A DNA stretch of 64,000 nt from an uncultured Tateyamaria sp. Lineage in GTDB: Bacteria > Pseudomonadota > Alphaproteobacteria > Rhodobacterales > Rhodobacteraceae. Numbering within the stretch: position 1 is the first letter of the stretch; each line of letters starts with the position of its first letter. The notes below the pieces were generated by a model. That model was not told where the DNA came from. It was given only the letters and a program-made list of their open reading frames with translations, and made no database searches. The stretch spans positions 1-64,000 of the forward strand of contig NZ_CANNGP010000014.1 in the NCBI RefSeq assembly GCF_947504105.1, given 5' to 3'. Of the stretch, positions 1 through 64,000 are shown in pieces. Both the position numbers and the translations under genes were made by a program.

Positions 1-50
1 TTGGTGGCCACGATGAGCAACAAACCCTCTCTTAGCAAATACCGCTATTT

Positions 51-82
51 GGACCCATAGGCGCTGACGTCAGACAGGGTCC
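51..82. repeat. Inverted repeat at the left breakpoint
   Basis: GGACCC (51-56) and GGGTCC (77-82) are perfect inverse complements, with the palindrome TGACGTCA (65-72) between them. The repeat sits where reading-frame homology of the neighbouring oxidase gene stops, so it may mark the end of a mobile element lying mostly outside the window. Bases 1-60 also carry an open frame ending in TAG at 58-60, which could be the tail of a transposase or of any other gene. The mobile-element reading is inference. Confidence 0.25.
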
Positions 83-484
83 TACGTGGCCGAGGTGGTC
101 GAAATCTCGGGCAATGCCGAAGACGGAATCAGGATCGAAAAAGTAACCTGTGCCGTCGATTGCGGCGTCGCGGTAAACCCCGACGTGATCAAGGCACAGA
201 TGGAAGGCGGGATCGGCTACGGCATCGGCCACAACATGCGCGACAAAATCACGCTGACAGACGGTGTCGTGGATCAGTTCAATTTCCCCGATTACGAACC
301 GCTGCGGATCTCCGACATCGGTGAGATCGAAGTGCACATCGTGCCCTCGGCCGAGGCACCGACAGGCGTGGGCGAACCGGGCACACCCCCCGCAGCCCCG
401 GCGCTCGCAAACGCCATCGCTGCAGCCAGTAGTCTGCGCGTCGCGGCACTACCCATGGAAGACAACGGCGTGTTCTTCGCCTGA
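68..484 (+). pseudogene. C-terminal remnant of a molybdopterin-binding xanthine/aldehyde oxidase-type subunit
   Basis: The translation resembles the last ~130 residues of the large catalytic subunit of xanthine dehydrogenase / isoquinoline 1-oxidoreductase-type enzymes. It contains an AVDCGVAVNPD segment, then GGIGYGIGHNM, then a near-terminal APTGVGEPGTPPAAPALANAI segment that carries the conserved active-site Glu of GVGE. Full-length members have about 700 residues or more. The frame is closed by TGA at 65-67, just upstream of the recognisable GSYVAEV, and no upstream frame in the window continues the homology. A GTG at 86 could serve as a start, but the product would lack nearly all of the cofactor-binding fold. 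I therefore read it as a non-functional 3' remnant left by an insertion or deletion, although the rest may simply lie in another context outside the window. Confidence 0.7.
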
Positions 485-580
485 CCCAAAGCTCCCGGCG
501 TCAACGCCGGGGGCCACACTCTCTTGCCCTTCCGGTCGCGATGCCCATGATGTCGCTAAACACAGGGACAGGAGACGCAT

Positions 581-1480
581 ATGCCCCACACCACCGCCGT
601 CATCGGCCTTGGCTCAATGGGCTATGGCATTGCGCAATCCTGTCTGGCTGCTGGGCATACAACACACGGATGTGACATCGCCCCGACGCAGGTCGAACGC
701 TTCCGCACCGAAGGCGGTGCAGCCGGGGACCTCACCGACATTGCGGGCACACTCGATGCAGCCATCGTGGTTGTCCTGAACGCGGCCCAAACCGAAGCAG
801 TCCTGTTCGGAGAGGTCGGGATTGTTCCGCACCTGAAATCCGGCACCGTGGTGATAGCTTGCGCGACTGTTCCGCCGGACTTCGCAAAAGACATGGAAGC
901 GCGCTGCAACGCGCACAACATCCATTACCTCGACGCACCGATTTCCGGCGGGTCCGTGAAAGCAGCCCAAGGCGCGTTGTCCATCATGGCGTCCGGCACC
1001 CCGGAGGCCTTTGCAGCCGCAAAGCCCATTTTTGATGCCACCGCCGAAACCGTTTTCGAACTGGGTGATCATGCAGGCCCCGGCTCGGCCATGAAAGCCG
1101 TCAATCAATTGCTGGCGGGCGTACATATCGCCACGATGGCCGAAGCGCTGACCTTCGGCATGACCCAAGGGGTCGCCCCCGAGCAGTTTGTCGAGGTGAT
1201 CTCGAAATGTGCAGGTTCCAGCTGGATGCTGGAAAACCGCGCACCTCATATCGTGAACGGAGACTACACTCCGCTCTCATCGGTCAACATCTGGCCCAAG
1301 GATCTGGGCATCGTGCTCGACATCGCCAAGTCGTCCAGCTTCTCCGCCCCCATCACCGCCGCCGCCCTCCAGCAGTTCATTGCTGCCGCAGGCATGGGGC
1401 TCGGGGGCGAGGACGACGCCGCTGTGGCCAAGGTCTATGCACGCAACGCGAGCCTTACCCTACCCGGAGAAGGCACATGA
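581..1480 (+). CDS. ltnD: NAD-dependent beta-hydroxyacid dehydrogenase, probable L-threonate dehydrogenase
   Basis: This 299-residue protein belongs to the 3-hydroxyisobutyrate/tartronate semialdehyde reductase superfamily. The Rossmann motif GLGSMG is at residues 9-14, the substrate-binding DAPISGG stretch begins at residue 118, and the catalytic lysine is K172 in the GSAMKAVNQLL helix. The following gene encodes a hydroxypyruvate isomerase-type protein and overlaps it by ATGA. This pairing is typical of LtnD-OtnI, where LtnD oxidises L-threonate to 2-oxo-tetronate. The kinase (OtnK) and aldolase (OtnC) that normally complete the pathway are not in the window. A purine-rich AGGGACAGGAGACGC lies just before the ATG. 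The family is certain; the exact substrate (threonate, glycerate or hydroxyisobutyrate) is inferred from the neighbour. Confidence 0.82.
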   Translation: MPHTTAVIGLGSMGYGIAQSCLAAGHTTHGCDIAPTQVERFRTEGGAAGDLTDIAGTLDAAIVVVLNAAQTEAVLFGEVGIVPHLKSGTVVIACATVPPDFAKDMEARCNAHNIHYLDAPISGGSVKAAQGALSIMASGTPEAFAAAKPIFDATAETVFELGDHAGPGSAMKAVNQLLAGVHIATMAEALTFGMTQGVAPEQFVEVISKCAGSSWMLENRAPHIVNGDYTPLSSVNIWPKDLGIVLDIAKSSSFSAPITAAALQQFIAAAGMGLGGEDDAAVAKVYARNASLTLPGEGT

Positions 1481-2223
1481 AGTTCTCGGCCAATCTGGGC
1501 TTTCTCTGGAACGACCGCCCCCTGCCCGATGCCATCCATGCCGCCAAGGCGGCCGGTTTCGATGCCGTCGAATGCCACTGGCCCTATGAAATTCCAGCGG
1601 AAGACGTGCGCGCCGCGCTCGACGCAACGGGTCTGCCGATGCTGGGTCTCAACACCTCGTGCGGAGACGTGGCTGGCGGTGAAAACGGTCTCGCCGCCCT
1701 GCCGGGGCGCACGGATGATGCCCGCGCGGCCATAGATCAGGCGATTGCCTATGCCGGCATCGTCGACGCTGGCGCGATCCATGTCATGTGCGGCTTTGCA
1801 AACGGCCCCAAAGCCCACGCGACGTTCATCGAAAACCTGCGCTACGTCTGCGCAGCGACCACGCGCCAGATCCTGATCGAACCGCTCAACCGCCACGACG
1901 CGCCCGGTTACTTCCTGCAAACGACAGATCAAGCCCGCGCGATCATCGCCGAGGTCAACGCACCCAACCTCAAACTGATGTTCGACTGCTATCACGTTGG
2001 CCGGACCGAGGGCGACATCCTGACCCGCATCACAGATCTTGGCGATCTAATCGGGCACATCCAATTCGCCTCGGTCCCCGACCGCGGCGCGCCGGATCAC
2101 GGAGAGTTGGATTACACCACCATCTTCGCCGCGCTCAAAGACTGGCCACATCCGCTGGGTGCGGAATACAAACCCGTTGATGATACCGACACTACGCTGG
2201 GCTGGATGCAGGCCTATCGCTGA
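1477..2223 (+). CDS. otnI: Hydroxypyruvate isomerase family protein, probable 2-oxo-tetronate isomerase
   Basis: This is a 248-residue TIM-barrel sugar isomerase of the Hyi/OtnI family. Expected metal and catalytic residues are in place: E135 (ILIEPLN), D170 (MFDCYH), Q196 (HIQFAS) and E210 (HGELDY). The start is the ATG inside the upstream gene's ATGA overlap; the frame is open further upstream but that stretch is only the shadow of ltnD. Translational coupling with a threonate dehydrogenase suggests it converts 2-oxo-tetronate to 3-oxo-tetronate, while isomerisation of hydroxypyruvate to tartronate semialdehyde remains possible. Its 3' end overlaps the convergent arsJ gene by 32 bp. Confidence 0.83.
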   Translation: MKFSANLGFLWNDRPLPDAIHAAKAAGFDAVECHWPYEIPAEDVRAALDATGLPMLGLNTSCGDVAGGENGLAALPGRTDDARAAIDQAIAYAGIVDAGAIHVMCGFANGPKAHATFIENLRYVCAATTRQILIEPLNRHDAPGYFLQTTDQARAIIAEVNAPNLKLMFDCYHVGRTEGDILTRITDLGDLIGHIQFASVPDRGAPDHGELDYTTIFAALKDWPHPLGAEYKPVDDTDTTLGWMQAYR

Positions 2224-3454
2224 TCCGGCCAATCGACAGCCAGCTCAGCACAATCATCACAGCCGCCACTGCAAGGCACAGGGACACGCCGCCAAGCTGG
2301 TAGGCCAGTCCTGACAACACGGTGCCGATCAACCGGCCCGCCGCATTGGCCATGTAATAGAACCCCACATCCATCGTGACCCGTTTTGCATCGGTAAAGG
2401 CAAGGATGAGATACGAGTGCAGCGACGAGTTGAGCGCAAAAAGCACGCCGAAGACCAACAATCCGAGCACGACAAAACCCGTCAGCCACAGCGTCGGCGT
2501 TCCCACGGACCAAACGGTCACAGCCAAAACAGCGGGCACGAAAAAGAGTGTTCCGACCCAAAACCGTGCCGCGCGTGCCAAATCCGCCTCGCTCCTCTGC
2601 GCGCTGCGCAGCATAGCTGGTGCCTTGGCCTGCACGGCGCCATAAAGGATCACCCAAACAGCCATGAAAATGCCAATCATAAAGAACGCGGCCCGCTGCC
2701 CTTCCGGGCTGCCATCACTCAGCACCGAATAGAAATAAATTGGAATACCCACGACAAACCAGACGTCTCGCGCCCCGAACAGGAACACGCGGGCCGCACT
2801 CAGCCAGTTCACTCGCGGGTTCTTCGAAAATACCTCTTTGAACTTCGCATCCTTCCGACCGGCCGGCAGGCCGCCGGGCATGCGTAGCAAAACCACCAGC
2901 AGGATCACGGCAAGGATCGCGGCCATCCCCAGCACGCTTGGCGCAAAGCCAAACAGCGCCAGCGCCCCGGCCCCTAGTAGAAAGCCAAAGCCCTTGACCG
3001 CATTCTTCGATCCAGTCAGCAGCGCCACCCAACGAAACAACCCATCGCCCTCGGCGGGCGCCAGCAGCTTTACGGCAGATTTCGATGACATCTTGGCCAG
3101 ATCCTTGGCCACGCCCGACAGCCCCTGCACCGCCATCACAAAAACAACCGATGCAGCGACGGACCATGCTGGATCAAGCTGCGCCAAGGCCAGCAGCGCA
3201 ATCACCTGCAAACCTAGCCCGACATAGAGCGTCGAGGTCAGCCCAAACCGCGCGGCAACCCATCCCGCACTCAGGTTGGTTACAACACCCGCGATCTCGT
3301 ACAGCACAAAGAGATAGGCCAGCTGCACCGGCGAAAAGCCCAGCGTGTTGAAGTGCAGCAGCACCAACATGCGCAAGGCGCCATCGGTCAGCATGAACGC
3401 CCAGTAGGCCGCCGTCACGGCCACATAGGCTGCAAACCCGTCCGGTCGGGTCAA
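2192..3454 (-). CDS. arsJ: Organoarsenical efflux MFS transporter ArsJ
   Basis: This 420-residue major facilitator superfamily protein has about 12 hydrophobic segments and opens with a TM helix containing [14 protein letters not shown]. ArsJ proteins export 1-arseno-3-phosphoglycerate, the product GAPDH makes when arsenate replaces phosphate; the compound then hydrolyses outside the cell. The identification rests on the N-terminal sequence, which looks like ArsJ, and on the position directly after a GAPDH gene and an arsR-arsC fusion. The start is a TTG overlapping the GAPDH stop as TTGA, which implies translational coupling. It is the last gene of the ars operon and converges on otnI. Confidence 0.88.
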
Positions 3455-4443
3455 AGGCTGTCACCAACCATCTGCGCCACGTCAACAAGCCTCTGCGCAT
3501 AGCCCCATTCGTTGTCATACCAGGCATAGACCTTCACCTGCGTCCCGTTCACCACCATGGTGCTGGGGGCATCCACGATGCTCGACCGCGCATCGTTCAC
3601 GTAGTCAGTCGACACCAGCGGGCGGGTTTCATAGCCAAGAATCCCCTTTAGCGGACCGTTTGCCGCCGCTTCAAACAGCGCGTTCACTTCTTCTACAGTT
3701 GTCTCCCGCTCAACTTCGAACACGCAATCGGTCAGGGATGCATTCAACAGCGGCACCCGAACGGCATGGCCATTCAGCTTGCCGGTTAGCTCTGGGTAGA
3801 TCAGCGTGATTGCGGTCGCAGACCCGGTGGTCGTGGGGATCAGCGAATTCAATGCCGACCGCGCACGCCGCAAATCCTTGGCCGGTCGGTCCACGATGGT
3901 CTGCGTATTGGTCACATCATGGATCGTCGTGATGGACCCATGTTTGATACCCAACCCTTCGTGTAACACTTTAACAACGGGCGCTAAGCAATTGGTTGTA
4001 CAGGATGCAGCCGTTACGATAGGCTGCCCAGTGTAGACGTCATTGTTAATGCCATAGACAATGTTCGCGGTCTCTCCGTCCTTGACCGGCGCAGACACAA
4101 CAACCTTCTCTACGCCCGCTTCAAAGTACGGGGTCAGCTTGGCTTCGGTTTTGAATACGCCGGTGCAATCAATGACAACGTCTACACCGTCCAGTGGCAG
4201 ATCCTCGATGGTTCGGACAGACAGCGCAGGTATACGCGTGCCATCAATGGTGATGCTGTCTGCATCTGCCGCAAAATTGGCATCCCAACGCCCATGCACC
4301 GTATCGAATTCAAGCAGATGCGCATGCATGGCCGGATCGCCCACCGCATCGTTGACAAACGCAATCTCGCATCCGCGGTCCAGCAGCGGCTTCAGAGCCA
4401 GTTTTCCAATCCGGCCCAAGCCGTTCAGCGCGTATGTCGTCAT
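3451..4443 (-). CDS. gap: ArsJ-associated glyceraldehyde-3-phosphate dehydrogenase
   Basis: This 330-residue type I GAPDH has the NAD-binding start ALNGLGRIG, the NDAVGD segment, and the catalytic cysteine C148 in [10 protein letters not shown]. The frame is open far upstream, but MTTYALNG starting at 4443 matches the family N-terminus and its ATGA overlaps the arsRC stop. Within an ars operon the enzyme is expected to use arsenate in place of phosphate, giving 1-arseno-3-phosphoglycerate for export by ArsJ. This is established for gapdh-arsJ pairs in Pseudomonas. It is probably a dedicated paralog rather than the glycolytic copy, which I infer from context only. Confidence 0.9.
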
Positions 4444-5270
4444 GTGTCTTCCTTGGTGCGGCCGATCTCGTCGACCTCGTTCTGCAATGACGCGCGGCTT
4501 AGCGTGTCCAGCGGCAGCGCGGTAAAGGCGATGATGCGGTTGCGCATCGCGCCAAAGGTGTGTTGGAAGGCGAGCCGCTTTTCGGCATCTGTACCTTCCG
4601 CCTTGACCGGATCGGGCAGTCCCCAATGCGCGCTGATGGGTTGCCCTTCCCATGCCGCGCATTCCTCGTTCGCGGCCAGATCACAAACGGTAAAGACGAA
4701 ATCCAGATGCGGCGCGTCCGGGCCTTGAAACTCCGAGACGTTCTTTGCCCGTAAGCTGCTCGTTTCGATCCCCTTCTGCGCAAGCATCTCAACGGCGAAA
4801 GGGTTCAATTCGGAAAATGGTTTCGTTCCGGCAGAATAGACGGTGAACCGGTCACCCGCTTCATGCCGCATGATCGCCTCGGCGAGGATCGACCGGGCCG
4901 AATTGCCAGTACAGATGAACAGGACGTTATGTTTGTAGTCAGACATGGGCAGCATCCTTTGCAGCGGATCGACCATTGCAGTCGGGCACAAATCGGGCCG
5001 ACCATTGCAACAATCCGTGAAAAGCTGCGCTACCATGTCCCGCGCCCCGCCCAAGTTCACAGCATAGCGCAGAGAATTCCCATCGCGGGTGTGATGGATC
5101 AATCCGACCTTCTGCAAAGCCGACAAATAGACCGAGGTGGTCGAGGGCTTGAACCCCAGCACCTGTGCAACCTCACCCGCTGGCACCGCATCAGGACAGC
5201 GCCGCATCAGCAGGCGAAACACGCGCATCCTCTCGGGATGGCTGAGGGTTGAAAGTTGGTCAAGCAGCAT
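4440..5270 (-). CDS. arsC: Fused ArsR repressor and LMW-phosphatase-type arsenate reductase (ArsR-ArsC)
   Basis: One 276-residue protein carries two domains. Residues 1-100 form an ArsR winged helix-turn-helix ([18 protein letters not shown]), with an As(III)-site candidate formed by C87, C88 and C95 in [10 protein letters not shown], the same cysteine arrangement as in AfArsR-type repressors. Residues ~113-265 form a low-molecular-weight phosphatase-like arsenate reductase with the P-loop C120-TGNSA-R126 and a DPVK segment; two further cysteines in [11 protein letters not shown] could be the redox pair used with thioredoxin. The fusion would couple sensing of arsenite with its production. 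It heads the ars operon and is coupled to gap by ATGA. No strong Shine-Dalgarno precedes the ATG, so the message may be nearly leaderless. Confidence 0.9.
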
Positions 5271-5280
5271 GGCCCATATC

Positions 5281-5330
5281 TATTTCACGATTCCATGAAA
5301 TATATATGACAGGAGGTGCCCGCCCCTCAA
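5281..5330 (-). promoter_or_regulatory. Candidate ars promoter and ArsR operator
   Basis: A perfect 7-bp inverted repeat TATTTCA-N8-TGAAATA spans 5281-5302, ten bases upstream of the arsRC start. On the minus strand a TTGAGG (5330-5325) and a TATATA (5306-5301) are separated by 18 bp and make a plausible -35/-10 pair. The -10 overlaps the repeat, so repressor binding would block initiation. ArsR family members bind such imperfect AT-rich dyads. Both assignments are by eye. Confidence 0.6.
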
Positions 5331-5339
5331 TCGTAAACG

Positions 5340-7253
5340 TTACAGCCTCAGCCGAAGAACCCCCGCAGCGGGCAACGTATGCCCTTCTACCTGCACCGGC
5401 TGATCGGTGTAGTTGAACCAGAACCGTTCGGTCCCCGTGTCGCGGCATCGCACGCCCTCTGGCATGTGCATGGTTGCCAGATCAGGCGCGACCGCCTCGA
5501 TCAGACGCATATGCGCCTCATCATCGCCCCAGCCCGCGACATAGGTTGTCTGGGCGTCCAGACGCACAGCCACCGGCGCATCGGCAGTGTGCAAGACGAC
5601 CTCGCCACCACCCTCAACCTGCTCAAGATACAGATGAACGTGACCACCGCCCTCAATCGGGACAGGCAGATCGGGGCGCATGGATTGCACTCGGCTGACC
5701 ACCAGATCACTGCCGGCCCATGCGGGCGGCAGCGGGGTCGGAATGTTGAAGTCGGCATCCCGCGCAGCCGTGCGCGGCCCCAGAATGGATTTTGTATCAG
5801 AGGCTTGCAGCGCAACCTTCAAGTCAATCGGCACATGCATCATGCCCGGCACAATCACAGCGGCATAGCCAGAAAACTCACGGGCCGACGATGGCAGAAT
5901 GTCGACGGACAGTCCCAGCTTCCGGCACGCCCGGTACCAATCAAACACCAACCCGAAGTAACTCAGGCCCGCCCCATGCGACTGCACCGACCATGCCCAA
6001 TCAGCATCGTAGTCAAAAACGATGCCCACCGGTGCCTGCGCAGACGCAACATCCGGCGCATCGGCCAGCTCATCCCTAACCTGCGCGGCCTCGCCAAATG
6101 CCTCCGCCGCAACTGAGTCTGGCCGCAACAGCCCGGCATGCATCTGCTCCTGCGCAAAGGGGGCCTGCCGCCAGCGGAAGTAGCACACGGCTTCTGCCCC
6201 GTGGGCAAAGGCCTCCCACGTCCACAACCGCACCATTCCCGGCAAGGGGGACGGGTTGTAGGGCGCCCAGTTCACCGGCCCCGGTTGCTGCTCCATGATC
6301 CACCAACGGCCCTTGCCGACAGCGCGGTACAGATCGTGGTGAAAGGCCTGAAAATCCGGATCACCCTGTCGCGCGTACGCCCGTTGATCCGCTGCATCAG
6401 CCCCCACACGATCCTCAAGAAACCCAAGCGGATAGCTGTCCCAAGACGCGATATCCAGATCGTCGCCAACCTTGAAATGGTCAAACTCGGTCACGCGGCC
6501 CATATAATTGTGGGCAATGGGCGCATCGGAATGGGCCCGAATGATCTCAACCTGTGCCCGATTGAAGGCCACGACCTCTTCGCTGGCAAACCGCCGGAAG
6601 GCGTGCACATGGGCCGGGTTCGGCTCGGTCACTGTCAGGTTCGGCAGGCCGATTTCGTCGAAATCATCATAATCCATCGACCAGAACACATTGCCCCAGG
6701 CAGCGTTCAGCGCGTCGATATCGCCGTCATTGCCCTGCCCCGGAAACTGCCCGCGCAACCAGCCGCGGAACCGGTCCCGCGCCGCATCGGAATAACTGAT
6801 GACCGTATCATGGCAGCCATATTCATTGTCGGTCTGCCAAGCGGCCACATGCGGGTTGCGCCCATAGCGTTCCGCAATGGCACGCACGACACCACGGCAT
6901 TCCTCAAGAAAGCCCTGATGCGAAAAACAGTAGTGCCGACGCGAACCGTAGCCCCGCACATGGCCCTGTTCGTCCACTGCAAACATGTCCGGATGCTTCT
7001 TGCACACCCATTTCGGTGGTGTGGCTGTTGGGGTGCCCAGCACGACTTTCAGGCCCGCAGCTCCCAGCGTCTCAATTGCGCGGTCCAGCCAGCCCCAGTC
7101 GTATTCGCCCTCGCGCGGCTCCATCCGCTTCCAGGCAAATTCGCCAATCCGCACCCATGTCAGGCCCAGTTCGGCCATGCGCTGTGCGTCCTCGGCCCAC
7201 TGCGCCTCGGGCCAATGTTCAGGGTAATAACACACCCCCAATGTTCGTTTCAT
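5340..7253 (-). CDS. Beta-galactosidase, glycoside hydrolase family 42
   Basis: This 637-residue GH42 enzyme starts with the family hallmark GVCYYPEHWPEAQW. The acid/base glutamate is E144 in TDNEYG and the nucleophile is E321 in WWIMEQQPGPVNW. A trimerisation (Rossmann-like) region and a small C-terminal beta domain follow. No signal peptide is visible, so the enzyme is cytoplasmic and acts on imported beta-galactosides, or alternatively on alpha-L-arabinopyranosides, which some GH42 members accept. It is the last gene of the galactoside operon and its ATG overlaps the lactonase stop (ATGA). Only about 70 bp separate its stop from the ars start codon, with no obvious terminator between. Confidence 0.92.
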   Translation of the reverse strand: MKRTLGVCYYPEHWPEAQWAEDAQRMAELGLTWVRIGEFAWKRMEPREGEYDWGWLDRAIETLGAAGLKVVLGTPTATPPKWVCKKHPDMFAVDEQGHVRGYGSRRHYCFSHQGFLEECRGVVRAIAERYGRNPHVAAWQTDNEYGCHDTVISYSDAARDRFRGWLRGQFPGQGNDGDIDALNAAWGNVFWSMDYDDFDEIGLPNLTVTEPNPAHVHAFRRFASEEVVAFNRAQVEIIRAHSDAPIAHNYMGRVTEFDHFKVGDDLDIASWDSYPLGFLEDRVGADAADQRAYARQGDPDFQAFHHDLYRAVGKGRWWIMEQQPGPVNWAPYNPSPLPGMVRLWTWEAFAHGAEAVCYFRWRQAPFAQEQMHAGLLRPDSVAAEAFGEAAQVRDELADAPDVASAQAPVGIVFDYDADWAWSVQSHGAGLSYFGLVFDWYRACRKLGLSVDILPSSAREFSGYAAVIVPGMMHVPIDLKVALQASDTKSILGPRTAARDADFNIPTPLPPAWAGSDLVVSRVQSMRPDLPVPIEGGGHVHLYLEQVEGGGEVVLHTADAPVAVRLDAQTTYVAGWGDDEAHMRLIEAVAPDLATMHMPEGVRCRDTGTERFWFNYTDQPVQVEGHTLPAAGVLRLRL

Positions 7254-8083
7254 AGGATCACCCGATGTTCGCGCTGGCCTGTTGTGCCAGCGGGTCCGTA
7301 AAAGGTTTTCCCTCCCTCTGCCTCGTCCACCCCGACTGCCGCGGTTGTGACGAAAAGCGTGGTACCATCCGGCCCGCCAAAGGCCGGGCAGCTTGTTTGC
7401 GATGCGGGCGCATCAATGGCGCGCACAAACGCACCCGCCGGGCTATAACCCGCCACACGGCTGGCCCCCCACTGCGCATTCCAAAGGTTTCCATCTGCAT
7501 CCACGACAGCGCCATCGGGGTTCAGCCCCTTGCCCTTCAGATCCAGAAAGACCTCTGGCTCCCCCTCGGGCCAGCCATCTGAATCCAGCACAACTGACTG
7601 TATTTGCTGAGAAAACGTATCACTGAAATACGCACGCGTGCCATCAGGCGCAAAGCAGATCGCATTGGAAATGGTGATGCGATCGAACAGCTTGCGCAGC
7701 TCACCTTTGTAGTAGCGATAGATCGCCCCGGCATAGGCTTCAGTATTCAAGCCCATGGTCCCGATCCAGAACCCACCCTGCGGGTCGGCCCGTCCGTCAT
7801 TGGATCGCGTGGTTGGATTGTCCGCCTCCAACGCTGTGACCAGTTCGCGGTCACCCGTCGGAATGTCAAAGCGCCAGAGGCCAGAGGCCGACGCCATCAA
7901 CAGGGTGTCTCGATCCACCCAGCCGCAGGCCGAGACATGTTCGTCAAACTGCCATTCGCGGCGCTGCGCACCTTTTGCGAACATGCGCTTGCCCAGAATG
8001 TCGAACCAGAACAGCTCGCCCCGTTCGGGGTGCCACATCGGCCCCTCGCCCAGCGCACACGCCGTGTGATCAAAGACCTGCAT
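7250..8083 (-). CDS. SMP-30/gluconolactonase family sugar lactonase
   Basis: This 277-residue six-bladed beta-propeller belongs to the SMP-30/regucalcin/LRE family. It begins with the metal-ligand region CALGEGPMWHPE, later has the conserved RSNDGRADPQGGFWIGTMG segment (Asn/Asp metal ligands), and near the C-terminus NPDGAVVDADGNLWNA. In this operon it most likely hydrolyses galactono-1,4-lactone, the product of the galactose dehydrogenase encoded three genes upstream, to galactonate. The start chosen is the ATG overlapping the dgoA stop (TGATG); an upstream extension exists only as dgoA shadow. Substrate is inferred from context. Confidence 0.88.
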   Translation of the reverse strand: MQVFDHTACALGEGPMWHPERGELFWFDILGKRMFAKGAQRREWQFDEHVSACGWVDRDTLLMASASGLWRFDIPTGDRELVTALEADNPTTRSNDGRADPQGGFWIGTMGLNTEAYAGAIYRYYKGELRKLFDRITISNAICFAPDGTRAYFSDTFSQQIQSVVLDSDGWPEGEPEVFLDLKGKGLNPDGAVVDADGNLWNAQWGASRVAGYSPAGAFVRAIDAPASQTSCPAFGGPDGTTLFVTTAAVGVDEAEGGKTFYGPAGTTGQREHRVIL

Positions 8084-8685
8084 CACGCCCCCGCGTCGTA
8101 GGCCGCCACCATGTCCGCTGCGCGCGATGCCACGTCGGTCACCGACATACCGGGCTTGAACACGGCAGAACCAATGCCAAAACCGGTGATCCCGGCGGCA
8201 AACCATTCCGAAAAATTGGCCGGTTCCACGCCGCCCACGGCATAGGTCTTGGTTCCCTTGGGCAACACGGCACCAATCGCCTTCAACCCTTCAAGGCCAA
8301 GCAGCGAGGCCGGGAACAGCTTCAAACCATCAGCCCCCGCGTGCAGCGCCGCAAAACATTCCGTTGGCGTCATCACACCAGGGAACGACATCATCCCCGC
8401 CTGCTTTGTCGCCACGATCACGCTGGCATTGGCATCCGGCGAGACAACCATATGCGCGCCCATTTCATGCAAGCGTTCGACAGCTTGGACATCCAATACC
8501 GTGCCCGCCCCGATCATCGCGTGATCGCCATGCGCCTCCAGCATTTTCCCAATGCTGTCAAAGGGATCAGGCGAATTCAGCGGGACTTCGATCCGCGTGA
8601 TCCCCGCCTTGACCAAGGCATCTGCAATCGGAAGGGCCTCGTCCGGGGTCACGCCCCGCAGGATGGCAATGATCTCACGGCTCAT
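8083..8685 (-). CDS. dgoA: 2-dehydro-3-deoxy-6-phosphogalactonate aldolase
   Basis: This 200-residue class I aldolase of the KDPG/KDPGal family has AILRGVTPDEA at the N-terminus, the RIEVPLNSP strand with its catalytic Glu, and the Schiff-base lysine in DGLKLFPAS. It cleaves KDPGal to pyruvate and glyceraldehyde 3-phosphate, the last step of the De Ley-Doudoroff galactose pathway. Assignment as DgoA rather than KDPG aldolase (Eda) rests on the overlapping dgoK gene just upstream (ATGA). The ATG at 8685 is chosen for that overlap and because the longer frame is a shadow of dgoK. Confidence 0.9.
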   Translation of the reverse strand: MSREIIAILRGVTPDEALPIADALVKAGITRIEVPLNSPDPFDSIGKMLEAHGDHAMIGAGTVLDVQAVERLHEMGAHMVVSPDANASVIVATKQAGMMSFPGVMTPTECFAALHAGADGLKLFPASLLGLEGLKAIGAVLPKGTKTYAVGGVEPANFSEWFAAGITGFGIGSAVFKPGMSVTDVASRAADMVAAYDAGA

Positions 8686-9572
8686 GCGGCCTCTCCATAT
8701 ATCTGGGTGTATGCGGCGGTCAGGCCCGCCAATGTCATATCTTCGGCATCGGCTTGCTGGCACGGCACGCCCTGCGCCGCAAGGGCCGTTGCATAGGCAT
8801 CAGACAAGCGATCCGCCCCGATCAGCGCCACCTGCTGGCCCAGCCAATAGGGACGCATAGACGCCAGTTCGGCCCCGATCAAGAGGCCAGACAAACGTGC
8901 ACGTGCCGCATCTCCGGCCAAACCATCCAGCAACCCCTCGGCCCGCAGCGAAAACAGCGCCGCCGCCAGCCCTTCGGGCCGAGACAGGGACTGATCAACG
9001 CCGGATGCAAACGCCTCAGCATCCCAGCCCTCGCCCATCGAATGGCGCAACACGGACTGCTTGGACAAAAGGCCAAACATCTCGCCCGTCATGGCCGTAC
9101 GGAAGCTCACGATCTCGCCCGCGCTCACATGTACCCACTTCGTGTGTGTGCCAGGCAGGCAAATCACCCCGTCAAAGCCAGGGGACATCGCCAGATATCC
9201 GGCGATCTGCGTCTCTTCCCCGCGCATCACGTCGGCAGGCTTGGCCTGCTTCACACCAGGCAGGATACGCACATCCAGGTCAGTGCCGGACACCCGAACA
9301 GCCTCCGCAGCCGAAGGCGGCGCACAAGGCACAGCACTGTAAGGCGCCTCGGCCCACCCCTGCCGCGAGCCAACCATGCCACAGGCCAGAACCGGTGCGG
9401 GCAACACATCACCAACCAGATCCCGTAACGCAGGCTCAAACCCGGCCCGGTCCAGTGTCCCCATCCCCTGCGCAGACGACCGTCGATCCAGAACCGACCC
9501 ATCCCCGCGCATCAACCACGCGCGCACATGCGACGTTCCCCAATCCACCGCAATCCACGCAACATCCGCCAT
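8682..9572 (-). CDS. dgoK: 2-dehydro-3-deoxygalactonokinase
   Basis: This 296-residue sugar kinase of the DgoK family opens with WIAVDWGTSHVRAWL, the phosphate-1 motif of the ASKHA fold. A central PGTHTKWVHV segment is typical of KDGal kinases. It phosphorylates 2-keto-3-deoxygalactonate to KDPGal using ATP. It lies between galactose dehydrogenase (stop and start share base 9572) and dgoA (ATGA overlap), so translation is likely coupled along the operon. Confidence 0.92.
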   Translation of the reverse strand: MADVAWIAVDWGTSHVRAWLMRGDGSVLDRRSSAQGMGTLDRAGFEPALRDLVGDVLPAPVLACGMVGSRQGWAEAPYSAVPCAPPSAAEAVRVSGTDLDVRILPGVKQAKPADVMRGEETQIAGYLAMSPGFDGVICLPGTHTKWVHVSAGEIVSFRTAMTGEMFGLLSKQSVLRHSMGEGWDAEAFASGVDQSLSRPEGLAAALFSLRAEGLLDGLAGDAARARLSGLLIGAELASMRPYWLGQQVALIGADRLSDAYATALAAQGVPCQQADAEDMTLAGLTAAYTQIYGEAA

Positions 9573-10342
9573 CAGCCCGTCACCACAACGCCGCCATCAA
9601 TCACCATCGACTGACCCGTCATCATGCGGCTGGTCTTCGACGCCAGAAAAAGCGTCGCCCCAACGATATCGCGCGGCTCCAGATGCTCTTTCAGGCACTG
9701 ACGTTCCATATGCGCCGCCAATCCCTCGGGCGTCGCCCATTTGTCGAGCTGCTTCTGGGTCAACACCCAACCCGGCGCCAGCGCATTCACCCGGATCTTG
9801 TCGGGACCGAACTCGCGTGCCAACGACCGGGTCATCCCGTTGATGCCGCTATTCGACCCCGTATAGATCGGATAGCCTGCATTCCCCATCATGTAGCTGA
9901 TGGAGGAGAAATTGATGATTGACCCGCCACCGGCGGCCTGCATCCCCGGGATCACCGCCTGACAGGCAAAGAAATACGCCTTGAAGTTGATGGCAATCAT
10001 CCAATCCCAAAACTCGGAATCCACGTCCATCGTGGCATGCCGCTTGTCATTGGCCGCGTTGTTCACCAGCGCGGTGATCGGACCATGGGCCTCTGCCGCC
10101 TGCGCAATGCAAGACTTCAACAGTTCTGTATCGGTGATGTCGCATTGCATGAACAGCGGACGCACCCCGTGCTTCTGCTCCATCTCGTCCGTGAACTCAG
10201 TGGCATCCGAGCGACCGACAAAAGCGACCTGTGCCCCCTGCTCCATGAAGCCTTCCGTCAGTGACGCACCAATGCCAGCGCCACCGCCAGTGATAAACAC
10301 CGACGCGCCCTTCAGATCGTGAAATGTGGCTGTCTCTTTCAT
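9572..10342 (-). CDS. SDR oxidoreductase, probable D-galactose 1-dehydrogenase
   Basis: This 256-residue classical short-chain dehydrogenase has a cofactor site TGGGAGIG, a downstream NNAA, the serine region SSISYMMGN and the catalytic tyrosine in GYPIYTGSNSGI. The position four residues after that tyrosine is Asn, not the Lys of the usual YxxxK motif (codon AAT). It resembles rhizobial galactose dehydrogenases in its first 30 residues. In this cluster it should oxidise galactose released by the two galactosidases to galactonolactone. A GAGAG precedes the ATG. Function is inferred from the pathway; the Lys-to-Asn change may be a subfamily feature or may affect activity. Confidence 0.83.
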   Translation of the reverse strand: MKETATFHDLKGASVFITGGGAGIGASLTEGFMEQGAQVAFVGRSDATEFTDEMEQKHGVRPLFMQCDITDTELLKSCIAQAAEAHGPITALVNNAANDKRHATMDVDSEFWDWMIAINFKAYFFACQAVIPGMQAAGGGSIINFSSISYMMGNAGYPIYTGSNSGINGMTRSLAREFGPDKIRVNALAPGWVLTQKQLDKWATPEGLAAHMERQCLKEHLEPRDIVGATLFLASKTSRMMTGQSMVIDGGVVVTG

Positions 10343-10365
10343 GGCATCACTCTCAATTCAAAGGG

Positions 10366-12450
10366 TCAGGCAAGGTCACCCTTGATCACCCACATCCGTT
10401 CAGGAAAACTCCATGGCAGCGTTAGGCCATGATACATCAGATACGCCCCGCTCACCACGAACGGCCCGGTTTTGAGCGCATTCTGGCCGCGCGATAACGC
10501 GTCTGCATCCGCGCGGTTGATCAGCTCAACACGATACTTGGCATCGGGGCTGAGACGGGTCAGCCGCAAGGGGCGCGGCGCAATCTGATCCGAGGTCGCG
10601 GCCTTGCCCGCAAAGACGACAAACTGCCCGCCACCCTCTTCCAAATGCTGCTCGGCAAAGACGGCCGGATCAGCGCTATCGAGGCGCAAAATGTCTGCGC
10701 CATACATCCAGTCGCGGTTGTACTTCCACCACCCCGTCACCTCGGTCAGAACCTGCGCTTCCTCGTCGGTCAACTCGCGCGGGTCCATCTCGAACCCCAT
10801 GTGCCGCTGGGCCGCGACCCACGCCCGGAAACGGATGTCGAGCGTGCGTCCGGACGTATGGCACGTGCGCGGCCCGACATGGGACCCGGTGACAGCCATT
10901 GGTAAGAAGATCGACGCATTGTGCTGAATACGCAGCCGCTCAACCGCATCATTGCTGTCACTCAGCCACACCCGCTGCGTCCGTTCCATGATGCCGAAAT
11001 CGATCCGGCCACCGCCCGAGGCGCAGCTTTCAATCTCAACATCCGGAAACTCACGCCGCAAGCGGTCCAGCAAGGTGTAAGACCCACGCGTCTGTGCCGC
11101 ATCGGGCATGGGCAGCACACGGTTGTGGTCCCACTTGATGTATTCGATGTCGTGGCGGCTCAGAATATCGCTCATCCGCGCAAACAGGAACGATTGCACC
11201 GCTGGCAGCGCCATGTTCAACGCCATCTGCTGACGGCCCATGATCTGGTCCTCGCCCCCCAGCGCCCAATCCGGGTGCGCGCGGAAGATGTCGGAGTTCT
11301 GGTTGATCATCTCTGGCTCGAACCAGATGCCGAATGTCATGCCCAGCGACTTCACGTGATCAATCAGCGGGGTCAGGCCTTGCGGGTACTTGCGCGGGTC
11401 AACCTCCCAGTCGGACAACGCCTGCGTGTCATCGTCCCGGTTCCCGAACCAGCCATCGTCGAGCACGAAGCGTTCTGCTCCCAGCTTGGCGGCGCGCTCG
11501 GCAATATCCTTCAACTCATCCAGGTTGTGGTCGAAATAGACGGCTTCCCAGCAATTATAGTGCACGGGACGCGGCGCATCAGGGCGCGGGAACGTGACGA
11601 TCCGGTCGCGCAGATGGCGCTGGAAGGCGACGGCGCAGCCGTTCAAGCCATCATCTGAGAACACGGCATAGACCTTGCCCGTGGCAAAATGCTTCTGCGC
11701 CGCCCCTTCAACACGCGCCGCGTGACCAAACTGAATTTGTCGACGTCCATCGGGCAATTCCTCCGCCACCATACGGTGCCCGCCGGACCAGCCATAGTGG
11801 AAGGCATACGCATGGCCAGATGCATTGGATGCGCCACGCACAGGCACGATCAGGCCTGGAAAGTGTTCGTGACCCGTCCGACCTGTCCGGTTCTCGCGAT
11901 AGCGAATACCGGGCGACCATGGCGTGCGGTTCATCTGGAATTCACCACACCAGCGCCCGGCAAAGTCGATCATCTCGTCCGCAAGTTGCGGCGCTGGAAA
12001 GACGGGGGCAGACAGCCAGTGCAGGTGCATTGGTTCCGAAGCATGCAGCTCCGCGCTCGCCTCGATCATATGCGTATCGGCGTCTATGGCGAACCGGGCG
12101 CGGTATGTCAGCACCCGGTCGCCGTCCATGTAGGTCAGCACCAGCACGTTGTCGGCCAGATCCGCCTGTTCCAGGCAGAACTTGGGCAGGAACGGCGTGC
12201 CGTCCCCATGCCTGATGATCAGGCCCGGCTGACCGGGAAAAGATCGTGTCGCCTCCGGACAGATGCTGAGTTCGGGATTCGCATCCAGCATGCCGCCCGT
12301 CACATCAAGTGTATAAGCCTCGTAGAGAGTCGTCAGATCTTCTTCGTCCGGCAGATGCGGTCCCCAATAGACAACCTCTGCCAATCGACCCCTGTCGGAG
12401 CCGAGGACCAAAGTCTGACGCCCGTCATCCAGGCGCCAACATCTTATCAC
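10366..12450 (-). CDS. Alpha-galactosidase, glycoside hydrolase family 36
   Basis: This 694-residue GH36 enzyme has the catalytic nucleophile D441 in IKWDHNR and the acid/base D498 in WLSDSNDAVER. Upstream it carries VLDDGWF and GIWFEPEMI, both family signatures of the TIM barrel, preceded by an N-terminal beta-sandwich. No signal peptide is present, so it cleaves alpha-galactosides such as melibiose or raffinose after ABC import. The start is a GTG overlapping the permease stop as GTGA. It ends 23 bp before the galactose dehydrogenase gene. The length is typical for bacterial GH36 enzymes. Confidence 0.93.
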   Translation of the reverse strand: MIRCWRLDDGRQTLVLGSDRGRLAEVVYWGPHLPDEEDLTTLYEAYTLDVTGGMLDANPELSICPEATRSFPGQPGLIIRHGDGTPFLPKFCLEQADLADNVLVLTYMDGDRVLTYRARFAIDADTHMIEASAELHASEPMHLHWLSAPVFPAPQLADEMIDFAGRWCGEFQMNRTPWSPGIRYRENRTGRTGHEHFPGLIVPVRGASNASGHAYAFHYGWSGGHRMVAEELPDGRRQIQFGHAARVEGAAQKHFATGKVYAVFSDDGLNGCAVAFQRHLRDRIVTFPRPDAPRPVHYNCWEAVYFDHNLDELKDIAERAAKLGAERFVLDDGWFGNRDDDTQALSDWEVDPRKYPQGLTPLIDHVKSLGMTFGIWFEPEMINQNSDIFRAHPDWALGGEDQIMGRQQMALNMALPAVQSFLFARMSDILSRHDIEYIKWDHNRVLPMPDAAQTRGSYTLLDRLRREFPDVEIESCASGGGRIDFGIMERTQRVWLSDSNDAVERLRIQHNASIFLPMAVTGSHVGPRTCHTSGRTLDIRFRAWVAAQRHMGFEMDPRELTDEEAQVLTEVTGWWKYNRDWMYGADILRLDSADPAVFAEQHLEEGGGQFVVFAGKAATSDQIAPRPLRLTRLSPDAKYRVELINRADADALSRGQNALKTGPFVVSGAYLMYHGLTLPWSFPERMWVIKGDLA

Positions 12451-13295
12451 TTAACAGCCCCCAGCGTCAGACCGGCAATGAAATGCCGCTGCATGAGAAA
12501 GAAGCAGACAACCGGTGGGATCGCCGCCAGCAAGGACGCCGCAGACACCAGGTGCCAGTTGTTCACGAATTGCCCGTTCAGCGCCCGCACACCCGCCGTG
12601 ATCGGCTTGGCACTTTCGCCTTGGGTCAGCACGTTGGCCCAGAAAAAGTCGTTCCAGACAAAGGTAAAGATCAGCACGGCGAGCGCCGCGATGGCGGGCC
12701 GGACCAGCGGCAGAACGACGTACCAGAAGATACGCCATTCCGCGACACCCTCGATCCGCGCAGATTCCACTAGGTCGAACGGCAGCGCTTTAATGAAGTT
12801 ACGCATGAACAGCGTGCAGAAGCCCGTCTGGAACGCCGCGTGGAACAGGAACTGCCCGGCGATCGTATCATAGAGGCCCGTCTGCACCGACATGTCCCGC
12901 ACCGGCACCATCAGGATCTGGAAAGGAATGAAGTTGCCCGCCACGAACAGGAAGAACAACGGCAGTGCGACCCGGAACCGGTAGATTGCCAGCGCATAGC
13001 CCGCAAGGCATGCAAGGGCTACGGAAATGATAACGGTGGGTACGGTGATCAGCACAGAGTTGATCATGTACTGCGCCGCAGCCGATTGCGTGAAAACAGC
13101 TGTGTAGTTTTCGACGATGGCAAACTCAGACGGCCAGCCGAACACATTGCCCGAGTTGATGTCCGCCGCCGACCGGATCGACGTCAGGAAAATCGCCAAC
13201 AAAGGCAGAAGCCACATAATCAGGGCAACGGGCAGGAACGCTTGGTAGGCTGCCTTGGCACCGGGGCCCGACTTTTCAATAGGACGCGGAAACAT
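12447..13295 (-). CDS. Carbohydrate ABC transporter permease, MalG type
   Basis: This 282-residue inner-membrane permease has about six TM helices and the ATPase-contact EAA loop ARIEGVAEWRIFWYVVLPL. The chosen start gives MFPRPIEK; the longer frame is a shadow of the upstream permease. It starts one base after that permease's stop and overlaps the alpha-galactosidase start at its 3' end. Together with the MalF-type partner and the ATPase encoded at 16.7 kb it forms the galactoside import channel. Sugar specificity is inferred only from the linked galactosidases. Confidence 0.9.
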   Translation of the reverse strand: MFPRPIEKSGPGAKAAYQAFLPVALIMWLLPLLAIFLTSIRSAADINSGNVFGWPSEFAIVENYTAVFTQSAAAQYMINSVLITVPTVIISVALACLAGYALAIYRFRVALPLFFLFVAGNFIPFQILMVPVRDMSVQTGLYDTIAGQFLFHAAFQTGFCTLFMRNFIKALPFDLVESARIEGVAEWRIFWYVVLPLVRPAIAALAVLIFTFVWNDFFWANVLTQGESAKPITAGVRALNGQFVNNWHLVSAASLLAAIPPVVCFFLMQRHFIAGLTLGAVK

Positions 13296-13296
13296 C

Positions 13297-14292
13297 TCAG
13301 CGGCCCCCCTTCTCGTCTTGGTACATGCGCCACAGGAAGTAGCTGATGAAAAACAGCATGATGCCGAACAGAACAGTCGCCACGGATGACCCGTACCCAT
13401 ACCGCTCACCATATTCCGAGATCGCGACCTCGAACATGTAATGCGATAGTACGTTGGTCGATCCAAACGGGCCGCCCTGGGTCATGATGGCGATCATATC
13501 GAACGATCGCAGCGCTCCGATCACCGTCACAACCACGGCAATGAAGGTCGCGGGTTTCAGCTGCGGAACAACGACATACCACAGCATCTTCCAACCCTTC
13601 GCGCCATCAAGGCGCGCCGCTTCGATCTGGTCAGCGGCGACATTGTTCAGGCCAGTGAGATACAGGATCATGCAGTAGGCGATCTGAGGCCACAGACCGG
13701 CGGCGATGATACCGTAGGTAGCCCATTCAGGGCTGGACAGGATATCGGGCGCAGGGCGCGAACATACGAAGGTCGTGTTGCCCAGAATGTTTGTTGTTTC
13801 CTCGCAGAAAACTGCCTTCCACAAGGTCCCCACCACGCCGAAATCCGGGTTGTAGAACCAGCCGAAGATCAGACCGACAACCACTTGGCTAATCACGAAT
13901 GGAAAGAAAAACATCGACTTGTAGAACCGCATCCCCGTGACCGTCTGGTTCAGGAACAGCGCGATGAACAGGCCCAGCGGAACGGCCAACATGTAAAGGA
14001 TCAGCCAAGCGATGTTGTTGCGCAGGGACGTCCAGAAATTCGGGTCATACCAAAGCTTCGCATAGTTCTCAAACCCGACCCAAACAGCGGTGGAGTTCCC
14101 ATCTACATCGTAGAGACCGTTCCACTTGTAGAGCGACAGCCAGAGCGATTCAAAAATCGGTATGACCACGTAGATCGAGAAAAAGATAAGGGCCGGGATC
14201 AAGAATATCCAAGGGGCGATGGCTAGCTTGTTGCGCTTGAGCCAACCCGGTTCGGGCCGGGAATTCGTGTCGGGCAAGACCGCATGTGTCAT
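13297..14292 (-). CDS. Carbohydrate ABC transporter permease, MalF type
   Basis: This 331-residue MalF-type permease has six or more TM helices and the EAA loop AARLDGAKGWKMLWYVVVP. The ATG at 14292 is preferred over one 42 bases upstream because TAGGAG lies about eight bases before it. It is separated from the substrate-binding protein gene by a ~140-bp gap that holds a strong hairpin, which would lower permease expression relative to the binding protein. It pairs with the downstream MalG-type permease. Confidence 0.9.
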   Translation of the reverse strand: MTHAVLPDTNSRPEPGWLKRNKLAIAPWIFLIPALIFFSIYVVIPIFESLWLSLYKWNGLYDVDGNSTAVWVGFENYAKLWYDPNFWTSLRNNIAWLILYMLAVPLGLFIALFLNQTVTGMRFYKSMFFFPFVISQVVVGLIFGWFYNPDFGVVGTLWKAVFCEETTNILGNTTFVCSRPAPDILSSPEWATYGIIAAGLWPQIAYCMILYLTGLNNVAADQIEAARLDGAKGWKMLWYVVVPQLKPATFIAVVVTVIGALRSFDMIAIMTQGGPFGSTNVLSHYMFEVAISEYGERYGYGSSVATVLFGIMLFFISYFLWRMYQDEKGGR

Positions 14293-14402
14293 GGGCACAC
14301 TCCTAAGCTTGGGCATCTGTCCCCGCGGGGACATGTCTAACCTTTGGAAAACACAAGGATTAATCTGTGCTTACAGAAGGTTAATCGCAAAAACAAAGAG
14401 CA

Positions 14403-14425
14403 GGGTGGGCACGTAATGCCCACCC
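14403..14425 (-). terminator. Intercistronic hairpin between binding-protein and permease genes
   Basis: A perfect 9-bp stem GGGTGGGCA/TGCCCACCC with a 5-nt loop lies 11 bases beyond the binding-protein stop. On the minus strand it is followed by the T-rich CTCTTTGTTTTTGCG. It looks like a partial terminator or mRNA-stabilising stem, as seen between binding protein and permease genes in maltose-type operons. Confidence 0.65.
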
Positions 14426-14435
14426 CCAAAAGGTT

Positions 14436-15665
14436 TTAGTAAACCTCGGCTTGGACTTCATCCAGGCGCTTCAGGATCGCGTCTTTCTTGGACGGGTCCA
14501 GCATGAACTCCTGGAAGCCTTCCATGCCAGCCTTGGCCATCGCCGCAGGTGCGTCACGGTCATAGAACTGAGCCAGACCGGTGGCACCGTTCAACAGGGC
14601 AAAACCTTCTTGGATGAACTTGTCATCCGAGATGCCAGCCTTGGAGTTGATCGGCAGCTGACCCATGGTCTTGTTCCATTCGGTCTGCACGTCCGGGCGC
14701 GCAACGAAGGCCAGGAACTTCTTGGCGTCTTCGACGTTCTTGGCGTTGGTGGGGATGAAGAATGCGTCTGCAGGCGCTTCTTCAGCCGGAGGCACGTTGG
14801 CGTCGATTGTCGGGAACGGCATGAAGTCGATCTGGTCTTCGGTCAGGCCGGCGTTCTTGTAGCCGTCGACCGAGAAGTTGCCCATCACGTACATCGCCGC
14901 ATCACCGTTGGCGAAAGGCGCAATCGCGTCCTGCCAGGACATCGAGGCGTGGTTGTCGACAAAGCCACACTCGTTGATCAGCTGCTCCCAGTTGTCGAAG
15001 GTCGCAACGATGCGCGGATCGGTGTACTTGATCTCGCCTGCTGTCAGTGCGTTGTGCACGTCATAGCCGTTGGTGCGCAGGTTGATGTAGTCGAACACAC
15101 CGGCGGCGGTCCAAAGGAACTTGGTGCCGATGGTGAAGGGCGTGACGCCGTTCTCTTTCATCTTGCCGCAGGCCGCCAGCAACTCGTCCCATGTCTGGGG
15201 CTCTTCCAGCTCAAGCAGGCCAAAGATGTCTTTGCGGTAGTAGATGCCCCACTGGTAGTAGGAATAGGGCACACCCCAGATCTTGCCGTCGCGGCTCATG
15301 GTTGCCTTGATCGCCGACAGATCTTCGGAGAAGCCGTTTTCTTCCCACACGTCATCGACGGGCTGGAACAATCCTGCGTCAACAAAGGGTGCCATGCGGT
15401 TGCCCGGGTACCAGCTGGTCACGTCGGGCGCATCAGCGGTCAGGAAGTTGCGGATCGCTGTCTTGTGCGCTTCACGGTCGTTGATGTTGACGATGACGTT
15501 GATGTCAGGGTTTTCAGCCTTGAACATCTCTACTGCATCTTCAAAGCCCTTTTTGGGGCCAGGGTTCAGGTCATCGAAGTTGATGACCAGGTCACGGGCA
15601 AATACGGTGCCGGCAACAGCCGACAGTGCAATGGCCGCAACTGCGGTTTTAAGATTAAGGAACAT
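14436..15665 (-). CDS. ABC transporter extracellular sugar-binding protein
   Basis: This 409-residue family 1 solute-binding protein carries a Sec signal peptide (MFLNLKTAVAAIALSAV, cleaved after VFA). The mature part has the usual fold signatures: a DVTSWYPGNRM segment, IWGVPYSYYQWGIYYRKD and a C-terminal helical region. GGGAGGAGAACC directly precedes the ATG and is an excellent ribosome site, which rules out the longer open frame. It is the first gene of the galactoside operon and would deliver periplasmic galactosides to the permeases. It diverges from the iclR-type regulator across ~200 bp of palindrome-rich DNA. The specific ligand cannot be read from sequence. Confidence 0.92.
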   Translation of the reverse strand: MFLNLKTAVAAIALSAVAGTVFARDLVINFDDLNPGPKKGFEDAVEMFKAENPDINVIVNINDREAHKTAIRNFLTADAPDVTSWYPGNRMAPFVDAGLFQPVDDVWEENGFSEDLSAIKATMSRDGKIWGVPYSYYQWGIYYRKDIFGLLELEEPQTWDELLAACGKMKENGVTPFTIGTKFLWTAAGVFDYINLRTNGYDVHNALTAGEIKYTDPRIVATFDNWEQLINECGFVDNHASMSWQDAIAPFANGDAAMYVMGNFSVDGYKNAGLTEDQIDFMPFPTIDANVPPAEEAPADAFFIPTNAKNVEDAKKFLAFVARPDVQTEWNKTMGQLPINSKAGISDDKFIQEGFALLNGATGLAQFYDRDAPAAMAKAGMEGFQEFMLDPSKKDAILKRLDEVQAEVY

Positions 15666-15763
15666 GGTTCTCCTCCCGTTGGTTCCATTACGCTTTGCCG
15701 CCGAGCGTGCATTTTCCTGTCGACGACGAAAAGTCAGTTTTTCTTTGACACCGGCCCCTGCAT

Positions 15764-15806
15764 TGTGGAAGTTCCACATAGTGAAACCGGTTTCCAACTA
15801 TTGGAA
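15764..15806. promoter_or_regulatory. Cluster of three palindromes, candidate IclR-type operator
   Basis: Three perfect dyads are packed in 43 bp between the divergent binding-protein and regulator genes: TGTGGAA-G-TTCCACA (15764-15778), GAAACCGGTTTC (15783-15794) and TTCCAA-CTA-TTGGAA (15792-15806). TGGAA/TTCCA half-sites recur in the first and third and resemble operators bound by IclR-family regulators. The site could control both the galactoside operon and the regulator itself. Confidence 0.6.
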
Positions 15807-15868
15807 CCCTACGAGGGACAGGACCGACACGTCAACAGGTTTCATGGCTTGTCTTTGGGAGGAGACAG

Positions 15869-16657
15869 ATGAACACGGCAGCTCCCCGTACGGGGGAAGG
15901 AACAATTGCCAAGGCGCTTGACGTGCTGGACCTTGTGGCCCAGCTGGAGCGTCCTGTGCGGTTTTCCGAACTGCTGGCCCTGTCTTCCCATCCCAAGGCG
16001 ACACTGTACCGTTTGGTGCAGACCCTTACCGCCCTTGGCATGTTGCGCTATGATGCAGATCGGCAGACCTATGCACCCGGTTTGCGCCTTGTAAGCTTGG
16101 CTCATGCGGCTTGGCGACAGAGTTCGCTGGCCCCGATTGCCCGCCCCTTTATCGATGATCTGAGCGCGCGTGTGGGCGAGACCGTACACCTTGCCCAGAT
16201 GGATGGAGGGCAGGTTCTGTATGTGGATAAGCGCAACGCCGCCGAGCCGCTTGAGATGTTCAGCCAAGCAGGCAAGGTTGGCCCGGGATATTGCACCGGC
16301 GTGGGCAAGGCGATGCTCGCCTTTCTGAGCGACGAGGCACTGGAAGTGGCCCTGTCCCAACAGGCGTGGTTTGCGCACACGGCCAACACCCACACCAGCC
16401 GCGATTCGTTGTGCGCCGAGTTCGAGGCGATTCGGTCCGAGGGCGTCGCTTATGACCGGGAAGAGCACGAGCCGGGCATCATCTGTATTGCCGCCCCGAT
16501 ACTGTCGGAGGCGGGCCGCTCTATCGGCGCGCTGAGCGTCACCACATCCACCATGCGCAAGTCACTTGCTGATCTGAGCCAGCTTGCGCCGCATCTTCAA
16601 TCCACTGCGCGCGACATCGCGAGTGCCGCTGCCAATTGGCAGTTTCCAACTCAATAA
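15869..16657 (+). CDS. IclR family transcriptional regulator of the galactoside cluster
   Basis: This 262-residue IclR-type regulator has an N-terminal winged helix-turn-helix (FSELLALSSHPKATLYRLVQ, about residues 31-50) and a C-terminal effector-binding GAF-like domain with the conserved GPGYCTGVGKAMLA segment. GGGAGGAGACAG precedes the ATG. It is transcribed away from the importer/galactosidase operon and towards the importer ATPase, from which only 12 bp separate it. It probably senses galactose or a pathway intermediate and acts at the palindromes in the divergent intergenic region; effector and sign of regulation are unknown. Confidence 0.88.
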   Translation: MNTAAPRTGEGTIAKALDVLDLVAQLERPVRFSELLALSSHPKATLYRLVQTLTALGMLRYDADRQTYAPGLRLVSLAHAAWRQSSLAPIARPFIDDLSARVGETVHLAQMDGGQVLYVDKRNAAEPLEMFSQAGKVGPGYCTGVGKAMLAFLSDEALEVALSQQAWFAHTANTHTSRDSLCAEFEAIRSEGVAYDREEHEPGIICIAAPILSEAGRSIGALSVTTSTMRKSLADLSQLAPHLQSTARDIASAAANWQFPTQ

Positions 16658-16669
16658 GGGAGGACCACC

Positions 16670-17731
16670 ATGACCGGTGTTACATTGCAAAAGGCCATTA
16701 AACGGTATGGAGCCACACAGGTCATCCATGGCGTGGACTTGACCATTGAGGATGGCGAATTCTGCGTCTTTGTCGGCCCGTCGGGCTGCGGCAAGTCGAC
16801 TTTGTTGCGCATGATCGCAGGGCTGGAGGAAACAAGCGACGGGCAGATCAACATCGGCGCCCGCGATGTGACCCATATGGACCCGGCCGAGCGTGGGGTG
16901 GCTATGGTGTTCCAGACCTATGCCCTCTATCCCCACATGACCGTCGAAGAAAACATGGGCTTTGGCCTGAAAATGAACGGTGTCGACAAGGCCGAGATCA
17001 AACGCAAGGTCGATGGCGCATCGAAGATCCTGAAGCTGGACGAGTATCTGGCCCGCAAGCCCGCTGCCCTGTCCGGTGGTCAGCGTCAGCGTGTCGCTAT
17101 TGGCCGGTCGATCGTCCGGGGGCCCGAGGTATTCCTGTTCGACGAACCTCTGTCGAACCTCGATGCCGAGTTGCGCGTGGACATGCGGGTCGAGATTGCC
17201 CGCCTGCACAAGGAACTGGGCACCACGATGATCTATGTGACCCACGATCAGGTCGAGGCGATGACGCTGGCCGACAAGATCGTCGTGCTGCGCGCGGGCT
17301 ATATCGAGCAGGTGGGCAGCCCCATGCATCTTTACCAAGACCCGGACAACAAGTTCGTTGCGGGCTTCATCGGATCGCCCGCAATGAACTTCATCAAGGG
17401 TGTGGTCGAGGAAGGCAGTGTGCGCGTGCCCGGTCTGGCTGACCGCGTGATACCGACATCCGTATCTTTGCCCGCCGCGGGGACCGAGGTGACTGTGGGT
17501 GTCCGTCCACAGGATATGGCCCTGGATCAGGGAGCGTCTCCCATTAAGTTGGACATCCGCGAGCGTCTGGGCGGTGTGGCCTATGATTACCTGACCACCC
17601 CAACCGGCGAACGTTTAATCGTCGAATCGCGTGGTGACATGGCGATGGATGAGGGCACCGAGGTAACCGTCAGCTTTGATGATGACCGCGTGATGTTCTT
17701 TGACGCCACATCGGAACAACGGCTGCGTTAA
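16670..17731 (+). CDS. Sugar ABC transporter ATP-binding protein, UgpC/MalK type
   Basis: This 353-residue ABC ATPase has Walker A GPSGCGKST (residues 36-44), Q-loop MVFQTYALYPHM, signature LSGGQRQRVA, Walker B VFLFDEP with the D-loop SNLD, and switch histidine YVTHD. A C-terminal OB-type (TOBE) regulatory domain follows, as in MalK/UgpC. It energises the two permeases encoded on the opposite strand and completes the importer. It is transcribed with the iclR-type gene rather than with the permeases, so ATPase supply and regulator are co-expressed. A strong terminator follows. Confidence 0.93.
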   Translation: MTGVTLQKAIKRYGATQVIHGVDLTIEDGEFCVFVGPSGCGKSTLLRMIAGLEETSDGQINIGARDVTHMDPAERGVAMVFQTYALYPHMTVEENMGFGLKMNGVDKAEIKRKVDGASKILKLDEYLARKPAALSGGQRQRVAIGRSIVRGPEVFLFDEPLSNLDAELRVDMRVEIARLHKELGTTMIYVTHDQVEAMTLADKIVVLRAGYIEQVGSPMHLYQDPDNKFVAGFIGSPAMNFIKGVVEEGSVRVPGLADRVIPTSVSLPAAGTEVTVGVRPQDMALDQGASPIKLDIRERLGGVAYDYLTTPTGERLIVESRGDMAMDEGTEVTVSFDDDRVMFFDATSEQRLR

Positions 17732-17752
17732 GCTATTTTTGACGCGAAACAG

Positions 17753-17784
17753 ACCGCCATCTGCGCTGCAGGTGGCGGTTTTTT
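17753..17784 (+). terminator. Rho-independent terminator after the ABC ATPase gene
   Basis: The 12-bp stem ACCGCCATCTGC/GCAGGTGGCGGT has one G-T wobble and a GCT loop, followed by six T (17779-17784). It is the canonical intrinsic terminator ending the regulator-ATPase transcript. The next ~250 bp up to ptsP include an AT-rich stretch (17810-17905) with no recognisable gene. Confidence 0.9.
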
Positions 17785-18033
17785 GTGCCGAGAGCTTTGG
17801 TGGGGGTATAATGTGAGTGTTTGCAACGATTGTAATGATAAGGAAAGTTTTGAAGATAAACTCAGGGATAAGTTATAATTTCAATCGAAATAAAATTAGT
17901 ACTTGTCGCAAAAATCACCGACAGACCCGCTGGCAATGTCACCGTGCTGCGAAAACTGCCGCAATCGACGCGCTCGACCCAAAACCTTCACTTGGGGCGG
18001 CAGGACATTGATCTCAAATGGTTTTACGGTGTA

Positions 18034-20271
18034 TCAGCCTTGATCGCGCAAATAGTCCATTATCGCTGGTCTGACGCTCATATCGCCCCTGTGACGCGCG
18101 TCAGCGATCACTTTGCGCACCTCGTCCAGATTAGACCGTCTTAACAAGGACTTGACCGGACCGATAGAGGCTGGGCGCATGGACAGGCTGCGCAAGCCGA
18201 TGGCGGCAAAGCACAAAGCCTCTACCGGCCGACCGGCATCTTCGCCACAAAAGGACAACGGCGTGTCTGTCTGGTTACAGCGCTCAACAATGCGTTCGAT
18301 GAAGGATAGGAACGATACATTCAGCGTATCATAGCGCCGCCGCACCCGCTCATTCTCGCGGTCGGCAGCAAAGAAGAACTGCTTGAGGTCATTGCCCCCA
18401 ATGGACAGGAAACCGACTTCTTCAAAGAACTTCTGCGGGGAAAAGGCCAGGCTGGGTGTTTCCAGCATCGCCCCCACCTTTAGCGTCTCGGGCAGCACGT
18501 GCCCCAGCCGCGCTTCGCGCTCCATGGCCTTGTCCACCTCGGCCCGGGCCAGGGTATATTCCTCGTATTGCGCGACAAAGGGGAACATCACCGTCAACGG
18601 ACGCCCGTTTGCCGCGCGGATAAGCGCCTGCAACTGCATCCGCATCACGCCCGGCTTGTCCAGGCCAACGCGGATAGCACGCCAACCCAAGGCCGGGTTC
18701 GGCTCATCATTGGGTTTCATGTAGGGCAGGACCTTGTCAGACCCGATATCGAGGGTGCGGAAGATTACCGGCTTGCCACCCGCCGCATCCAGCACACGGG
18801 CATAGAGCGCCGAAAGCTCGGACCGTTTCGGCATCTGGTTGCGAACAAGGAACTGCAGTTCCGTACGGAACAGGCCCACGCCCTCGGCTCCGGACCCTTC
18901 TAGCGAAGGCAAATCCGCCATCAAACCGGCATTCATGTGCAGCGATATGACGGAACCACACAGGGTTTCCGCAGCCTTGTCCCGAATGGACGCATAGCGT
19001 TCGACCGCAGCCGCCTGCATCGCCATCTTGTCGCGGAATGCCGTGACAACCGTGTCGTCCGGGCGCAGGTGCACGATCCCCTGCTCGCCATCCACCATCA
19101 CGTGGTCGCCGTTCAGCGCCTCGAGCGTCGCGCGTTCCGCGTGGACGATCAGCGGAATAGCCAGCGCGCGCGCGACGATGGCCGCATGGCTGCCCACCGA
19201 CCCCGCTTCGAGAATGATGCCTCGTAGATTGCGCCCATAATCCAGCAACTCGGCAGGTCCGATATTGCGCGCCACAAGGATCGGGTCTGCGGGCATCTCG
19301 GCCCCTGTATCGGCCCCCTGCCCGGTCAGAATGCGCAACAGCCGGTTTGACAGATCATCCAGATCGCTCAGCCGTTCTCGCAAGTAGCTATCTGTTGCCT
19401 GCCCCATACGCGCGCGGGCCAGCGATTGTTCCTTTTCCACCGCGGCCTCGGCACTCAGGCCATTACTGATATCCTCTTGCATGCGCCGCATCCAACCCTT
19501 GGAATTGGCGAACATACGATAGGCTTCCAGCACTTGCGCCTGTTCCTTGTCGGCAGCCAGCGTGAGCATCTTGTCGACCCCAACGCGCAGTTCCTCGACC
19601 GCTTCGGTCAGCCGCTCAAGCTCGCGGTGGGGATCGTCGGCGATTGGGTTCGTGACGACAACACGCGGTTCGTGCAGCCAGATATGCCCCTCGGCCACCC
19701 CCTCTTGTGCGACGGTACCGCGCAACATCACCGGCTGTGAATGGCGCGCGCCCATGGCCGCGCCTTCGCCCACAAAGGCGCCCAGCTCCGCCATCTCGGC
19801 CAGGACCATTGCCACCACTTCCAACGCATAGACTTCATCGGCAGAGAATTCGCGCGCCTGCTTTGACTGCACCACCAATACGCCCATCGACTCGCCCAGC
19901 CGCTGGACCGGAACGCCAAGGAAGCTGGAAAATACCTCTTCCCCCGTCTCGGGCATGTAACGGAATCCGCGCGCACTGGGGGCGTCAGCCGTGTTCACAA
20001 CCTGCCTGCTACGAGCCACGCGCCCCACCAGCCCTTCACCCAGACGCATCCGTGTCTGGTGAACTGAGTCAGGGTTCAGCCCCTCGGTTGCGCAAAGCTC
20101 AAGTGTCTCTTCATCGCGGAACAGGTAGATCGAACAGACCTCGCATCCGATGCTGTTCGCAATCAGATGGGTGATCTTGTCAAGCCGCGCCTGACCAGGG
20201 TCATCCCCCGCCATGGCGTCTCGCAAGCGGCCCAGCAGCTTGCGGCTTTCCGTTTCAAAGCGCTCGGCCAT
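18034..20271 (-). CDS. ptsP: Phosphoenolpyruvate-protein phosphotransferase PtsP (EI-Ntr)
   Basis: This 745-residue enzyme I of the nitrogen PTS has an N-terminal GAF domain (about residues 25-165), the HPr-interacting helical domain, the phospho-histidine H362 in GSVGSHAAIVARA, and the C-terminal PEP-binding barrel with GVGLFRTELQFL and SIGGNDLKQFF. It transfers phosphate from PEP to NPr, signalling nitrogen/carbon and potassium status. A GTG two codons upstream (20277) is an alternative start; GGGGATGGC is closer to it, but the ATG gives the usual N-terminus MAERFETESRKLL. In alphaproteobacteria ptsP usually follows lysC directly; here a DUF4344 gene lies between. Confidence 0.95.
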   Translation of the reverse strand: MAERFETESRKLLGRLRDAMAGDDPGQARLDKITHLIANSIGCEVCSIYLFRDEETLELCATEGLNPDSVHQTRMRLGEGLVGRVARSRQVVNTADAPSARGFRYMPETGEEVFSSFLGVPVQRLGESMGVLVVQSKQAREFSADEVYALEVVAMVLAEMAELGAFVGEGAAMGARHSQPVMLRGTVAQEGVAEGHIWLHEPRVVVTNPIADDPHRELERLTEAVEELRVGVDKMLTLAADKEQAQVLEAYRMFANSKGWMRRMQEDISNGLSAEAAVEKEQSLARARMGQATDSYLRERLSDLDDLSNRLLRILTGQGADTGAEMPADPILVARNIGPAELLDYGRNLRGIILEAGSVGSHAAIVARALAIPLIVHAERATLEALNGDHVMVDGEQGIVHLRPDDTVVTAFRDKMAMQAAAVERYASIRDKAAETLCGSVISLHMNAGLMADLPSLEGSGAEGVGLFRTELQFLVRNQMPKRSELSALYARVLDAAGGKPVIFRTLDIGSDKVLPYMKPNDEPNPALGWRAIRVGLDKPGVMRMQLQALIRAANGRPLTVMFPFVAQYEEYTLARAEVDKAMEREARLGHVLPETLKVGAMLETPSLAFSPQKFFEEVGFLSIGGNDLKQFFFAADRENERVRRRYDTLNVSFLSFIERIVERCNQTDTPLSFCGEDAGRPVEALCFAAIGLRSLSMRPASIGPVKSLLRRSNLDEVRKVIADARHRGDMSVRPAIMDYLRDQG

Positions 20272-20415
20272 TGCCACGCCATCCCCACGTCCGTCCTGCG
20301 GGATCAGCTTAGATCACAGCAACCGGCAAAGCGAAACGCCAAAGCGCTTCTGTTACCGCAAGTACTCACGTAAAGGTAGAATTTGTGCAACAATCCACTG
20401 ACATGTTACGAAAAT

Positions 20416-21129
20416 TCAGCGATCCAGTTGGCCAATCATACGATCAATGTAGCTGCTACAGACGTAAATAACGCGCCCATTTCGCCGCCAACCTGCCGTG
20501 CCGTCGCATTGAGCAAAGTTCAATGTGACGCGCGAATGCCAGTCAATACGCGCCAGTACGCCCAGTGCCGTGTTGATCAATTCGCGATTTCCCTCGGCTT
20601 GAACTTGCAACGCAGGATCAACACGAAAACCGACTTCGGTCACGCGTGCCTCCGGATCAATCCAAAGCGGTGCGAGCGTGCGGCGCCAACTGCGCAACAC
20701 CTCTGGTGCCAGGTCAGCGCATGTGTCGCGCGCATCCGAATCCATATCGTGCCGATCCGCAAGCGCATTGAAGCGATCCGGGTCAAACCCATAGAGTAAA
20801 CATATCATGCGCCCGGCCAGCTGCGCATCGGCCCTGTATGCTGAAAAAGGGCCAGGCGTCGCCCCGTCAGCACGGTGTTGCGCAGCTCGCGCTTCAACGA
20901 TGGCCTCGGCCTGATCAGGCAGGGTGAGATAGACAAAGACAGTGGCGAAATCCTCGGCAATATCCTCTTCCGGACCAAGGACAGGCAGGTCGAACTCACG
21001 CAGAACGGCGTGCCCGGCCTCGTGTGCAATGACGTGCAGAAGGGCGTGGCCGACAGGCTCCGGCAACTGTTGCGCTGTTGCCGGTATCGCACTGATCGTC
21101 AGAAGAAGGGCCTTTAGCATTCTCAGCAT
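20416..21129 (-). CDS. DUF4344-type putative secreted metallopeptidase
   Basis: This 237-residue protein has a Sec signal peptide (cleavage near ATA-QQ, residue 19) and an HEAGH zinc motif at residues 36-40 within HVIAHEAGHAVLREF, followed by an EDFATVF helix that may supply the third ligand. These fit the DUF4344 putative metallopeptidase family. Four cysteines could form disulfides in the periplasm. Its substrate is unknown. It is inserted between lysC and ptsP, which normally adjoin, so it may be a later arrival co-transcribed with them. Confidence 0.8.
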   Translation of the reverse strand: MLRMLKALLLTISAIPATAQQLPEPVGHALLHVIAHEAGHAVLREFDLPVLGPEEDIAEDFATVFVYLTLPDQAEAIVEARAAQHRADGATPGPFSAYRADAQLAGRMICLLYGFDPDRFNALADRHDMDSDARDTCADLAPEVLRSWRRTLAPLWIDPEARVTEVGFRVDPALQVQAEGNRELINTALGVLARIDWHSRVTLNFAQCDGTAGWRRNGRVIYVCSSYIDRMIGQLDR

Positions 21130-21174
21130 CGGGTCGTCCCTTGTGACGGTCCGGATGCTGCAAACCTAGGTATG

Positions 21175-22413
21175 TCAGGCAGCCTTGTCCAATTCAAAAG
21201 CGTCATGCAGGGCCTGTACGGCCAGCTCCATGTACTTGCGATCAATCAGTACGCTGATCTTGATCTCGGACGTGGTGATGACCTTGATATTGATGCCCTC
21301 GGCGCTCAGGCATTGGAACATCTTGGCCGCGACGCCTGTGTGACTGCGCATACCGATGCCCACAACGCTGATCTTGGCGACATCCGTGTCGGCGATCAGT
21401 TCATGAAAATTGATGATCCCTTCGCCCTTGGCCTCGGCCATCGCCTTTTCGGCACGCGCCACCTGATCTGTGGGGCAGGAGAAGGTCATGTCTGTGCGCC
21501 CCTCTTCCGAGATGTTCTGGACGATCATGTCCACGTTCACTCCGGCATCGCTGAGCGCCGAGAAGATGGTGGCCGCGATGCCCGGACGGTCCGCGACCGA
21601 CACCAGCGTCATCTTCGCCTCGTCCCGGGAAAAGGCCACACCGGCCACGACATTGCTTTCCATGATATCCTCCTCATCGCAGACCAGTGTCCCGGCCGCG
21701 TCGGATTGTTCCTCGAAACTGCTGAGCACACGCAGTTTGACCTTGTAACGCATCGCCAGCTCTACAGACCGGGTCTGCAGCACCTTGGCGCCCAAGCTGG
21801 CAAGCTCAAGCATCTCTTCGAACGCGATCTTGTCCAGTTTGCGCGCCTTGGGACTGACCCGGGGGTCGGTGGTATAGACACCGTCAACATCCGTATAAAT
21901 ATCGCACCGCTCCGCCTCGAACGCGGCGGCAAAGGCAACCGCGGTTGTGTCCGACCCGCCGCGACCCAGCGTGGTGATCCGGCCCTCCGGACTGATCCCC
22001 TGAAAGCCCGCGACCACGGCAACACGCATCCCTTCGCCAAACTTGGCGTTGATATTGTCGGGCGGGATCTCTTCTATACGGGCACTGGAATGCGAAGAGT
22101 TGGTCTTGAGCGGCACCTGCCAGCCCTGCCAACTGCGCGCTGGTACGTCCATTTCCTGCAAGGTTAAAGCCATCAGGCCCGCTGTCACGTTTTCGCCGGA
22201 CGACACCACGGCATCATATTCGCGCGCATCAAACAGGGGCGACGTTTCATTGACCCAGCCCACAAGTTCATTGGTCTTGCCGGACATGGCGGACACGATG
22301 ACGATCACATCATAGCCCTTGGCGACCTCAACACCCACGCGCTTGGCGGCGCGCCGGATGCGGTCCAAAGTGGCTACCGATGTGCCACCGAATTTCATCA
22401 CGAGAACAGGCAT
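21175..22413 (-). CDS. lysC: Aspartate kinase
   Basis: This 412-residue aspartokinase starts MPVLVMKFGGTSV, the ATP-binding motif, and has two C-terminal ACT domains (for example VGIGMRSHTGVAAKMF) for feedback inhibition. It commits aspartate to lysine, threonine and methionine synthesis. The ATG at 22413 is chosen over a TTG four codons upstream because it gives the standard N-terminus. The internal GRGGSDTTAVAFAAA is the aspartate/ATP site. Length and motifs are normal. Confidence 0.96.
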   Translation of the reverse strand: MPVLVMKFGGTSVATLDRIRRAAKRVGVEVAKGYDVIVIVSAMSGKTNELVGWVNETSPLFDAREYDAVVSSGENVTAGLMALTLQEMDVPARSWQGWQVPLKTNSSHSSARIEEIPPDNINAKFGEGMRVAVVAGFQGISPEGRITTLGRGGSDTTAVAFAAAFEAERCDIYTDVDGVYTTDPRVSPKARKLDKIAFEEMLELASLGAKVLQTRSVELAMRYKVKLRVLSSFEEQSDAAGTLVCDEEDIMESNVVAGVAFSRDEAKMTLVSVADRPGIAATIFSALSDAGVNVDMIVQNISEEGRTDMTFSCPTDQVARAEKAMAEAKGEGIINFHELIADTDVAKISVVGIGMRSHTGVAAKMFQCLSAEGINIKVITTSEIKISVLIDRKYMELAVQALHDAFELDKAA

Positions 22414-22676
22414 GAAAGGCCTCAAATTTCCGTCCGCCTGCCTTTATCCCCCCGCCTGCAAAGTTGCAAGAAGTGGTCACTGGCGCAGCCTACGTGCAAG
22501 CGACAGGCAGTCCCGGGGCGCGTTACCCCTACCAGCCCATGTGCTGATCCACCGCCCCCTGTTCGAGGAGCGTGCTCCGTCTCGGATCCCCAAATACCCG
22601 CCTGAAAAGGCGTCTCAAAATAAAATCAAGCCGCACAGCCGCGCGTCAATGCAACAACAGCCATTTGACAGAGCGC

Positions 22677-23318
22677 TCAATACGCGTGCGTGCGTCCGTC
22701 CCACGTCTCGAAACAGCCCGTTGTTTCATGGTTCAGTGAAGCAAATCGGTCCATCAGGCCAGCGGCGGCCTCATCCACCGTGATGTCGGCAGCTCCGCCT
22801 CCCATATCGGTTTGTACCCAGCCCGGATGATAGATGCCCACGGCCACCTCGCCCGCCAGATCAGATGCAAGGTTGCGGCCCAGATTGAGCGCAGCTGCCT
22901 TGGACGCGCGGTAGATATAGCTGCCGCCCGGGGCGCGGGTATGTGACGCCATCTGTGACGAGATGATGGCGATACGCGGCGCAGGGGCCGCGCGCAGGTT
23001 GGGCAAAAGGGTCTGTATGGTCAGAAAGACACCGGTGACATTTGCCGCGAAGCTCTGCGCCCACAAATCCGGGGCATAGCCAGTCTCAAGCGCATTGCCC
23101 TTGTCCAGATAGACACCAGCGTTGCAGACCAGCAAATCGATAGGCCGCCCCTCGAGCTGTGCCGCCATGGCGCGATGATCAGATGGTTGTGTGACGTCAA
23201 GCGTCACCTCGGCACCCGAGGACCGGCCTGTGCCCGTGACGTCATGACCCTGCGCGCGGTAGGCCGCAGCCAACCCGGCACCAATACCCCGGGTGGCCCC
23301 TGTAATCAGAATATGCAT
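22677..23318 (-). CDS. SDR family NAD(P)-dependent oxidoreductase
   Basis: This is a 213-residue short-chain dehydrogenase with TGATRGIGAGL at the cofactor site, CNAGV, and the catalytic YRASK motif intact. It resembles small CsgA-like SDRs; the substrate cannot be assigned. It starts five bases after the DUF1178 stop, so the two are probably co-transcribed. The ~260 bp between its 3' end and lysC contain short dyads, such as CGCCT-GAAA-AGGCG at 22599-22612, that may end the transcript but have no T-run. Confidence 0.85.
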   Translation of the reverse strand: MHILITGATRGIGAGLAAAYRAQGHDVTGTGRSSGAEVTLDVTQPSDHRAMAAQLEGRPIDLLVCNAGVYLDKGNALETGYAPDLWAQSFAANVTGVFLTIQTLLPNLRAAPAPRIAIISSQMASHTRAPGGSYIYRASKAAALNLGRNLASDLAGEVAVGIYHPGWVQTDMGGGAADITVDEAAAGLMDRFASLNHETTGCFETWDGRTHAY

Positions 23319-23323
23319 AAAAA

Positions 23324-23764
23324 CTAGTTCGCTTTGCGTGATGGAATGAAGGGAAGCGGTGCCACCGGGACACCGTCGTCGATCAGGCGCTTGGCCTCTT
23401 CCCGGTTCGCCTCGCCCCAGATCGGACGGTCCGGCTGTTCACCCAGATGCTGCGCCAACGCTTCGGATGCGAAATCGCCGCCCACATATGTGGCGTTCTT
23501 CTCGACCGCCTCACGCATCTGTGCCAGCGCCGCTTCTGCCTCGGACGAAGGCTGGCTCAATCCTGCGCCGCCTTCCGCGCCGTCATCTGACGCCGCGCGT
23601 GCAGTGCGCACACGCGGTGCCATGATCGCCTTCTCAACTTCCGTGATACCGCACATTGCGCAAGACACATGCCCGGCTGCCTTAAGGCCGTCAAAGGCCT
23701 CGGCACTTGCAAACCAGCTTTCAAAGCCGTGCCCATCGGCACATTTGAGGGTGTATTTGATCAT
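23324..23764 (-). CDS. DUF1178 family protein
   Basis: This 146-residue protein matches the DUF1178 family, widespread in alphaproteobacteria. It has an N-terminal putative metal site (CADGHGFESWF then CAMC), a basic/Ala-rich middle, and the C-terminal signature IWGEANREEAKRLIDDG followed by VAPLPF. The function is unknown. It lies between a Nudix hydrolase gene (55 bp upstream) and the SDR gene, in the same orientation. Confidence 0.88.
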   Translation of the reverse strand: MIKYTLKCADGHGFESWFASAEAFDGLKAAGHVSCAMCGITEVEKAIMAPRVRTARAASDDGAEGGAGLSQPSSEAEAALAQMREAVEKNATYVGGDFASEALAQHLGEQPDRPIWGEANREEAKRLIDDGVPVAPLPFIPSRKAN

Positions 23765-23819
23765 GGTGCATTACACATATGCGACCCGGCGCTGCGGTCA
23801 AAGGCATAAAGGTCGGAAA

Positions 23820-24293
23820 TCAGGCCAGAAACCTTGGGTCAAAGTCCCGCAGGATGCGCGACAATTCCGGTGAATCCACCATTTGGGCCGCCTTTTTCCG
23901 GCTCACCCACTTGCGCTTGCGTTCCGCCGCTTCGGGATAATCAGTCGTCAGCGATTTGACCTTGAGCGCATAAACCATGGCCGCAACGGGCAGCCCATCA
24001 TCATCGCCCATATGCTTGTTGTACGAAAACATGCCAAGTGGGCGCTGATCGGCGCGACCAATCACGCCGGCTTCTTCCCACGCTTCCTGTGCCGCGCTGT
24101 CGCCCGGTGTCTGACCATCAATCGGCCAACCTTTGGGAATGATCCAGCGCCGCGTGCGGCGCGAAGTCACCAGAAGGACCTGCACCTTGTTGTTCTTGAT
24201 GCGATAGCACAGCGCCGCAAACTGTGTGCGCACATCCGCTTTCTTGGCGCGTCCCAGTGAAAGGGGAAGCTGCTTGATCATCGGGGCCGTCAC
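23820..24293 (-). CDS. Nudix hydrolase
   Basis: This is a 157-residue Nudix protein. The Nudix box reads GWPIDGQTPGDSAAQEAWEE, with the core EEAG intact but Gln at the usual Glu and Arg positions, as in diphosphoinositol-polyphosphate phosphohydrolase-like members. A RRWIIPKGWP segment precedes it. The start is assigned to a GTG at 24293 because GGAGG sits eight bases upstream; an ATG four codons later (24281) is the alternative. A very long upstream extension of this frame is only modA shadow. It hydrolyses nucleoside-diphosphate-linked compounds; the substrate is unknown. Confidence 0.85.
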   Translation of the reverse strand: MTAPMIKQLPLSLGRAKKADVRTQFAALCYRIKNNKVQVLLVTSRRTRRWIIPKGWPIDGQTPGDSAAQEAWEEAGVIGRADQRPLGMFSYNKHMGDDDGLPVAAMVYALKVKSLTTDYPEAAERKRKWVSRKKAAQMVDSPELSRILRDFDPRFLA

Positions 24294-24309
24294 TGCCCTG
24301 CCCTCCGTT

Positions 24310-24331
24310 ATTCCAGTCTTTATACTGGAAT
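24310..24331. promoter_or_regulatory. 8-bp inverted repeat in the nudix-modA divergent region
   Basis: ATTCCAGT-N6-ACTGGAAT is a perfect dyad immediately upstream of the Nudix start and 140 bp from modA. It could be an operator for either gene. It does not match the Mo-box (ModE) consensus as I know it. Confidence 0.4.
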
Positions 24332-24370
24332 TAACCAAGAAAGACCAGTTTCGGCCCATAACTACGCACC

Positions 24371-24391
24371 GTAACGTGAAAAAAGCGTTAC
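24371..24391. promoter_or_regulatory. GTAACG-N9-CGTTAC dyad upstream of modA
   Basis: A perfect 6-bp inverted repeat around TGAAAAAAG lies 80 bp before the modA ATG. The position suits an operator of the molybdate importer, but the sequence differs from classic ModE sites, so this is only a candidate. Confidence 0.35.
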
Positions 24392-24470
24392 TCGCGCAAG
24401 GAACAGCATGCGTCGGGCGCACTGCTTTTGGACTTGAGCGTTCGCCGCCATTGTCCAATAGTTTGACGCG

Positions 24471-25202
24471 ATGAAAACTCCAAGATGGATCAAGGGCTTG
24501 TCCCTCGCATGTGCGACCTGGCTTGCCGCGACGGCCGGTACAGCGGACACCGTCAGGATCTTTGCAGCGGCCTCGTTGCAAGGCCCGCTGGATGATGTGG
24601 CCGAGGCCTGGGTCGGTGATGTCGTGATCAGCTATGGCGGCAGTGGGGCCATGGCGCGTCAGGTCAGTCAGGGCGCGCCTGCCGACGCCGTGATCCTGGC
24701 AAACGCCGCATGGTCCGATTGGCTGGTGGAAAACGGGCACGCACCGCGCGACGCGCGCGCCCTGCTGTCGAACGCGCTTGTCGTTATCGGTCCGGCAGGT
24801 GCACCCATCCTGCCCGATGTAACCGCAGATACGATCCTTGCACGCCTTGACGGCGGGCGGTTGGCGATGGGTCAGCATCAGTCCGTCCCCGCCGGTATTT
24901 ACGCTCAGGCGTGGCTGACAACGATCAGTGCGTGGGACATGCTCCGCCCCAGTCTGGCCGAGACCGAGAATGTGCGGGCCGCCCTTGCCCTTGTCGCACG
25001 AGGAGAAACCCCACTGGGCATCGTCTATGCCTCGGACGCCGCGGCCAGCGACGCCGTCTCGGTGGTTTACGAGGTTCCCGCGACCGCCCATCCGCAAATC
25101 CTGTATCCGGGCCTCGCCCTGACGCCAGCCGGATCCGCCTTCCTGGATCATGTGGCGGCGCAAACCGACATCTTTGTCGCCGCCGGGTTTCGTCTGCCAT
25201 GA
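24471..25202 (+). CDS. modA: Molybdate ABC transporter substrate-binding protein
   Basis: This 243-residue periplasmic protein has a Sec signal peptide (cleavage after ATAGTA) and the ModA signatures FAAASLQGPLDDVA, YGGSGAMARQVSQGAPADAV and a C-terminal GLALTPAG segment. It binds molybdate or tungstate. Its stop overlaps the modB start (ATGATG). The molybdopterin oxidase remnant at the window's left edge is a reminder that Mo enzymes occur in this genome. Confidence 0.94.
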   Translation: MKTPRWIKGLSLACATWLAATAGTADTVRIFAAASLQGPLDDVAEAWVGDVVISYGGSGAMARQVSQGAPADAVILANAAWSDWLVENGHAPRDARALLSNALVVIGPAGAPILPDVTADTILARLDGGRLAMGQHQSVPAGIYAQAWLTTISAWDMLRPSLAETENVRAALALVARGETPLGIVYASDAAASDAVSVVYEVPATAHPQILYPGLALTPAGSAFLDHVAAQTDIFVAAGFRLP

Positions 25203-25891
25203 TGCTGGATGAAGCCGGATGGACCGCCCTGCGCCTGTCACTGCTGGTTGGCGTGACCGCCACGCTGTTGGCCTTGCCCCTTGCCATCTGGATCGCGTGG
25301 CTGCTTGCCCGCCGGGATTTCTGGGGCAAATCGGTGCTGAACGCGCTGGTCCATCTGCCTCTGGTCCTGCCCCCGGTGGTCACCGGCTACCTTCTGCTTC
25401 TGTCTTTTGGCCGTAACGGCCCTGCGGGGCGCTTTCTAGAAGAGACATTCGGTCTTGTCCTCGCCTTTCGCTGGACCGGTGCGGCACTGGCCGCCATGGT
25501 CATGGGCTTCCCTCTGATGGTTCGCGCCATTCGCCTTGCCATCGAAGCCGTGGATCCCAAAATCGAGGATGCGGCCCGCACCCTCGGCGCGCCCGGTTGG
25601 GCCGTCTTTGGGTCGATTACCCTTCCCCTGATCCTGCCCGGTGTATTGGCCGGTGCGGTCATGGGTTTTGCCAAGGCCATGGGCGAATTCGGGGCCACCA
25701 TCACCTTTGTCGCCAACATCCCCGGAGAGACGCAGACCCTGCCCTCGGCCATCTACGCCCTGTTGCAAGTGCCGGGGGGCGAAGATGCGGCGATCCGGCT
25801 GGTGCTCTGGGCCTGTATCATCGCACTGGGGGCCGTGGTCCTGTCGGAATGGCTGGCCCGCAGAGTTGCGCGCCGGATTGCGGGCACATGA
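25199..25891 (+). CDS. modB: Molybdate ABC transporter permease
   Basis: This 230-residue permease has about five TM helices and the EAA loop ARTLGAPGWAVFGSITLPL. MGEFGATITFVANIPGETQTL is the classic ModB C-terminal signature. The start is taken at the first ATG of ATGATG overlapping the modA stop; the second, three bases later, is equally possible. The open frame far upstream is a shadow of modA. The stop overlaps modC by ATGA. Confidence 0.94.
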   Translation: MMLDEAGWTALRLSLLVGVTATLLALPLAIWIAWLLARRDFWGKSVLNALVHLPLVLPPVVTGYLLLLSFGRNGPAGRFLEETFGLVLAFRWTGAALAAMVMGFPLMVRAIRLAIEAVDPKIEDAARTLGAPGWAVFGSITLPLILPGVLAGAVMGFAKAMGEFGATITFVANIPGETQTLPSAIYALLQVPGGEDAAIRLVLWACIIALGAVVLSEWLARRVARRIAGT

Positions 25892-26955
25892 CGCTGTCGG
25901 TCGCCGTCCGCCACCGTTTTGGTGATTTCGCACTGGATGTCGCGTTCGAGGCCGGGCCGGGTGTGACCGCCCTTTTTGGCCGCTCGGGTGCAGGCAAGAC
26001 GACAATCGTGAATGCCGTTGCCGGCCTGCTGCGCCCTGATCATGCGCACATCACCCTTGATGGTCTGCGCTTTGACACGTTGCCCGTCCACAAACGCCGT
26101 GTGGGTTACGTGTTTCAGGATGCCCGCCTGTTCCCGCACATGACCGTCGCCGACAATCTGGATTACGCCAGCCGCTATGGTGCGCGGGCGTCGGATCGCC
26201 CCCGGATCATTGAGATGCTGGGGATCGGGGTGTTGCTAGACCGCCGCCCCGCAACGCTTTCAGGCGGAGAGAAACAGCGCGTGGCCCTCGGGCGCGCGCT
26301 TCTGTCGAACCCGCGCCTGTTGCTCATGGACGAACCACTGGCCGCGCTGGATGGCCCTCGCAAGGCCGAGATCCTACCCTATCTCGATCGGCTCAAGCGC
26401 GAAGCGGGCGTGCCGATCCTTTATGTCAGCCATGCCGTGGACGAGGTTGCACGGTTGGCCGATCACATGATGCTGCTGGCCGGGGGGCGCGTGGCGCGGC
26501 AGGGGCCGATCTTTGACGTGATGGCCGATCCAGCTGCCGTACCACTACTGGGTGTACGTGAGGCTGGTGCAGTACTCCGAGCGCGGGTGGAGGCACATGG
26601 AGAAGATGGTCTGAGCACCCTCCAGCTTGCTGCAGGCAGGGTCCAGTTGATGGGTGTGCAAGCCCCCGTTGGGGCAGCAGTGCGCCTGCGCGTGCTGGCG
26701 CAGGATGTACTCTTGTCCTTGTCACGTCCCGAAGGGTTGAGCGCGCAAAACATTCTGCCGGTGACCATCACCGCCATTCGTGCGGGCGACGGCCCGGGCG
26801 CAGCGATCGCACTGGACGCAGGCGGTGACGCGTTGCTTGCAAGGATCACGGCGCGGGCGGTGCAGACCATGGGTCTGCGCGAAGGGCAGTCTGTGTTCGC
26901 CGTGATCAAGGCAACCTCAGTTGCGCAATCGGCTATCTCAGGCGGCGCTACTTGA
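25888..26955 (+). CDS. modC: Molybdate ABC transporter ATP-binding protein
   Basis: This 355-residue ATPase has Walker A GRSGAGKTT, signature LSGGEKQRVALGRAL, Walker B LLLMDEP with D-loop LAALD, and switch YVSHA. A C-terminal molybdate-binding (Mop) domain follows from about residue 290, including SAQNILPVTI and the terminal VFAVIKATSVA. It powers ModAB. Its last 8 bp overlap the convergent EcsC-like gene. Confidence 0.95.
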   Translation: MTLSVAVRHRFGDFALDVAFEAGPGVTALFGRSGAGKTTIVNAVAGLLRPDHAHITLDGLRFDTLPVHKRRVGYVFQDARLFPHMTVADNLDYASRYGARASDRPRIIEMLGIGVLLDRRPATLSGGEKQRVALGRALLSNPRLLLMDEPLAALDGPRKAEILPYLDRLKREAGVPILYVSHAVDEVARLADHMMLLAGGRVARQGPIFDVMADPAAVPLLGVREAGAVLRARVEAHGEDGLSTLQLAAGRVQLMGVQAPVGAAVRLRVLAQDVLLSLSRPEGLSAQNILPVTITAIRAGDGPGAAIALDAGGDALLARITARAVQTMGLREGQSVFAVIKATSVAQSAISGGAT

Positions 26956-27706
26956 GCGCCAGCACCTCGGTCCGCAGCCGCTCGACCATGGCTTCGTGCG
27001 GTTGATCCGCCTCGACCGCGAGGCGGCGGAGTCCGAAATGCACATGGGCCATGTCGGTGTAATAGCTGGTGTAGGCGTAGTTCGTGGCAGCCCCGGCCAC
27101 AGCGCCCAGAACGGGCACGGTCTGTGCCGCCAGCTTTTGCCCCATCACCACGGCAAGCCTTGGAGCAACGCGTGCGACCAACGCCTGCATGGCAGCGCCG
27201 CTCAGCGCCATACGGGCGGACAGAAAGGCGATATCCGCCCCATCATCATGCTCAAGCGGGCCAGCAGCGGCAAAGACCTGCACGCAGTCAAATCGGACAG
27301 AGTCCATGGCGGGATCGAATCCGTGTTCCACGGCCACACCTTCGATCACGCGCAACAGCAGCGTTGTGGTCACGGGCAGCTCAGCCAATGCAGTGGGCAG
27401 ACCACCGAAGCCACCTGCCGCGCCCATTGCGGCACTGACGGTCGCGTTCAGCCACTCGGCCTGATCTGGCACCATGCCGCGCGACTTGCTGGCCGCGCCC
27501 AGCGCCTGCACCAAGGCCGCGCGGGTCGCCCCGTCCAATTGGTCACGCACAGGACCGGGTAGTCGACCCAGCAGTCCGTCGGCCCGCGTACCAAGAGTGT
27601 TGAGAATCTGAATGCCAAGCCCCCCCGCAGCCTTGTAACGGCGGGCAAGTCGGTCCAGTTCTGCGTCTGTGTCCAAGGGTTTGGGAACAAGGATAATTTC
27701 GTTCAT
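26948..27706 (-). CDS. EcsC family protein
   Basis: This 252-residue protein of the EcsC family is named after a Bacillus operon member of unclear function. It is Ala/Gly-rich and helical, with an AAMGAAGGFGGLPTALAELPVTTTLL stretch that resembles amphipathic membrane-associated helices and a GAVAGAATNYAYTSYYTDMA segment near the end. ATG at 27706 (MNEIILVPKPL) is preferred; the frame is open 25 codons further. No catalytic motif is visible. Confidence 0.82.
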   Translation of the reverse strand: MNEIILVPKPLDTDAELDRLARRYKAAGGLGIQILNTLGTRADGLLGRLPGPVRDQLDGATRAALVQALGAASKSRGMVPDQAEWLNATVSAAMGAAGGFGGLPTALAELPVTTTLLLRVIEGVAVEHGFDPAMDSVRFDCVQVFAAAGPLEHDDGADIAFLSARMALSGAAMQALVARVAPRLAVVMGQKLAAQTVPVLGAVAGAATNYAYTSYYTDMAHVHFGLRRLAVEADQPHEAMVERLRTEVLALK

Positions 27707-27737
27707 GCCTTCAACATGGGAAGGCATGGGTGCGTTA

Positions 27738-28223
27738 TCAACCAAAACGCATGACGTCGCCGCGCAAATCAGTCCACGCACCGGCCGTCAGGTCACGGCC
27801 CAATACACGTTCAGGGTTGGTCGGCGGCGGCATGATGATACCGGGCAGTTTCTGGAACCCGAAACGGCTGTAATAGGGGGCATCACCCACCAGCATCACC
27901 CGGTCCCAGCCGGAATGCACCGCCTGCCGAAGCGAAGTTTCGATCAACTCACCGCCAAGCCCCTCCCCCTGCCGTGTGGGGTGCACAGCCACAGGGCCAA
28001 GCAGCAGCGCCGTCTGCGAACCAATCCGTACCGGCCAATACCGGATCGCACCTGCAAGGATGCCATCTATGTCGCGCGCCACATGGCTCAAACCGGCCAC
28101 GGGTGGCACATCATCACGCAGACGATAAGACGACAGTGCCTCGCGCCCCGGTGCAAAGCAAAGGTCATACAGGGCCTCGACCTCCCACCGATCGTCGGGC
28201 GTCTCTGTGCTCAGATGATACAT
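27738..28223 (-). CDS. GNAT family N-acetyltransferase
   Basis: This 161-residue GCN5-related acetyltransferase has the acetyl-CoA site in LLLGPVAVHPTRQGEGLGGELI (R/QxxGxG/A pattern) and a C-terminal GDAPYYSRFGFQK, as in YhbS-like members. The acceptor substrate is unknown. It diverges from the flavin reductase gene with ~90 bp between. Confidence 0.88.
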   Translation of the reverse strand: MYHLSTETPDDRWEVEALYDLCFAPGREALSSYRLRDDVPPVAGLSHVARDIDGILAGAIRYWPVRIGSQTALLLGPVAVHPTRQGEGLGGELIETSLRQAVHSGWDRVMLVGDAPYYSRFGFQKLPGIIMPPPTNPERVLGRDLTAGAWTDLRGDVMRFG

Positions 28224-28312
28224 GGGCGGTGCGTTTGGTCCGGGGTCTTATGGGCTGGAACCCGCCCTAGCATGCAGGTAACCGTTGCGCAAACGCACGA
28301 AACGGAGCCCGT

Positions 28313-28918
28313 ATGTTCTACCGCCCCGCCGATGGCCACGGCCTGCCCCACAACCCGTTCAACGCCATCGTCACCCCCCGGCCCATCGGCTGGATTTCCA
28401 CCCGGGGCAGCGACGGATCGGACAACCTTGCGCCCTATTCTTTCTTCAACGGCGTGGCCTATGTCCCGCCGCAGGTTATGTTCGCCTCGACCAGCACCAA
28501 GCCCGACCGTGATGGCACCAAGGACAGCGTGGCGAACATCCGAGATACGGGCGTGTTCTGCGTGAACGTGGTGGAGTACGCGATGAAGGACACAATGAAC
28601 CAGACATCGGGCGAATGGTCAGCGGACACGGATGAGTTTGCGCTTGCCCAAATCGACAAGGCGGACTGTTCCGAGATCAACTGTGCCCGTGTCGCCGCAT
28701 CCCCGGCCTCACTGGAATGCCGCATGACTCAAATCACCAAAATCGAGGGGGAAGCCAACTATGTCGTGTTCGGCGAGGTCGTGGGCGTGCACCTGCGCGA
28801 AGACTGCATCGTCGACGGCATCTTTGACGTGCTGCAATACAACCCACTCACGCGGCTGGGATACCGCGACTATTCGGTTGTGCGCGAGAAGTTTAGCCTG
28901 AAACGACCCGGCGAATGA
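28313..28918 (+). CDS. Flavin reductase family protein (FMN-binding split barrel)
   Basis: This 201-residue protein has the flavin-reductase-like domain: NAIVTPRPIGWISTRG, APYSFFNGVAYVPPQVMF and a VFCVNVVEY core. Family members bind FMN and reduce it, or act as the reductase of two-component oxygenases; no partner oxygenase is nearby. The stop overlaps the next gene by ATGA, suggesting co-translation with the acetyltransferase. Confidence 0.88.
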   Translation: MFYRPADGHGLPHNPFNAIVTPRPIGWISTRGSDGSDNLAPYSFFNGVAYVPPQVMFASTSTKPDRDGTKDSVANIRDTGVFCVNVVEYAMKDTMNQTSGEWSADTDEFALAQIDKADCSEINCARVAASPASLECRMTQITKIEGEANYVVFGEVVGVHLREDCIVDGIFDVLQYNPLTRLGYRDYSVVREKFSLKRPGE

Positions 28919-29547
28919 CCCTTCCAGACGCCGGACGCGCCTATCCCATCACCCTGCCCGACGGGTCAGAGCATCAGGGCACCGTGTTTCTGAACAGAGT
29001 GATCGATCACCCTGGGTGGGAGATCGGTGACTACACCTACGCCTCAAACTTTGCCCCGGTAGCGGATTGGGCGGCGCATCTGGCCCCCTACATGTTCGGA
29101 TACGGACCCGAAAAGCTGCGGATCGGCCGGTTTTGCCAGATCGCACACGGGGTGCGGTTCATCACATCCGGCGCCAACCACGCCATGGATGGACTAACCA
29201 CCTATCCCTTTCCCATCTTCGACCAAACGCAAATGGCGGGTTTTCAACCGGACACCCGCGACACGGTGATCGGAAACGACGTCTGGCTGGGGTACGGCGC
29301 AATCGTTTGCCCCGGTGCGCGGATCGGCAACGGTGTGATCGTCGGGGCCGGGGCAGTGGTACGGGGCAGCATTCCGGACTACGCCATTGTTGCTGGCAAC
29401 CCGGCACAGGTGGTCAAGATGCGCTTTTCCGATGCCGATATTGCAACACTTAACACGCTGGCCTGGTGGGACTGGCCCGTAGACAGGGTCGCCGCTGCGG
29501 TACCCGCACTCATGGCCGGTGACGTCAATGCATTGGCATCCTGCTGA
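28915..29547 (+). CDS. CatB-type hexapeptide-repeat O-acetyltransferase
   Basis: This 210-residue left-handed beta-helix acetyltransferase of the xenobiotic (CatB/Vat) group has the catalytic-histidine region GANHAMDGLTTYPF, then hexapeptide turns IGNDVWLGYGAIVCPGARIG, GNGVIVGAGAVV, and AIVAGNPAQVV. Family members acetylate chloramphenicol, streptogramins or small hydroxyl compounds; native substrates of chromosomal copies are mostly unknown. It is translationally coupled to the flavin reductase. Confidence 0.88.
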   Translation: MTLPDAGRAYPITLPDGSEHQGTVFLNRVIDHPGWEIGDYTYASNFAPVADWAAHLAPYMFGYGPEKLRIGRFCQIAHGVRFITSGANHAMDGLTTYPFPIFDQTQMAGFQPDTRDTVIGNDVWLGYGAIVCPGARIGNGVIVGAGAVVRGSIPDYAIVAGNPAQVVKMRFSDADIATLNTLAWWDWPVDRVAAAVPALMAGDVNALASC

Positions 29548-29946
29548 TCCGGCGGGATGGTGCGCGCCCTTGGTTTGGTGCGCAGTACCGCCCACCCGGA
29601 ACCACCCCCCTGCCGCAATGCCGGGCTGGGTGGACGCAACACGCGCAGACAGAACGGCGTCGCGTAACGACAGGCCGATTTGCCGTTAGACGTTCTCCAG
29701 CCTGAGTTGCAGCGCGGGTCCAAGTGCCTTTTGCGGCTCGTATTGCGCCTTGGCGTCTAATTCATACGGCGCGTCCATTCGACAATGAATGATCTTTCGG
29801 AGGGCGGGGAAACGCAGGCGTCGTGAAACCATGCGCATCCGATCGGCGATTTGGCGCGCAATTCATCGCACCGGTCGCAAACCTTTCGAACGGCGCCAAA
29901 CCTCGTGCTAGCGTAACATAATACTAATGGCTCAGGAGTTCGGCCC
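29548..29946. other. 399-bp intergenic region, no gene recognised
   Basis: No frame here looks like a conserved protein on either strand. The last 50 bp carry the leader of the downstream lipoprotein gene: an AT-rich TAACATAATACT stretch near 29915-29926 that could be a -10 region, and CAGGAG shortly before the ATG at 29947. Confidence 0.5.
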
Positions 29947-30138
29947 ATGCGAAGATTTCTTACCCTCACTGCAGTTGTGTCCATTACAGGGCTCGCAGCC
30001 TGTGGAGATGTGGACAATGGCCTGCAACGGGCCGCCATTGGGGGCGCAATCGGATGTGCCGCTGGTGAAGTTCTGGCCGATGGCCGTTGCGTCGAAGGCG
30101 CTGTAGTCGGTGCCGGCGTTGGTGTGATCACCAACTAA
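29947..30138 (+). CDS. Small glycine-zipper lipoprotein
   Basis: This 63-residue protein has a lipoprotein signal peptide ending in the lipobox LAAC, so the mature N-terminus is a lipidated Cys19. It is followed by CGDVDNGLQ and a glycine-zipper-like helix AAIGGAIGCAAGE, a short loop with a second cysteine pair, and GAVVGAGVGVITN. Such small proteins sit in the outer membrane or periplasm of Rhodobacteraceae; function is unknown. CAGGAG provides a good ribosome site. It is monocistronic, with a hairpin downstream. Confidence 0.82.
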   Translation: MRRFLTLTAVVSITGLAACGDVDNGLQRAAIGGAIGCAAGEVLADGRCVEGAVVGAGVGVITN

Positions 30139-30172
30139 AGCGCACGACAGTGCTACAAAGCAGAACAAGGTA

Positions 30173-30194
30173 CGGGCCGGATGATACCGGCCCG
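30173..30194 (+). terminator. Hairpin after the small lipoprotein gene
   Basis: The perfect 8-bp GC stem CGGGCCGG/CCGGCCCG has loop ATGATA and is followed by AGTCATTTTCC. It is a likely intrinsic terminator with a short T-run. Confidence 0.7.
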
Positions 30195-30590
30195 AGTCAT
30201 TTTCCGTAGAAGTCTTTCCCACCTCGTTACGCACGTGCGTCTAGACAAGCCTGTTACAAACGCACAACCCGGATCATCATGATAGAGTGAGAGGCAAACT
30301 TCCCTGCACTCAAGTGGTGACGTCATCTCTAACATATTGCGGTACCGCCATTTCGTCGGGCCAGAGACACGTTATGCCCTGACATAATTCAGCCCGTTGG
30401 TCCGGCCGCACCTCACCACCCCATACACCTATATCATCGGCATACGAGGACCGACGGAAGACAAATATGGAGATCCTCCGCGCATCTCCATCAAACAACG
30501 CGCCACCAATCCAACCAAAAACGAAGCCATTGACGCAACAGGGTACGGCACGCGAAGATATTTCGTATCTACCGGAGCACGAAACCAATC
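30195..30590. other. ~400-bp intergenic region upstream of the RTX gene, no gene recognised
   Basis: Open frames here are short and have no recognisable protein character. Composition is less GC-rich than the flanking genes. The stretch presumably includes the promoter of the RTX gene, but no convincing -35/-10 pair stands out. A CCGGAG sits 15 bases before that gene's ATG. Confidence 0.45.
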
Positions 30591-31799
30591 ATGCCGCCCA
30601 GACCCGTTGTTACCATCTCTGAAGGCCTGTCCACGGATCAGGGCATCATCGGCAACCTGCTGGAAAGCATGATGCTGGAGACCACGCTGCTCAGCTCGGT
30701 CACAGGCGGAACGCCGAATCCGATTACGACGGCAATTCTGCAAGTAGACACACCTTTGCCCAGCGGACAAACTCCGGCTTTTACTGTGCGGGGCATAGGC
30801 CTGACCTACAGCACAGACGGCAGCCTGCCCGTACTTGCTGGTGGGATCATCACCGATATTACGTGGACCTTGCAGTCCAGCTATGCCGTGACATTTTCGC
30901 AATTGAATTTCGATGTCTCGACGCTTTTGCAAGCCGCTATTGATGAACTCGGTGGCCTGACAGACGCGATGGAAGACTTCGCCTACCGATTGCCTTGGGA
31001 ATACAACGGAAACTCTGCCGCCGATCTCATTCTCGACACGGCGACGACGGCGGATGGTGTGTCGGCGGATTTGTCAGGCGACAACCGCATCAACACCTTC
31101 TTTGGGCGGGACCAGGTGTTTGCGGGGGATGGCGATGACATCGTAAACAGCGGGCGGCAGAACGACACGATCGACGGTGGGGCGGGAAACGATCGCCTGC
31201 GGGGCAATGACGGGTTCGACCTTATCTATGGCGGGGCGGGCGATGATCATATCGAAGGCAATTACGGCTACGATACGCTCATCGGCGGCACCGGAAACGA
31301 CACAATTCTTGGCAAGACGGGCGACGATGTAATCCGTGCCGGGGTCGGCGATGATCTGGCGCAAGGAGGGTCAGGCCGGGACCACATGCGCGGTGAGGCG
31401 GGCAATGACACACTTATTGGATTCGACGGACGAGATACGATTTTCGGAGGTCAGGACGACGATTTCCTCGATGGTCGTCTGCACGACGATGTGCTGGTCG
31501 GCGAGGCGGGAAACGATACCATCATAGGCGGCAAGGGCAGCGACATTGTGGTCGGCGGACAAGGTGCCGATGTCTTCGTATTTTACTTCACCGACAACGA
31601 CCAGCTTGACCACCTCTTGGACTACGACCGCTCTGTTGATCAGATCGTTCTACTGGATGGCACTGATTTCATCTTGGATGGCAACTACATTAGATACGGC
31701 GACGGCAACTCTATTCAGGTGAACGGGCCAAGAGCAGAGGATTTGACGATCGACGATGTAGTGGTCATGAGCCGCGAGGACTTTTTCGGCCTCGCCTGA
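30591..31799 (+). CDS. RTX (haemolysin-type calcium-binding repeat) secreted protein
   Basis: This 402-residue acidic protein has no N-terminal signal peptide. From about residue 175 it carries roughly nine glycine/aspartate-rich nonapeptide units of the RTX type (for example GGAGNDRLRGNDGFD, GGTGNDTILGKTGDD, GEAGNDTIIGGKGSD), which bind calcium and fold as a beta-roll outside the cell. The C-terminal ~60 residues end in an uncleaved, aliphatic type I secretion-like tail (EDFFGLA). The N-terminal ~130 residues match no domain I recognise. No ABC/HlyD/TolC exporter genes are adjacent, so secretion must rely on genes elsewhere. Confidence 0.85.
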   Translation: MPPRPVVTISEGLSTDQGIIGNLLESMMLETTLLSSVTGGTPNPITTAILQVDTPLPSGQTPAFTVRGIGLTYSTDGSLPVLAGGIITDITWTLQSSYAVTFSQLNFDVSTLLQAAIDELGGLTDAMEDFAYRLPWEYNGNSAADLILDTATTADGVSADLSGDNRINTFFGRDQVFAGDGDDIVNSGRQNDTIDGGAGNDRLRGNDGFDLIYGGAGDDHIEGNYGYDTLIGGTGNDTILGKTGDDVIRAGVGDDLAQGGSGRDHMRGEAGNDTLIGFDGRDTIFGGQDDDFLDGRLHDDVLVGEAGNDTIIGGKGSDIVVGGQGADVFVFYFTDNDQLDHLLDYDRSVDQIVLLDGTDFILDGNYIRYGDGNSIQVNGPRAEDLTIDDVVVMSREDFFGLA

Positions 31800-31809
31800 C
31801 CATCCTCGG

Positions 31810-33435
31810 TCAGTGCCCTCCCAGAATACCCGTCCGCACTCCGTAATCTGTTGCAATCTCGTAGTCGGGGTCATCGTCGCTGTCGACAATCAGGTGTCCC
31901 GCCTTGGTCAGCAGCTTGTGGCAGTCATGCGTCAGATGGCGAAGCTGCACGCGCTTGCCAGCCTCTTGATACTTCGCCGCCACCGCCTCGATCGCCTGCA
32001 GCGCGGATTGATCGACTACACGACTGTCGGCGAAATCGATGATCACCTCGCGCGGATCCGTTTCGACCTTGAACATCTCGATAAATCCGGTCGCCGAACC
32101 AAAGAACAGCGGCCCCTGCACCTGATAGACACGCGCGCCCTCAGGCGTGGCATAGGTCTTGGCATGGATGCGGCGCGCGTTGTTCCACGCATAGGCCAGC
32201 GCCGACACAATGACGCCCACGACAACGGCCACGGCAAGGTCCTCCATCACCGTCACGACGGTCACCAGCACGATGACAAAGGCATCAGTCAACGGCACCT
32301 TGCGCAGGATCTTGAGGCTGTTCCAGGCGAAGGTCCCGATCACCACCATGAACATCACGCCAACCAGAGCGGCCAGCGGGATCAGTTCGATGATGGATGA
32401 CCCCACAAGGATGAAGGCCAGCAGGAACAGCGCGGCGGCTACACCAGCGATGCGCGTCCGCCCGCCGGACTTCACGTTGATCATCGACTGACCGATCATG
32501 GCGCACCCGCCCATGCCTCCGAAAAAGCCGGTGGCGGTGTTGGCAACACCCTGCGCGATGCACTCTTGGCTGGCCCCGCCGCGCTGGCCGGTCAAGTCAC
32601 CCACAAGGTTCAGGGTCAGCAAGCTTTCGATAAGGCCAATCGCTGCAAGGATCACGGCGTAGGGCAGAATGATCTCGAGCGTTTCCCATGTCAGCGGAAC
32701 GGACGGAATGTGGAACGGCGGCAAGCCCCCCTCGATCGAGGCAAGATCACCCACACGCGGCACATCAAGGCCAAAGAAGATCACGATGGCAGCGACAATC
32801 CCGATGCCAGCAAGCGGCGCCGGGATGGCACGCGTTACGCGCGGGGCAAGCCAGATGATTGCCATGGTCAGCCCTACAAGGCCCAGCATCAGGTAAAGCG
32901 GCAGGCCTGTCAGCCACTCGCCCCCGGCCATACCATGGCCCGATGCCTCGGCGGACCCGGGCACCTTGAACTGCGTCAACTGGGCCAGGAAGATCACGAT
33001 GGCCAGACCGTTCACGAAACCAAGCATCACGGGGTGCGGTACCAGCCGGATGAACTTGCCCCACTGCATCACACCGGCAAAGATTTGCAACAGCCCCATG
33101 AGAACGACAGTGGCAAACAGATACTCGACCCCGTGTTGCGCAACGAGGGCAACCATGACAACCGCCAAAGCGCCCGTTGCACCCGAAATCATACCCGGGC
33201 GACCTCCGAAAAGGGCGGTGATCAGACCCACCATGAACGCGGCATAAAGGCCGACAAGTGGATGCACTCCAGCGACAAAGGCAAAGGCCACAGCCTCGGG
33301 CACCAGTGCCAGCGCCACGGTCAGGCCCGACAACAGGTCGGTTTTGATCTGGCCTGGGGTCAGCTTGGTGTCGCCCGGCGCGATAGAAAAATCGCCGAAG
33401 CGAGTCTTGGTGTTGAGGTTCTCAAGAAAGGCCAT
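31810..33435 (-). CDS. SulP family inorganic anion transporter with STAS domain
   Basis: This 541-residue SulP transporter has 10-14 TM helices, a signature near VPEAVAFAFVAGVHPLVGLYAAF, and a C-terminal cytoplasmic STAS domain beginning around VYQVQGPLFFGSATGF. Family members move sulfate, bicarbonate or other anions. ATG at 33435 is preferred over the first possible ATG (33474) because the 13 intervening codons include codons rare in this GC-rich genome (CTA, CGA) and neither start has a strong Shine-Dalgarno. It converges on the RTX gene with a 10-bp gap. Confidence 0.9.
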   Translation of the reverse strand: MAFLENLNTKTRFGDFSIAPGDTKLTPGQIKTDLLSGLTVALALVPEAVAFAFVAGVHPLVGLYAAFMVGLITALFGGRPGMISGATGALAVVMVALVAQHGVEYLFATVVLMGLLQIFAGVMQWGKFIRLVPHPVMLGFVNGLAIVIFLAQLTQFKVPGSAEASGHGMAGGEWLTGLPLYLMLGLVGLTMAIIWLAPRVTRAIPAPLAGIGIVAAIVIFFGLDVPRVGDLASIEGGLPPFHIPSVPLTWETLEIILPYAVILAAIGLIESLLTLNLVGDLTGQRGGASQECIAQGVANTATGFFGGMGGCAMIGQSMINVKSGGRTRIAGVAAALFLLAFILVGSSIIELIPLAALVGVMFMVVIGTFAWNSLKILRKVPLTDAFVIVLVTVVTVMEDLAVAVVVGVIVSALAYAWNNARRIHAKTYATPEGARVYQVQGPLFFGSATGFIEMFKVETDPREVIIDFADSRVVDQSALQAIEAVAAKYQEAGKRVQLRHLTHDCHKLLTKAGHLIVDSDDDPDYEIATDYGVRTGILGGH

Positions 33436-33643
33436 GCGGAATCCGTCTGCTCGTAGGGGCGCGATCGGTGGCATCTAAACCATCAGAAGGTTAATAGCCA
33501 TTGCACCGGACGCGGGGCTGTCATGAGCGCTGCACATAGCAGGTTGTACGGGAATGGCACGGTATTTCTGAGTATGCAGAAACTGACTTTATTTGGCGTC
33601 ACGTGTTGGTATGGTTTCTCTCGGGGAACGGGAGTGTATGGGT

Positions 33644-35236
33644 ATGGCGGTTCTGCGCACCTACGAGGATGTTTTGGCGTTCGATGGTGGGCCTACGGAG
33701 GCCGAGCAACAGTTGATAGATGCCTGCAAAGCGGGGGAACAGTGCACCCTGGGCCCGGATCGTCCCGACACGCCCGACAGTGCCCGCACCATCCGTGCGG
33801 ACATCTTGCGGTATCTGATTGTAGGTGGATGTGAGAAATGTCAGGTGGGCGAACGAGGCGTGCACCTCGTCGGTGGTTACATAATCGGTTCACTCGACAC
33901 CAGCTTTGCGGCAGCTCATGGGGCAACGATGCTTGAGAAGTGCTTCTTTGCCTCCCGTTTTGACAGCGTTCAAACCCAATTCCAATTGTTCAATCTCAGC
34001 GGCAGCCACTTGAATGGTTTGTTTGCCCAAGGCGCCAAGATCGAAGGCTCAGTCTTTCTCCGGGACACCTCTAACTCAGATACCATTCGTCTAAACAGTT
34101 CCACGATTGGCGGGCAGCTTGCCTGCGAAGGCGCGGAACTTACTGCTACGAAGGACGTAGCACTCACATTTCATTCAGCTGAGATTGGCGGCACCACCAC
34201 ACTCCAAAACGTCCAGGCCACCGGTACTGTTGATCTACGCGGCGCAACCATTGGCGGAACGCTCGTTTGCGTTGGCGCATTTGTAAAGTCGCAAAGCGCT
34301 TACTCAGTGATCGCGTCTGACGCACAAATAGACGGTGGAGTAATTCTGCATCCCAGATCACAAGAGGACAAAGGCGTAGTTCAGACGCCATTTCGTAGTA
34401 CTGGAGAGATCCAGCTAAATGGTGCGACCATCGGCGGTCTTTATGCGCAACAAACAACACTTGTTGCAACATCAACGGGTCAATCGCTGTCCCTGGGCGG
34501 CGCGACTGTGAATGGCTCGGTACGGCTTGATGGATGCAGTACAACCGGCGAAATCCTTCTGGCGGGGTCTCGAATCTCGGGCCGGTTGACCTGCGAACGG
34601 CTCAAACTCCGAAACGACAACGGCCACGCCTTCAACGGGCAAGCCATGCGGGTTGAACACTCTTTTGTCTGGAAAAAGGTCGAACATCACTCAGGTGCCG
34701 TCAGCCTTAACGGCGCGCATGTCACAGAACTGGACGATCACCCAGACAACTGGCCAAACAGCGACAGACTGTTTCTAGACGGGTTTACCTACGATCGGAT
34801 CAAGGGCACGGTTTCCACCTCACCCGCGCGCATGGATTGGTTAAAGAGCGGTAGCTACTTCGGCGACGAGTTTCGCCCGCAGCCCTACTCCCAATATGCC
34901 AAGTTCCTGCGCGACACTGGCCATGACGAAGATGCGCGGCACGTCCTTTACACGCGTGAACGCAAGCGCCGCGCCAGCACGCGCGCGCAACTCAATGCAT
35001 CCGGTCACAGCTTTGCCGGACCGCTAAACCTCTGGGCCGGTTTCTGGGACATCTTGTTGCGCCTAGTGGTTGGCTACGGTCACCACCCGTTCCGCAGTGT
35101 TGCCGCGCTGGCGATGCTCATTTGCTGCACCGTTATCCCAGCTCACTATGCATGGGAGGAAGGCAGCTTTGCCCCGAACGCTGCGCCTGTCCTCGTCTCA
35201 GAACATTGGACCACTCTCGCCAGCACCGAAAGCTAA
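33644..35236 (+). CDS. Beta-helix repeat membrane protein, truncated by an in-frame stop
   Basis: This is a 530-residue protein of unknown function. Residues ~90-370 contain recurring units of about 20 residues of the form LxGATIGGxLxCxGAxL (for example DLRGATIGGTLVC, QLNGATIGGLYAQ, LLAGSRISGRLTC), expected to form a right-handed beta-helix. A charged segment with YARFLRDTGHDEDARHVL-like character follows, then one TM helix. The frame stops at TAA (35234-35236), but the same frame continues for 98 codons with another TM helix. The start is ATG 33644, nine bases after GGAG; an ATG six bases earlier and a longer frame exist. Base composition is less GC-rich than its neighbours, suggesting transfer. 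Confidence 0.7.
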   Translation: MAVLRTYEDVLAFDGGPTEAEQQLIDACKAGEQCTLGPDRPDTPDSARTIRADILRYLIVGGCEKCQVGERGVHLVGGYIIGSLDTSFAAAHGATMLEKCFFASRFDSVQTQFQLFNLSGSHLNGLFAQGAKIEGSVFLRDTSNSDTIRLNSSTIGGQLACEGAELTATKDVALTFHSAEIGGTTTLQNVQATGTVDLRGATIGGTLVCVGAFVKSQSAYSVIASDAQIDGGVILHPRSQEDKGVVQTPFRSTGEIQLNGATIGGLYAQQTTLVATSTGQSLSLGGATVNGSVRLDGCSTTGEILLAGSRISGRLTCERLKLRNDNGHAFNGQAMRVEHSFVWKKVEHHSGAVSLNGAHVTELDDHPDNWPNSDRLFLDGFTYDRIKGTVSTSPARMDWLKSGSYFGDEFRPQPYSQYAKFLRDTGHDEDARHVLYTRERKRRASTRAQLNASGHSFAGPLNLWAGFWDILLRLVVGYGHHPFRSVAALAMLICCTVIPAHYAWEEGSFAPNAAPVLVSEHWTTLASTES

Positions 35237-35530
35237 CCCGCCACTGTTTGGTCGGGCGACAAACTGCCCAAGGACACCAACCTTACGTTGCCCGAATGGA
35301 AAGCCGTTGCGCCGGGTCGCGATTGGGAGACCTTCAACCGATATGCTTACGGTTTCGATGTGGTCATCCCAATCATCGATTTCGGTCAGACTGACGCATG
35401 GGCACCCTCCACCAATCGCGGACTTTGGGGCTGGCATCTGTGGTGGGGACGCTGGGTGCTGAGCGTGATGGGCTGGATCGTCACCGCCCTCGGCGCCGCC
35501 GCCATCACCGGAATCATCCGCCGCGAATAA
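35237..35530 (+). pseudogene. In-frame 3' continuation of the beta-helix membrane protein, cut off by TAA
   Basis: Codons 35237-35530 continue the upstream gene's frame exactly. The translation is protein-like: it is Trp-rich, with AYGFDVVIPIIDFG, NRGLWGWHLWWGRW and a final TM helix followed by IIRRE and a stop. With the upstream part it would make a ~629-residue protein with at least two C-terminal TM segments. A single substitution giving TAA is the simplest explanation; sequencing error or readthrough is possible. An internal ATG at 35294 has no clear ribosome site. Confidence 0.65.
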
Positions 35531-35671
35531 AGGCACCCGTTGCGCCCTTCTCCACCTCTGCGCGCGGTGGCGCTGCATAGGGGGTGTACGCATGGTGCAC
35601 GGCTGGTGTACGGGTGGTGACGGCCTGTTTTGGCTCGAAAATTTTCTTCTGTTCCGGCAAGAAAGACCCTC

Positions 35672-36544
35672 ATGACGCACACCAAAATCGCCGTAATCGG
35701 CGGCTCAGGCATCTATGATATCGACGGGCTTGAAGGCGCTGAATGGGTACAGGTCGATACGCCGTGGGGGGCACCATCGGACCAGATCCTGACCGGCACG
35801 TTGGACGGTGTCGACATGGCATTTCTACCGCGTCATGGGCGGGGTCATGTGCATTCGCCAACCACCGTACCCTACTGCGCCAATATCGATGCGCTCAAGC
35901 GGCTGGGTGTGACGGACGTGATCTCGGTCTCGGCATGCGGGTCGTTCCGCGAAGAGATGGCGCCAGGCGATTTTGTCATTGTAGATCAATTTATTGACCG
36001 GACCTTTGCCCGCGAGAAGTCCTTCTTCGGTACGGGCTGCGTAGCCCATGTCTCGGTTGCCCACCCAACATGCCCGCGTCTGTCGGATGCCTGCGAAAGA
36101 GCCGCGAAAGACGCTGGCATCAATGTGCACCGTGATGGAACCTATCTGGCGATGGAAGGGCCGCAATTCTCCACTCTGGCCGAGTCAAAAATGTACCGGG
36201 AAAGCTGGGGTGCGGATGTGATTGGCATGACCAATATGCCCGAGGCAAAACTCGCCCGCGAGGCCGAGCTATGCTACGGCTCTGTCGCGATGATCACCGA
36301 CTATGACAGCTGGCATCCCGACCATGGCGAAGTCGATGTTACCAAAATCATTCAAACACTTATGGGAAATGCGGACAAAGGTCGCGCATTGGTCAAGCGC
36401 CTCCCGACCCTGCTGGGTGCAGACCGTGCACCCTGCCCCCATGGCTGTGACCGCGCACTGGAACACGCTATCCTCACCGCCCCGGAAGCCCGCGATCCCG
36501 CAATGATCGCCAAACTGGACGCAGTTGCGGGTCGAGTGCTCTGA
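35672..36544 (+). CDS. mtnP: S-methyl-5'-thioadenosine phosphorylase
   Basis: This 290-residue member of the PNP/MTAP family has the phosphate-binding GGSGIYDIDGLEG, the RHGRGHVHSP loop, and YLAMEGPQFSTLAES with GADVIGMTNMPEAKLA, which is diagnostic of MTAP-type enzymes (the purine-base site). It splits methylthioadenosine from polyamine synthesis into adenine and methylthioribose 1-phosphate. Adenine phosphoribosyltransferase, which recovers the adenine, lies 2 kb downstream in the same orientation, but other genes intervene. ATG at 35672 gives the family N-terminus. Confidence 0.93.
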   Translation: MTHTKIAVIGGSGIYDIDGLEGAEWVQVDTPWGAPSDQILTGTLDGVDMAFLPRHGRGHVHSPTTVPYCANIDALKRLGVTDVISVSACGSFREEMAPGDFVIVDQFIDRTFAREKSFFGTGCVAHVSVAHPTCPRLSDACERAAKDAGINVHRDGTYLAMEGPQFSTLAESKMYRESWGADVIGMTNMPEAKLAREAELCYGSVAMITDYDSWHPDHGEVDVTKIIQTLMGNADKGRALVKRLPTLLGADRAPCPHGCDRALEHAILTAPEARDPAMIAKLDAVAGRVL

Positions 36545-36554
36545 ACGCTTGGAG

Positions 36555-37739
36555 TCAACGCGTCAGGGCAGACCAGTTCACCGGGTACACCGTGTTTGAA
36601 AGCGCATAGTACAGGTCGATCACAAAGACCGCCAACGCGACGAACCCCAACACCTGCACACGTCGATGCCAGGTGAACAGGCTGGCATAGTCGCGAAAGG
36701 CGGGCGTCCGGCCGTCCGTGCGCTGATCTTCGATCATTGGACCTATTTTGCGCGTCAATCGGTAACGCCCGATCTGATAAAGTAGGATGATGACGGCAAC
36801 GCCCAACGAATAGGCTGTGGGCGTGCCGCCGGCAAACACCATCTGCCAGACGGATACGCCCTCCTCGAACAGAACCGCTCCCTCTCCAAGACCAAGCTCC
36901 GCTTGTCTTTTCAGAACCGCGGTCTGTATGTCGCCCACCGTGCTCAGCACGTAAACCTTAGCCAGAAGCAGCGTGAAGTAGGCAAGGCAGAACGCGACAT
37001 TGAGAAATTGCTCGATCCCGGTAAACGCGCGCTTTAGCGCCATCCATTTACTGCGCACCTTTTGCAAATCAGCACACCGCACACGGTTCCGGTCAAATTC
37101 AATCGAGCAGTAATAGTGAAACCGCGCGTCCTCGAATGACGCATCTTCGAGCCGGACGCCTGAAAAGAACGATGTTTTGTGGAACACTGCTCGCGAAAAG
37201 TCTGCACGTTCGAAATCGGCACTCGCATATGCGTGGCATCCGTAGAGCTTTGCCGCGCCAAACACGGCGCCTCCGGCCATTGTAGATGGCGGAAAATATA
37301 CACCGTTGAGCTTTACGTCGCTGAAATTACACTCTTCCAGATCAACTATGGGCGGTTCTGTATTTTGATATGGCGAATAGTGCAGCCCTTCGAAGGATGC
37401 ACCTTTGAAATATGCTTCACCTGCGGCCATGCGGCTCTGAACTTCCGCAAAGCTCTCTGGTGCAACATAGTTGTCCGGACGCTGCATGCGAATGGCCTTG
37501 CGATGGACCAGGATCGCTCGGCGGGCTTCGTACCGCTCACTTGGATCGACATCTTCCGATATCGCCCGTTCATGCAGATGCTGCCACACATCAGGATTCG
37601 AAATCACCTCTCGCCAGTCGGACAGAAATGCAGCAAGCTCTGCGTCGGTCGGCATGTGCCCGAACTGCTTTGCAAAGGCCTCGCGTTGGGCATTGTCAGC
37701 AGGTGACCCATCCCCTTTTTCATCGCGCTGCTGATTCAT
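36555..37739 (-). CDS. Pentapeptide-repeat membrane protein
   Basis: This 394-residue protein of unknown function has a hydrophilic N-terminal ~110 residues. Next comes a short run of pentapeptide-like repeats (FEGLHY, CNFSDVKLNGVYF, ADFERADFSRAVFHKTSFFSGVRL, ASFEDARF), then three or four TM helices in the C-terminal half (IEQFLNVAFCLAYFTLLLAKV; TAYSLGVAVIILLYQIG; VQVLGFVALAVFVIDLYY). GAGGG precedes the ATG. It converges on mtnP with a 10-bp gap. Like the beta-helix protein on the other side of mtnP, it joins a beta-helical repeat domain to a C-terminal membrane part. Confidence 0.75.
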   Translation of the reverse strand: MNQQRDEKGDGSPADNAQREAFAKQFGHMPTDAELAAFLSDWREVISNPDVWQHLHERAISEDVDPSERYEARRAILVHRKAIRMQRPDNYVAPESFAEVQSRMAAGEAYFKGASFEGLHYSPYQNTEPPIVDLEECNFSDVKLNGVYFPPSTMAGGAVFGAAKLYGCHAYASADFERADFSRAVFHKTSFFSGVRLEDASFEDARFHYYCSIEFDRNRVRCADLQKVRSKWMALKRAFTGIEQFLNVAFCLAYFTLLLAKVYVLSTVGDIQTAVLKRQAELGLGEGAVLFEEGVSVWQMVFAGGTPTAYSLGVAVIILLYQIGRYRLTRKIGPMIEDQRTDGRTPAFRDYASLFTWHRRVQVLGFVALAVFVIDLYYALSNTVYPVNWSALTR

Positions 37740-37871
37740 ACGCGCCCTCGCCCCTCAGCATCTGTTGCGGCATGAGGGTACCACAAATGACAGATATCGT
37801 ACGGTGGGGTCTTTTCCCCGTTCCAAAGTTAGTGTTCTGTCACAACGGACAGCGACAACCGGAGCCTCTTG

Positions 37872-38504
37872 ATGCCTTTTGATGTCTGGCTGACATTCGT
37901 TGTCGCCTCTACCGCACTGCTGGTCATTCCCGGCCCCACGCTTATGATGGTATTGAGCTACGCGATGACCCAGGGACGGCGGGTTGCCATCGCCTCGGCC
38001 CTCGGGGTCGCGACCGGGGACCTGATTGCCATGACGCTTTCTGTCATCGGGCTGGGCGCGCTGTTCCTGACTTCAGCATTGGCGTTTACCGTGCTGAAAT
38101 GGGTAGGCGCCGTATACCTTGTCTATCTTGGCATACGCATGTTGCTTAGTGCGCGCGGGCCGATCCAAACCACACTAATGAACAAACCCGAAGGCCAAAG
38201 TGCGCGGCGCGTGTTTCGCGATCTGACCACTGTTACAGCGCTGAACCCGAAGTCGAACACGTTCTTCGTGGCCTTCATGCCGCAGTTCATAGACCCGGGC
38301 GTCGCATTTGCCCCGCAGGCCACACTCCTGATTACAACTTTTGTCATGATCGCAGGTATCAATGCGCTGATCTTTGCGCTGGCGGCGAATGCCATGCGTA
38401 CCCGCATCACGCGCCCCATTGTCCAGATGTGGCTGACCCGCGCAGGCGGCGCCACGCTTGTGGGCATGGGCCTGCTGACAGCCACCCTTCGGAGAGCCAC
38501 ATGA
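37872..38504 (+). CDS. LysE family amino-acid exporter
   Basis: This 210-residue LysE/RhtB translocator has about six TM helices and the family motif [19 protein letters not shown] near the N-terminus, plus [19 protein letters not shown]. These export amino acids or derivatives; specificity is unknown. The ATG at 37872 follows GGAG by seven bases; a TTG just before it is unlikely. It is coupled to apt by ATGA. Confidence 0.9.
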
Positions 38505-39031
38505 AGACCATTCGAGATTACATTCGCACCATCGTCGACTTCCCCCATGAAGGGATCATGTTTCGCGATGTGACCACACTTTTTGCTGATCCGCGCGGGT
38601 TCCGTATTGCCGTTGACCAGATGCTTCATCCCTATGCGGGGCTCGAAATCGACAAGGTCGTAGGACTTGAGGCGCGCGGTTTCATCCTTGGTGGGGCAAT
38701 CGCGCACCAGCTTTCTGTGGGCTTTGTACCAATCCGTAAGAAAGGAAAGCTGCCCGGGGCTACCATTTCCCAAGCCTACACTCTGGAATATGGCGAAGCG
38801 ATTGTCGAAGTGCATGACGACGCAATCAAGGCAGGCGAGAAAATCCTGCTCGTCGATGACTTGTTGGCGACGGGCGGCACGGCCGAAGCCGGGATCAAGC
38901 TGGTGGAACGTCTCGGGGGTGAGATCGTGTCCTGCGCCTTTGTCATTGATCTACCGGATCTGGGCGGGCGCGCGCGGCTCAAGGCAATGGGCATGGACGT
39001 GCACGCACTGTGCGCCTTTGACGGCGACTAG
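38501..39031 (+). CDS. apt: Adenine phosphoribosyltransferase
   Basis: This 176-residue type I phosphoribosyltransferase has the PRPP loop [16 protein letters not shown], the [10 protein letters not shown] segment and the flexible-loop region [13 protein letters not shown] with YTLEYG, all typical of Apt. It makes AMP from adenine and PRPP. GGAGAG lies in the end of the LysE gene ahead of its ATG. The longer upstream frame is a shadow of that gene. Confidence 0.95.
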
Positions 39032-39125
39032 CGTCGCGAAATCGGGTATCTATGGCCGAGGCTATTGAAAGCACCCACATCCCGTATGTCTGCGTAAGCC
39101 GGACGGGCCACGCTGATCGGACCAC

Positions 39126-39835
39126 ATGCCGAAACAGGAAACGCGCCACGAAACCGCACTCGGCGGCGGCAAAGCAACGGCGCTGCGGCCGCAGGCGCGC
39201 ATTTGCTCCTGACGGGGCGTCGCGCCTTTATACCCGACAGTGTTGTGGCGGACATCGCAGCACGGGGAGACAGTGCTCATGCCATCCTAAACGACGTAAC
39301 CGATACTTATGCGGTGACAGCTCTGTACACGGAAATTCTGACAGAACATTGTTGGCTTGATATCGCCTTTATCAACTCAGGCTACCGCAAGGGTCGCGCG
39401 TCCATCGCTCAACACTTACACCCGCGTTTTCGACATCAATGTCCGCGGGGTGTTGGCTTGCCGACATCACCAGATTGCCGCGGCGCGCACGCAAGGTGCG
39501 GGCGCCATCGTGGTCACCCCCTAGATCAGCGGTCTGCGTAAGCCCCATCCGGGATTTAGGCACTACTCCGTATCCGAGGTCGCCGTGATCTCGATGACCC
39601 GTAGCGCCGCGATAGACACAGAGTGCGCCTCAACCTGGTCTCAGCCGGGCGCGTGGTGCGCGACATGGCAATGGAAACGGGGCTCGACCTCGATGCGGTT
39701 GCCGCAACCCTACCCCTGCCTCACATGGGTACGCCCAACGGGGTCGTCGATGCGGTGCTCTGGCGGACCTTTGACGCGACCGCCTATGTGGTGGGACATG
39801 TGCTATGTGTCGATGGGGGCTTCATGGCGTCCTGA
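39126..39835 (+). pseudogene. Decayed short-chain dehydrogenase
   Basis: Fragments of one SDR can be followed across frames: GAHLLLTGRR and ARGDSAHAILNDVTD (from 39200), LDIAFINSG (near 39357), FDINVRGVLAC (near 39430), GAGAIVV followed by a stop and ISGLRK, then a C-terminal piece MGTPNGVVDAVLWRTFD and GHVLCVDGGFMAS ending at 39835. Several frameshifts and at least two stops separate them, and the catalytic YxxxK region is ruined (HYSVSEVA). It cannot encode a full enzyme. The last 70 codons remain open but lack the cofactor site. Confidence 0.75.
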
Positions 39836-39863
39836 CGGCCATGGCGCCAACATCAGATCCGGA

Positions 39864-40568
39864 TCATCCGGGAGGGTCGACTCTTAGCGCATCCACGATC
39901 CGCCGGGCCCAGATGTCATAGACCTGCACACCGGGGTGAAACCCATCAGCCGCCATCAGCTCTGGCTCCACCGGCAGGTCAAAAGGCATATGTTTCACCC
40001 CGTCTTGGTCGACGCATATACCAGACAGCATGGCGTCAAACCGTGCCGCACGCGCGGCCAGCACATCACGCAAGGGGCGCGGCAAAAGTGGAAAGGCTCC
40101 GAGCGGCGGCACACCGGACGCATAGATCCGCCCCACGCCGTGCCGGGCGCGCAATTGCTTCAGAAGCTTCGTGTAGTTGGCTTGCCAGCGGGTTGGATGC
40201 ATCCCGTTTTTGGTATCGTTCACCCCCAGCGCAATCACCGCCACGTCAAATACGTGCGCGGACTTTGCACTGAGCAGTCGTAGCATGCCAGATGTGGTCA
40301 AGCCGGACCGTGCCCACAGCGTCCACTGCACGGCGTAGTCGGCGTGCAAATGCGCGACCAGACGACCAACCAACGCCTCCTCTTGATGGGGAACACCCAC
40401 ACCCGCTGCCGAACTGTCACCCAGTATGAGTATCCGCAACGGCGGACCGGCCCCAGCCTGCCCGCTCCGCGGTCCGTCCGCCTCAGGCAAGCGCATGGCC
40501 CGCGCCGCAACCCAGATCGCCTGCGGCAACAGGATCGGGGCTAGGGCGTATGTTGACAGACGGGACAT
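39864..40568 (-). CDS. SGNH/GDSL hydrolase family protein
   Basis: This 234-residue SGNH hydrolase has the block I motif ILILGDSSAAGVG (nucleophile Ser), block III ALGVNDTKNG (Gly-x-Asn-Asp), and the block V Asp/His in AADGFHPGVQVY. An N-terminal hydrophobic stretch (LAPILLPQAIWVAARAM) may be a signal anchor. It would be an esterase or acyl hydrolase of unknown substrate. ATG at 40568 is chosen; the open frame upstream runs into the preceding oxidase gene. Confidence 0.85.
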   Translation of the reverse strand: MSRLSTYALAPILLPQAIWVAARAMRLPEADGPRSGQAGAGPPLRILILGDSSAAGVGVPHQEEALVGRLVAHLHADYAVQWTLWARSGLTTSGMLRLLSAKSAHVFDVAVIALGVNDTKNGMHPTRWQANYTKLLKQLRARHGVGRIYASGVPPLGAFPLLPRPLRDVLAARAARFDAMLSGICVDQDGVKHMPFDLPVEPELMAADGFHPGVQVYDIWARRIVDALRVDPPG

Positions 40569-40641
40569 CAAGCGCGCAGCTGGGTCGGTGGGCGGGCGCC
40601 TTTCGCGGGCGCAGCCCGCGGAACAGAACCGCCTAGCGACG

Positions 40642-42054
40642 TCATGCCCGCAGCACGGCACCGGGGTTCATGATACCGTGGGGATCCAGTGCATTCTTGA
40701 TCGCACGCATCGCCGCCAGCTTCGCCGGATCGCCATAGCGTTCAAGGTCTTCAACCTTCAACCGGCCGACGCCGTGTTCGGCGCTCACCGATCCGCCCAT
40801 CTCGTGCACAAGATCATGGACCGTTCGCTTGATCTCAGCACGCTCCGCCTCGTGATCCGTACGGCTTTTGCCAGGAACCGGAAAGACATTGTAGTGCAGG
40901 TTGCCATCCCCAACATGTCCAAAACAGTTGACGCGGAAATCACCAAGTCGGGCAATGCGCCGCCCCCCTTCGGCAATGAAATCCGCAAGTGCGCCCAACG
41001 GCACCGAAATATCGTGAGAGCTGATGGATCCGATCCGGCGGTTTGCTTCAGGGATGCTTTCGCGGATTGCCCAGAAGTCTGACGCCTGTTGGGCGCTTTG
41101 CGCGATCATACCGTCCCGCACCAGTCCAACCTCTGACGCAGTAACAAAGATCTCTTCCAATGCAGCGGACGGGTTTTGACCACGCGACAAACCCAGTTCG
41201 ATCAAGACAGACCATTCTGGCGTCTGGGCCCACGGGTTTCGAACGTGGGGCAAGGTTTCCGCCAGAAAGGCAAAGCCCTGCGCATGGATTAATTCAAAAG
41301 CGGACACACCTTCGCCGACATGGTCTCGCACCAAGGCAAGTAACGACAGAGCAGCAGACGGAGACACCACCTGCATCAGCGCGGTGCCAGCGGCAAAGGG
41401 GCGCGGCAAAAGCTTGAGAGCAGCCGCAGTGATAATCCCAAGCGTCCCTTCCGCCCCGATCAGAAGATGCCTCAGATCATACCCGGTGTTGTCTTTGCGC
41501 AAGCGGCTGAGGCCACGATAAATCTCGCCACTGGGCAAAACGGCCTCGACCCCCAGGCACAGATCCCGCGCATTGCCATAACGCAACACCCCCGTGCCGC
41601 CTGCGTTCGTGCTGAGATTGCCGCCAATCCGCGCAGACCCTTCGGCGGCAAGCGACAGAGGAAAGAGCCGGTCCACCTTCTCGGCCGCGGACTGTATATC
41701 CGCGAGGATGACACCAGCGTCGGCAATGAGCACATTTTCCTCGGGCAAGACGGTGCGAATATCAGTCATCTTCTCAAGGGAAAGGATCAGCGGAACAGGG
41801 CCATTCTCGACCACTTGCCCACCAACCAGGCCGGTGCCACCGCCATAGGGAACAACCGGGATCCGCATATCCGAGGCTTTGCGCACCAGGGTTGCGACGT
41901 CGTCAGTAGTGCGGGGCAACGCAAGCAGCCCCGCCTGCCCGGAATAGCGGCCGCGTGGCTCTTGCAAATGTGCGGCATCAGCCGCCGCAAAGCGATCCTC
42001 CGGCAAGGTGGCGCGCATCGCTTCCACCCGATCCGCTGTCAATGAATTCAACAT
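40642..42054 (-). CDS. FAD-binding oxidase of the GlcD / D-2-hydroxyacid dehydrogenase type
   Basis: This is a 470-residue VAO-family flavoprotein. The FAD-binding domain has VPYGGGTGLVGG, LIADAGVILADIQ, RIGGNLSTNAGGTGVLRYG and the GAEGTLGIITAA end. The C-terminal cap domain carries the metal/substrate HVGDGNLHYN and EHGVGRLK motifs. Homologues oxidise D-lactate, glycolate or D-2-hydroxyglutarate; the single-gene arrangement without glcE/glcF argues against glycolate oxidase. ATG 42054 follows an AGGGGA; a longer frame to 42108 is less likely. Confidence 0.88.
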   Translation of the reverse strand: MLNSLTADRVEAMRATLPEDRFAAADAAHLQEPRGRYSGQAGLLALPRTTDDVATLVRKASDMRIPVVPYGGGTGLVGGQVVENGPVPLILSLEKMTDIRTVLPEENVLIADAGVILADIQSAAEKVDRLFPLSLAAEGSARIGGNLSTNAGGTGVLRYGNARDLCLGVEAVLPSGEIYRGLSRLRKDNTGYDLRHLLIGAEGTLGIITAAALKLLPRPFAAGTALMQVVSPSAALSLLALVRDHVGEGVSAFELIHAQGFAFLAETLPHVRNPWAQTPEWSVLIELGLSRGQNPSAALEEIFVTASEVGLVRDGMIAQSAQQASDFWAIRESIPEANRRIGSISSHDISVPLGALADFIAEGGRRIARLGDFRVNCFGHVGDGNLHYNVFPVPGKSRTDHEAERAEIKRTVHDLVHEMGGSVSAEHGVGRLKVEDLERYGDPAKLAAMRAIKNALDPHGIMNPGAVLRA

Positions 42055-42122
42055 GCCCGTCCCCTGCCAGTGCATATGTTTGGTGCCAGAAACCTGTAGC
42101 GACGACAACGGGAAAGCCCCGC

Positions 42123-42962
42123 TTACTCACCACCCTCTCGCAACCATTCGGGCCGCAGGACCATGATCGTGGGGCGGCGGGGTAAACGCTCCAGCGACAC
42201 ACCAAGGGAAGGTCCCCCAACTTCGACCACCTGGAATTCGTCACTCATGCCGGTAAGAAATGCATCCAGTGTGAAGTCTCCAAACCAATGCATCGGGATC
42301 ACGATCGAGGATTTCAGCCGGGACACGATGCGCATCATCGTGGGCAAATCCACGGTCATACCGCCATCGACCGCCGCCATCACAACATCCAGCCGCCCAA
42401 TGGCAGCGTATTGTTCTGCACTGGGTTCATGATGCAGATGACCAAGGTGCCCAATGCACAGGCCTGCCACTTCGAAGATAAAGATGGAGTTGCCGTTTTC
42501 TTCGACACCGGACCATTGCGAGCGGATGTCGGTCGAGACATTGCGGACAAGCACCTCCCCCAGATCGACATGGTGATCAATGCCTTGACCGAACTCCTCG
42601 CTCCAACCCTGTAAAACATGCGGAATAGCCGGGTCCGGAAATGCAGTCCAATGCGTCTCGTGTGCGTGGTTCATCGTGACGACATCGGGGATCATCGGAG
42701 AGCTTCCGACAAAGCCTGTGAAGTCGGTCACCATGTTCAGCCCACCCGCCGTTCGGATCAGGAAGGACGCGTGCGCGATGTAGTGAATCCGCACCGTCTC
42801 AGGAGCCACTTCGACGTTGTAACTGGCCTTTTGTATGTAAGTGGCGCCGTCAATCTGATCAGCCAAGGCAATGCAATGGCTGGGCGTTCGCACATCTTGT
42901 GAAACGGCTATCGCGGGCGCGATCACAAAAGCGAGGGCAAAAAATATGAAGCGCATGTACAT
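42123..42962 (-). CDS. Secreted MBL-fold metallo-hydrolase
   Basis: This ~279-residue protein has a Sec signal peptide (FIFFALAFVIAPAIAVSQD). The metallo-beta-lactamase-like fold follows: IHYIAHASFLIRT, a TMNHAHETHW motif in the position of HxHxDH (Thr replacing Asp), IGHLGHLHHEP, and IPMHWFGDF. It resembles the UlaG/UPF0173 branch. Start at 42962 (MYMRF) or two codons later; neither has a good Shine-Dalgarno. Enzymatic activity and substrate are unknown. Confidence 0.78.
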   Translation of the reverse strand: MYMRFIFFALAFVIAPAIAVSQDVRTPSHCIALADQIDGATYIQKASYNVEVAPETVRIHYIAHASFLIRTAGGLNMVTDFTGFVGSSPMIPDVVTMNHAHETHWTAFPDPAIPHVLQGWSEEFGQGIDHHVDLGEVLVRNVSTDIRSQWSGVEENGNSIFIFEVAGLCIGHLGHLHHEPSAEQYAAIGRLDVVMAAVDGGMTVDLPTMMRIVSRLKSSIVIPMHWFGDFTLDAFLTGMSDEFQVVEVGGPSLGVSLERLPRRPTIMVLRPEWLREGGE

Positions 42963-43020
42963 CAGCTTAGTGTTGTACAGATTTTTTGCAAAAACCTTCG
43001 CAAGAAATCGTATGAGGCTT

Positions 43021-43605
43021 TTATCCCGCGTCAGTGCGGCCACGACGATCCATACGCAAAGCAGCATAGAGCACATGCGTCCGCCAGCGCCCGTCGATCT
43101 GAAGATAGCTTTGCGCCACCCCCTCGTACTTGAACCCACAGGTTTCCAACAATCCGCGCGACGCTACGTTTTCGGGCAAGCACGCTGCCTCGATCCGACT
43201 GAGATCCAGGCGCGTGAACGCATGGTGCACGACGGCAAGGATCGCCTCGCGCATGTAACCTTGGCGCGCATGCGCAGCCCCGGTCCAGTAGCCGAGAGTT
43301 CCAGCCTGTGCAGGGCCCCGTCGAATATTGTCCAGCGTGATTGCGCCAAGCAGCGTGTCATCGCTACGCCGATAAAGAAACAATGGCATCGCGGTTCCGC
43401 TGGTCACCGACCGCTGTGCCCAATAGACCCTATTGGTAAAGGCCTTGCGTGTCAGGTGATCCCCTGCCCAGCTTGGTTCCCAAGGGGTCAGGTGCGTCGC
43501 ACTTGTAGCACGAAGCGTGGCCCAGTCCCGAAAGTCGGAATGCGTGGGCGGGCGCAGCGTCATGCGCTCCGTCTCGATCCGCAATTTCCGCTTGTTCAGG
43601 ATCAT
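43021..43605 (-). CDS. GNAT acetyltransferase, RimJ/RimL type
   Basis: This 194-residue GNAT protein of the ribosomal-protein-alanine N-acetyltransferase group has TERMTLRPPTHSDFRDWATL at the N-terminus, the acetyl-CoA region GYWTGAAHARQGYMREAI, and ACLPENVASRGLLETCGF. Its ATG overlaps the M16 peptidase stop (TGATG), so it belongs to the thrC-M16 transcription unit, an arrangement common in Rhodobacteraceae. Acceptor inferred from family. Confidence 0.88.
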   Translation of the reverse strand: MILNKRKLRIETERMTLRPPTHSDFRDWATLRATSATHLTPWEPSWAGDHLTRKAFTNRVYWAQRSVTSGTAMPLFLYRRSDDTLLGAITLDNIRRGPAQAGTLGYWTGAAHARQGYMREAILAVVHHAFTRLDLSRIEAACLPENVASRGLLETCGFKYEGVAQSYLQIDGRWRTHVLYAALRMDRRGRTDAG

Positions 43606-44867
43606 CAGGCGGCGCGCTGCTCCTGCAGGGCAAAGCGTGTCGGTGCAGCGTCAATCGGACCATAAAGCGCAAGCGCCATTGGGGCTTGTGTTGCCATATG
43701 CTCCGCGAATGCGCGGACATCCTCCACCGTAACGCTGTCGATTAATGCAACGGTTTCGGTTAGCGCAGGCACCCGATCCCAGATCTGCACCAGTCGCGCC
43801 AGCCGTTCTGCCCGGTTCGACGGGCTTTCGAGGCCCATCAGTAAACCGGCCTTCATCTGGGCACGTGCCCGATCGACTTCGGCGACTGTCATGTCATCAG
43901 CCGCACGCTTGATTTCGTCCACAGTGATGGTGGCCAGGTCGGCAACCTGTTCTGCTGACGTACCGGCGTACACCGTCGTCATGCCGGTGTCTGCATATGC
44001 CCCTGCTTGCGCGAAGATGGTATAGCAAAGACCTCGGTTCTCGCGCACCTCTTGGAAAAGCCGGCTGGACATTCCGCCGCCCAAAGCGCTGGCGTAGATT
44101 TGTGCAGTATAGATCGCATCATCGCGATAGCCGGGCGATTCAAACGCCATCGCGAAATGCGCCTGTTCCAGCGCCTTGCTGCGCCGTTCTTCGCCGCCGG
44201 CAAAAGTGGCAAAGTCGGCAACGCGCTTTAGCCGTGGGCTGAGATGACCGAACAGCTCCTCGGCCAATCGCACAATGGCGTCGTGATCCACCGCACCGGC
44301 CGCCGACAAGATCATCTGTTCCGGGCCATAATGCTCGTCAACGAAACGGGATAGATCAGCGCGCCCGAAGGACGATACCCGTTCGGACGGGCCAAGGATG
44401 GTACGGCCCAACGGCTGTTCGGGATAGGCCTGTTCCTGCAGCCAATCAAAGATCACGTCGTCGGGCGTATCCAGTGCCTGCCCGATCTCTTGCAGTATCA
44501 CACCGCGCTCGACCTCGATCTCGCTCTGATCAAAGACCGGGTTCAGCAGAATATCCGCCAGAACATCCAGTGCCAGCGGCACATCGTTTTCCAGAACGCG
44601 GGCATAGTAAGCAGTCACCTCGCGGCTGGTATAGGCGTTGATGTAGCCGCCCACATCCTCGATCGCCTCGGCGATCTGCAACGCGCTACGCCGCTTGGTT
44701 CCCTTGAACGCCATGTGTTCGAGGAAATGGGCAATGCCGTTCTGTTCGGGAGTTTCATGGCGGGCGCCTGCGCCCACCCAGATGCCGATAGAGGCCGAAG
44801 CCAGCCCCGGCATGTGTTCAGTGACGATGCGAAAGCCGTTGCTCAGGCGATGGGTCTGCGTGGTCAA
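43605..44867 (-). CDS. M16 family zinc peptidase (mitochondrial processing peptidase-like)
   Basis: This 420-residue M16B peptidase has the inverted zinc motif H47-FLE-H51 in GIAHFLEHMAFKGT and the third-ligand glutamate in EIEVERGVILQEI. Later come GGGMSSRLFQEVRENRGLCY and the substrate-binding R/Y region. It is cytoplasmic or periplasm-associated and degrades peptides. The start is a TTG at 44867 (GAGACG a few bases upstream), and no in-frame ATG gives the standard N-terminus MTTQTHRLSNG. It follows thrC by 21 bp. Confidence 0.92.
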   Translation of the reverse strand: MTTQTHRLSNGFRIVTEHMPGLASASIGIWVGAGARHETPEQNGIAHFLEHMAFKGTKRRSALQIAEAIEDVGGYINAYTSREVTAYYARVLENDVPLALDVLADILLNPVFDQSEIEVERGVILQEIGQALDTPDDVIFDWLQEQAYPEQPLGRTILGPSERVSSFGRADLSRFVDEHYGPEQMILSAAGAVDHDAIVRLAEELFGHLSPRLKRVADFATFAGGEERRSKALEQAHFAMAFESPGYRDDAIYTAQIYASALGGGMSSRLFQEVRENRGLCYTIFAQAGAYADTGMTTVYAGTSAEQVADLATITVDEIKRAADDMTVAEVDRARAQMKAGLLMGLESPSNRAERLARLVQIWDRVPALTETVALIDSVTVEDVRAFAEHMATQAPMALALYGPIDAAPTRFALQEQRAA

Positions 44868-44888
44868 ATTCGTCTCGCTATTATGTTG

Positions 44889-46277
44889 TTACTGCGCGCG
44901 GTGCGTCATTATGTGGGCCTTGAGCGCCTCAAGATCATTCGGCACGCGTGTCAGCCGTTCCGGGCGTTCATACAGGTCTGCCATCCTGGGTGGAAGGGGG
45001 GGCATGATTCCTGTCGCTGCCTCAACCGCCGCGGGGAATTTGGCTGGGTGTGCGGTGGCGAGCGTGATCATGGGCGTACCCACCTGCCGCTCGATGTCAG
45101 CGACATGTACGCCAACTGCGCTGTGCGGGCACAACAGCTCGCCGCTTGCTTTAAGCGAGGTGGCGATCTGGGCACTCGTTTCATCCTCGGACACCCGGCC
45201 CGACGCGTAGTGTTCCTGCAGCACCTGCATTGCACCTTGGCTGATGTCAAAGCCACCCGCCTTCAGCTCATCCATCAACTGCGACACAGCCGCCCCGTCG
45301 CGGTCATAGGCATCGAACAGCGCGCGTTCGAAATTCGAGCTGACCTGAATGTCCATGGACGGGCTGATCGACGGGATGGTTTCGCCCTTGTGATAGCCCT
45401 GCCCGCTCAGACACCGGTGCAGGATGTCGTTCTGGTTTGTTGCAACGACCAGACGCTCAATGGGCAGTCCCATACGCTTGGCGATATAGCCCGCAAAGAT
45501 GTCGCCGAAGTTGCCGGTGGGAACTGTGAAGCTGACTTTGCGATGCGGTGTACCAAGGGCCACAGCGGATGAGAAATAGTATACGACCTGCGCCAGCACG
45601 CGCGCCCAGTTGATGGAGTTTACGCCGGCAAGGCCAACACCATCCCGGAACTCGAAATCGTTGAACATGTCTTTCAGCCGCGCCTGGCAGTCATCAAAGT
45701 CGCCGTCCAGCGCAAGCGCGTGCACATTGCTTTCCGTCGGCGTCGTCATTTGGCGGCGCTGCACTTCAGACACGCGACCATGTGGGTAAAGAATGAACAC
45801 ATCGACGTTGTCGAGGCCACGGAATGCTTCGATAGCGGCGGAGCCAGTGTCACCGCTTGTCGCCCCGACGATTGTCACCCTCTGTCCGCGACGTTTCAGC
45901 GCCGTCTGGAACAGCTGACCAATCAGCTGCATGGCAAAATCCTTGAACGCCAAGGTTGGCCCGTGGAACAGTTCAAGCAGGAAATGCCCCTGATCCAGTT
46001 GCACCATTGGCGCACGCGCTGCATGGTCAAAACCTGCATAGGCGCGATCAATGCAGGACCGAAACTCGTCATCGGTGAAGGTGTCACCCACAAACGGGCG
46101 CATGACGGTGTAGGCGATCTCTTCGTAAGGATGCCCCTCCATCTCGTTAATTTTTGCCGCATCCAAGGTCGGAATCGCCTCGGGAACGTACAGACCACCA
46201 TCACGGGCAAGACCGGTCAGCATCGTGTCTTCGAAGGTCAGCACCGGGGCCTGTCCACGGGTGGAGATATAGCGCAT
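44889..46277 (-). CDS. thrC: Threonine synthase
   Basis: This 462-residue PLP enzyme carries the internal-aldimine lysine K112 in FHGPTLAFKDFAMQ and the phosphate-binding GATSGDTGSAAIEAF. It converts O-phosphohomoserine to threonine. It starts 13 bp after the surf1 stop and is followed closely by the M16 peptidase and GNAT genes, so it is probably at least partly co-transcribed with them. Confidence 0.96.
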   Translation of the reverse strand: MRYISTRGQAPVLTFEDTMLTGLARDGGLYVPEAIPTLDAAKINEMEGHPYEEIAYTVMRPFVGDTFTDDEFRSCIDRAYAGFDHAARAPMVQLDQGHFLLELFHGPTLAFKDFAMQLIGQLFQTALKRRGQRVTIVGATSGDTGSAAIEAFRGLDNVDVFILYPHGRVSEVQRRQMTTPTESNVHALALDGDFDDCQARLKDMFNDFEFRDGVGLAGVNSINWARVLAQVVYYFSSAVALGTPHRKVSFTVPTGNFGDIFAGYIAKRMGLPIERLVVATNQNDILHRCLSGQGYHKGETIPSISPSMDIQVSSNFERALFDAYDRDGAAVSQLMDELKAGGFDISQGAMQVLQEHYASGRVSEDETSAQIATSLKASGELLCPHSAVGVHVADIERQVGTPMITLATAHPAKFPAAVEAATGIMPPLPPRMADLYERPERLTRVPNDLEALKAHIMTHRAQ

Positions 46278-46290
46278 GGGTTCGTCTTTC

Positions 46291-46965
46291 TCAGCGCGGG
46301 CTGCGGTTGGTGCGCAGCACGAAGTAGGCGGTCATCAGCACCCAGATCGCCGCAAGCGAAAACCAGGTGATTGCGTATTGCAGGTGATCGTTCGGAATGC
46401 CAGCGGTGTCTACAGGCCAAGGCGTCACGCCAAGGTCTGTTTCCGGCGCGTCGCGCAGAACTACCATGATGGGCTGTGTATTCAGCACCTCGGCCATTGC
46501 AGGCACATCACGGGCAAACCAGAGCTTTGCTTCAATGTCGGGCGCCGGTGTGAACTTGTCGGCTTCGTTCGGTGCATCAAGGTTGCCAATAAGCGTAAGG
46601 CGCATCTGTGGCGCGCCTCGCACGTCGAGCTCGTCCATCTGCCAGCCAGTATCAACAAGCACCGGGCCAAAGCCCTCAACGTCAAACGGGCGAATAATGC
46701 GGTGTACGGCGCCCGTCGTTCTACGGGAGGCGAGCATACGGATATGTTCTGAGCCGAATGCACCTGTCACTTCAACAGGTGCATACCGTTGAAAGGAGGG
46801 TTCCAGAGCCTCTTTAAGTGGAACGGGCTGCGCAGAAATCTGCGCCTCGATCCGCGCAAGCAAGTCTTGCTTCCACGACAACCTCTGAACTTGCCAGGTG
46901 CCAAGACTGATCAGGATTCCCGCCCCCATCAACCCGAATGTCATCAGAAAGAGTAAGCGACGCAT
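46291..46965 (-). CDS. SURF1 family cytochrome c oxidase assembly protein
   Basis: This 224-residue SURF1/Shy1 protein has an N-terminal TM helix (LLFLMTFGLMGAGILISLGTWQVQRLSWK, containing the family GTWQVQRL), a periplasmic domain, and a C-terminal TM helix (YAITWFSLAAIWVLMTAYFVL). It assists heme a insertion into subunit I of the aa3 oxidase. It is the last cox-related gene of the cluster, separated from coxC by a strong terminator. Confidence 0.93.
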   Translation of the reverse strand: MRRLLFLMTFGLMGAGILISLGTWQVQRLSWKQDLLARIEAQISAQPVPLKEALEPSFQRYAPVEVTGAFGSEHIRMLASRRTTGAVHRIIRPFDVEGFGPVLVDTGWQMDELDVRGAPQMRLTLIGNLDAPNEADKFTPAPDIEAKLWFARDVPAMAEVLNTQPIMVVLRDAPETDLGVTPWPVDTAGIPNDHLQYAITWFSLAAIWVLMTAYFVLRTNRSPR

Positions 46966-46992
46966 GCGTCCGTTTGCCCTGCCCTAAAGTGA

Positions 46993-47017
46993 AAAGCGCG
47001 CGGAGACCGCGCGCTTT
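46993..47017 (-). terminator. Strong terminator after coxC
   Basis: A perfect 11-bp stem AAAGCGCGCGG/CCGCGCGCTTT with a 3-nt loop lies 24 bp past the coxC stop. On the minus strand it runs into TTTTCACTTT. It should end most of the cox transcript before surf1, whose ATG is 28 bp further on. Confidence 0.85.
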
Positions 47018-47041
47018 GATCATTCTTGCGTAAGACGCGGT

Positions 47042-47899
47042 CTAGTGGTCAAGGCCCGGCATTGTACCCACGCCCCAGATGTAAACGGCGAAGAACAGGA
47101 AGAGCCAGACAACATCCACGAAGTGCCAGTACCAAGCTGCCGCCTCGAACCCGATGTGTTTCTCAGCGGAGAAGTGGCCCTTCATCGCGCGCAACAGGCA
47201 CACGAACAGGAAGATCGTTCCGATGATCACATGCGCGCCGTGAAAACCGGTGGCCATGAAGAAGTTCGAGAAGAACTTGTCGCCGCCGAATTCCCAACCT
47301 TGATACAGCAGGTAGGAATATTCGTAGGCTTGCAGCGCGGTGAACGCCACACCGAGTACAACAGAGATGGCCAGACCGTTGATCACAGCCTTGCGTGCGC
47401 CGCCATGCACCAGCGCGTGGTGCGCCCATGTCACGGCACATCCCGACAACAACAGGATCAGCGTATTGATCAGCGGCAGGTGGAACGCGTCCACGTGGTA
47501 AATCTCGGGCTGTACATATTCCGTGCCGACATATTCGCTCATAGGGTACATGGCGTTCTTGAAGAACGACCAGAACCACGCAGCAAAGAACATCACTTCG
47601 GACATGATGAACAGGATGAAGCCATAGCGCAGGCCGATACGAACCACGGGCGTATGATCCCCGACCTTACTTTCTGCAACCACATCAGTCCACCAGCCGA
47701 ACATGGTGTAAAGGACCGCGACGAAGCCGATCAGGAACAGCCAGGGGCCGCTCAGTTCGATCGACTTGAAAAAGATGGTCATGCCGCCGGACATCCAGGC
47801 GACAGCGCCAAACAGCATGGTGAAACCGGCCAAGGCACCCAGCAGGGGCCAGGTCGATGGCGCAAGAATGTGGTAGTCGTGGTTTTTTGCGTGGGCCAT
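47042..47899 (-). CDS. ctaE: Cytochrome c oxidase subunit III
   Basis: This 285-residue integral membrane protein has seven TM helices. It begins [20 protein letters not shown] and contains [15 protein letters not shown] and the conserved [18 protein letters not shown] with the buried Glu/His pair region. It stabilises the aa3-type oxidase core and supports proton uptake. It starts 10 bp after ctaG in the coxB-ctaB-ctaG-coxC order typical of Rhodobacteraceae; subunit I is not in the window. Confidence 0.97.
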
Positions 47900-47909
47900 T
47901 GTCCGTCCC

Positions 47910-48488
47910 TCAGTTCAGGTTTGTATCGTTCTCTTGCTCAAGGGTGGCAAAGCCTTCGGGCAGGTCGATTTGGTAAAAAGTGTAGCTCAGCGTGATGGTG
48001 TGCACGTATTTTGCATCGCGATCAGTAACGATCTCGGGGTCGACATAGAACGTGACCGGCATCATCACGCGTTCACCCGGTTGCAGCACCTGCTCTTCAA
48101 AGCAGAAGCAGTCGATCTTGGAGAAAAAGCCACCCGCCTCATACGGCGCCACATTGTAGCTGGCCGAGCCTGCGATGGGTTTGTCCGTCGGGTTATAGGC
48201 TTCGTAGAAGGCAAGCCCTGTCTCGCCGATGCGCAACTCCATCTCGCGGACTTCCGGTTTGAACTGCCACGGCATGGATCGCTCAAGCGACGCGTCAAAG
48301 CGTACCTTGATCGTTTGCTCCAGAATGTCGTCGCTGGCGACTTCGGATATGCCCGGCGTGCCACCGAAACCTGTGACGCGACAGAACCAGTCGTAGAATG
48401 GGACGGAGGCCCAAGCGAGGCCGCCCATGAACATGACCAGACCCAATGTCTGAAAAACCGTCTTTTGTGGCCCAGAGAGGTGGCGCAT
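47910..48488 (-). CDS. ctaG: Cytochrome c oxidase assembly protein CtaG/Cox11
   Basis: This 192-residue protein has one N-terminal TM anchor ([24 protein letters not shown]) and a periplasmic domain that contains the copper-binding CFCFEEQ motif. It delivers copper to the CuB site of subunit I. Its ATG overlaps the stop of the upstream 53-residue gene by one base (TAATG). Length and motif are typical. Confidence 0.95.
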
Positions 48489-48649
48489 TACTGTGTCTCC
48501 TCGTTCCTGGGCAGCTCGAACGCGCCGCCCGTAATTTTTACAAATGTCAAAGCCAGTACCAAAACAACGAACGCCGCCAGCATCAGGCCTACGCCTACAT
48601 TGCGTCCTTTGCGACGTTGGTGGATCTCATGCTCAGCCTTGATGCTCAT
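48488..48649 (-). CDS. 53-residue single-TM protein of the cox cluster
   Basis: This small frame lies between ctaB and ctaG, with ATGA overlapping the ctaB stop and TAATG overlapping the ctaG start. The translation begins MSIKAEHEIHQRRKGRN, then a single TM helix VGLMLAAFVVLVLALTFVKI, then a short periplasmic tail ending NEETQ. The double overlap and the basic-inside topology argue for a real gene. Small unnamed proteins occupy this position in other Rhodobacteraceae cox operons. It may be an assembly factor or small oxidase subunit; that role is inferred from position only. Confidence 0.8.
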   Translation of the reverse strand: MSIKAEHEIHQRRKGRNVGVGLMLAAFVVLVLALTFVKITGGAFELPRNEETQ

Positions 48650-49584
48650 GCCCAGATTCCCCAGACCGCTGGCAGCATCGCTTCGACCAAGATCGCGCCA
48701 AAGTGCAGGAACAGATACAGCAGCGACAGTTTGAAGAACGATTTTTCTACAGCATAGCCATCGGCCTCGGCCTGCCCCTCATCCCGGCGCCAGATATCGA
48801 AAGCCCCCTTGAGGAACAGTACATTCAGAACCACAGCCACGGTCAGATAGACTGGACCACCAATGGCCGTAAATGCAGTGCCAACCGCAAGCGCGACCAA
48901 CAGTACCGTATAGATCAAAATATGCAGACGGGTTGCCTTGCGCCCATGCGTGACGGTCAGCATCGGCACGCCTGCGTCGTCGTAGTCTGACTTCATGAAC
49001 AACGCCAGCGCCCAGAAGTGCGGCGGCGTCCACATGAAGATCAGGGCGAACATCAACCATGCCTCGACCGACATGGAGCCAGTTGCAATGACCCAACCGA
49101 TGACCGGAGGGAATGCACCAGCAGCGCCACCGATCACGATGTTCTGCGGTGTCGACCGCTTCAACCACATCGAATAGATCACGGCGTAAAAGAAGATGGT
49201 GAATGCCAGAAGACCTGCGGCCAGCAGATTGGCGCTGAGCGCCAGCATCACGACCGACATGCCCGACAGGGCCACGCCCAGAACCTTGGCCTCGTCCGGT
49301 GTGACTTTGCCCGCAGGAATGGGGCGCTTGACGGTCCGCTTCATCACGGCGTCGATATCCGCGTCCCACCACATGTTTAGCGCACCCGACGCCCCGGCTC
49401 CGATGGCAACAAACAAAATGGATGCAAATGCGATGACAGGGTGCACTGAACTAGGCGCAGCAAGCAAACCGACCAAAGCCGTAAACACCACAAGCGACAT
49501 AACGCGCGGCTTTAGCAGCGCGAAATAGTCACCAAGGCTTGCTTCGGCCTCGTGGGTCTGATGCTGGTAGCTGACGTCCGTCAT
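48646..49584 (-). CDS. ctaB: Heme o synthase (protoheme IX farnesyltransferase)
   Basis: This 312-residue UbiA-family prenyltransferase has about nine TM helices. Its two Asp-rich/heme-binding motifs are NMWWDADIDAVMKRT and the later YDDAGVPML. It attaches a farnesyl group to heme b for the aa3 oxidase. It is preceded by coxB with a GC hairpin between, and coupled to the 53-residue small gene by ATGA. Confidence 0.95.
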   Translation of the reverse strand: MTDVSYQHQTHEAEASLGDYFALLKPRVMSLVVFTALVGLLAAPSSVHPVIAFASILFVAIGAGASGALNMWWDADIDAVMKRTVKRPIPAGKVTPDEAKVLGVALSGMSVVMLALSANLLAAGLLAFTIFFYAVIYSMWLKRSTPQNIVIGGAAGAFPPVIGWVIATGSMSVEAWLMFALIFMWTPPHFWALALFMKSDYDDAGVPMLTVTHGRKATRLHILIYTVLLVALAVGTAFTAIGGPVYLTVAVVLNVLFLKGAFDIWRRDEGQAEADGYAVEKSFFKLSLLYLFLHFGAILVEAMLPAVWGIWA

Positions 49585-49610
49585 ATGCGTCTCTGCCTGA
49601 AAAATCGTAA

Positions 49611-49629
49611 GGCGGAGGTGTCCTCCGCC
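49611..49629 (-). terminator. Hairpin between coxB and ctaB
   Basis: An 8-bp GC stem GGCGGAGG/CCTCCGCC has a TGT loop and lies 9 bp past the coxB stop. On the minus strand it is followed by TTACGATTTTTCAGG. It probably acts as an attenuator, making coxB mRNA more abundant than the downstream assembly genes. Confidence 0.65.
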
Positions 49630-49637
49630 CTACCCGA

Positions 49638-50519
49638 TTAGTTTGATGCGACTTGGAAATCTTGCGGTGTGCCGGCGAATTCTGCCTTCGCACCGGACAA
49701 CCACTCGGCGTATGCTTCCTCGCTCACCACTTTGACGGTGATTGGCATGTAAGCGTGCGCAATACTGCACAGCTCAGAACACTGACCGAAGTAAATGCCT
49801 TCCTTCTCTGCCGTGAACCACAGTTCAGCCAGGCGGCCAGGTACGGCGTCCTGCTTCACACCAAAGGCGGGAATGGTCCAGGCGTGGATCACGTCAGCGC
49901 CAGTCACCTGTACAACGATGGTTTTGCCAACCGGCACAACGACAGCGTTGTCAGTTGCCAGCAGGAAGTCTTCGCGGCTGTACCCTGCATCAACAAGCGC
50001 CTGCTCAGTATCGGGCGTCAGGGAATTGTCACCACCAGTTGCGGGTGCGCCGATCATGTAGCTGTCAAACGCAAACCCTTCGTCCACGTACTCGTATCCC
50101 CAGAACCACTGGTAGCCAGTCGCTTTGATGGTCACGTCTGCTTCGGGGATTTCTTGCTGGTGGAACAGCGTGGGCAGCGAAAACGCACCGATGAACACCA
50201 AAACAACGATCGGGATAACTGTCCAAGCAATCTCGACCGAGGTGTTGTGGGTGAAGCTGGCAGGCTCCGGGTTGCGCTTGCGGTTATACCGCACAATCAC
50301 CCAAGCCATCAGACCGGTCACGAACAGAGTGATCAAGGTGATGATGACAAGGATCATGCCGTCCAGCCACTGCAGGCGACGGGCGATTTCCGTGGCTGCA
50401 GGCTGAAAGCCCATCGCACCATCCACGGGGCGGCCAATCACCTCAAGGCCGTCTTGGGCCCAGGCCGGGGCGGCAGCAAGGGCGCTCAGCACACCCGAAA
50501 TCGAGAAAAGCTTTTTCAT
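49638..50519 (-). CDS. ctaC: Cytochrome c oxidase subunit II
   Basis: This 293-residue subunit has a signal peptide (cleavage near AWA-QD), two TM helices (about residues 53-75 and 98-116) and a periplasmic CuA domain. The CuA ligands H212, C247, E249, C251, H255 and M258 are all present in AWTIPAFG and [15 protein letters not shown]. The aromatic [10 protein letters not shown] electron-entry patch is also present. ATG at 50519 follows CAGGACGACCAG; the open frame nine codons upstream is unlikely. It diverges from tldD. Confidence 0.97.
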
Positions 50520-50707
50520 CTGGTCGTCCTGATCTTGAGTGATCAATATTTTGGTTCGGAGAAAGGCCGCAGTACACGCTGCGTTCGCCTCCCGTTGTAT
50601 TGTCGCGACTTACAATCATATCTTGGCTGCAAGATAAAGACATAAGGGGCGCGTCAAACGGACGCTTGCCGTGGCGAAATGCCCCACAGCACACCGGAGT
50701 ATACCAT

Positions 50708-52129
50708 ATGACCGACGCCCCTTTTGCACCGCTGGATCGGGATATTGACCGCACAGTGGCCTTGCAGGTGTTGCGCGACGCCACAGCTGGCGCGGACGAC
50801 GGCGAATTGTTCCTTGAACGCCGCCGATCAGAGGCACTGGTGTACGATGACGGTCGCCTCAAGACAGCCAGCTATGATGCAGCGCAGGGTTTTGGCCTGC
50901 GCGCAGTAAGAGGAGAAGTGGCTGGTTACGCGCATTCCACCGAAATTTCTGAATCCGCGCTGCGCCGCGCGTCAGAGACTGCGCGCCTCGCTGTAGGGGA
51001 CGGCGGCGGTACACTGGCAGACGCGCCACGATCAACCAACTCGCAACTCTATACTTCGGACGATCCGATCGCCGGGGCCAGCTTTCCGATCAAGCTGGAG
51101 ACGCTGAAGGAAATCGACGCCTATGTCCGCGATCTTGATTCGCGCGTCGTTCAAGTGTCAGCCTCCCTCGCCGCTTCGATTCAGGAGGTCGAGATTTTGC
51201 GTCCCGAGGGTCATTCGGTGCGTGATATCCGCCCGATGACCCGGCTGAACATCTCCGTCATCGTCGAACAGAATGGACGCCGCGAAAGTGGCAGCGCTGG
51301 TGGCGGTGGGCGCGTGGGCCTGGATGGCCTGATCGACCGCAGTGATTGGCAGGCCAAGGCACGTGAGGCACTTCGGGTCGCAGTGGTGAACCTTGATGCG
51401 GTACCCGCCCCTGCTGGTGTTATGGACGTCGTTCTTGGTCCCGGCTGGCCCGGCATTCTTCTGCACGAAGCGATTGGCCACGGGCTCGAAGGAGACTTCA
51501 ATCGTAAAGGCAGCTCGGCCTTTGCCGGCTTGATGGGCGAAAGGATTGCTGCGCCCGGTGTAACGGTGCTGGACGATGGCACAATTCCAGACCGACGCGG
51601 GTCGATCACCGTGGATGATGAAGGCACACCTTCGGCCAAGAATACACTGATCGAGGATGGCATCCTTGTTGGCTACATGCAGGATCGCCAAAACGCTCGG
51701 CTGATGGGCGTGAAAGCAACTGGCAACGGGCGGCGACAAAGCTACGCACACGCACCGATGCCGCGCATGACCAATACGTACATGTTGGGCGGTGACAGCA
51801 CGCCAGAAGACATCGTGGCCGACCTCAAGGATGGGATTTATGCCGTGGGCTTTGGAGGCGGGCAGGTCGATATCACCAATGGCAAGTTCGTGTTTTCCTG
51901 TACCGAGGCCTACCGCGTGGAAAACGGCAAGGTCGGCGCACCGGTCAAGGGGGCAACGCTGATTGGCGACGGAGCCACAGCGCTCAAACAAATCCGAGGA
52001 ATCGGAAATGACATGGCGCTTGATCCCGGCATGGGCAATTGCGGCAAGGCAGGTCAGTGGGTGCCTGTCGGCGTTGGTCAGCCAACCCTGATGATCGGTG
52101 GGCTGACCGTTGGCGGATCTGCGGCCTGA
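50708..52129 (+). CDS. tldD: Metalloprotease TldD
   Basis: This 473-residue TldD/PmbA family protein has the zinc motif LLHEAIGHGLEGD (HExxxH) and the C-terminal region with GFGGGQVDITNGKFVFSC. With TldE it forms a cytoplasmic peptidase that degrades unfolded peptides and matures modified peptides or antitoxins. The ATG at 50708 gives the standard N-terminus; longer upstream readings run into the coxB promoter region. It diverges from coxB across ~190 bp, a conserved arrangement in this family. Confidence 0.95.
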   Translation: MTDAPFAPLDRDIDRTVALQVLRDATAGADDGELFLERRRSEALVYDDGRLKTASYDAAQGFGLRAVRGEVAGYAHSTEISESALRRASETARLAVGDGGGTLADAPRSTNSQLYTSDDPIAGASFPIKLETLKEIDAYVRDLDSRVVQVSASLAASIQEVEILRPEGHSVRDIRPMTRLNISVIVEQNGRRESGSAGGGGRVGLDGLIDRSDWQAKAREALRVAVVNLDAVPAPAGVMDVVLGPGWPGILLHEAIGHGLEGDFNRKGSSAFAGLMGERIAAPGVTVLDDGTIPDRRGSITVDDEGTPSAKNTLIEDGILVGYMQDRQNARLMGVKATGNGRRQSYAHAPMPRMTNTYMLGGDSTPEDIVADLKDGIYAVGFGGGQVDITNGKFVFSCTEAYRVENGKVGAPVKGATLIGDGATALKQIRGIGNDMALDPGMGNCGKAGQWVPVGVGQPTLMIGGLTVGGSAA

Positions 52130-52176
52130 ACAGGCACTGATTCCAATTGTTTAAAATGCATGAAGATTTAGCGTTT

Positions 52177-52220
52177 CTCCGTGGTTTTACACGGGGAGCG
52201 CACGCAACGCGCGTTTTTTT
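52177..52220 (+). terminator. Possible terminator after tldD
   Basis: A small stem CCGTG-GTTTTA-CACGG is followed by a GCGC-rich stretch and seven T (52214-52220). The stem directly before the T-run is weak, so the assignment is tentative. Confidence 0.4.
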
Positions 52221-52367
52221 GGGCACCGGAACAGAAAAGATTCCTGATCAGAAATTTCGCAACAAAATCAAATAAGAAGCGGGCACATTGATATGAATGT
52301 GGCAAGTCTTCATGCGTTGTTAACCTTGCCTATTCTACAACATTCTCAGCAACGGACGGAGCCTCGG

Positions 52368-53519
52368 ATGACTGAAAAGGATACCCATCCTTCTTCCACT
52401 CACCCCCCACTCCCACCCACCTCGGAAGATGACCAGTTTGCTCGTCTCCGTCTGTTGCGCTCACGCCGGGTCGGCATTTCTACGTATAAACGCCTGCTGA
52501 TCGAACACGGCACCGCGCAAAACGCGCTGGCCGCGCTGCCTGAGGTAGCGCGCGCCGCCGGCGTTCAGAATTACCAGATATGCCCAGAAGGCGTAGTGCA
52601 CGCCGAGCTGAAAGCCGGGCGTGCCACCGGCGCACGACTCGTTCCGCTCGGTGACGCAGACTACCCCGCCCCGTTGGCGGAACTCAGCGACGCGCCGCCG
52701 TTTCTGTGGGTACTCGGCAAAACGTCTCTATTGCGCAAACCAATGATTGCACTCGTGGGTGCGCGCAATGCGTCATCGCTGGGTACGCGCATGGCGCGCT
52801 CGCTTGCGCGTGATCTTGGAGCGGAAGGTTATATTGTTGTTTCGGGGCTGGCGCGCGGTGTCGATGCCGCCGCACATCTCGCAGCGCTTGAGACGGGTAC
52901 CGTTGCGGTACAGGCTGGCGGGGTTGATACAATCTATCCCGCGGAAAATACCACTCTGGCCGAAGACATCGCAGCCAAAGGCGCGAGGATCAGTGAACAA
53001 CCCATGGGCTTGCAACCGATGGCCCGGCATTTTCCTGCGCGCAACCGCATCATCTCGGGTCTGGCCCAAGCCACAATCGTGGTTGAGGCGGCGGCGAAAT
53101 CCGGTAGCCTGATCACTGCACGCGATGCGCTCGATCTGGGTCGCGATGTCCTTGCGGTCCCGGGCCACCCCATGGATGCCCGTGCATCCGGGTGTAACAT
53201 GCTGATCCGCGACGGAGCCACCCTGGTACGTGATGCTTCGGATGTGCTTGAGGCACTGGCACCGATCGCGCGCGCCAAAACGCCAGAATTGCCGCTAGAA
53301 ACTCCATCAAGCGCGCCCAAAGATCGCCGCAACCTTAAGGAAACCGCCGCGCTACACCAACAGATCCTTTCACGTCTGGGTCCCTCGCCCCTGGCCGAAG
53401 ATCAGTTGATCCGCGATCTCGGTGCGCCCACTGCCGCAGTGGCGCCGGTACTGGTGGAACTAGAGCTTGACGGCAGCATCGACCGTGCCCCGGGCGGTCT
53501 TCTGACCCGCGCCAGTTGA
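52368..53519 (+). CDS. dprA: DNA-processing protein DprA
   Basis: This 383-residue protein has an N-terminal HhH/SAM-like segment (RLRLLRSRRVGISTYKRLL), the Rossmann-like DprA core (GARNASSLGTRMARSLARDLG, VVSGLARGVDAAAHLAAL, RNRIISGLAQATIVVEAA) and a C-terminal winged-helix domain (about 320-383). It loads RecA on incoming single-stranded DNA. ATG at 52368 has GGAG six bases upstream and is preferred over an earlier ATG (52293). It precedes topA by ~100 bp, a common pairing. Confidence 0.95.
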   Translation: MTEKDTHPSSTHPPLPPTSEDDQFARLRLLRSRRVGISTYKRLLIEHGTAQNALAALPEVARAAGVQNYQICPEGVVHAELKAGRATGARLVPLGDADYPAPLAELSDAPPFLWVLGKTSLLRKPMIALVGARNASSLGTRMARSLARDLGAEGYIVVSGLARGVDAAAHLAALETGTVAVQAGGVDTIYPAENTTLAEDIAAKGARISEQPMGLQPMARHFPARNRIISGLAQATIVVEAAAKSGSLITARDALDLGRDVLAVPGHPMDARASGCNMLIRDGATLVRDASDVLEALAPIARAKTPELPLETPSSAPKDRRNLKETAALHQQILSRLGPSPLAEDQLIRDLGAPTAAVAPVLVELELDGSIDRAPGGLLTRAS

Positions 53520-53617
53520 CCGCACCCCGCTGTGCCATGTTGACATTCGGGCCTTGCGCCCCACATGTTGCGCCGCCATAGAGCAGCAAATTATCCCGTT
53601 TGAGGTCACCCCAGTAC

Positions 53618-56185
53618 ATGCCTGTCGTCGTTGTAGAATCCCCTGCCAAAGCCAAGACGATCAACAAGTATCTGGGCGACAACTATACCGTTCTTGCCAG
53701 TTACGGGCACGTGCGCGATCTGCCGCCCAAAGACGGATCAGTCGACCCGGACAATGAATTCGAAATGCTGTGGGAAGTGGCAAGCGACAGCAAAAAGCAC
53801 ATGAAAGCTATCGCGGACGCACTGAAAGATGACAACGCCCTGATCCTCGCGACAGACCCCGACCGCGAAGGCGAAGCAATCAGTTGGCACCTGCAAGAGG
53901 CGCTGACCAAGCGCAAGTCGATCAAGAAGGACACGGACGTTAAACGCGTCACGTTCAACGCCATCACAAAGACCGCCGTGACCGAAGCGATGCAGAATGC
54001 GCGTCAGGTCGATATGCCACTGGTAGAAGCGTATCTGGCGCGCCGCGCGCTCGACTATCTGGTCGGCTTCAACCTGTCGCCGGTTCTGTGGCGCAAGCTG
54101 CCCGGTGCCAAATCCGCTGGGCGCGTTCAATCTGTTTGCCTGCGCCTCATCACCGAACGCGAGATGGAAATCGAAGCATTTCGTGCCCGCGAATACTGGT
54201 CCGTCAAAGCCGTTCTTGCGTCCCCGCGGGGACAGGAATACGAGGCGCGCCTCGTCAACCTGGCAGGCAAGAAGCTTGAGAAATATGATCTGGAGAACCA
54301 GACACAGGCGGAAATGGCCCAGCAGGCTATCACCAGCCGCGACCTGAAGATCCAGTCGGTCGAGGCAAAACCCGCCTCCCGCAACCCGTCAGCCCCGTTC
54401 ATGACGTCGACCCTGCAACAGGAAGCCAGCCGCAAATTCGGCATGGGCGCACGACAGTGTATGTCATCGGCCCAACGGCTGTATGAAGCTGGCTATATTA
54501 CATACATGCGGACCGATGGCATTGATATGGCACCCGAGGCCGTTCAAAATGCCCGGGATGCAATCAAGGACCGCTATGGCGCCGAATACGTCCCCGGCCA
54601 GCCGCGCATGTACAAAAACAAGGCCAAGAACGCTCAGGAAGCCCACGAGTGTATCCGCCCCACGGATATGGCACGCGATGCGGCCAGCCTGAAAATCACA
54701 GACGACGATCAGCGCAAGCTCTATGACCTGATCTGGAAACGGACCCTCGCCTGCCAGATGGAAGGCGCGCGGCTGGAACGCACCACGGTCGAGATTGGCA
54801 GCGACGACGGCCAGGTCGGTCTGCGTGCCACGGGTCAGGTCGTTCTGTTCGACGGGTTCCTGCGCGTTTACGAGGAAGGCCGCGATGACGTTGTCGTCGA
54901 TGACGATGACAAACGCCTGCCGCAAGTGAGCGAAGGTGAAGCCGCCGACAAGCGCTCGGTCACACCCGAGCAGCATTTCACCCAGCCTCCGCCCCGCTAT
55001 ACCGAGGCGACGCTGGTCAAGCGGATGGAAGAGTTGGGCATCGGGCGTCCCTCGACCTATGCCAGCATCGTCACGACCATTCAGGACCGCGGCTATGTCC
55101 GCAAGGATCGCAACCGCCTGATCCCCGAAGACAAGGGGCGGCTGGTGATCGCCTTCCTCGAAAACTACTTCCGCAAATATGTCGGCTACAACTTCACCGC
55201 AGGGCTTGAGGAAGAGCTGGACGACGTCAGCGCGGGTGACCGCAACTACAAGGATGTTCTGGGTCGCTTCTGGCAGGATTTCTCGGCTGCGATTGCGGAG
55301 ACATCCGAGCTGCGCATCACGGACGTGCTGGAAAAGATCAACGAGGTGCTGGAACCGCATCTGTTCCCGCCATTGGAAGATGGCGGCGATCCACGCCTGT
55401 GTCCGAATTGCGGACTTGGCCGTCTTTCGATGCGAACTGCCCGTTCGGGTGGTGCGTTTATCGGCTGTTCGAACTATCCCGAATGCCGTTACACTCGCCC
55501 CTTCGGCCCGCCGGATCCAGAAGCCGAAGCCAGTGCCATCCCGCCCGAGGGCAAGCTGCTGGGCGAGGATCACGGCGACGAAATCCGCATATTCAAAGGT
55601 CGCTTCGGTCCTTACGTACAACGCGGCGCGGTCACCGAAGAGAACAAAAAACCACCACGCCAGTCGATCCCCAAGGATTGGACCCCCGAGGAACTGGAGC
55701 TGGACAGGGCAGTCATGCTGCTGTCCCTGCCCCGCGAACTGGGGCCGCACCCCGAAGATGGGGTCATGGTCTGGGCCAATATCGGACGCTACGGCCCGTA
55801 TTTGAAACATGCGGAAAGCACGTCTGATCGCGGCGGCACCAATGCAAATCTCGAAAGCATTGATGAAGTGTGGACCGTCGGCATGAACCGTGCCGTCCAA
55901 TTGTTGGCCGAAAAGGTGGCAAGCCGGGGCGGACGCGGTGCAGCCGCCAAGCCGCTGCACGAATTGGGTGAACACCCGGATGAAGGCGGACCGGTCAACG
56001 TGATGAAAGGCAAGTACGGGCCTTACGTCAAATGGGGCAAGGTCAACGCAACGATCCCCAAGGGAACGGAACCCGAAAACGTGACGATGGACATGGCCGT
56101 TCAATTGATCGCGGAAAAGGCGCCCAAGAAAAAAACCACGCGCAAAAAGGCTGCTCCGAAAAAGGCAGCCAAGAAAAGCGCCTGA
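53618..56185 (+). CDS. topA: DNA topoisomerase I
   Basis: This 855-residue type IA topoisomerase has an N-terminal TOPRIM domain (VVVVESPAKAKTINKYLG; DPDREGEAISWHL) and the active-site tyrosine Y296 in ITYMRTDGI. One four-cysteine zinc ribbon (CPNCGLG ... GCSNYPEC) follows, then three DUF-like C-terminal repeats containing GRFGPYVQ, GRYGPYLK and GKYGPYVK. A Lys-rich tail ends in AAKKSA. It relaxes negative supercoils. The start MPVVVVESP is chosen over a TTG six codons upstream. Confidence 0.97.
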   Translation: MPVVVVESPAKAKTINKYLGDNYTVLASYGHVRDLPPKDGSVDPDNEFEMLWEVASDSKKHMKAIADALKDDNALILATDPDREGEAISWHLQEALTKRKSIKKDTDVKRVTFNAITKTAVTEAMQNARQVDMPLVEAYLARRALDYLVGFNLSPVLWRKLPGAKSAGRVQSVCLRLITEREMEIEAFRAREYWSVKAVLASPRGQEYEARLVNLAGKKLEKYDLENQTQAEMAQQAITSRDLKIQSVEAKPASRNPSAPFMTSTLQQEASRKFGMGARQCMSSAQRLYEAGYITYMRTDGIDMAPEAVQNARDAIKDRYGAEYVPGQPRMYKNKAKNAQEAHECIRPTDMARDAASLKITDDDQRKLYDLIWKRTLACQMEGARLERTTVEIGSDDGQVGLRATGQVVLFDGFLRVYEEGRDDVVVDDDDKRLPQVSEGEAADKRSVTPEQHFTQPPPRYTEATLVKRMEELGIGRPSTYASIVTTIQDRGYVRKDRNRLIPEDKGRLVIAFLENYFRKYVGYNFTAGLEEELDDVSAGDRNYKDVLGRFWQDFSAAIAETSELRITDVLEKINEVLEPHLFPPLEDGGDPRLCPNCGLGRLSMRTARSGGAFIGCSNYPECRYTRPFGPPDPEAEASAIPPEGKLLGEDHGDEIRIFKGRFGPYVQRGAVTEENKKPPRQSIPKDWTPEELELDRAVMLLSLPRELGPHPEDGVMVWANIGRYGPYLKHAESTSDRGGTNANLESIDEVWTVGMNRAVQLLAEKVASRGGRGAAAKPLHELGEHPDEGGPVNVMKGKYGPYVKWGKVNATIPKGTEPENVTMDMAVQLIAEKAPKKKTTRKKAAPKKAAKKSA

Positions 56186-56187
56186 AT

Positions 56188-56634
56188 TCAGTCGTTGACC
56201 TCCAACGCCTCGACACGGTCGGCAACTTTACCGAGCAGTCTGATCAATTCATCCTGCTCGGTCACGGTCAACGCGGACAGAAACACCTGCATGTCGTTCA
56301 AGTCCTGATCGTGGATAGCATCCGCGATCCGCTGTCCCTCCGGCGTCAAGGTCAATTGATAGGCGCGTCTATCACCGGTGCATTGCCTGCGTTCGATCCA
56401 CCCTCTGTTGATCAGACGTCCTATTACACTGCTGGCCGTCGTCGCGGCGATACCGAGTGATCCAGCCACGACAGATGCACGCACACCCGGATCGGTGCGC
56501 ACCATGCCCAGTGTATGAAAATCCAGTGGATTGAATTTGATGATGTGCTGGTGCTCGGGTCCAGTCCGTTCACTGATCAGCATCACGCGCATCACCGTTT
56601 TCACGTGGCGCAGAAGGTCATGTTTCTTAGTCAT
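56188..56634 (-). CDS. MarR family transcriptional regulator
   Basis: This 148-residue MarR-type protein has a central winged helix-turn-helix (VRASVVAGSLGIAATTASSVIGRLINRGWIERRQC followed by the wing DRRAYQLTLTPEG) flanked by dimerisation helices. It converges on topA (2-bp gap) and diverges from a 55-codon secreted-protein gene. A 34-bp inverted repeat in the ~100-bp divergent gap is its probable operator. The ligand is unknown; a cysteine in the wing region (C at QCTGDRR) could be redox-active. Confidence 0.9.
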   Translation of the reverse strand: MTKKHDLLRHVKTVMRVMLISERTGPEHQHIIKFNPLDFHTLGMVRTDPGVRASVVAGSLGIAATTASSVIGRLINRGWIERRQCTGDRRAYQLTLTPEGQRIADAIHDQDLNDMQVFLSALTVTEQDELIRLLGKVADRVEALEVND

Positions 56635-56685
56635 CCCTAAAAATCGCGCAGACCCCTTGAACCTGCAAGAGGGCTTCTTAAATAC

Positions 56686-56719
56686 TACGATATTCGCAGC
56701 AACAACTGCGAAAATCGTA
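56686..56719. promoter_or_regulatory. 34-bp inverted repeat, candidate MarR operator
   Basis: The 14-bp arms TACGATATTCGCAG and CTGCGAAAATCGTA are separated by CAACAA and match at 13 of 14 positions. The repeat lies 16 bp before the small secreted-protein ATG and 51 bp before the MarR gene. Length, symmetry and position suit a MarR dimer operator controlling both genes; in RNA it would also form a stem ahead of the AAGGA ribosome site. Confidence 0.65.
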
Positions 56720-56735
56720 TAAAAAGGAATTGACC

Positions 56736-56903
56736 ATGAAACGCTCGATCATTGCAACTGGTGTCGCCCTTGCCCTGACATTTGTGGCTATCACGTCTTC
56801 CGCAGCGATGACGTACACGTTCCCACCAGATATCGCTGTTCAGAGTGATACGGACAGCGATCCTCTGACCAACCGCGGCTTCAAAAGCTCCAAGAAAAAG
56901 TAA
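56736..56903 (+). CDS. 55-residue secreted protein of unknown function
   Basis: This short frame starts at ATG 56736 after AAAAAGGAATTGACC. Residues 1-24 (MKRSIIATGVALALTFVAIT followed by SSAA) form a clear Sec signal peptide with probable cleavage near SSA-AM. The mature ~31 residues read TYTFPPDI, an acidic SDTDSD patch and a basic tail ending SSKKK. A strong ribosome site, a signal peptide, a perfect downstream hairpin and a divergent regulator all support a real gene. I recognise no family. A stress-induced periplasmic peptide is possible but is conjecture. Confidence 0.72.
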   Translation: MKRSIIATGVALALTFVAITSSAAMTYTFPPDIAVQSDTDSDPLTNRGFKSSKKK

Positions 56904-56907
56904 AGAC

Positions 56908-56940
56908 TTAGCGCGTCCGGCCGCCAGTCGGACGCGCTAA
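56908..56940 (+). terminator. Perfect hairpin after the small secreted-protein gene
   Basis: The 12-bp stem TTAGCGCGTCCG/CGGACGCGCTAA has a 9-nt loop and begins 5 bp after the stop codon. No T-run follows, so it may work as a terminator in both directions or as an mRNA-stabilising 3' stem. Confidence 0.7.
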
Positions 56941-57133
56941 CCGTCATTGATGACCCAAGAAATTCAGCCCCGCTCGCCACAAATATGAATTATTCCACAC
57001 CGTCCGTACCGGTATCGGCAGGTATGGTGTGATATAACGCGCACGCTGTCCTCTTCGTTGACTTTGACAGTGCATACATTCACATACTGAACTCAGTGCG
57101 ACTGCCCTCCCACGGGCCCTCTTGGGGAATAAC

Positions 57134-57829
57134 ATGAAGAAGATTTACGGCTCAGCTTCCGAAGCGTTGGATGGGCTTTTGTTTGACGGCATGTTCATTG
57201 CGGCCGGGGGATTTGGCCTGTGCGGCATTCCCGAGCTGCTTCTGGATGCGATCAAGGATGCAGGCACCAAGGACCTGACTTTTGCATCGAACAACGCTGG
57301 TGTGGATGATTTCGGCATTGGCATCCTGTTGCAAACACGCCAGGTTAAAAAGATGATTTCGTCCTATGTGGGCGAAAACGCTGAGTTTATGCGCCAATAC
57401 CTGTCCGGCGAGCTTGAGCTTGAATTCAACCCCCAAGGCACATTGGCAGAACGCATGCGCGCTGGCGGCTGCGGCATCCCTGGTTTCTACACGAAAACCG
57501 GCGTTGGAACCGTGATCGCCGACGGCAAAGAGCATAAGGATTTCCGCGGCGAGACTTACATCATGGAAGAAGGCATCTTTGCCGACCTTTCCATCGTCAA
57601 AGCCTGGAAAGCCGATGAAACGGGTAACCTAGTGTTCCGCAAAACGGCCCGTAACTTCAACCCGCCCGCTGCAATGTGTGGCAAGGTCTGTATCGCAGAG
57701 GTGGAAGAGATTGTTCCGACCGGCAGCCTTGACCCTGACGTAATCCACCTACCTGGTATCTACGTCCACCGCCTGATTCAGGGCGAACATGAAAAGCGCA
57801 TCGAACAACGGACAACGCGCGCCGCGTGA
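57134..57829 (+). CDS. scoA: 3-oxoacid CoA-transferase subunit A
   Basis: This is the 231-residue alpha subunit of a family I CoA-transferase (SCOT/AtoD type). It has FIAAGGFGLCGIPELLLDAI, the FASNNAG segment, ISSYVGENAEF and the GIPGFYTKTGVGT loop. With subunit B it transfers CoA from succinyl-CoA or acetyl-CoA to acetoacetate, connecting ketone bodies or polyhydroxybutyrate products to central metabolism. TTGGGGAA lies about six bases before the ATG. The stop overlaps a GTG of the LOV gene's frame, and the LOV Shine-Dalgarno is inside this junction, so the three genes appear to be one operon. A TTGACT near 57059 may be the -35 region. Confidence 0.93.
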   Translation: MKKIYGSASEALDGLLFDGMFIAAGGFGLCGIPELLLDAIKDAGTKDLTFASNNAGVDDFGIGILLQTRQVKKMISSYVGENAEFMRQYLSGELELEFNPQGTLAERMRAGGCGIPGFYTKTGVGTVIADGKEHKDFRGETYIMEEGIFADLSIVKAWKADETGNLVFRKTARNFNPPAAMCGKVCIAEVEEIVPTGSLDPDVIHLPGIYVHRLIQGEHEKRIEQRTTRAA

Positions 57830-57840
57830 GGAGCCAGGCC

Positions 57841-58872
57841 ATGCCTGACACCATCGAAGAACTTCTGCAGGACGACAAATCCTTTGACGGATTTTCGCGT
57901 GCACAGGTCGCCATGGTGGTGACCAATCCGCATCTCGAAGACAATCCAATAGTGTACGTAAACCAGGCGTTCACACGCTCCACCGGGTACGCGCGATCTG
58001 CATCTATCGGGCGCAATTGCCGGTTCCTTCAAGGTGAAGGGACGCGCAAGTCCGATGTAGACAAACTGCGCGGTGGAGTCGAAACCGAGGAAAGCGTGAC
58101 GGTCGACATTCTGAACTACCGTGCGAATGGCGAACCATTCACAAACCGTCTGATTGTTGCACCGGTCCAGGACTCACGCGGCGAAACACAGTATTTCGTG
58201 GGTATTCAGAAAGAGCTGCGCCAAAGCGAAATGACAACCAGCGCCGAGGACGTAAACGCGCAACTGATCGAGATTCAGAACCGTGTTGCCTCTGACCTGT
58301 CGATGATCATCGGTATGATCCGGCAGCAATCAGGTACCACGTCAGTGCCGGAAGACTTCGTAGCACTAAGCCGCCGGATCGAAACGCTTCAACTACTCTA
58401 TGAAGAAATGAAGCTGAGCGATCAGCAATCCAACCGCGACAGTATCCAGATGGGCAGCTACCTTTCTCGATTGGCGGCGGCGATTGCTCACATTGAAGGT
58501 CGCTCGGGTATCCGCGTGTCGCTTCAGATTGAATCTCTGGAAGTCCCTATCGAAACGGCGACGCGTGTCGGACTGGTACTTTCCGAACTTCTTACAAATG
58601 CCTTCCAGCACGCCTTTGACCGCATCGATATGGGGCTGGTTGAAGTACGAATGAGTCGGCTCAGCGCAGGTGGCCTGCGCCTTATCGTTGCTGATGATGG
58701 TGTAGGCGTCCCGCCAGATATGGAATGGCCCGACAGCAAAACCGTTGGCGGGCGTATAGTTTCTGGCCTGATCGAGGGCCTCGAAGGCACATTGCACCTG
58801 GGCCGTGGCGCCGCAGGAAGCTTCATTACCATTGACGTGCCTGCCGGCGCGGCACTCACCGACGAATATTAA
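57841..58872 (+). CDS. LOV-domain blue-light sensor with degenerate histidine-kinase module
   Basis: This is a 343-residue protein. Residues ~20-125 form a LOV/PAS domain with the photoactive-cysteine motif GRNCRFLQG (C60), plus N41 and Q123-type flavin contacts in VNQAF and VGIQKEL. Residues ~135-200 are a HisKA_2-like dimerisation region, but the EIQNRVASDL segment has Q146-N147 where the family has HH, so the phospho-acceptor His is missing. Residues ~235-340 form a HATPase domain with N-box ELLTNAFQHAF, G1 box DDGVGVPP and a GGRIVSGLIEGLEG loop. AGGAG seven bases before ATG 57841 fixes the start; a GTG at 57826 is possible. It lies inside the CoA-transferase operon, between subunits A and B. 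No response regulator is adjacent. It may signal through ATP-dependent binding rather than phosphotransfer. Confidence 0.88.
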   Translation: MPDTIEELLQDDKSFDGFSRAQVAMVVTNPHLEDNPIVYVNQAFTRSTGYARSASIGRNCRFLQGEGTRKSDVDKLRGGVETEESVTVDILNYRANGEPFTNRLIVAPVQDSRGETQYFVGIQKELRQSEMTTSAEDVNAQLIEIQNRVASDLSMIIGMIRQQSGTTSVPEDFVALSRRIETLQLLYEEMKLSDQQSNRDSIQMGSYLSRLAAAIAHIEGRSGIRVSLQIESLEVPIETATRVGLVLSELLTNAFQHAFDRIDMGLVEVRMSRLSAGGLRLIVADDGVGVPPDMEWPDSKTVGGRIVSGLIEGLEGTLHLGRGAAGSFITIDVPAGAALTDEY

Positions 58873-58884
58873 TAAGGACAATCG

Positions 58885-59511
58885 ATGCCCTGGGATCGCA
58901 ACCAAATGGCGGCGCGTGCCGCACAGGAACTTGAAGACGGCTGGTATGTGAACCTCGGGATTGGAATCCCTACGCTGGTATCGAACTATATCCCCGAGGG
59001 GATCGAAGTGACGCTGCAATCCGAGAACGGCATGCTCGGCATGGGCCCCTTTCCCATTGAGGGCAAAGAGGACGCGGACCTGATCAACGCCGGCAAACAA
59101 ACAATTACAGAACTGCCTCAGACTGCTTATTTCGACAGCGCACAAAGCTTCGGTATGATCCGCGGCGGCAAGATCGCCATGGCCATTCTGGGTGCGATGG
59201 AAGTGGCAGAGAACGGTGACCTGGCCAACTGGATGATCCCCGGCAAACTGGTCAAGGGCATGGGCGGCGCTATGGACCTCGTGGCTGGCGTGGGTCGCGT
59301 GGTGGTCGTCATGGACCATACGAACAAGCATGGTGACAGCAAGGTACTCAAGGAATGTACCCTGCCCCTGACGGGCAAAGGCGTGGTTGATCGCATCATC
59401 ACGAATCTTGGCGTGCTCGATGTCGTCGATGGCGGCCTGAAGATTGTCGAAGTCGCGGACGGTGTGACAGAAGACAAGTTGCGCGCGGCCACCCAAGCCA
59501 CTCTTGTTTGA
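58885..59511 (+). CDS. scoB: 3-oxoacid CoA-transferase subunit B
   Basis: This is the 208-residue beta subunit, with the catalytic glutamate E47 in [12 protein letters not shown], which forms the glutamyl-CoA thioester. Also present are [33 protein letters not shown] and [12 protein letters not shown]. It starts 12 bp after the LOV gene, with AAGGAC a few bases before the ATG. In most genomes its gene adjoins subunit A; here 1.05 kb encoding the LOV protein intervenes. Nothing indicates damage to either subunit. Confidence 0.94.
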
Positions 59512-59640
59512 ATTTGACATTCATCGAGAAGCGGACGGGTCGAAAAGCATTATATATCCTGAACCGTCATCGGGCCGAAACCGAACCAGCCTATTCGGTC
59601 CTATAAGCGCATACGTGCATCGCGGATCATAAGGGATGTG

Positions 59641-59787
59641 ATGCGCAGCATTCGCGCCCTACAAATACTCTTGAAGCAGCTTGCGGAAGGCGCGCGGGCA
59701 GAAGGATGGAAGATTGTGCCATTGTGCCCTTCCGTGAATGCCCAGCGGGCGATGCAACCGGATCGGGCCGACGCATTCAACGTATGA
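59641..59787 (+). pseudogene. C-terminal remnant of a GNAT acetyltransferase
   Basis: A 48-codon frame encodes LLKQLAEGARAEGWKIVPLC and continues PSVNAQRAMQPDRADAFNV, close to the last third of small YjdJ-type GNAT proteins (acetyl-CoA helix, then VPLCPFV). The N-terminal two-thirds are missing: stops lie immediately upstream. AAGGGA precedes the ATG, but the product could not bind a substrate. The remaining ~180 bp of the 333-bp gap between scoB and the transglycosylase gene hold nothing I recognise. Confidence 0.6.
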
Positions 59788-59844
59788 ACAGAGCATCTTC
59801 CGATGTTGAGTACGGCCTGGAATTTCTTCCGAAGTGCACTGCCA

Positions 59845-60654
59845 TCAATTCAATGCGGCAAAGACACACCCGTCCGTGACAAGTTCGGGCGGCGTAACAC
59901 ACAAACCCTTCGCCACCTGGAATGTCGCCAGAACCTTGGGTACGTAATCTCGCGTCTCAGCAAAGGGCGGGACACCATTGTGGGTGCGCACAGACCCCTC
60001 TCCCGCATTATACCCGGCCAGAACAAGAACGGGGTCGCGCTCGAACGTATCCATCAGCCAATCCAGGTATTTGACACCACCTGCAATATTCTCGGCCGGG
60101 GCAAAGCTGTCTTGCACGCCAAAACGCGCAGCCGTGTCAGGCATCAATTGCATCAGCCCTTGCGCACCTGCGCCGCTTAACGCATCTGCCTTACCTGCAG
60201 ACTCCACCATCATGACTGCCAACACCAATGCAGGCGATACATCCGTACCTATGGTGGCCTTAAGGATGTCGATACCCTGTGCTTGCGCCAGCGCCTGCAT
60301 TTGTTGCAGGCGTGGCACCGGCACAGGCGGCTCGGCTCGAGCCAATGCCCTCAACGCCAGATCCAATCGCCCAGGCCCGGCTTGGTCTATCTCGGGCGAA
60401 ACATCTTGCCAGAACCAATCAAAGCGCGTCACAGGCGCTTTGGGAGCCGCTGCCACATCGGATGCTTCAGGCACACTTACTTCTGTCGCCGGGGCTTCAG
60501 GTTCAATCTGCACCGTGATCAATTTCTTCGATCCCGGCTGCGGCGGCTTTACACGTTTCGCAGAAAAATCCTTGAAGGGTGGCGGCTCATCGGCAAAGCC
60601 ACCGCCGCACATCAAAGTCAGCGCTGTCAGGAGCGCAACAGACAAACGAACCAT
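59845..60654 (-). CDS. Lytic transglycosylase (SLT domain)
   Basis: This 269-residue secreted murein lytic transglycosylase has a signal peptide (residues 1-21, LTLMCGGGFAD), a Pro-rich linker and a C-terminal SLT domain with catalytic glutamate in VMMVESAGKADALSGAGAQG, LMQLMPDTAARFGV, NIAGGVKYLDWLM and LAGYNAGEGSV. It cleaves peptidoglycan with 1,6-anhydro product formation. It lies head-to-head with the Tad pilus locus, and such enzymes often open the cell wall for secretion or pilus machines, although it is in the opposite orientation. Confidence 0.92.
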   Translation of the reverse strand: MVRLSVALLTALTLMCGGGFADEPPPFKDFSAKRVKPPQPGSKKLITVQIEPEAPATEVSVPEASDVAAAPKAPVTRFDWFWQDVSPEIDQAGPGRLDLALRALARAEPPVPVPRLQQMQALAQAQGIDILKATIGTDVSPALVLAVMMVESAGKADALSGAGAQGLMQLMPDTAARFGVQDSFAPAENIAGGVKYLDWLMDTFERDPVLVLAGYNAGEGSVRTHNGVPPFAETRDYVPKVLATFQVAKGLCVTPPELVTDGCVFAALN

Positions 60655-61021
60655 GAAACTGCTCTCATCTTGACGCCTGCTCTATGGCAGACTTTCCCAA
60701 ATTATCGCAAAAAAAGGGATTTCAGGCCAGCCTGCGCGTGCAAAAAATGGCAAAGCTGCCACATTTAACATGCCGATTAACGAAAATTACACCAATCCAA
60801 ACCCAACCACCCGAATTAATATATAAAAAACAAAGACTTGAAAAATCTCTTCAAAAAAATCCAGCCCAGACGTGAAATCCTCAATTTGACGCCAAATTCG
60901 TGCCCCAATCCCCCGACTATATAGCGGCATACCAAGTCGGACACGGGCCAATGAGAGAGAGCGGCTCACAAAGGACGGCGAGGTTAATGTAAATCTACTG
61001 ATCCTTTGGAGGGACACTATC
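60655..61021. other. 367-bp intergenic region upstream of the pilin genes
   Basis: It holds an AT-rich segment (about 60780-60865, including TAATATATAAAAAAC and a run of A) and no protein-like frame. Towards the pilin gene there is a TTGACG at 60886-60891 and TATATA at 60918-60923, but their 26-bp spacing is too long for one sigma-70 promoter. CTTTGGAGGGAC directly before the pilin ATG is a strong ribosome site. Confidence 0.5.
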
Positions 61022-61225
61022 ATGATCAAGTTCATCAAAAACTTCCGCAACGACGAAGACGGCGCCGTAACAGTTGACTGGGTTGTTCTGACCGCAGCCG
61101 TTGTTGGCCTGGCGATCGCAGCCTATGGTTCGATCCAATCCGGTGCCACAGACCTGACCGCAGCCACCGAGACGTTCCTGGGTGAGCAAACTGTTGGTTC
61201 GATCGGCGCACCTGCTGGCGAATAA
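61022..61225 (+). CDS. Flp-like type IVb pilin
   Basis: This 67-residue protein has a short basic leader (MIKFIKNFRNDEDG), a predicted prepilin-peptidase site G14-A15, and a hydrophobic helix AVTVDWVVLTAAVVGLAIAA. In classic Flp pilins, mature residues 5-6 are Glu-Tyr; here they are Asp19-Trp20. It lies just upstream of cpaB and cpaC, which supports a pilin role in the Tad (tight adherence) pilus. It has its own strong ribosome site and a terminator, consistent with high expression. A minor pilin or a TadE-like function is possible. Confidence 0.75.
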   Translation: MIKFIKNFRNDEDGAVTVDWVVLTAAVVGLAIAAYGSIQSGATDLTAATETFLGEQTVGSIGAPAGE

Positions 61226-61250
61226 TATTCGGGCGTAATCGTCTGAACAC

Positions 61251-61287
61251 AGGGGCCGTGACCGCAACCGGGCGCGGCCCCTATTTT
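61251..61287 (+). terminator. Terminator after the first pilin gene
   Basis: The stem AGGGGCCG/CGGCCCCT has a 16-nt loop and is followed by ATTTTC. It should limit readthrough into the second pilin gene and keep the first as an abundant short message. Confidence 0.75.
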
Positions 61288-61323
61288 CACATTATGGCAT
61301 TCGAGCATGTATAGAGGTCGAAG

Positions 61324-61509
61324 ATGATCCGCTTCCTGAAAAACTTTCACCGCAGTGAATGCGGCGCAGTGACAGTCGACTGGGTTGTACTATGTGCGGC
61401 CATCGTTGGTCTGGCCATTGTGATCGTCACCACCATGCAGTCCGGCGCGTTGACACTCGCTGACAATGTCGGAACCTTCTTCGATACACATTTCTTCGCC
61501 GACGAATAG
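61324..61509 (+). CDS. Second Flp-like type IVb pilin
   Basis: This 61-residue paralog of the preceding pilin shares MI(K/R)F(I/L)KNF, the G14-A15 cleavage site and the identical stretch GAVTVDWVVL, then diverges (CAAIVGLAIVIVTTMQSGAL, C-terminus FFDTHFFADE). It carries two cysteines (C13, C24) that the first copy lacks. AGAGGTCGAAG precedes the ATG. It is probably a second major or minor Tad pilin; the adjacent duplication suggests divergence of subunit roles. Confidence 0.74.
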   Translation: MIRFLKNFHRSECGAVTVDWVVLCAAIVGLAIVIVTTMQSGALTLADNVGTFFDTHFFADE

Positions 61510-61533
61510 CGCCAGCGTCACAGATCTTTCTCC

Positions 61534-61568
61534 AAAAGACCCGACCGCTGATCGCGCCGGGTCTTTTT
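61534..61568 (+). terminator. Rho-independent terminator after the second pilin gene
   Basis: The 10-bp stem AAAAGACCCG/CGGGTCTTTT continues into a T-run at 61564-61568. It is a textbook intrinsic terminator separating pilin transcripts from the cpaB operon. Confidence 0.9.
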
Positions 61569-61704
61569 GCTTTCTGGTCAGCGCGGTTCTGAATGCCCCG
61601 GACCTTCCTCATCTGTTCCCCGAAATCGCCACATTCCAGTGCCATTATTATCGCAAGAGGTTCCGCCCGTTCCGGAGCAGGAGCCCAAGCAATGAGGTAC
61701 TGAA

Positions 61705-62562
61705 ATGCGAATGGTATTCGGATTGGTTTTGCTCGCCGGGATCGCCCTGGCTGGCGGAGCCGTTTATATGGCCAAGAATTACATCGGGAAGTATCAGGTC
61801 GCATTGGCCACCGAACGTGCCCAACGCGAAAAGGTCGTACCGACCATTCCCGTCTACGTTGCGGAGCGACAGCTAAAATACGGTGAAGCGCTCGGTACTG
61901 TCGACGTGCGAACGGTTGATTGGCCGGAAAACGCGATCCCCGAAGGCGCCTTCACAGCAGACAATCCGCTATTCCCAGAAGGCGTGATCGATCATCGCGT
62001 CGTTCTCCGTACGATGGAAAAGGACGAGGCGATCCTCGCCGTCAAGGTAACCGAGCCCGGCGAGGAAGCCGGCCTGACCTCGCGGCTCGAGCGTGGTATG
62101 CGTGCCTTTGCCATCCGCGTCGACGTGGCATCCGGCGTGTCGGGCTTCTTGCGCCCGGGTGATCGCGTAGATGTCTACTGGACCGGTCGTGTGAACAAGG
62201 CACTTGATCAAAGCCGCGGCGAGGTGACCAAGTTGATCCAACCCGCCATCCAACTGATCGCCATCGACCAGAACGCCGCTGGCGACCTTGATGGAACCGT
62301 TATCGCACAAACCGTGACTGTCGCGGTCGCACCTGCGCAAGTAGCCAAACTGGCCCAGGCCCAATCTACCGGACGTCTGTCCCTGTCGCTCGTCGGAGCC
62401 GAGGACGACACCGTCGCAGCCGCCATCGAAGTCGATCAGCGGTCCTTGCTTGGTATTGAAACCAAGGAGGTCAAAGCCGAAGTAGAAGAGAAAAAGACCT
62501 GTTCCATCCGCACGCGACGCGGCGCAGAGGTTGTGCAGATCCCGATCCCCTGCACCAACTGA
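61705..62562 (+). CDS. cpaB: Flp pilus assembly protein CpaB
   Basis: This 285-residue CpaB/RcpC protein has an N-terminal TM anchor (MVFGLVLLAGIALAGGAVYMA), a SAF domain (PVYVAERQLKYGEALGTVDVRTVDWPEN, about residues 49-120) and the conserved GMRAFAIRVDVASGVSGFLRPGDRVDVYWT. Two cysteines near the C-terminus (CSIRTRRG and CTN) may pair. It is periplasmic and thought to work with the secretin. GAGG is eight bases before the ATG. Confidence 0.94.
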   Translation: MRMVFGLVLLAGIALAGGAVYMAKNYIGKYQVALATERAQREKVVPTIPVYVAERQLKYGEALGTVDVRTVDWPENAIPEGAFTADNPLFPEGVIDHRVVLRTMEKDEAILAVKVTEPGEEAGLTSRLERGMRAFAIRVDVASGVSGFLRPGDRVDVYWTGRVNKALDQSRGEVTKLIQPAIQLIAIDQNAAGDLDGTVIAQTVTVAVAPAQVAKLAQAQSTGRLSLSLVGAEDDTVAAAIEVDQRSLLGIETKEVKAEVEEKKTCSIRTRRGAEVVQIPIPCTN

Positions 62563-62585
62563 TTGCCTCCATTTCAAGCACTTAG

Positions 62586-62616
62586 ACCGGTGTCGCGTTA
62601 TTTGGCACCGGTTTTG
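62586..62616 (+). terminator. Hairpin between cpaB and cpaC
   Basis: The stem ACCGGTG/CACCGGT has a 13-nt loop and is followed by TTTTGATTTTG. It may be a partial terminator inside the Tad operon, or cpaC may have its own promoter in the 198-bp gap. Confidence 0.7.
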
Positions 62617-62760
62617 ATTTTGTCCTCTGTTGCCAGTTCTCCACATAAAAGAATCACCTGAACCCATTGATTCTTGCAAAAAAATCCAAACTGACGCATT
62701 GTGCATCGCATCACGGGCACCAAGACCCGGCACCGAGGCGTGATCAAAAAGGCAGGTCAC

Positions 62761-64000
62761 ATGAAAATTGACGGATTTTTCAAAGCGGCCCTCTTGGGGC
62801 TGTGTTTTGTAGCAGGCCCCATCGCGGAAATGGCGCAGGCAGAAAACTTGCGGGTGGTTCGCAAATCGACGGAATCGACACTGGGCGTTCCCATGAACCG
62901 CGCGGTTGTGGTGGAAAGCGATACACCATTTGCCGAACTGAGCATCGCCAACCCGGCCATCGCAGACATCTCATCGCTCAGCGACAGAACGATCTATGTC
63001 TTGGGCAAAGCACCTGGCTTGACCACACTGACCTTGCTCGATGCAAATGGTCGGTTGATCACCAACGTGAATGTCCGCGTGTCGGCTGACATCTCGGAGT
63101 TCAAGGAACGGCTGCGCCAGATCCTACCCGGTGAAAAGATTGAGGTGCGGACCGCCAATGACGGTATCGTGCTGTCAGGTATTGTATCCTCCAGCGCACG
63201 TTTGCAGCGGGCGCTGGATCTGGCTGAGCGCTACGCCGAAGGGCGCGTCAGCAACCTGATGAGCGTTGGTGGCATTCAGCAAGTCATGTTGAAAGTGCGC
63301 TTCGCAGAAATGAATCGCAGCGTCTCGAAGTCACTCAGCTCGTCACTGTCACTGAACGGTTCGCTGTTCTCTGGCGACATTGATGTGAACGGTGGCAGCG
63401 GGACAACTGTAGGTTCGGGCGCGCTTCAAAGATCGCTGGACAACAACGTACCCGCCGCAAACGAAAATAATGGCGCAATCGTCTTTGGCTTCAATGCCGG
63501 CAGCACGCGCGTCGGTCTTTTGCTTGAAGCCCTTGAAACCAAAGGGGTTGTGCGCACTTTGGCCGAACCAAATCTCGTTGCCCTATCGGGTCAAGAGGCG
63601 CGTTTTCTCGCAGGTGGTGAATACCCGGTTCCGATTGCACAAGAAGACGGCGTTATCACCGTTGAATTCAAACCCTTCGGTATCCAGTTGAACTTTATCC
63701 CCCGAGTTGTCGACAAGGATCTGATCAACCTCGAGCTTGAGGCTGCCGTGTCCGATATCGATACGAACAACGGCCTGACGTTTGATGGCTTCACCATCGA
63801 TGCCTTCAGCCGCCGCGAAACAGCCACAACCGTTGAGTTGCGCGATGGCGAAAGCTTTGCAATCGCTGGTCTGCTCGAAGACAACTTCATCGACGAGAAC
63901 CAGCAACTGCCATGGCTCGGTGATGTGCCCGTACTGGGCGCCCTGTTTCGGTCCGCCTCTTATCAGCGCGACCAATCCGAACTGGTGATCATCATCACAG
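62761..64000 (+). CDS. cpaC: Type II/III secretion-type secretin CpaC/RcpA, runs off the window
   Basis: The first 413 codons of the Tad pilus outer-membrane secretin are present. There is a signal peptide (MKIDGFFKAALLGLCFVAGP, cleavage near AQA-EN), an N-terminal pilus-formation (BON/N0-like) domain with PFAELSIANPAIADISSLSDR and a BON domain around GEKIEVRTANDGIVLSG. The secretin core follows: VMLKVRFAEMNRSVSK, TLAEPNLVALSGQEARFLAGGE and LPWLGDVPVLGALFRS. The frame is open at base 64000 (VIIIT), so the C-terminus and downstream tad genes lie outside. It forms the pore for Flp pili. Confidence 0.95.
   Translation, partial: MKIDGFFKAALLGLCFVAGPIAEMAQAENLRVVRKSTESTLGVPMNRAVVVESDTPFAELSIANPAIADISSLSDRTIYVLGKAPGLTTLTLLDANGRLITNVNVRVSADISEFKERLRQILPGEKIEVRTANDGIVLSGIVSSSARLQRALDLAERYAEGRVSNLMSVGGIQQVMLKVRFAEMNRSVSKSLSSSLSLNGSLFSGDIDVNGGSGTTVGSGALQRSLDNNVPAANENNGAIVFGFNAGSTRVGLLLEALETKGVVRTLAEPNLVALSGQEARFLAGGEYPVPIAQEDGVITVEFKPFGIQLNFIPRVVDKDLINLELEAAVSDIDTNNGLTFDGFTIDAFSRRETATTVELRDGESFAIAGLLEDNFIDENQQLPWLGDVPVLGALFRSASYQRDQSELVIIIT

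Follow-up and report, generated by a model that had tools for sequence, protein, structure and literature searches.

The LOV photoreceptor gene placed between scoA and scoB, the two subunit genes of a 3-oxoacid CoA-transferase, is most likely an orthologue of LdaP of Dinoroseobacter shibae, and we consider it highly probable that this orthologue rides on the scoAB transcript and does not control the CoA-transferase. The features concerned, in the window (the whole stretch of 64,000 nucleotides that was analysed), are as follows:

53600-56185, plus strand: topA-like ORF, found upstream of the block in relatives as well (named by eye; synteny)
57134-57829, plus strand: scoA, 3-oxoacid CoA-transferase subunit A (TIGR02429, 232.6 bits against a cut-off of 128.5; PF01144)
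57830-57833, plus strand: Shine-Dalgarno-like GGAG of the LOV gene, directly 3' of the scoA stop (sequence)
57841-58872, plus strand: ldaP-like gene with LOV, degenerate HisKA_2-like and HATPase regions (343 aa)
57910-58218, plus strand: LOV (PAS_9) domain (PF13426, E 7.3e-16)
58018-58020, plus strand: codon of the photoactive Cys60 in the motif GRNCRFLQ (alignment)
58279-58281, plus strand: codon of Asn147 at the position of the EL346 phosphoacceptor His (EIQNRV here, EVQHRV in EL346)
58558-58800, plus strand: HATPase_c domain with N-box and G1-box residues kept (PF02518, E 2.1e-7)
58885-59511, plus strand: scoB, 3-oxoacid CoA-transferase subunit B (TIGR02428, 329 bits against a cut-off of 243.55)
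59845-60654, minus strand: SLT lytic transglycosylase, conserved downstream neighbour (PF01464, E 6e-25; synteny)

The ORF list and the sequence place the ATG of scoA at 57134 and the end of its stop at 57829, those of the LOV gene at 57841 and 58872, and those of scoB, which has AAGGA 5' of its start, at 58885 and 59511, leaving gaps of 11 bp (57830-57840) and 12 bp (58873-58884). The original prediction that the three genes lie on one strand with junctions of these lengths, and that the LOV Shine-Dalgarno lies at the scoA stop, was confirmed. The cut-offs of both 3-oxoacid CoA-transferase subfamily models were exceeded by the ScoA and ScoB of the window. Because of the tight junction spacing, scoA, the LOV gene and scoB are likely co-transcribed, as had been proposed. 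No promoter-like site was found in a scan of the two junctions, and the single terminator-like match at the LOV/scoB junction (58875-58891) lies on the minus strand; the counts of the scan were near chance for promoters (2 against 2.2 in shuffles) and terminators (5 against 3.5). Farther downstream, two similar short tandem ORFs (61022-61225 and 61324-61509), Flp-type pilin-like by eye, are located upstream of a cpaB-like ORF.

The Pfam architecture of the middle protein follows the order of LOV histidine kinases, namely LOV, HisKA_2-like region and HATPase, and its best solved-structure match is 4r3a (EL346, blue-light-activated histidine kinase 2; E 1e-87), with the same architecture and homology over residues 16-336. 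EL346 has the phosphoacceptor His, whereas the window protein has Asn, and the K and N next to this position in the H-box are lost as well. An ordinary EL346-type blue-light histidine kinase with a response-regulator partner, to which the structural match and the retained ATP-site residues would point, is therefore extremely improbable, the more so as the D. shibae orthologue shows no autophosphorylation according to the main text of its description (PMC10890935). With the phosphoacceptor His gone, the window protein would work by protein contact rather than by phosphotransfer. Comparison of the LOV coding sequence with five relatives gave dN of 0.13-0.21 and dS of 1.9-4.2, the latter saturated, which is consistent with purifying selection. 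In one relative among the LOV kinases (L034, genome G062), the motif reads GRNWRFLL, and it should form no adduct because Trp replaces the photoactive Cys.

Across 102 aligned LOV-kinase rows, a few of which are the same genome twice, the phosphoacceptor His is absent in 21 and kept in 81. In a tree of 52 of these rows, with same-genome duplicates and far rows left out, 17 His-less rows that include the window protein and D. shibae LdaP form one clade with support of 99/99; their genomes comprise 12 from the family draw and five named genomes. Within this clade, Cys60, Arg61, Gln64, Asn92, Asn102 and Gln123 are each present in 17/17 rows, as is the DDGxG motif, and the N-box Asn is present in 16/17. 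The His-less LdaP clade is a single event. A strict link of the missing His with the clade and with photosynthesis genes is contradicted by two further His-less proteins, one outside the clade (L026, genome G058) and one on a long branch in a Hellea MAG that is without photosynthesis genes (L083). The survey protein L013 is, by its sequence, the LdaP of D. shibae: it has 338 aa, GRNCRFLQ at 58-65, C61 and R148, the values of the published protein (PMC10890935), and 6 kb of plasmid sequence on its contig C2 (190506 bp) match D. shibae DFL 12 NC_009955.1 at 100% identity. LdaP and the window protein share domain order, LOV motif, the missing His and ATP-site residues, and the two genomes share PpsR and reaction-centre genes, the scoA-ldaP-scoB nest and the same flanks. 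They differ in that the His position is taken by Arg in D. shibae and by Asn here. The identity of only 56% to D. shibae LdaP (Dshi_1135), and the fact that the clade represents one event, count against the LdaP reading.

According to the main text of PMC10890935, LdaP of D. shibae is a blue-light-dependent antirepressor of PpsR that acts in the dark, undergoes an FMN photocycle, and contacts PpsR as judged by co-purification and by two-hybrid analysis, the two-hybrid signal being obtained in one fusion combination only; the gene supplied in trans restored pigment. Seven PpsR peptides were co-purified with LdaP in white light, seven in blue light and one in the dark, for which its authors point to about 10x less bait in the dark and to a Western blot with PpsR mainly in the dark (PMC10890935); these peptide numbers and the single fusion combination count against the LdaP reading. 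PpsR contact is known for D. shibae LdaP only, and we infer that the window orthologue acts in the same manner, with the photocycle, the missing autophosphorylation, the PpsR contact and the antirepression all taken from the D. shibae work. In the dark, the window orthologue would bind PpsR, so that the photosynthesis gene cluster would be derepressed; in blue light, a Cys60-FMN adduct would form, antirepression would end, and PpsR would repress.

The genome of the window carries both PpsR and reaction-centre genes. PpsR was found at C17:10522-11850, and there are two PF00124 reaction-centre matches, one listed at C17:57374-58132. Over C17:1-80000, the PpsR-type site TGT-N12-ACA occurs 26 times, where 40 Markov shuffles gave 11.8 (sd 2.6), and these sites include three tandem pairs. 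The count across the window was 10 against 12.0 by chance, and PpsR control of the scoAB operon was rejected, as the site is absent near scoA and the nearest occurrences in the window are at 52859 and 62628. Among the 17 clade genomes, PF00124 was detected in 16 and PpsR over its cut-off in 16, with at least one of the two in all 17, as compared with PF00124 in 122 of the 295 genomes of the family draw. The draw alone gives 12/12 clade genomes with photosynthesis genes (Fisher 1.8e-5, kinship uncorrected). Set against nested His-bearing LOV genomes, of which 13 were counted (L026 was excluded for lacking the His and L027 for lying at a contig edge), the ratio is 17/17 against 2/13 (Fisher 1.4e-6, kinship uncorrected); the 17 include G187 and Roseobacter sp. 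MH60115, whose LOV gene stands at the locus without scoAB. A kinship check of this association by independent pairs on the ScoA and ScoB tree yielded three supported pairs only.

With respect to the distribution of the nest, the LOV search in 295 genomes of the family (294 genera) led to 30 LOV loci being studied, of which 19 are flanked by scoA and scoB, one lies at a contig edge with scoA alone beside it, and 10 have neither gene next to them. The comparison of neighbourhoods that had been suggested therefore shows a nest conserved beyond this genome; 15/17 rows of the LdaP clade have the gene between scoA and scoB. The order topA-scoA-LOV-scoB-SLT-cpaB was observed in D. shibae, a Shimia MAG, Aestuariivita boseongensis, Roseibaca, Pseudooceanicola marinus and genome G018, these being examples among the matches listed, and it houses His-less as well as His-bearing LOV proteins. 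Judging by the tree and the synteny, the nest probably predates the loss of the His; a LOV kinase gene would have come between scoA and scoB long ago and then descended in place. Such persistence is longer than a pure passenger needs, and this counts against regarding the gene as a mere passenger.

The LOV gene and scoAB are nonetheless separable in nature. In both G187 and Roseobacter sp. MH60115, the locus reads topA-LOV-SLT-cpaB with no scoAB in it, and scoA is located elsewhere. Genome G240, which belongs to the genus of the window, displays topA-scoA-scoB-SLT-cpaB without a LOV gene, and its scoA/scoB junction of 129 bp holds a 24-residue match to the C-terminal end of the window LOV protein (67%, E 7.6e-7) and a weak 21-bp match near the start of the LOV gene (E 0.077). 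These remnants indicate that G240 very probably once had the LOV gene and then lost it, while scoAB and the photosynthesis genes stayed, and the role of LdaP is dispensable because this genome has photosynthesis genes yet lost the gene, a further point against the LdaP reading. Two PpsR matches over the cut-off were recorded in G240 (C34:63499-64818 and C38:25882-27207), one of them with an internal TAG. Among the 30 junction gaps tested, a LOV scar was clear in G240 only; the gap of G052 matched the helical part only (E 0.006) and the remaining gaps gave E 0.2 or worse, and all of these were taken as chance.

The original prediction proposed that the LOV protein controls the CoA-transferase or makes contact with its subunits, so that acetoacetate or polyhydroxybutyrate (PHB) metabolism would be linked to light. 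This we regard as very unlikely, since the only point in its favour is the position between the subunit genes, and neither part of the proposal found support: the targets of the known orthologue are PpsR and photosynthesis genes, the LOV gene and scoAB occur apart in relatives, and of the 260 proteins identified in the LdaP co-purification, the 15 enriched partners given in the main text include no CoA-transferase subunit (PMC10890935). That main text, supplements aside, does not mention CoA-transferase, acetoacetate, scoA, Dshi_1134 or Dshi_1136. The accompanying claim that no such system had been described stands for the nesting, for which none was found in the open-licence papers searched, and falls for the photoreceptor, LdaP having been published.

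The position itself was assessed by a census of scoA/scoB junctions in 159 genomes, drawn from the best rows listed (264 of the 295 family genomes have a close scoA), with G146 left out at a contig edge. The two genes are adjacent (120 bp or less) in 112 junctions, a LOV gene lies between them in 20, another insert or a gap of more than 120 bp was found in 26, and scoB fell outside the examined stretch in one. The 20/159 overstates the LOV share because genomes with a known nested LOV gene were added by hand, and among the 26 are the scar of G240 and a number of 129-313 bp gaps without a recognised gene. Other inserts at this junction include GSCFA/SGNH-like pairs, a methyltransferase, a glycosyltransferase-like protein, a DUF1801 protein and small helical proteins. 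As a control, a random sample of 80 genomes was taken from the census and 74 were scored by the pair of the best SucD match, without G061, G142, G212 and G273, which have no usable pair, and without G037 and G136, where the sole pairs are separated by 23 and 18 bp. In these same 74 genomes, the gap exceeds 120 bp in 52 at the main sucC-sucD junction and in 22 at scoA-scoB; when all sucCD-like pairs are counted, 52/96 exceed 120 bp, and a pair spaced so widely is present in 52/76 genomes. Since none of the 22 second sucCD-like pairs (all 51 bp apart or less) is interrupted, inserts are not tolerated at every subunit junction; they are frequent at some subunit junctions of the family and not at all of them. 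Given the other inserts at the scoA/scoB junction and the frequent interruption of the main sucC-sucD pair, the nested position alone is weak evidence of functional coupling, and this argues further against control of the CoA-transferase by the LOV protein. In the genome of the window, sucC and sucD (L280, C3:144800-149000) are 1401 bp apart, with ORFs without an assigned family between them.

If the ldaP-like gene is expressed from the scoA promoter, as is probable, its amount might be coupled to metabolism without any light regulation of the enzyme. The scoA promoter would then set the amount of ldaP product in step with the consumption of acetoacetate, PHB or leucine carbon, and the photosynthesis genes would open only in the dark and while such carbon is used. 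The operon would be a two-input switch in which ketone-body or PHB carbon sets the amount of the antirepressor and the LOV domain sets its activity by light, the photosynthesis genes opening when the two inputs coincide. The tight junctions agree with this, as does the nest in 15/17 clade rows and, between the same neighbours, in His-bearing relatives, and the uninterrupted second sucCD-like pairs suggest that a kept insert may carry a cost. Against it stand the LOV genes kept at the locus without scoAB in G187 and MH60115, the unrelated inserts at the same junction, and the ten aligned promoter regions (nine upstream of scoA and one upstream of LOV in G187), in which no clear block of a shared scoA promoter was seen. 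No publication in the literature listings dealt with control of the D. shibae scoAB by light or carbon. On balance, such coupling of dose appears unlikely, though less so than either of the other alternatives, and the LdaP orthologue carried on the scoAB transcript remains the preferred reading.

This preferred reading gives the nested photoreceptor gene of these phototrophs a likely function and predicts that light controls their photosynthesis via PpsR. It also suggests that the ancestor of LdaP was a LOV kinase nested in scoAB, the His being lost in lineages that have photosynthesis genes. Caution is advised in this family when function is read from a location between subunit genes, as other genes occupy the same site. 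A GSCFA and SGNH-like gene pair lies inside scoA/scoB in about ten genera (L144 in G187, G239, G095, G087, G070, G072, G020, G213, G130 and G219), the motif being visible in nine, the tenth being assigned by size and partner gene, and Pfam having been run on one. In several genera, the scoA/scoB junction encodes a small protein of about 75-85 aa (L042, L046, L164, L169 and L228 in G286, G003, G221, G196 and G052), and Pfam on three of these proteins gave no match above cut-off.

AppA is likewise an antirepressor of PpsR in which blue light ends antirepression, according to the literature (PMC4844311; PMC10890935), but its photosensor is a BLUF domain, unrelated to the LOV of LdaP. BLUF frames of 342 aa and 173 aa were found in the clade genome G251 and in this genome, respectively. 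Matches to BLUF with open frames of at least 390 aa, judged by frame length and possibly not AppA, were detected in G051, G091, G080, G118, G062, G253 and G083 and in no genome of the LdaP clade, which is suggestive of AppA as an alternative to LdaP in other phototrophs.
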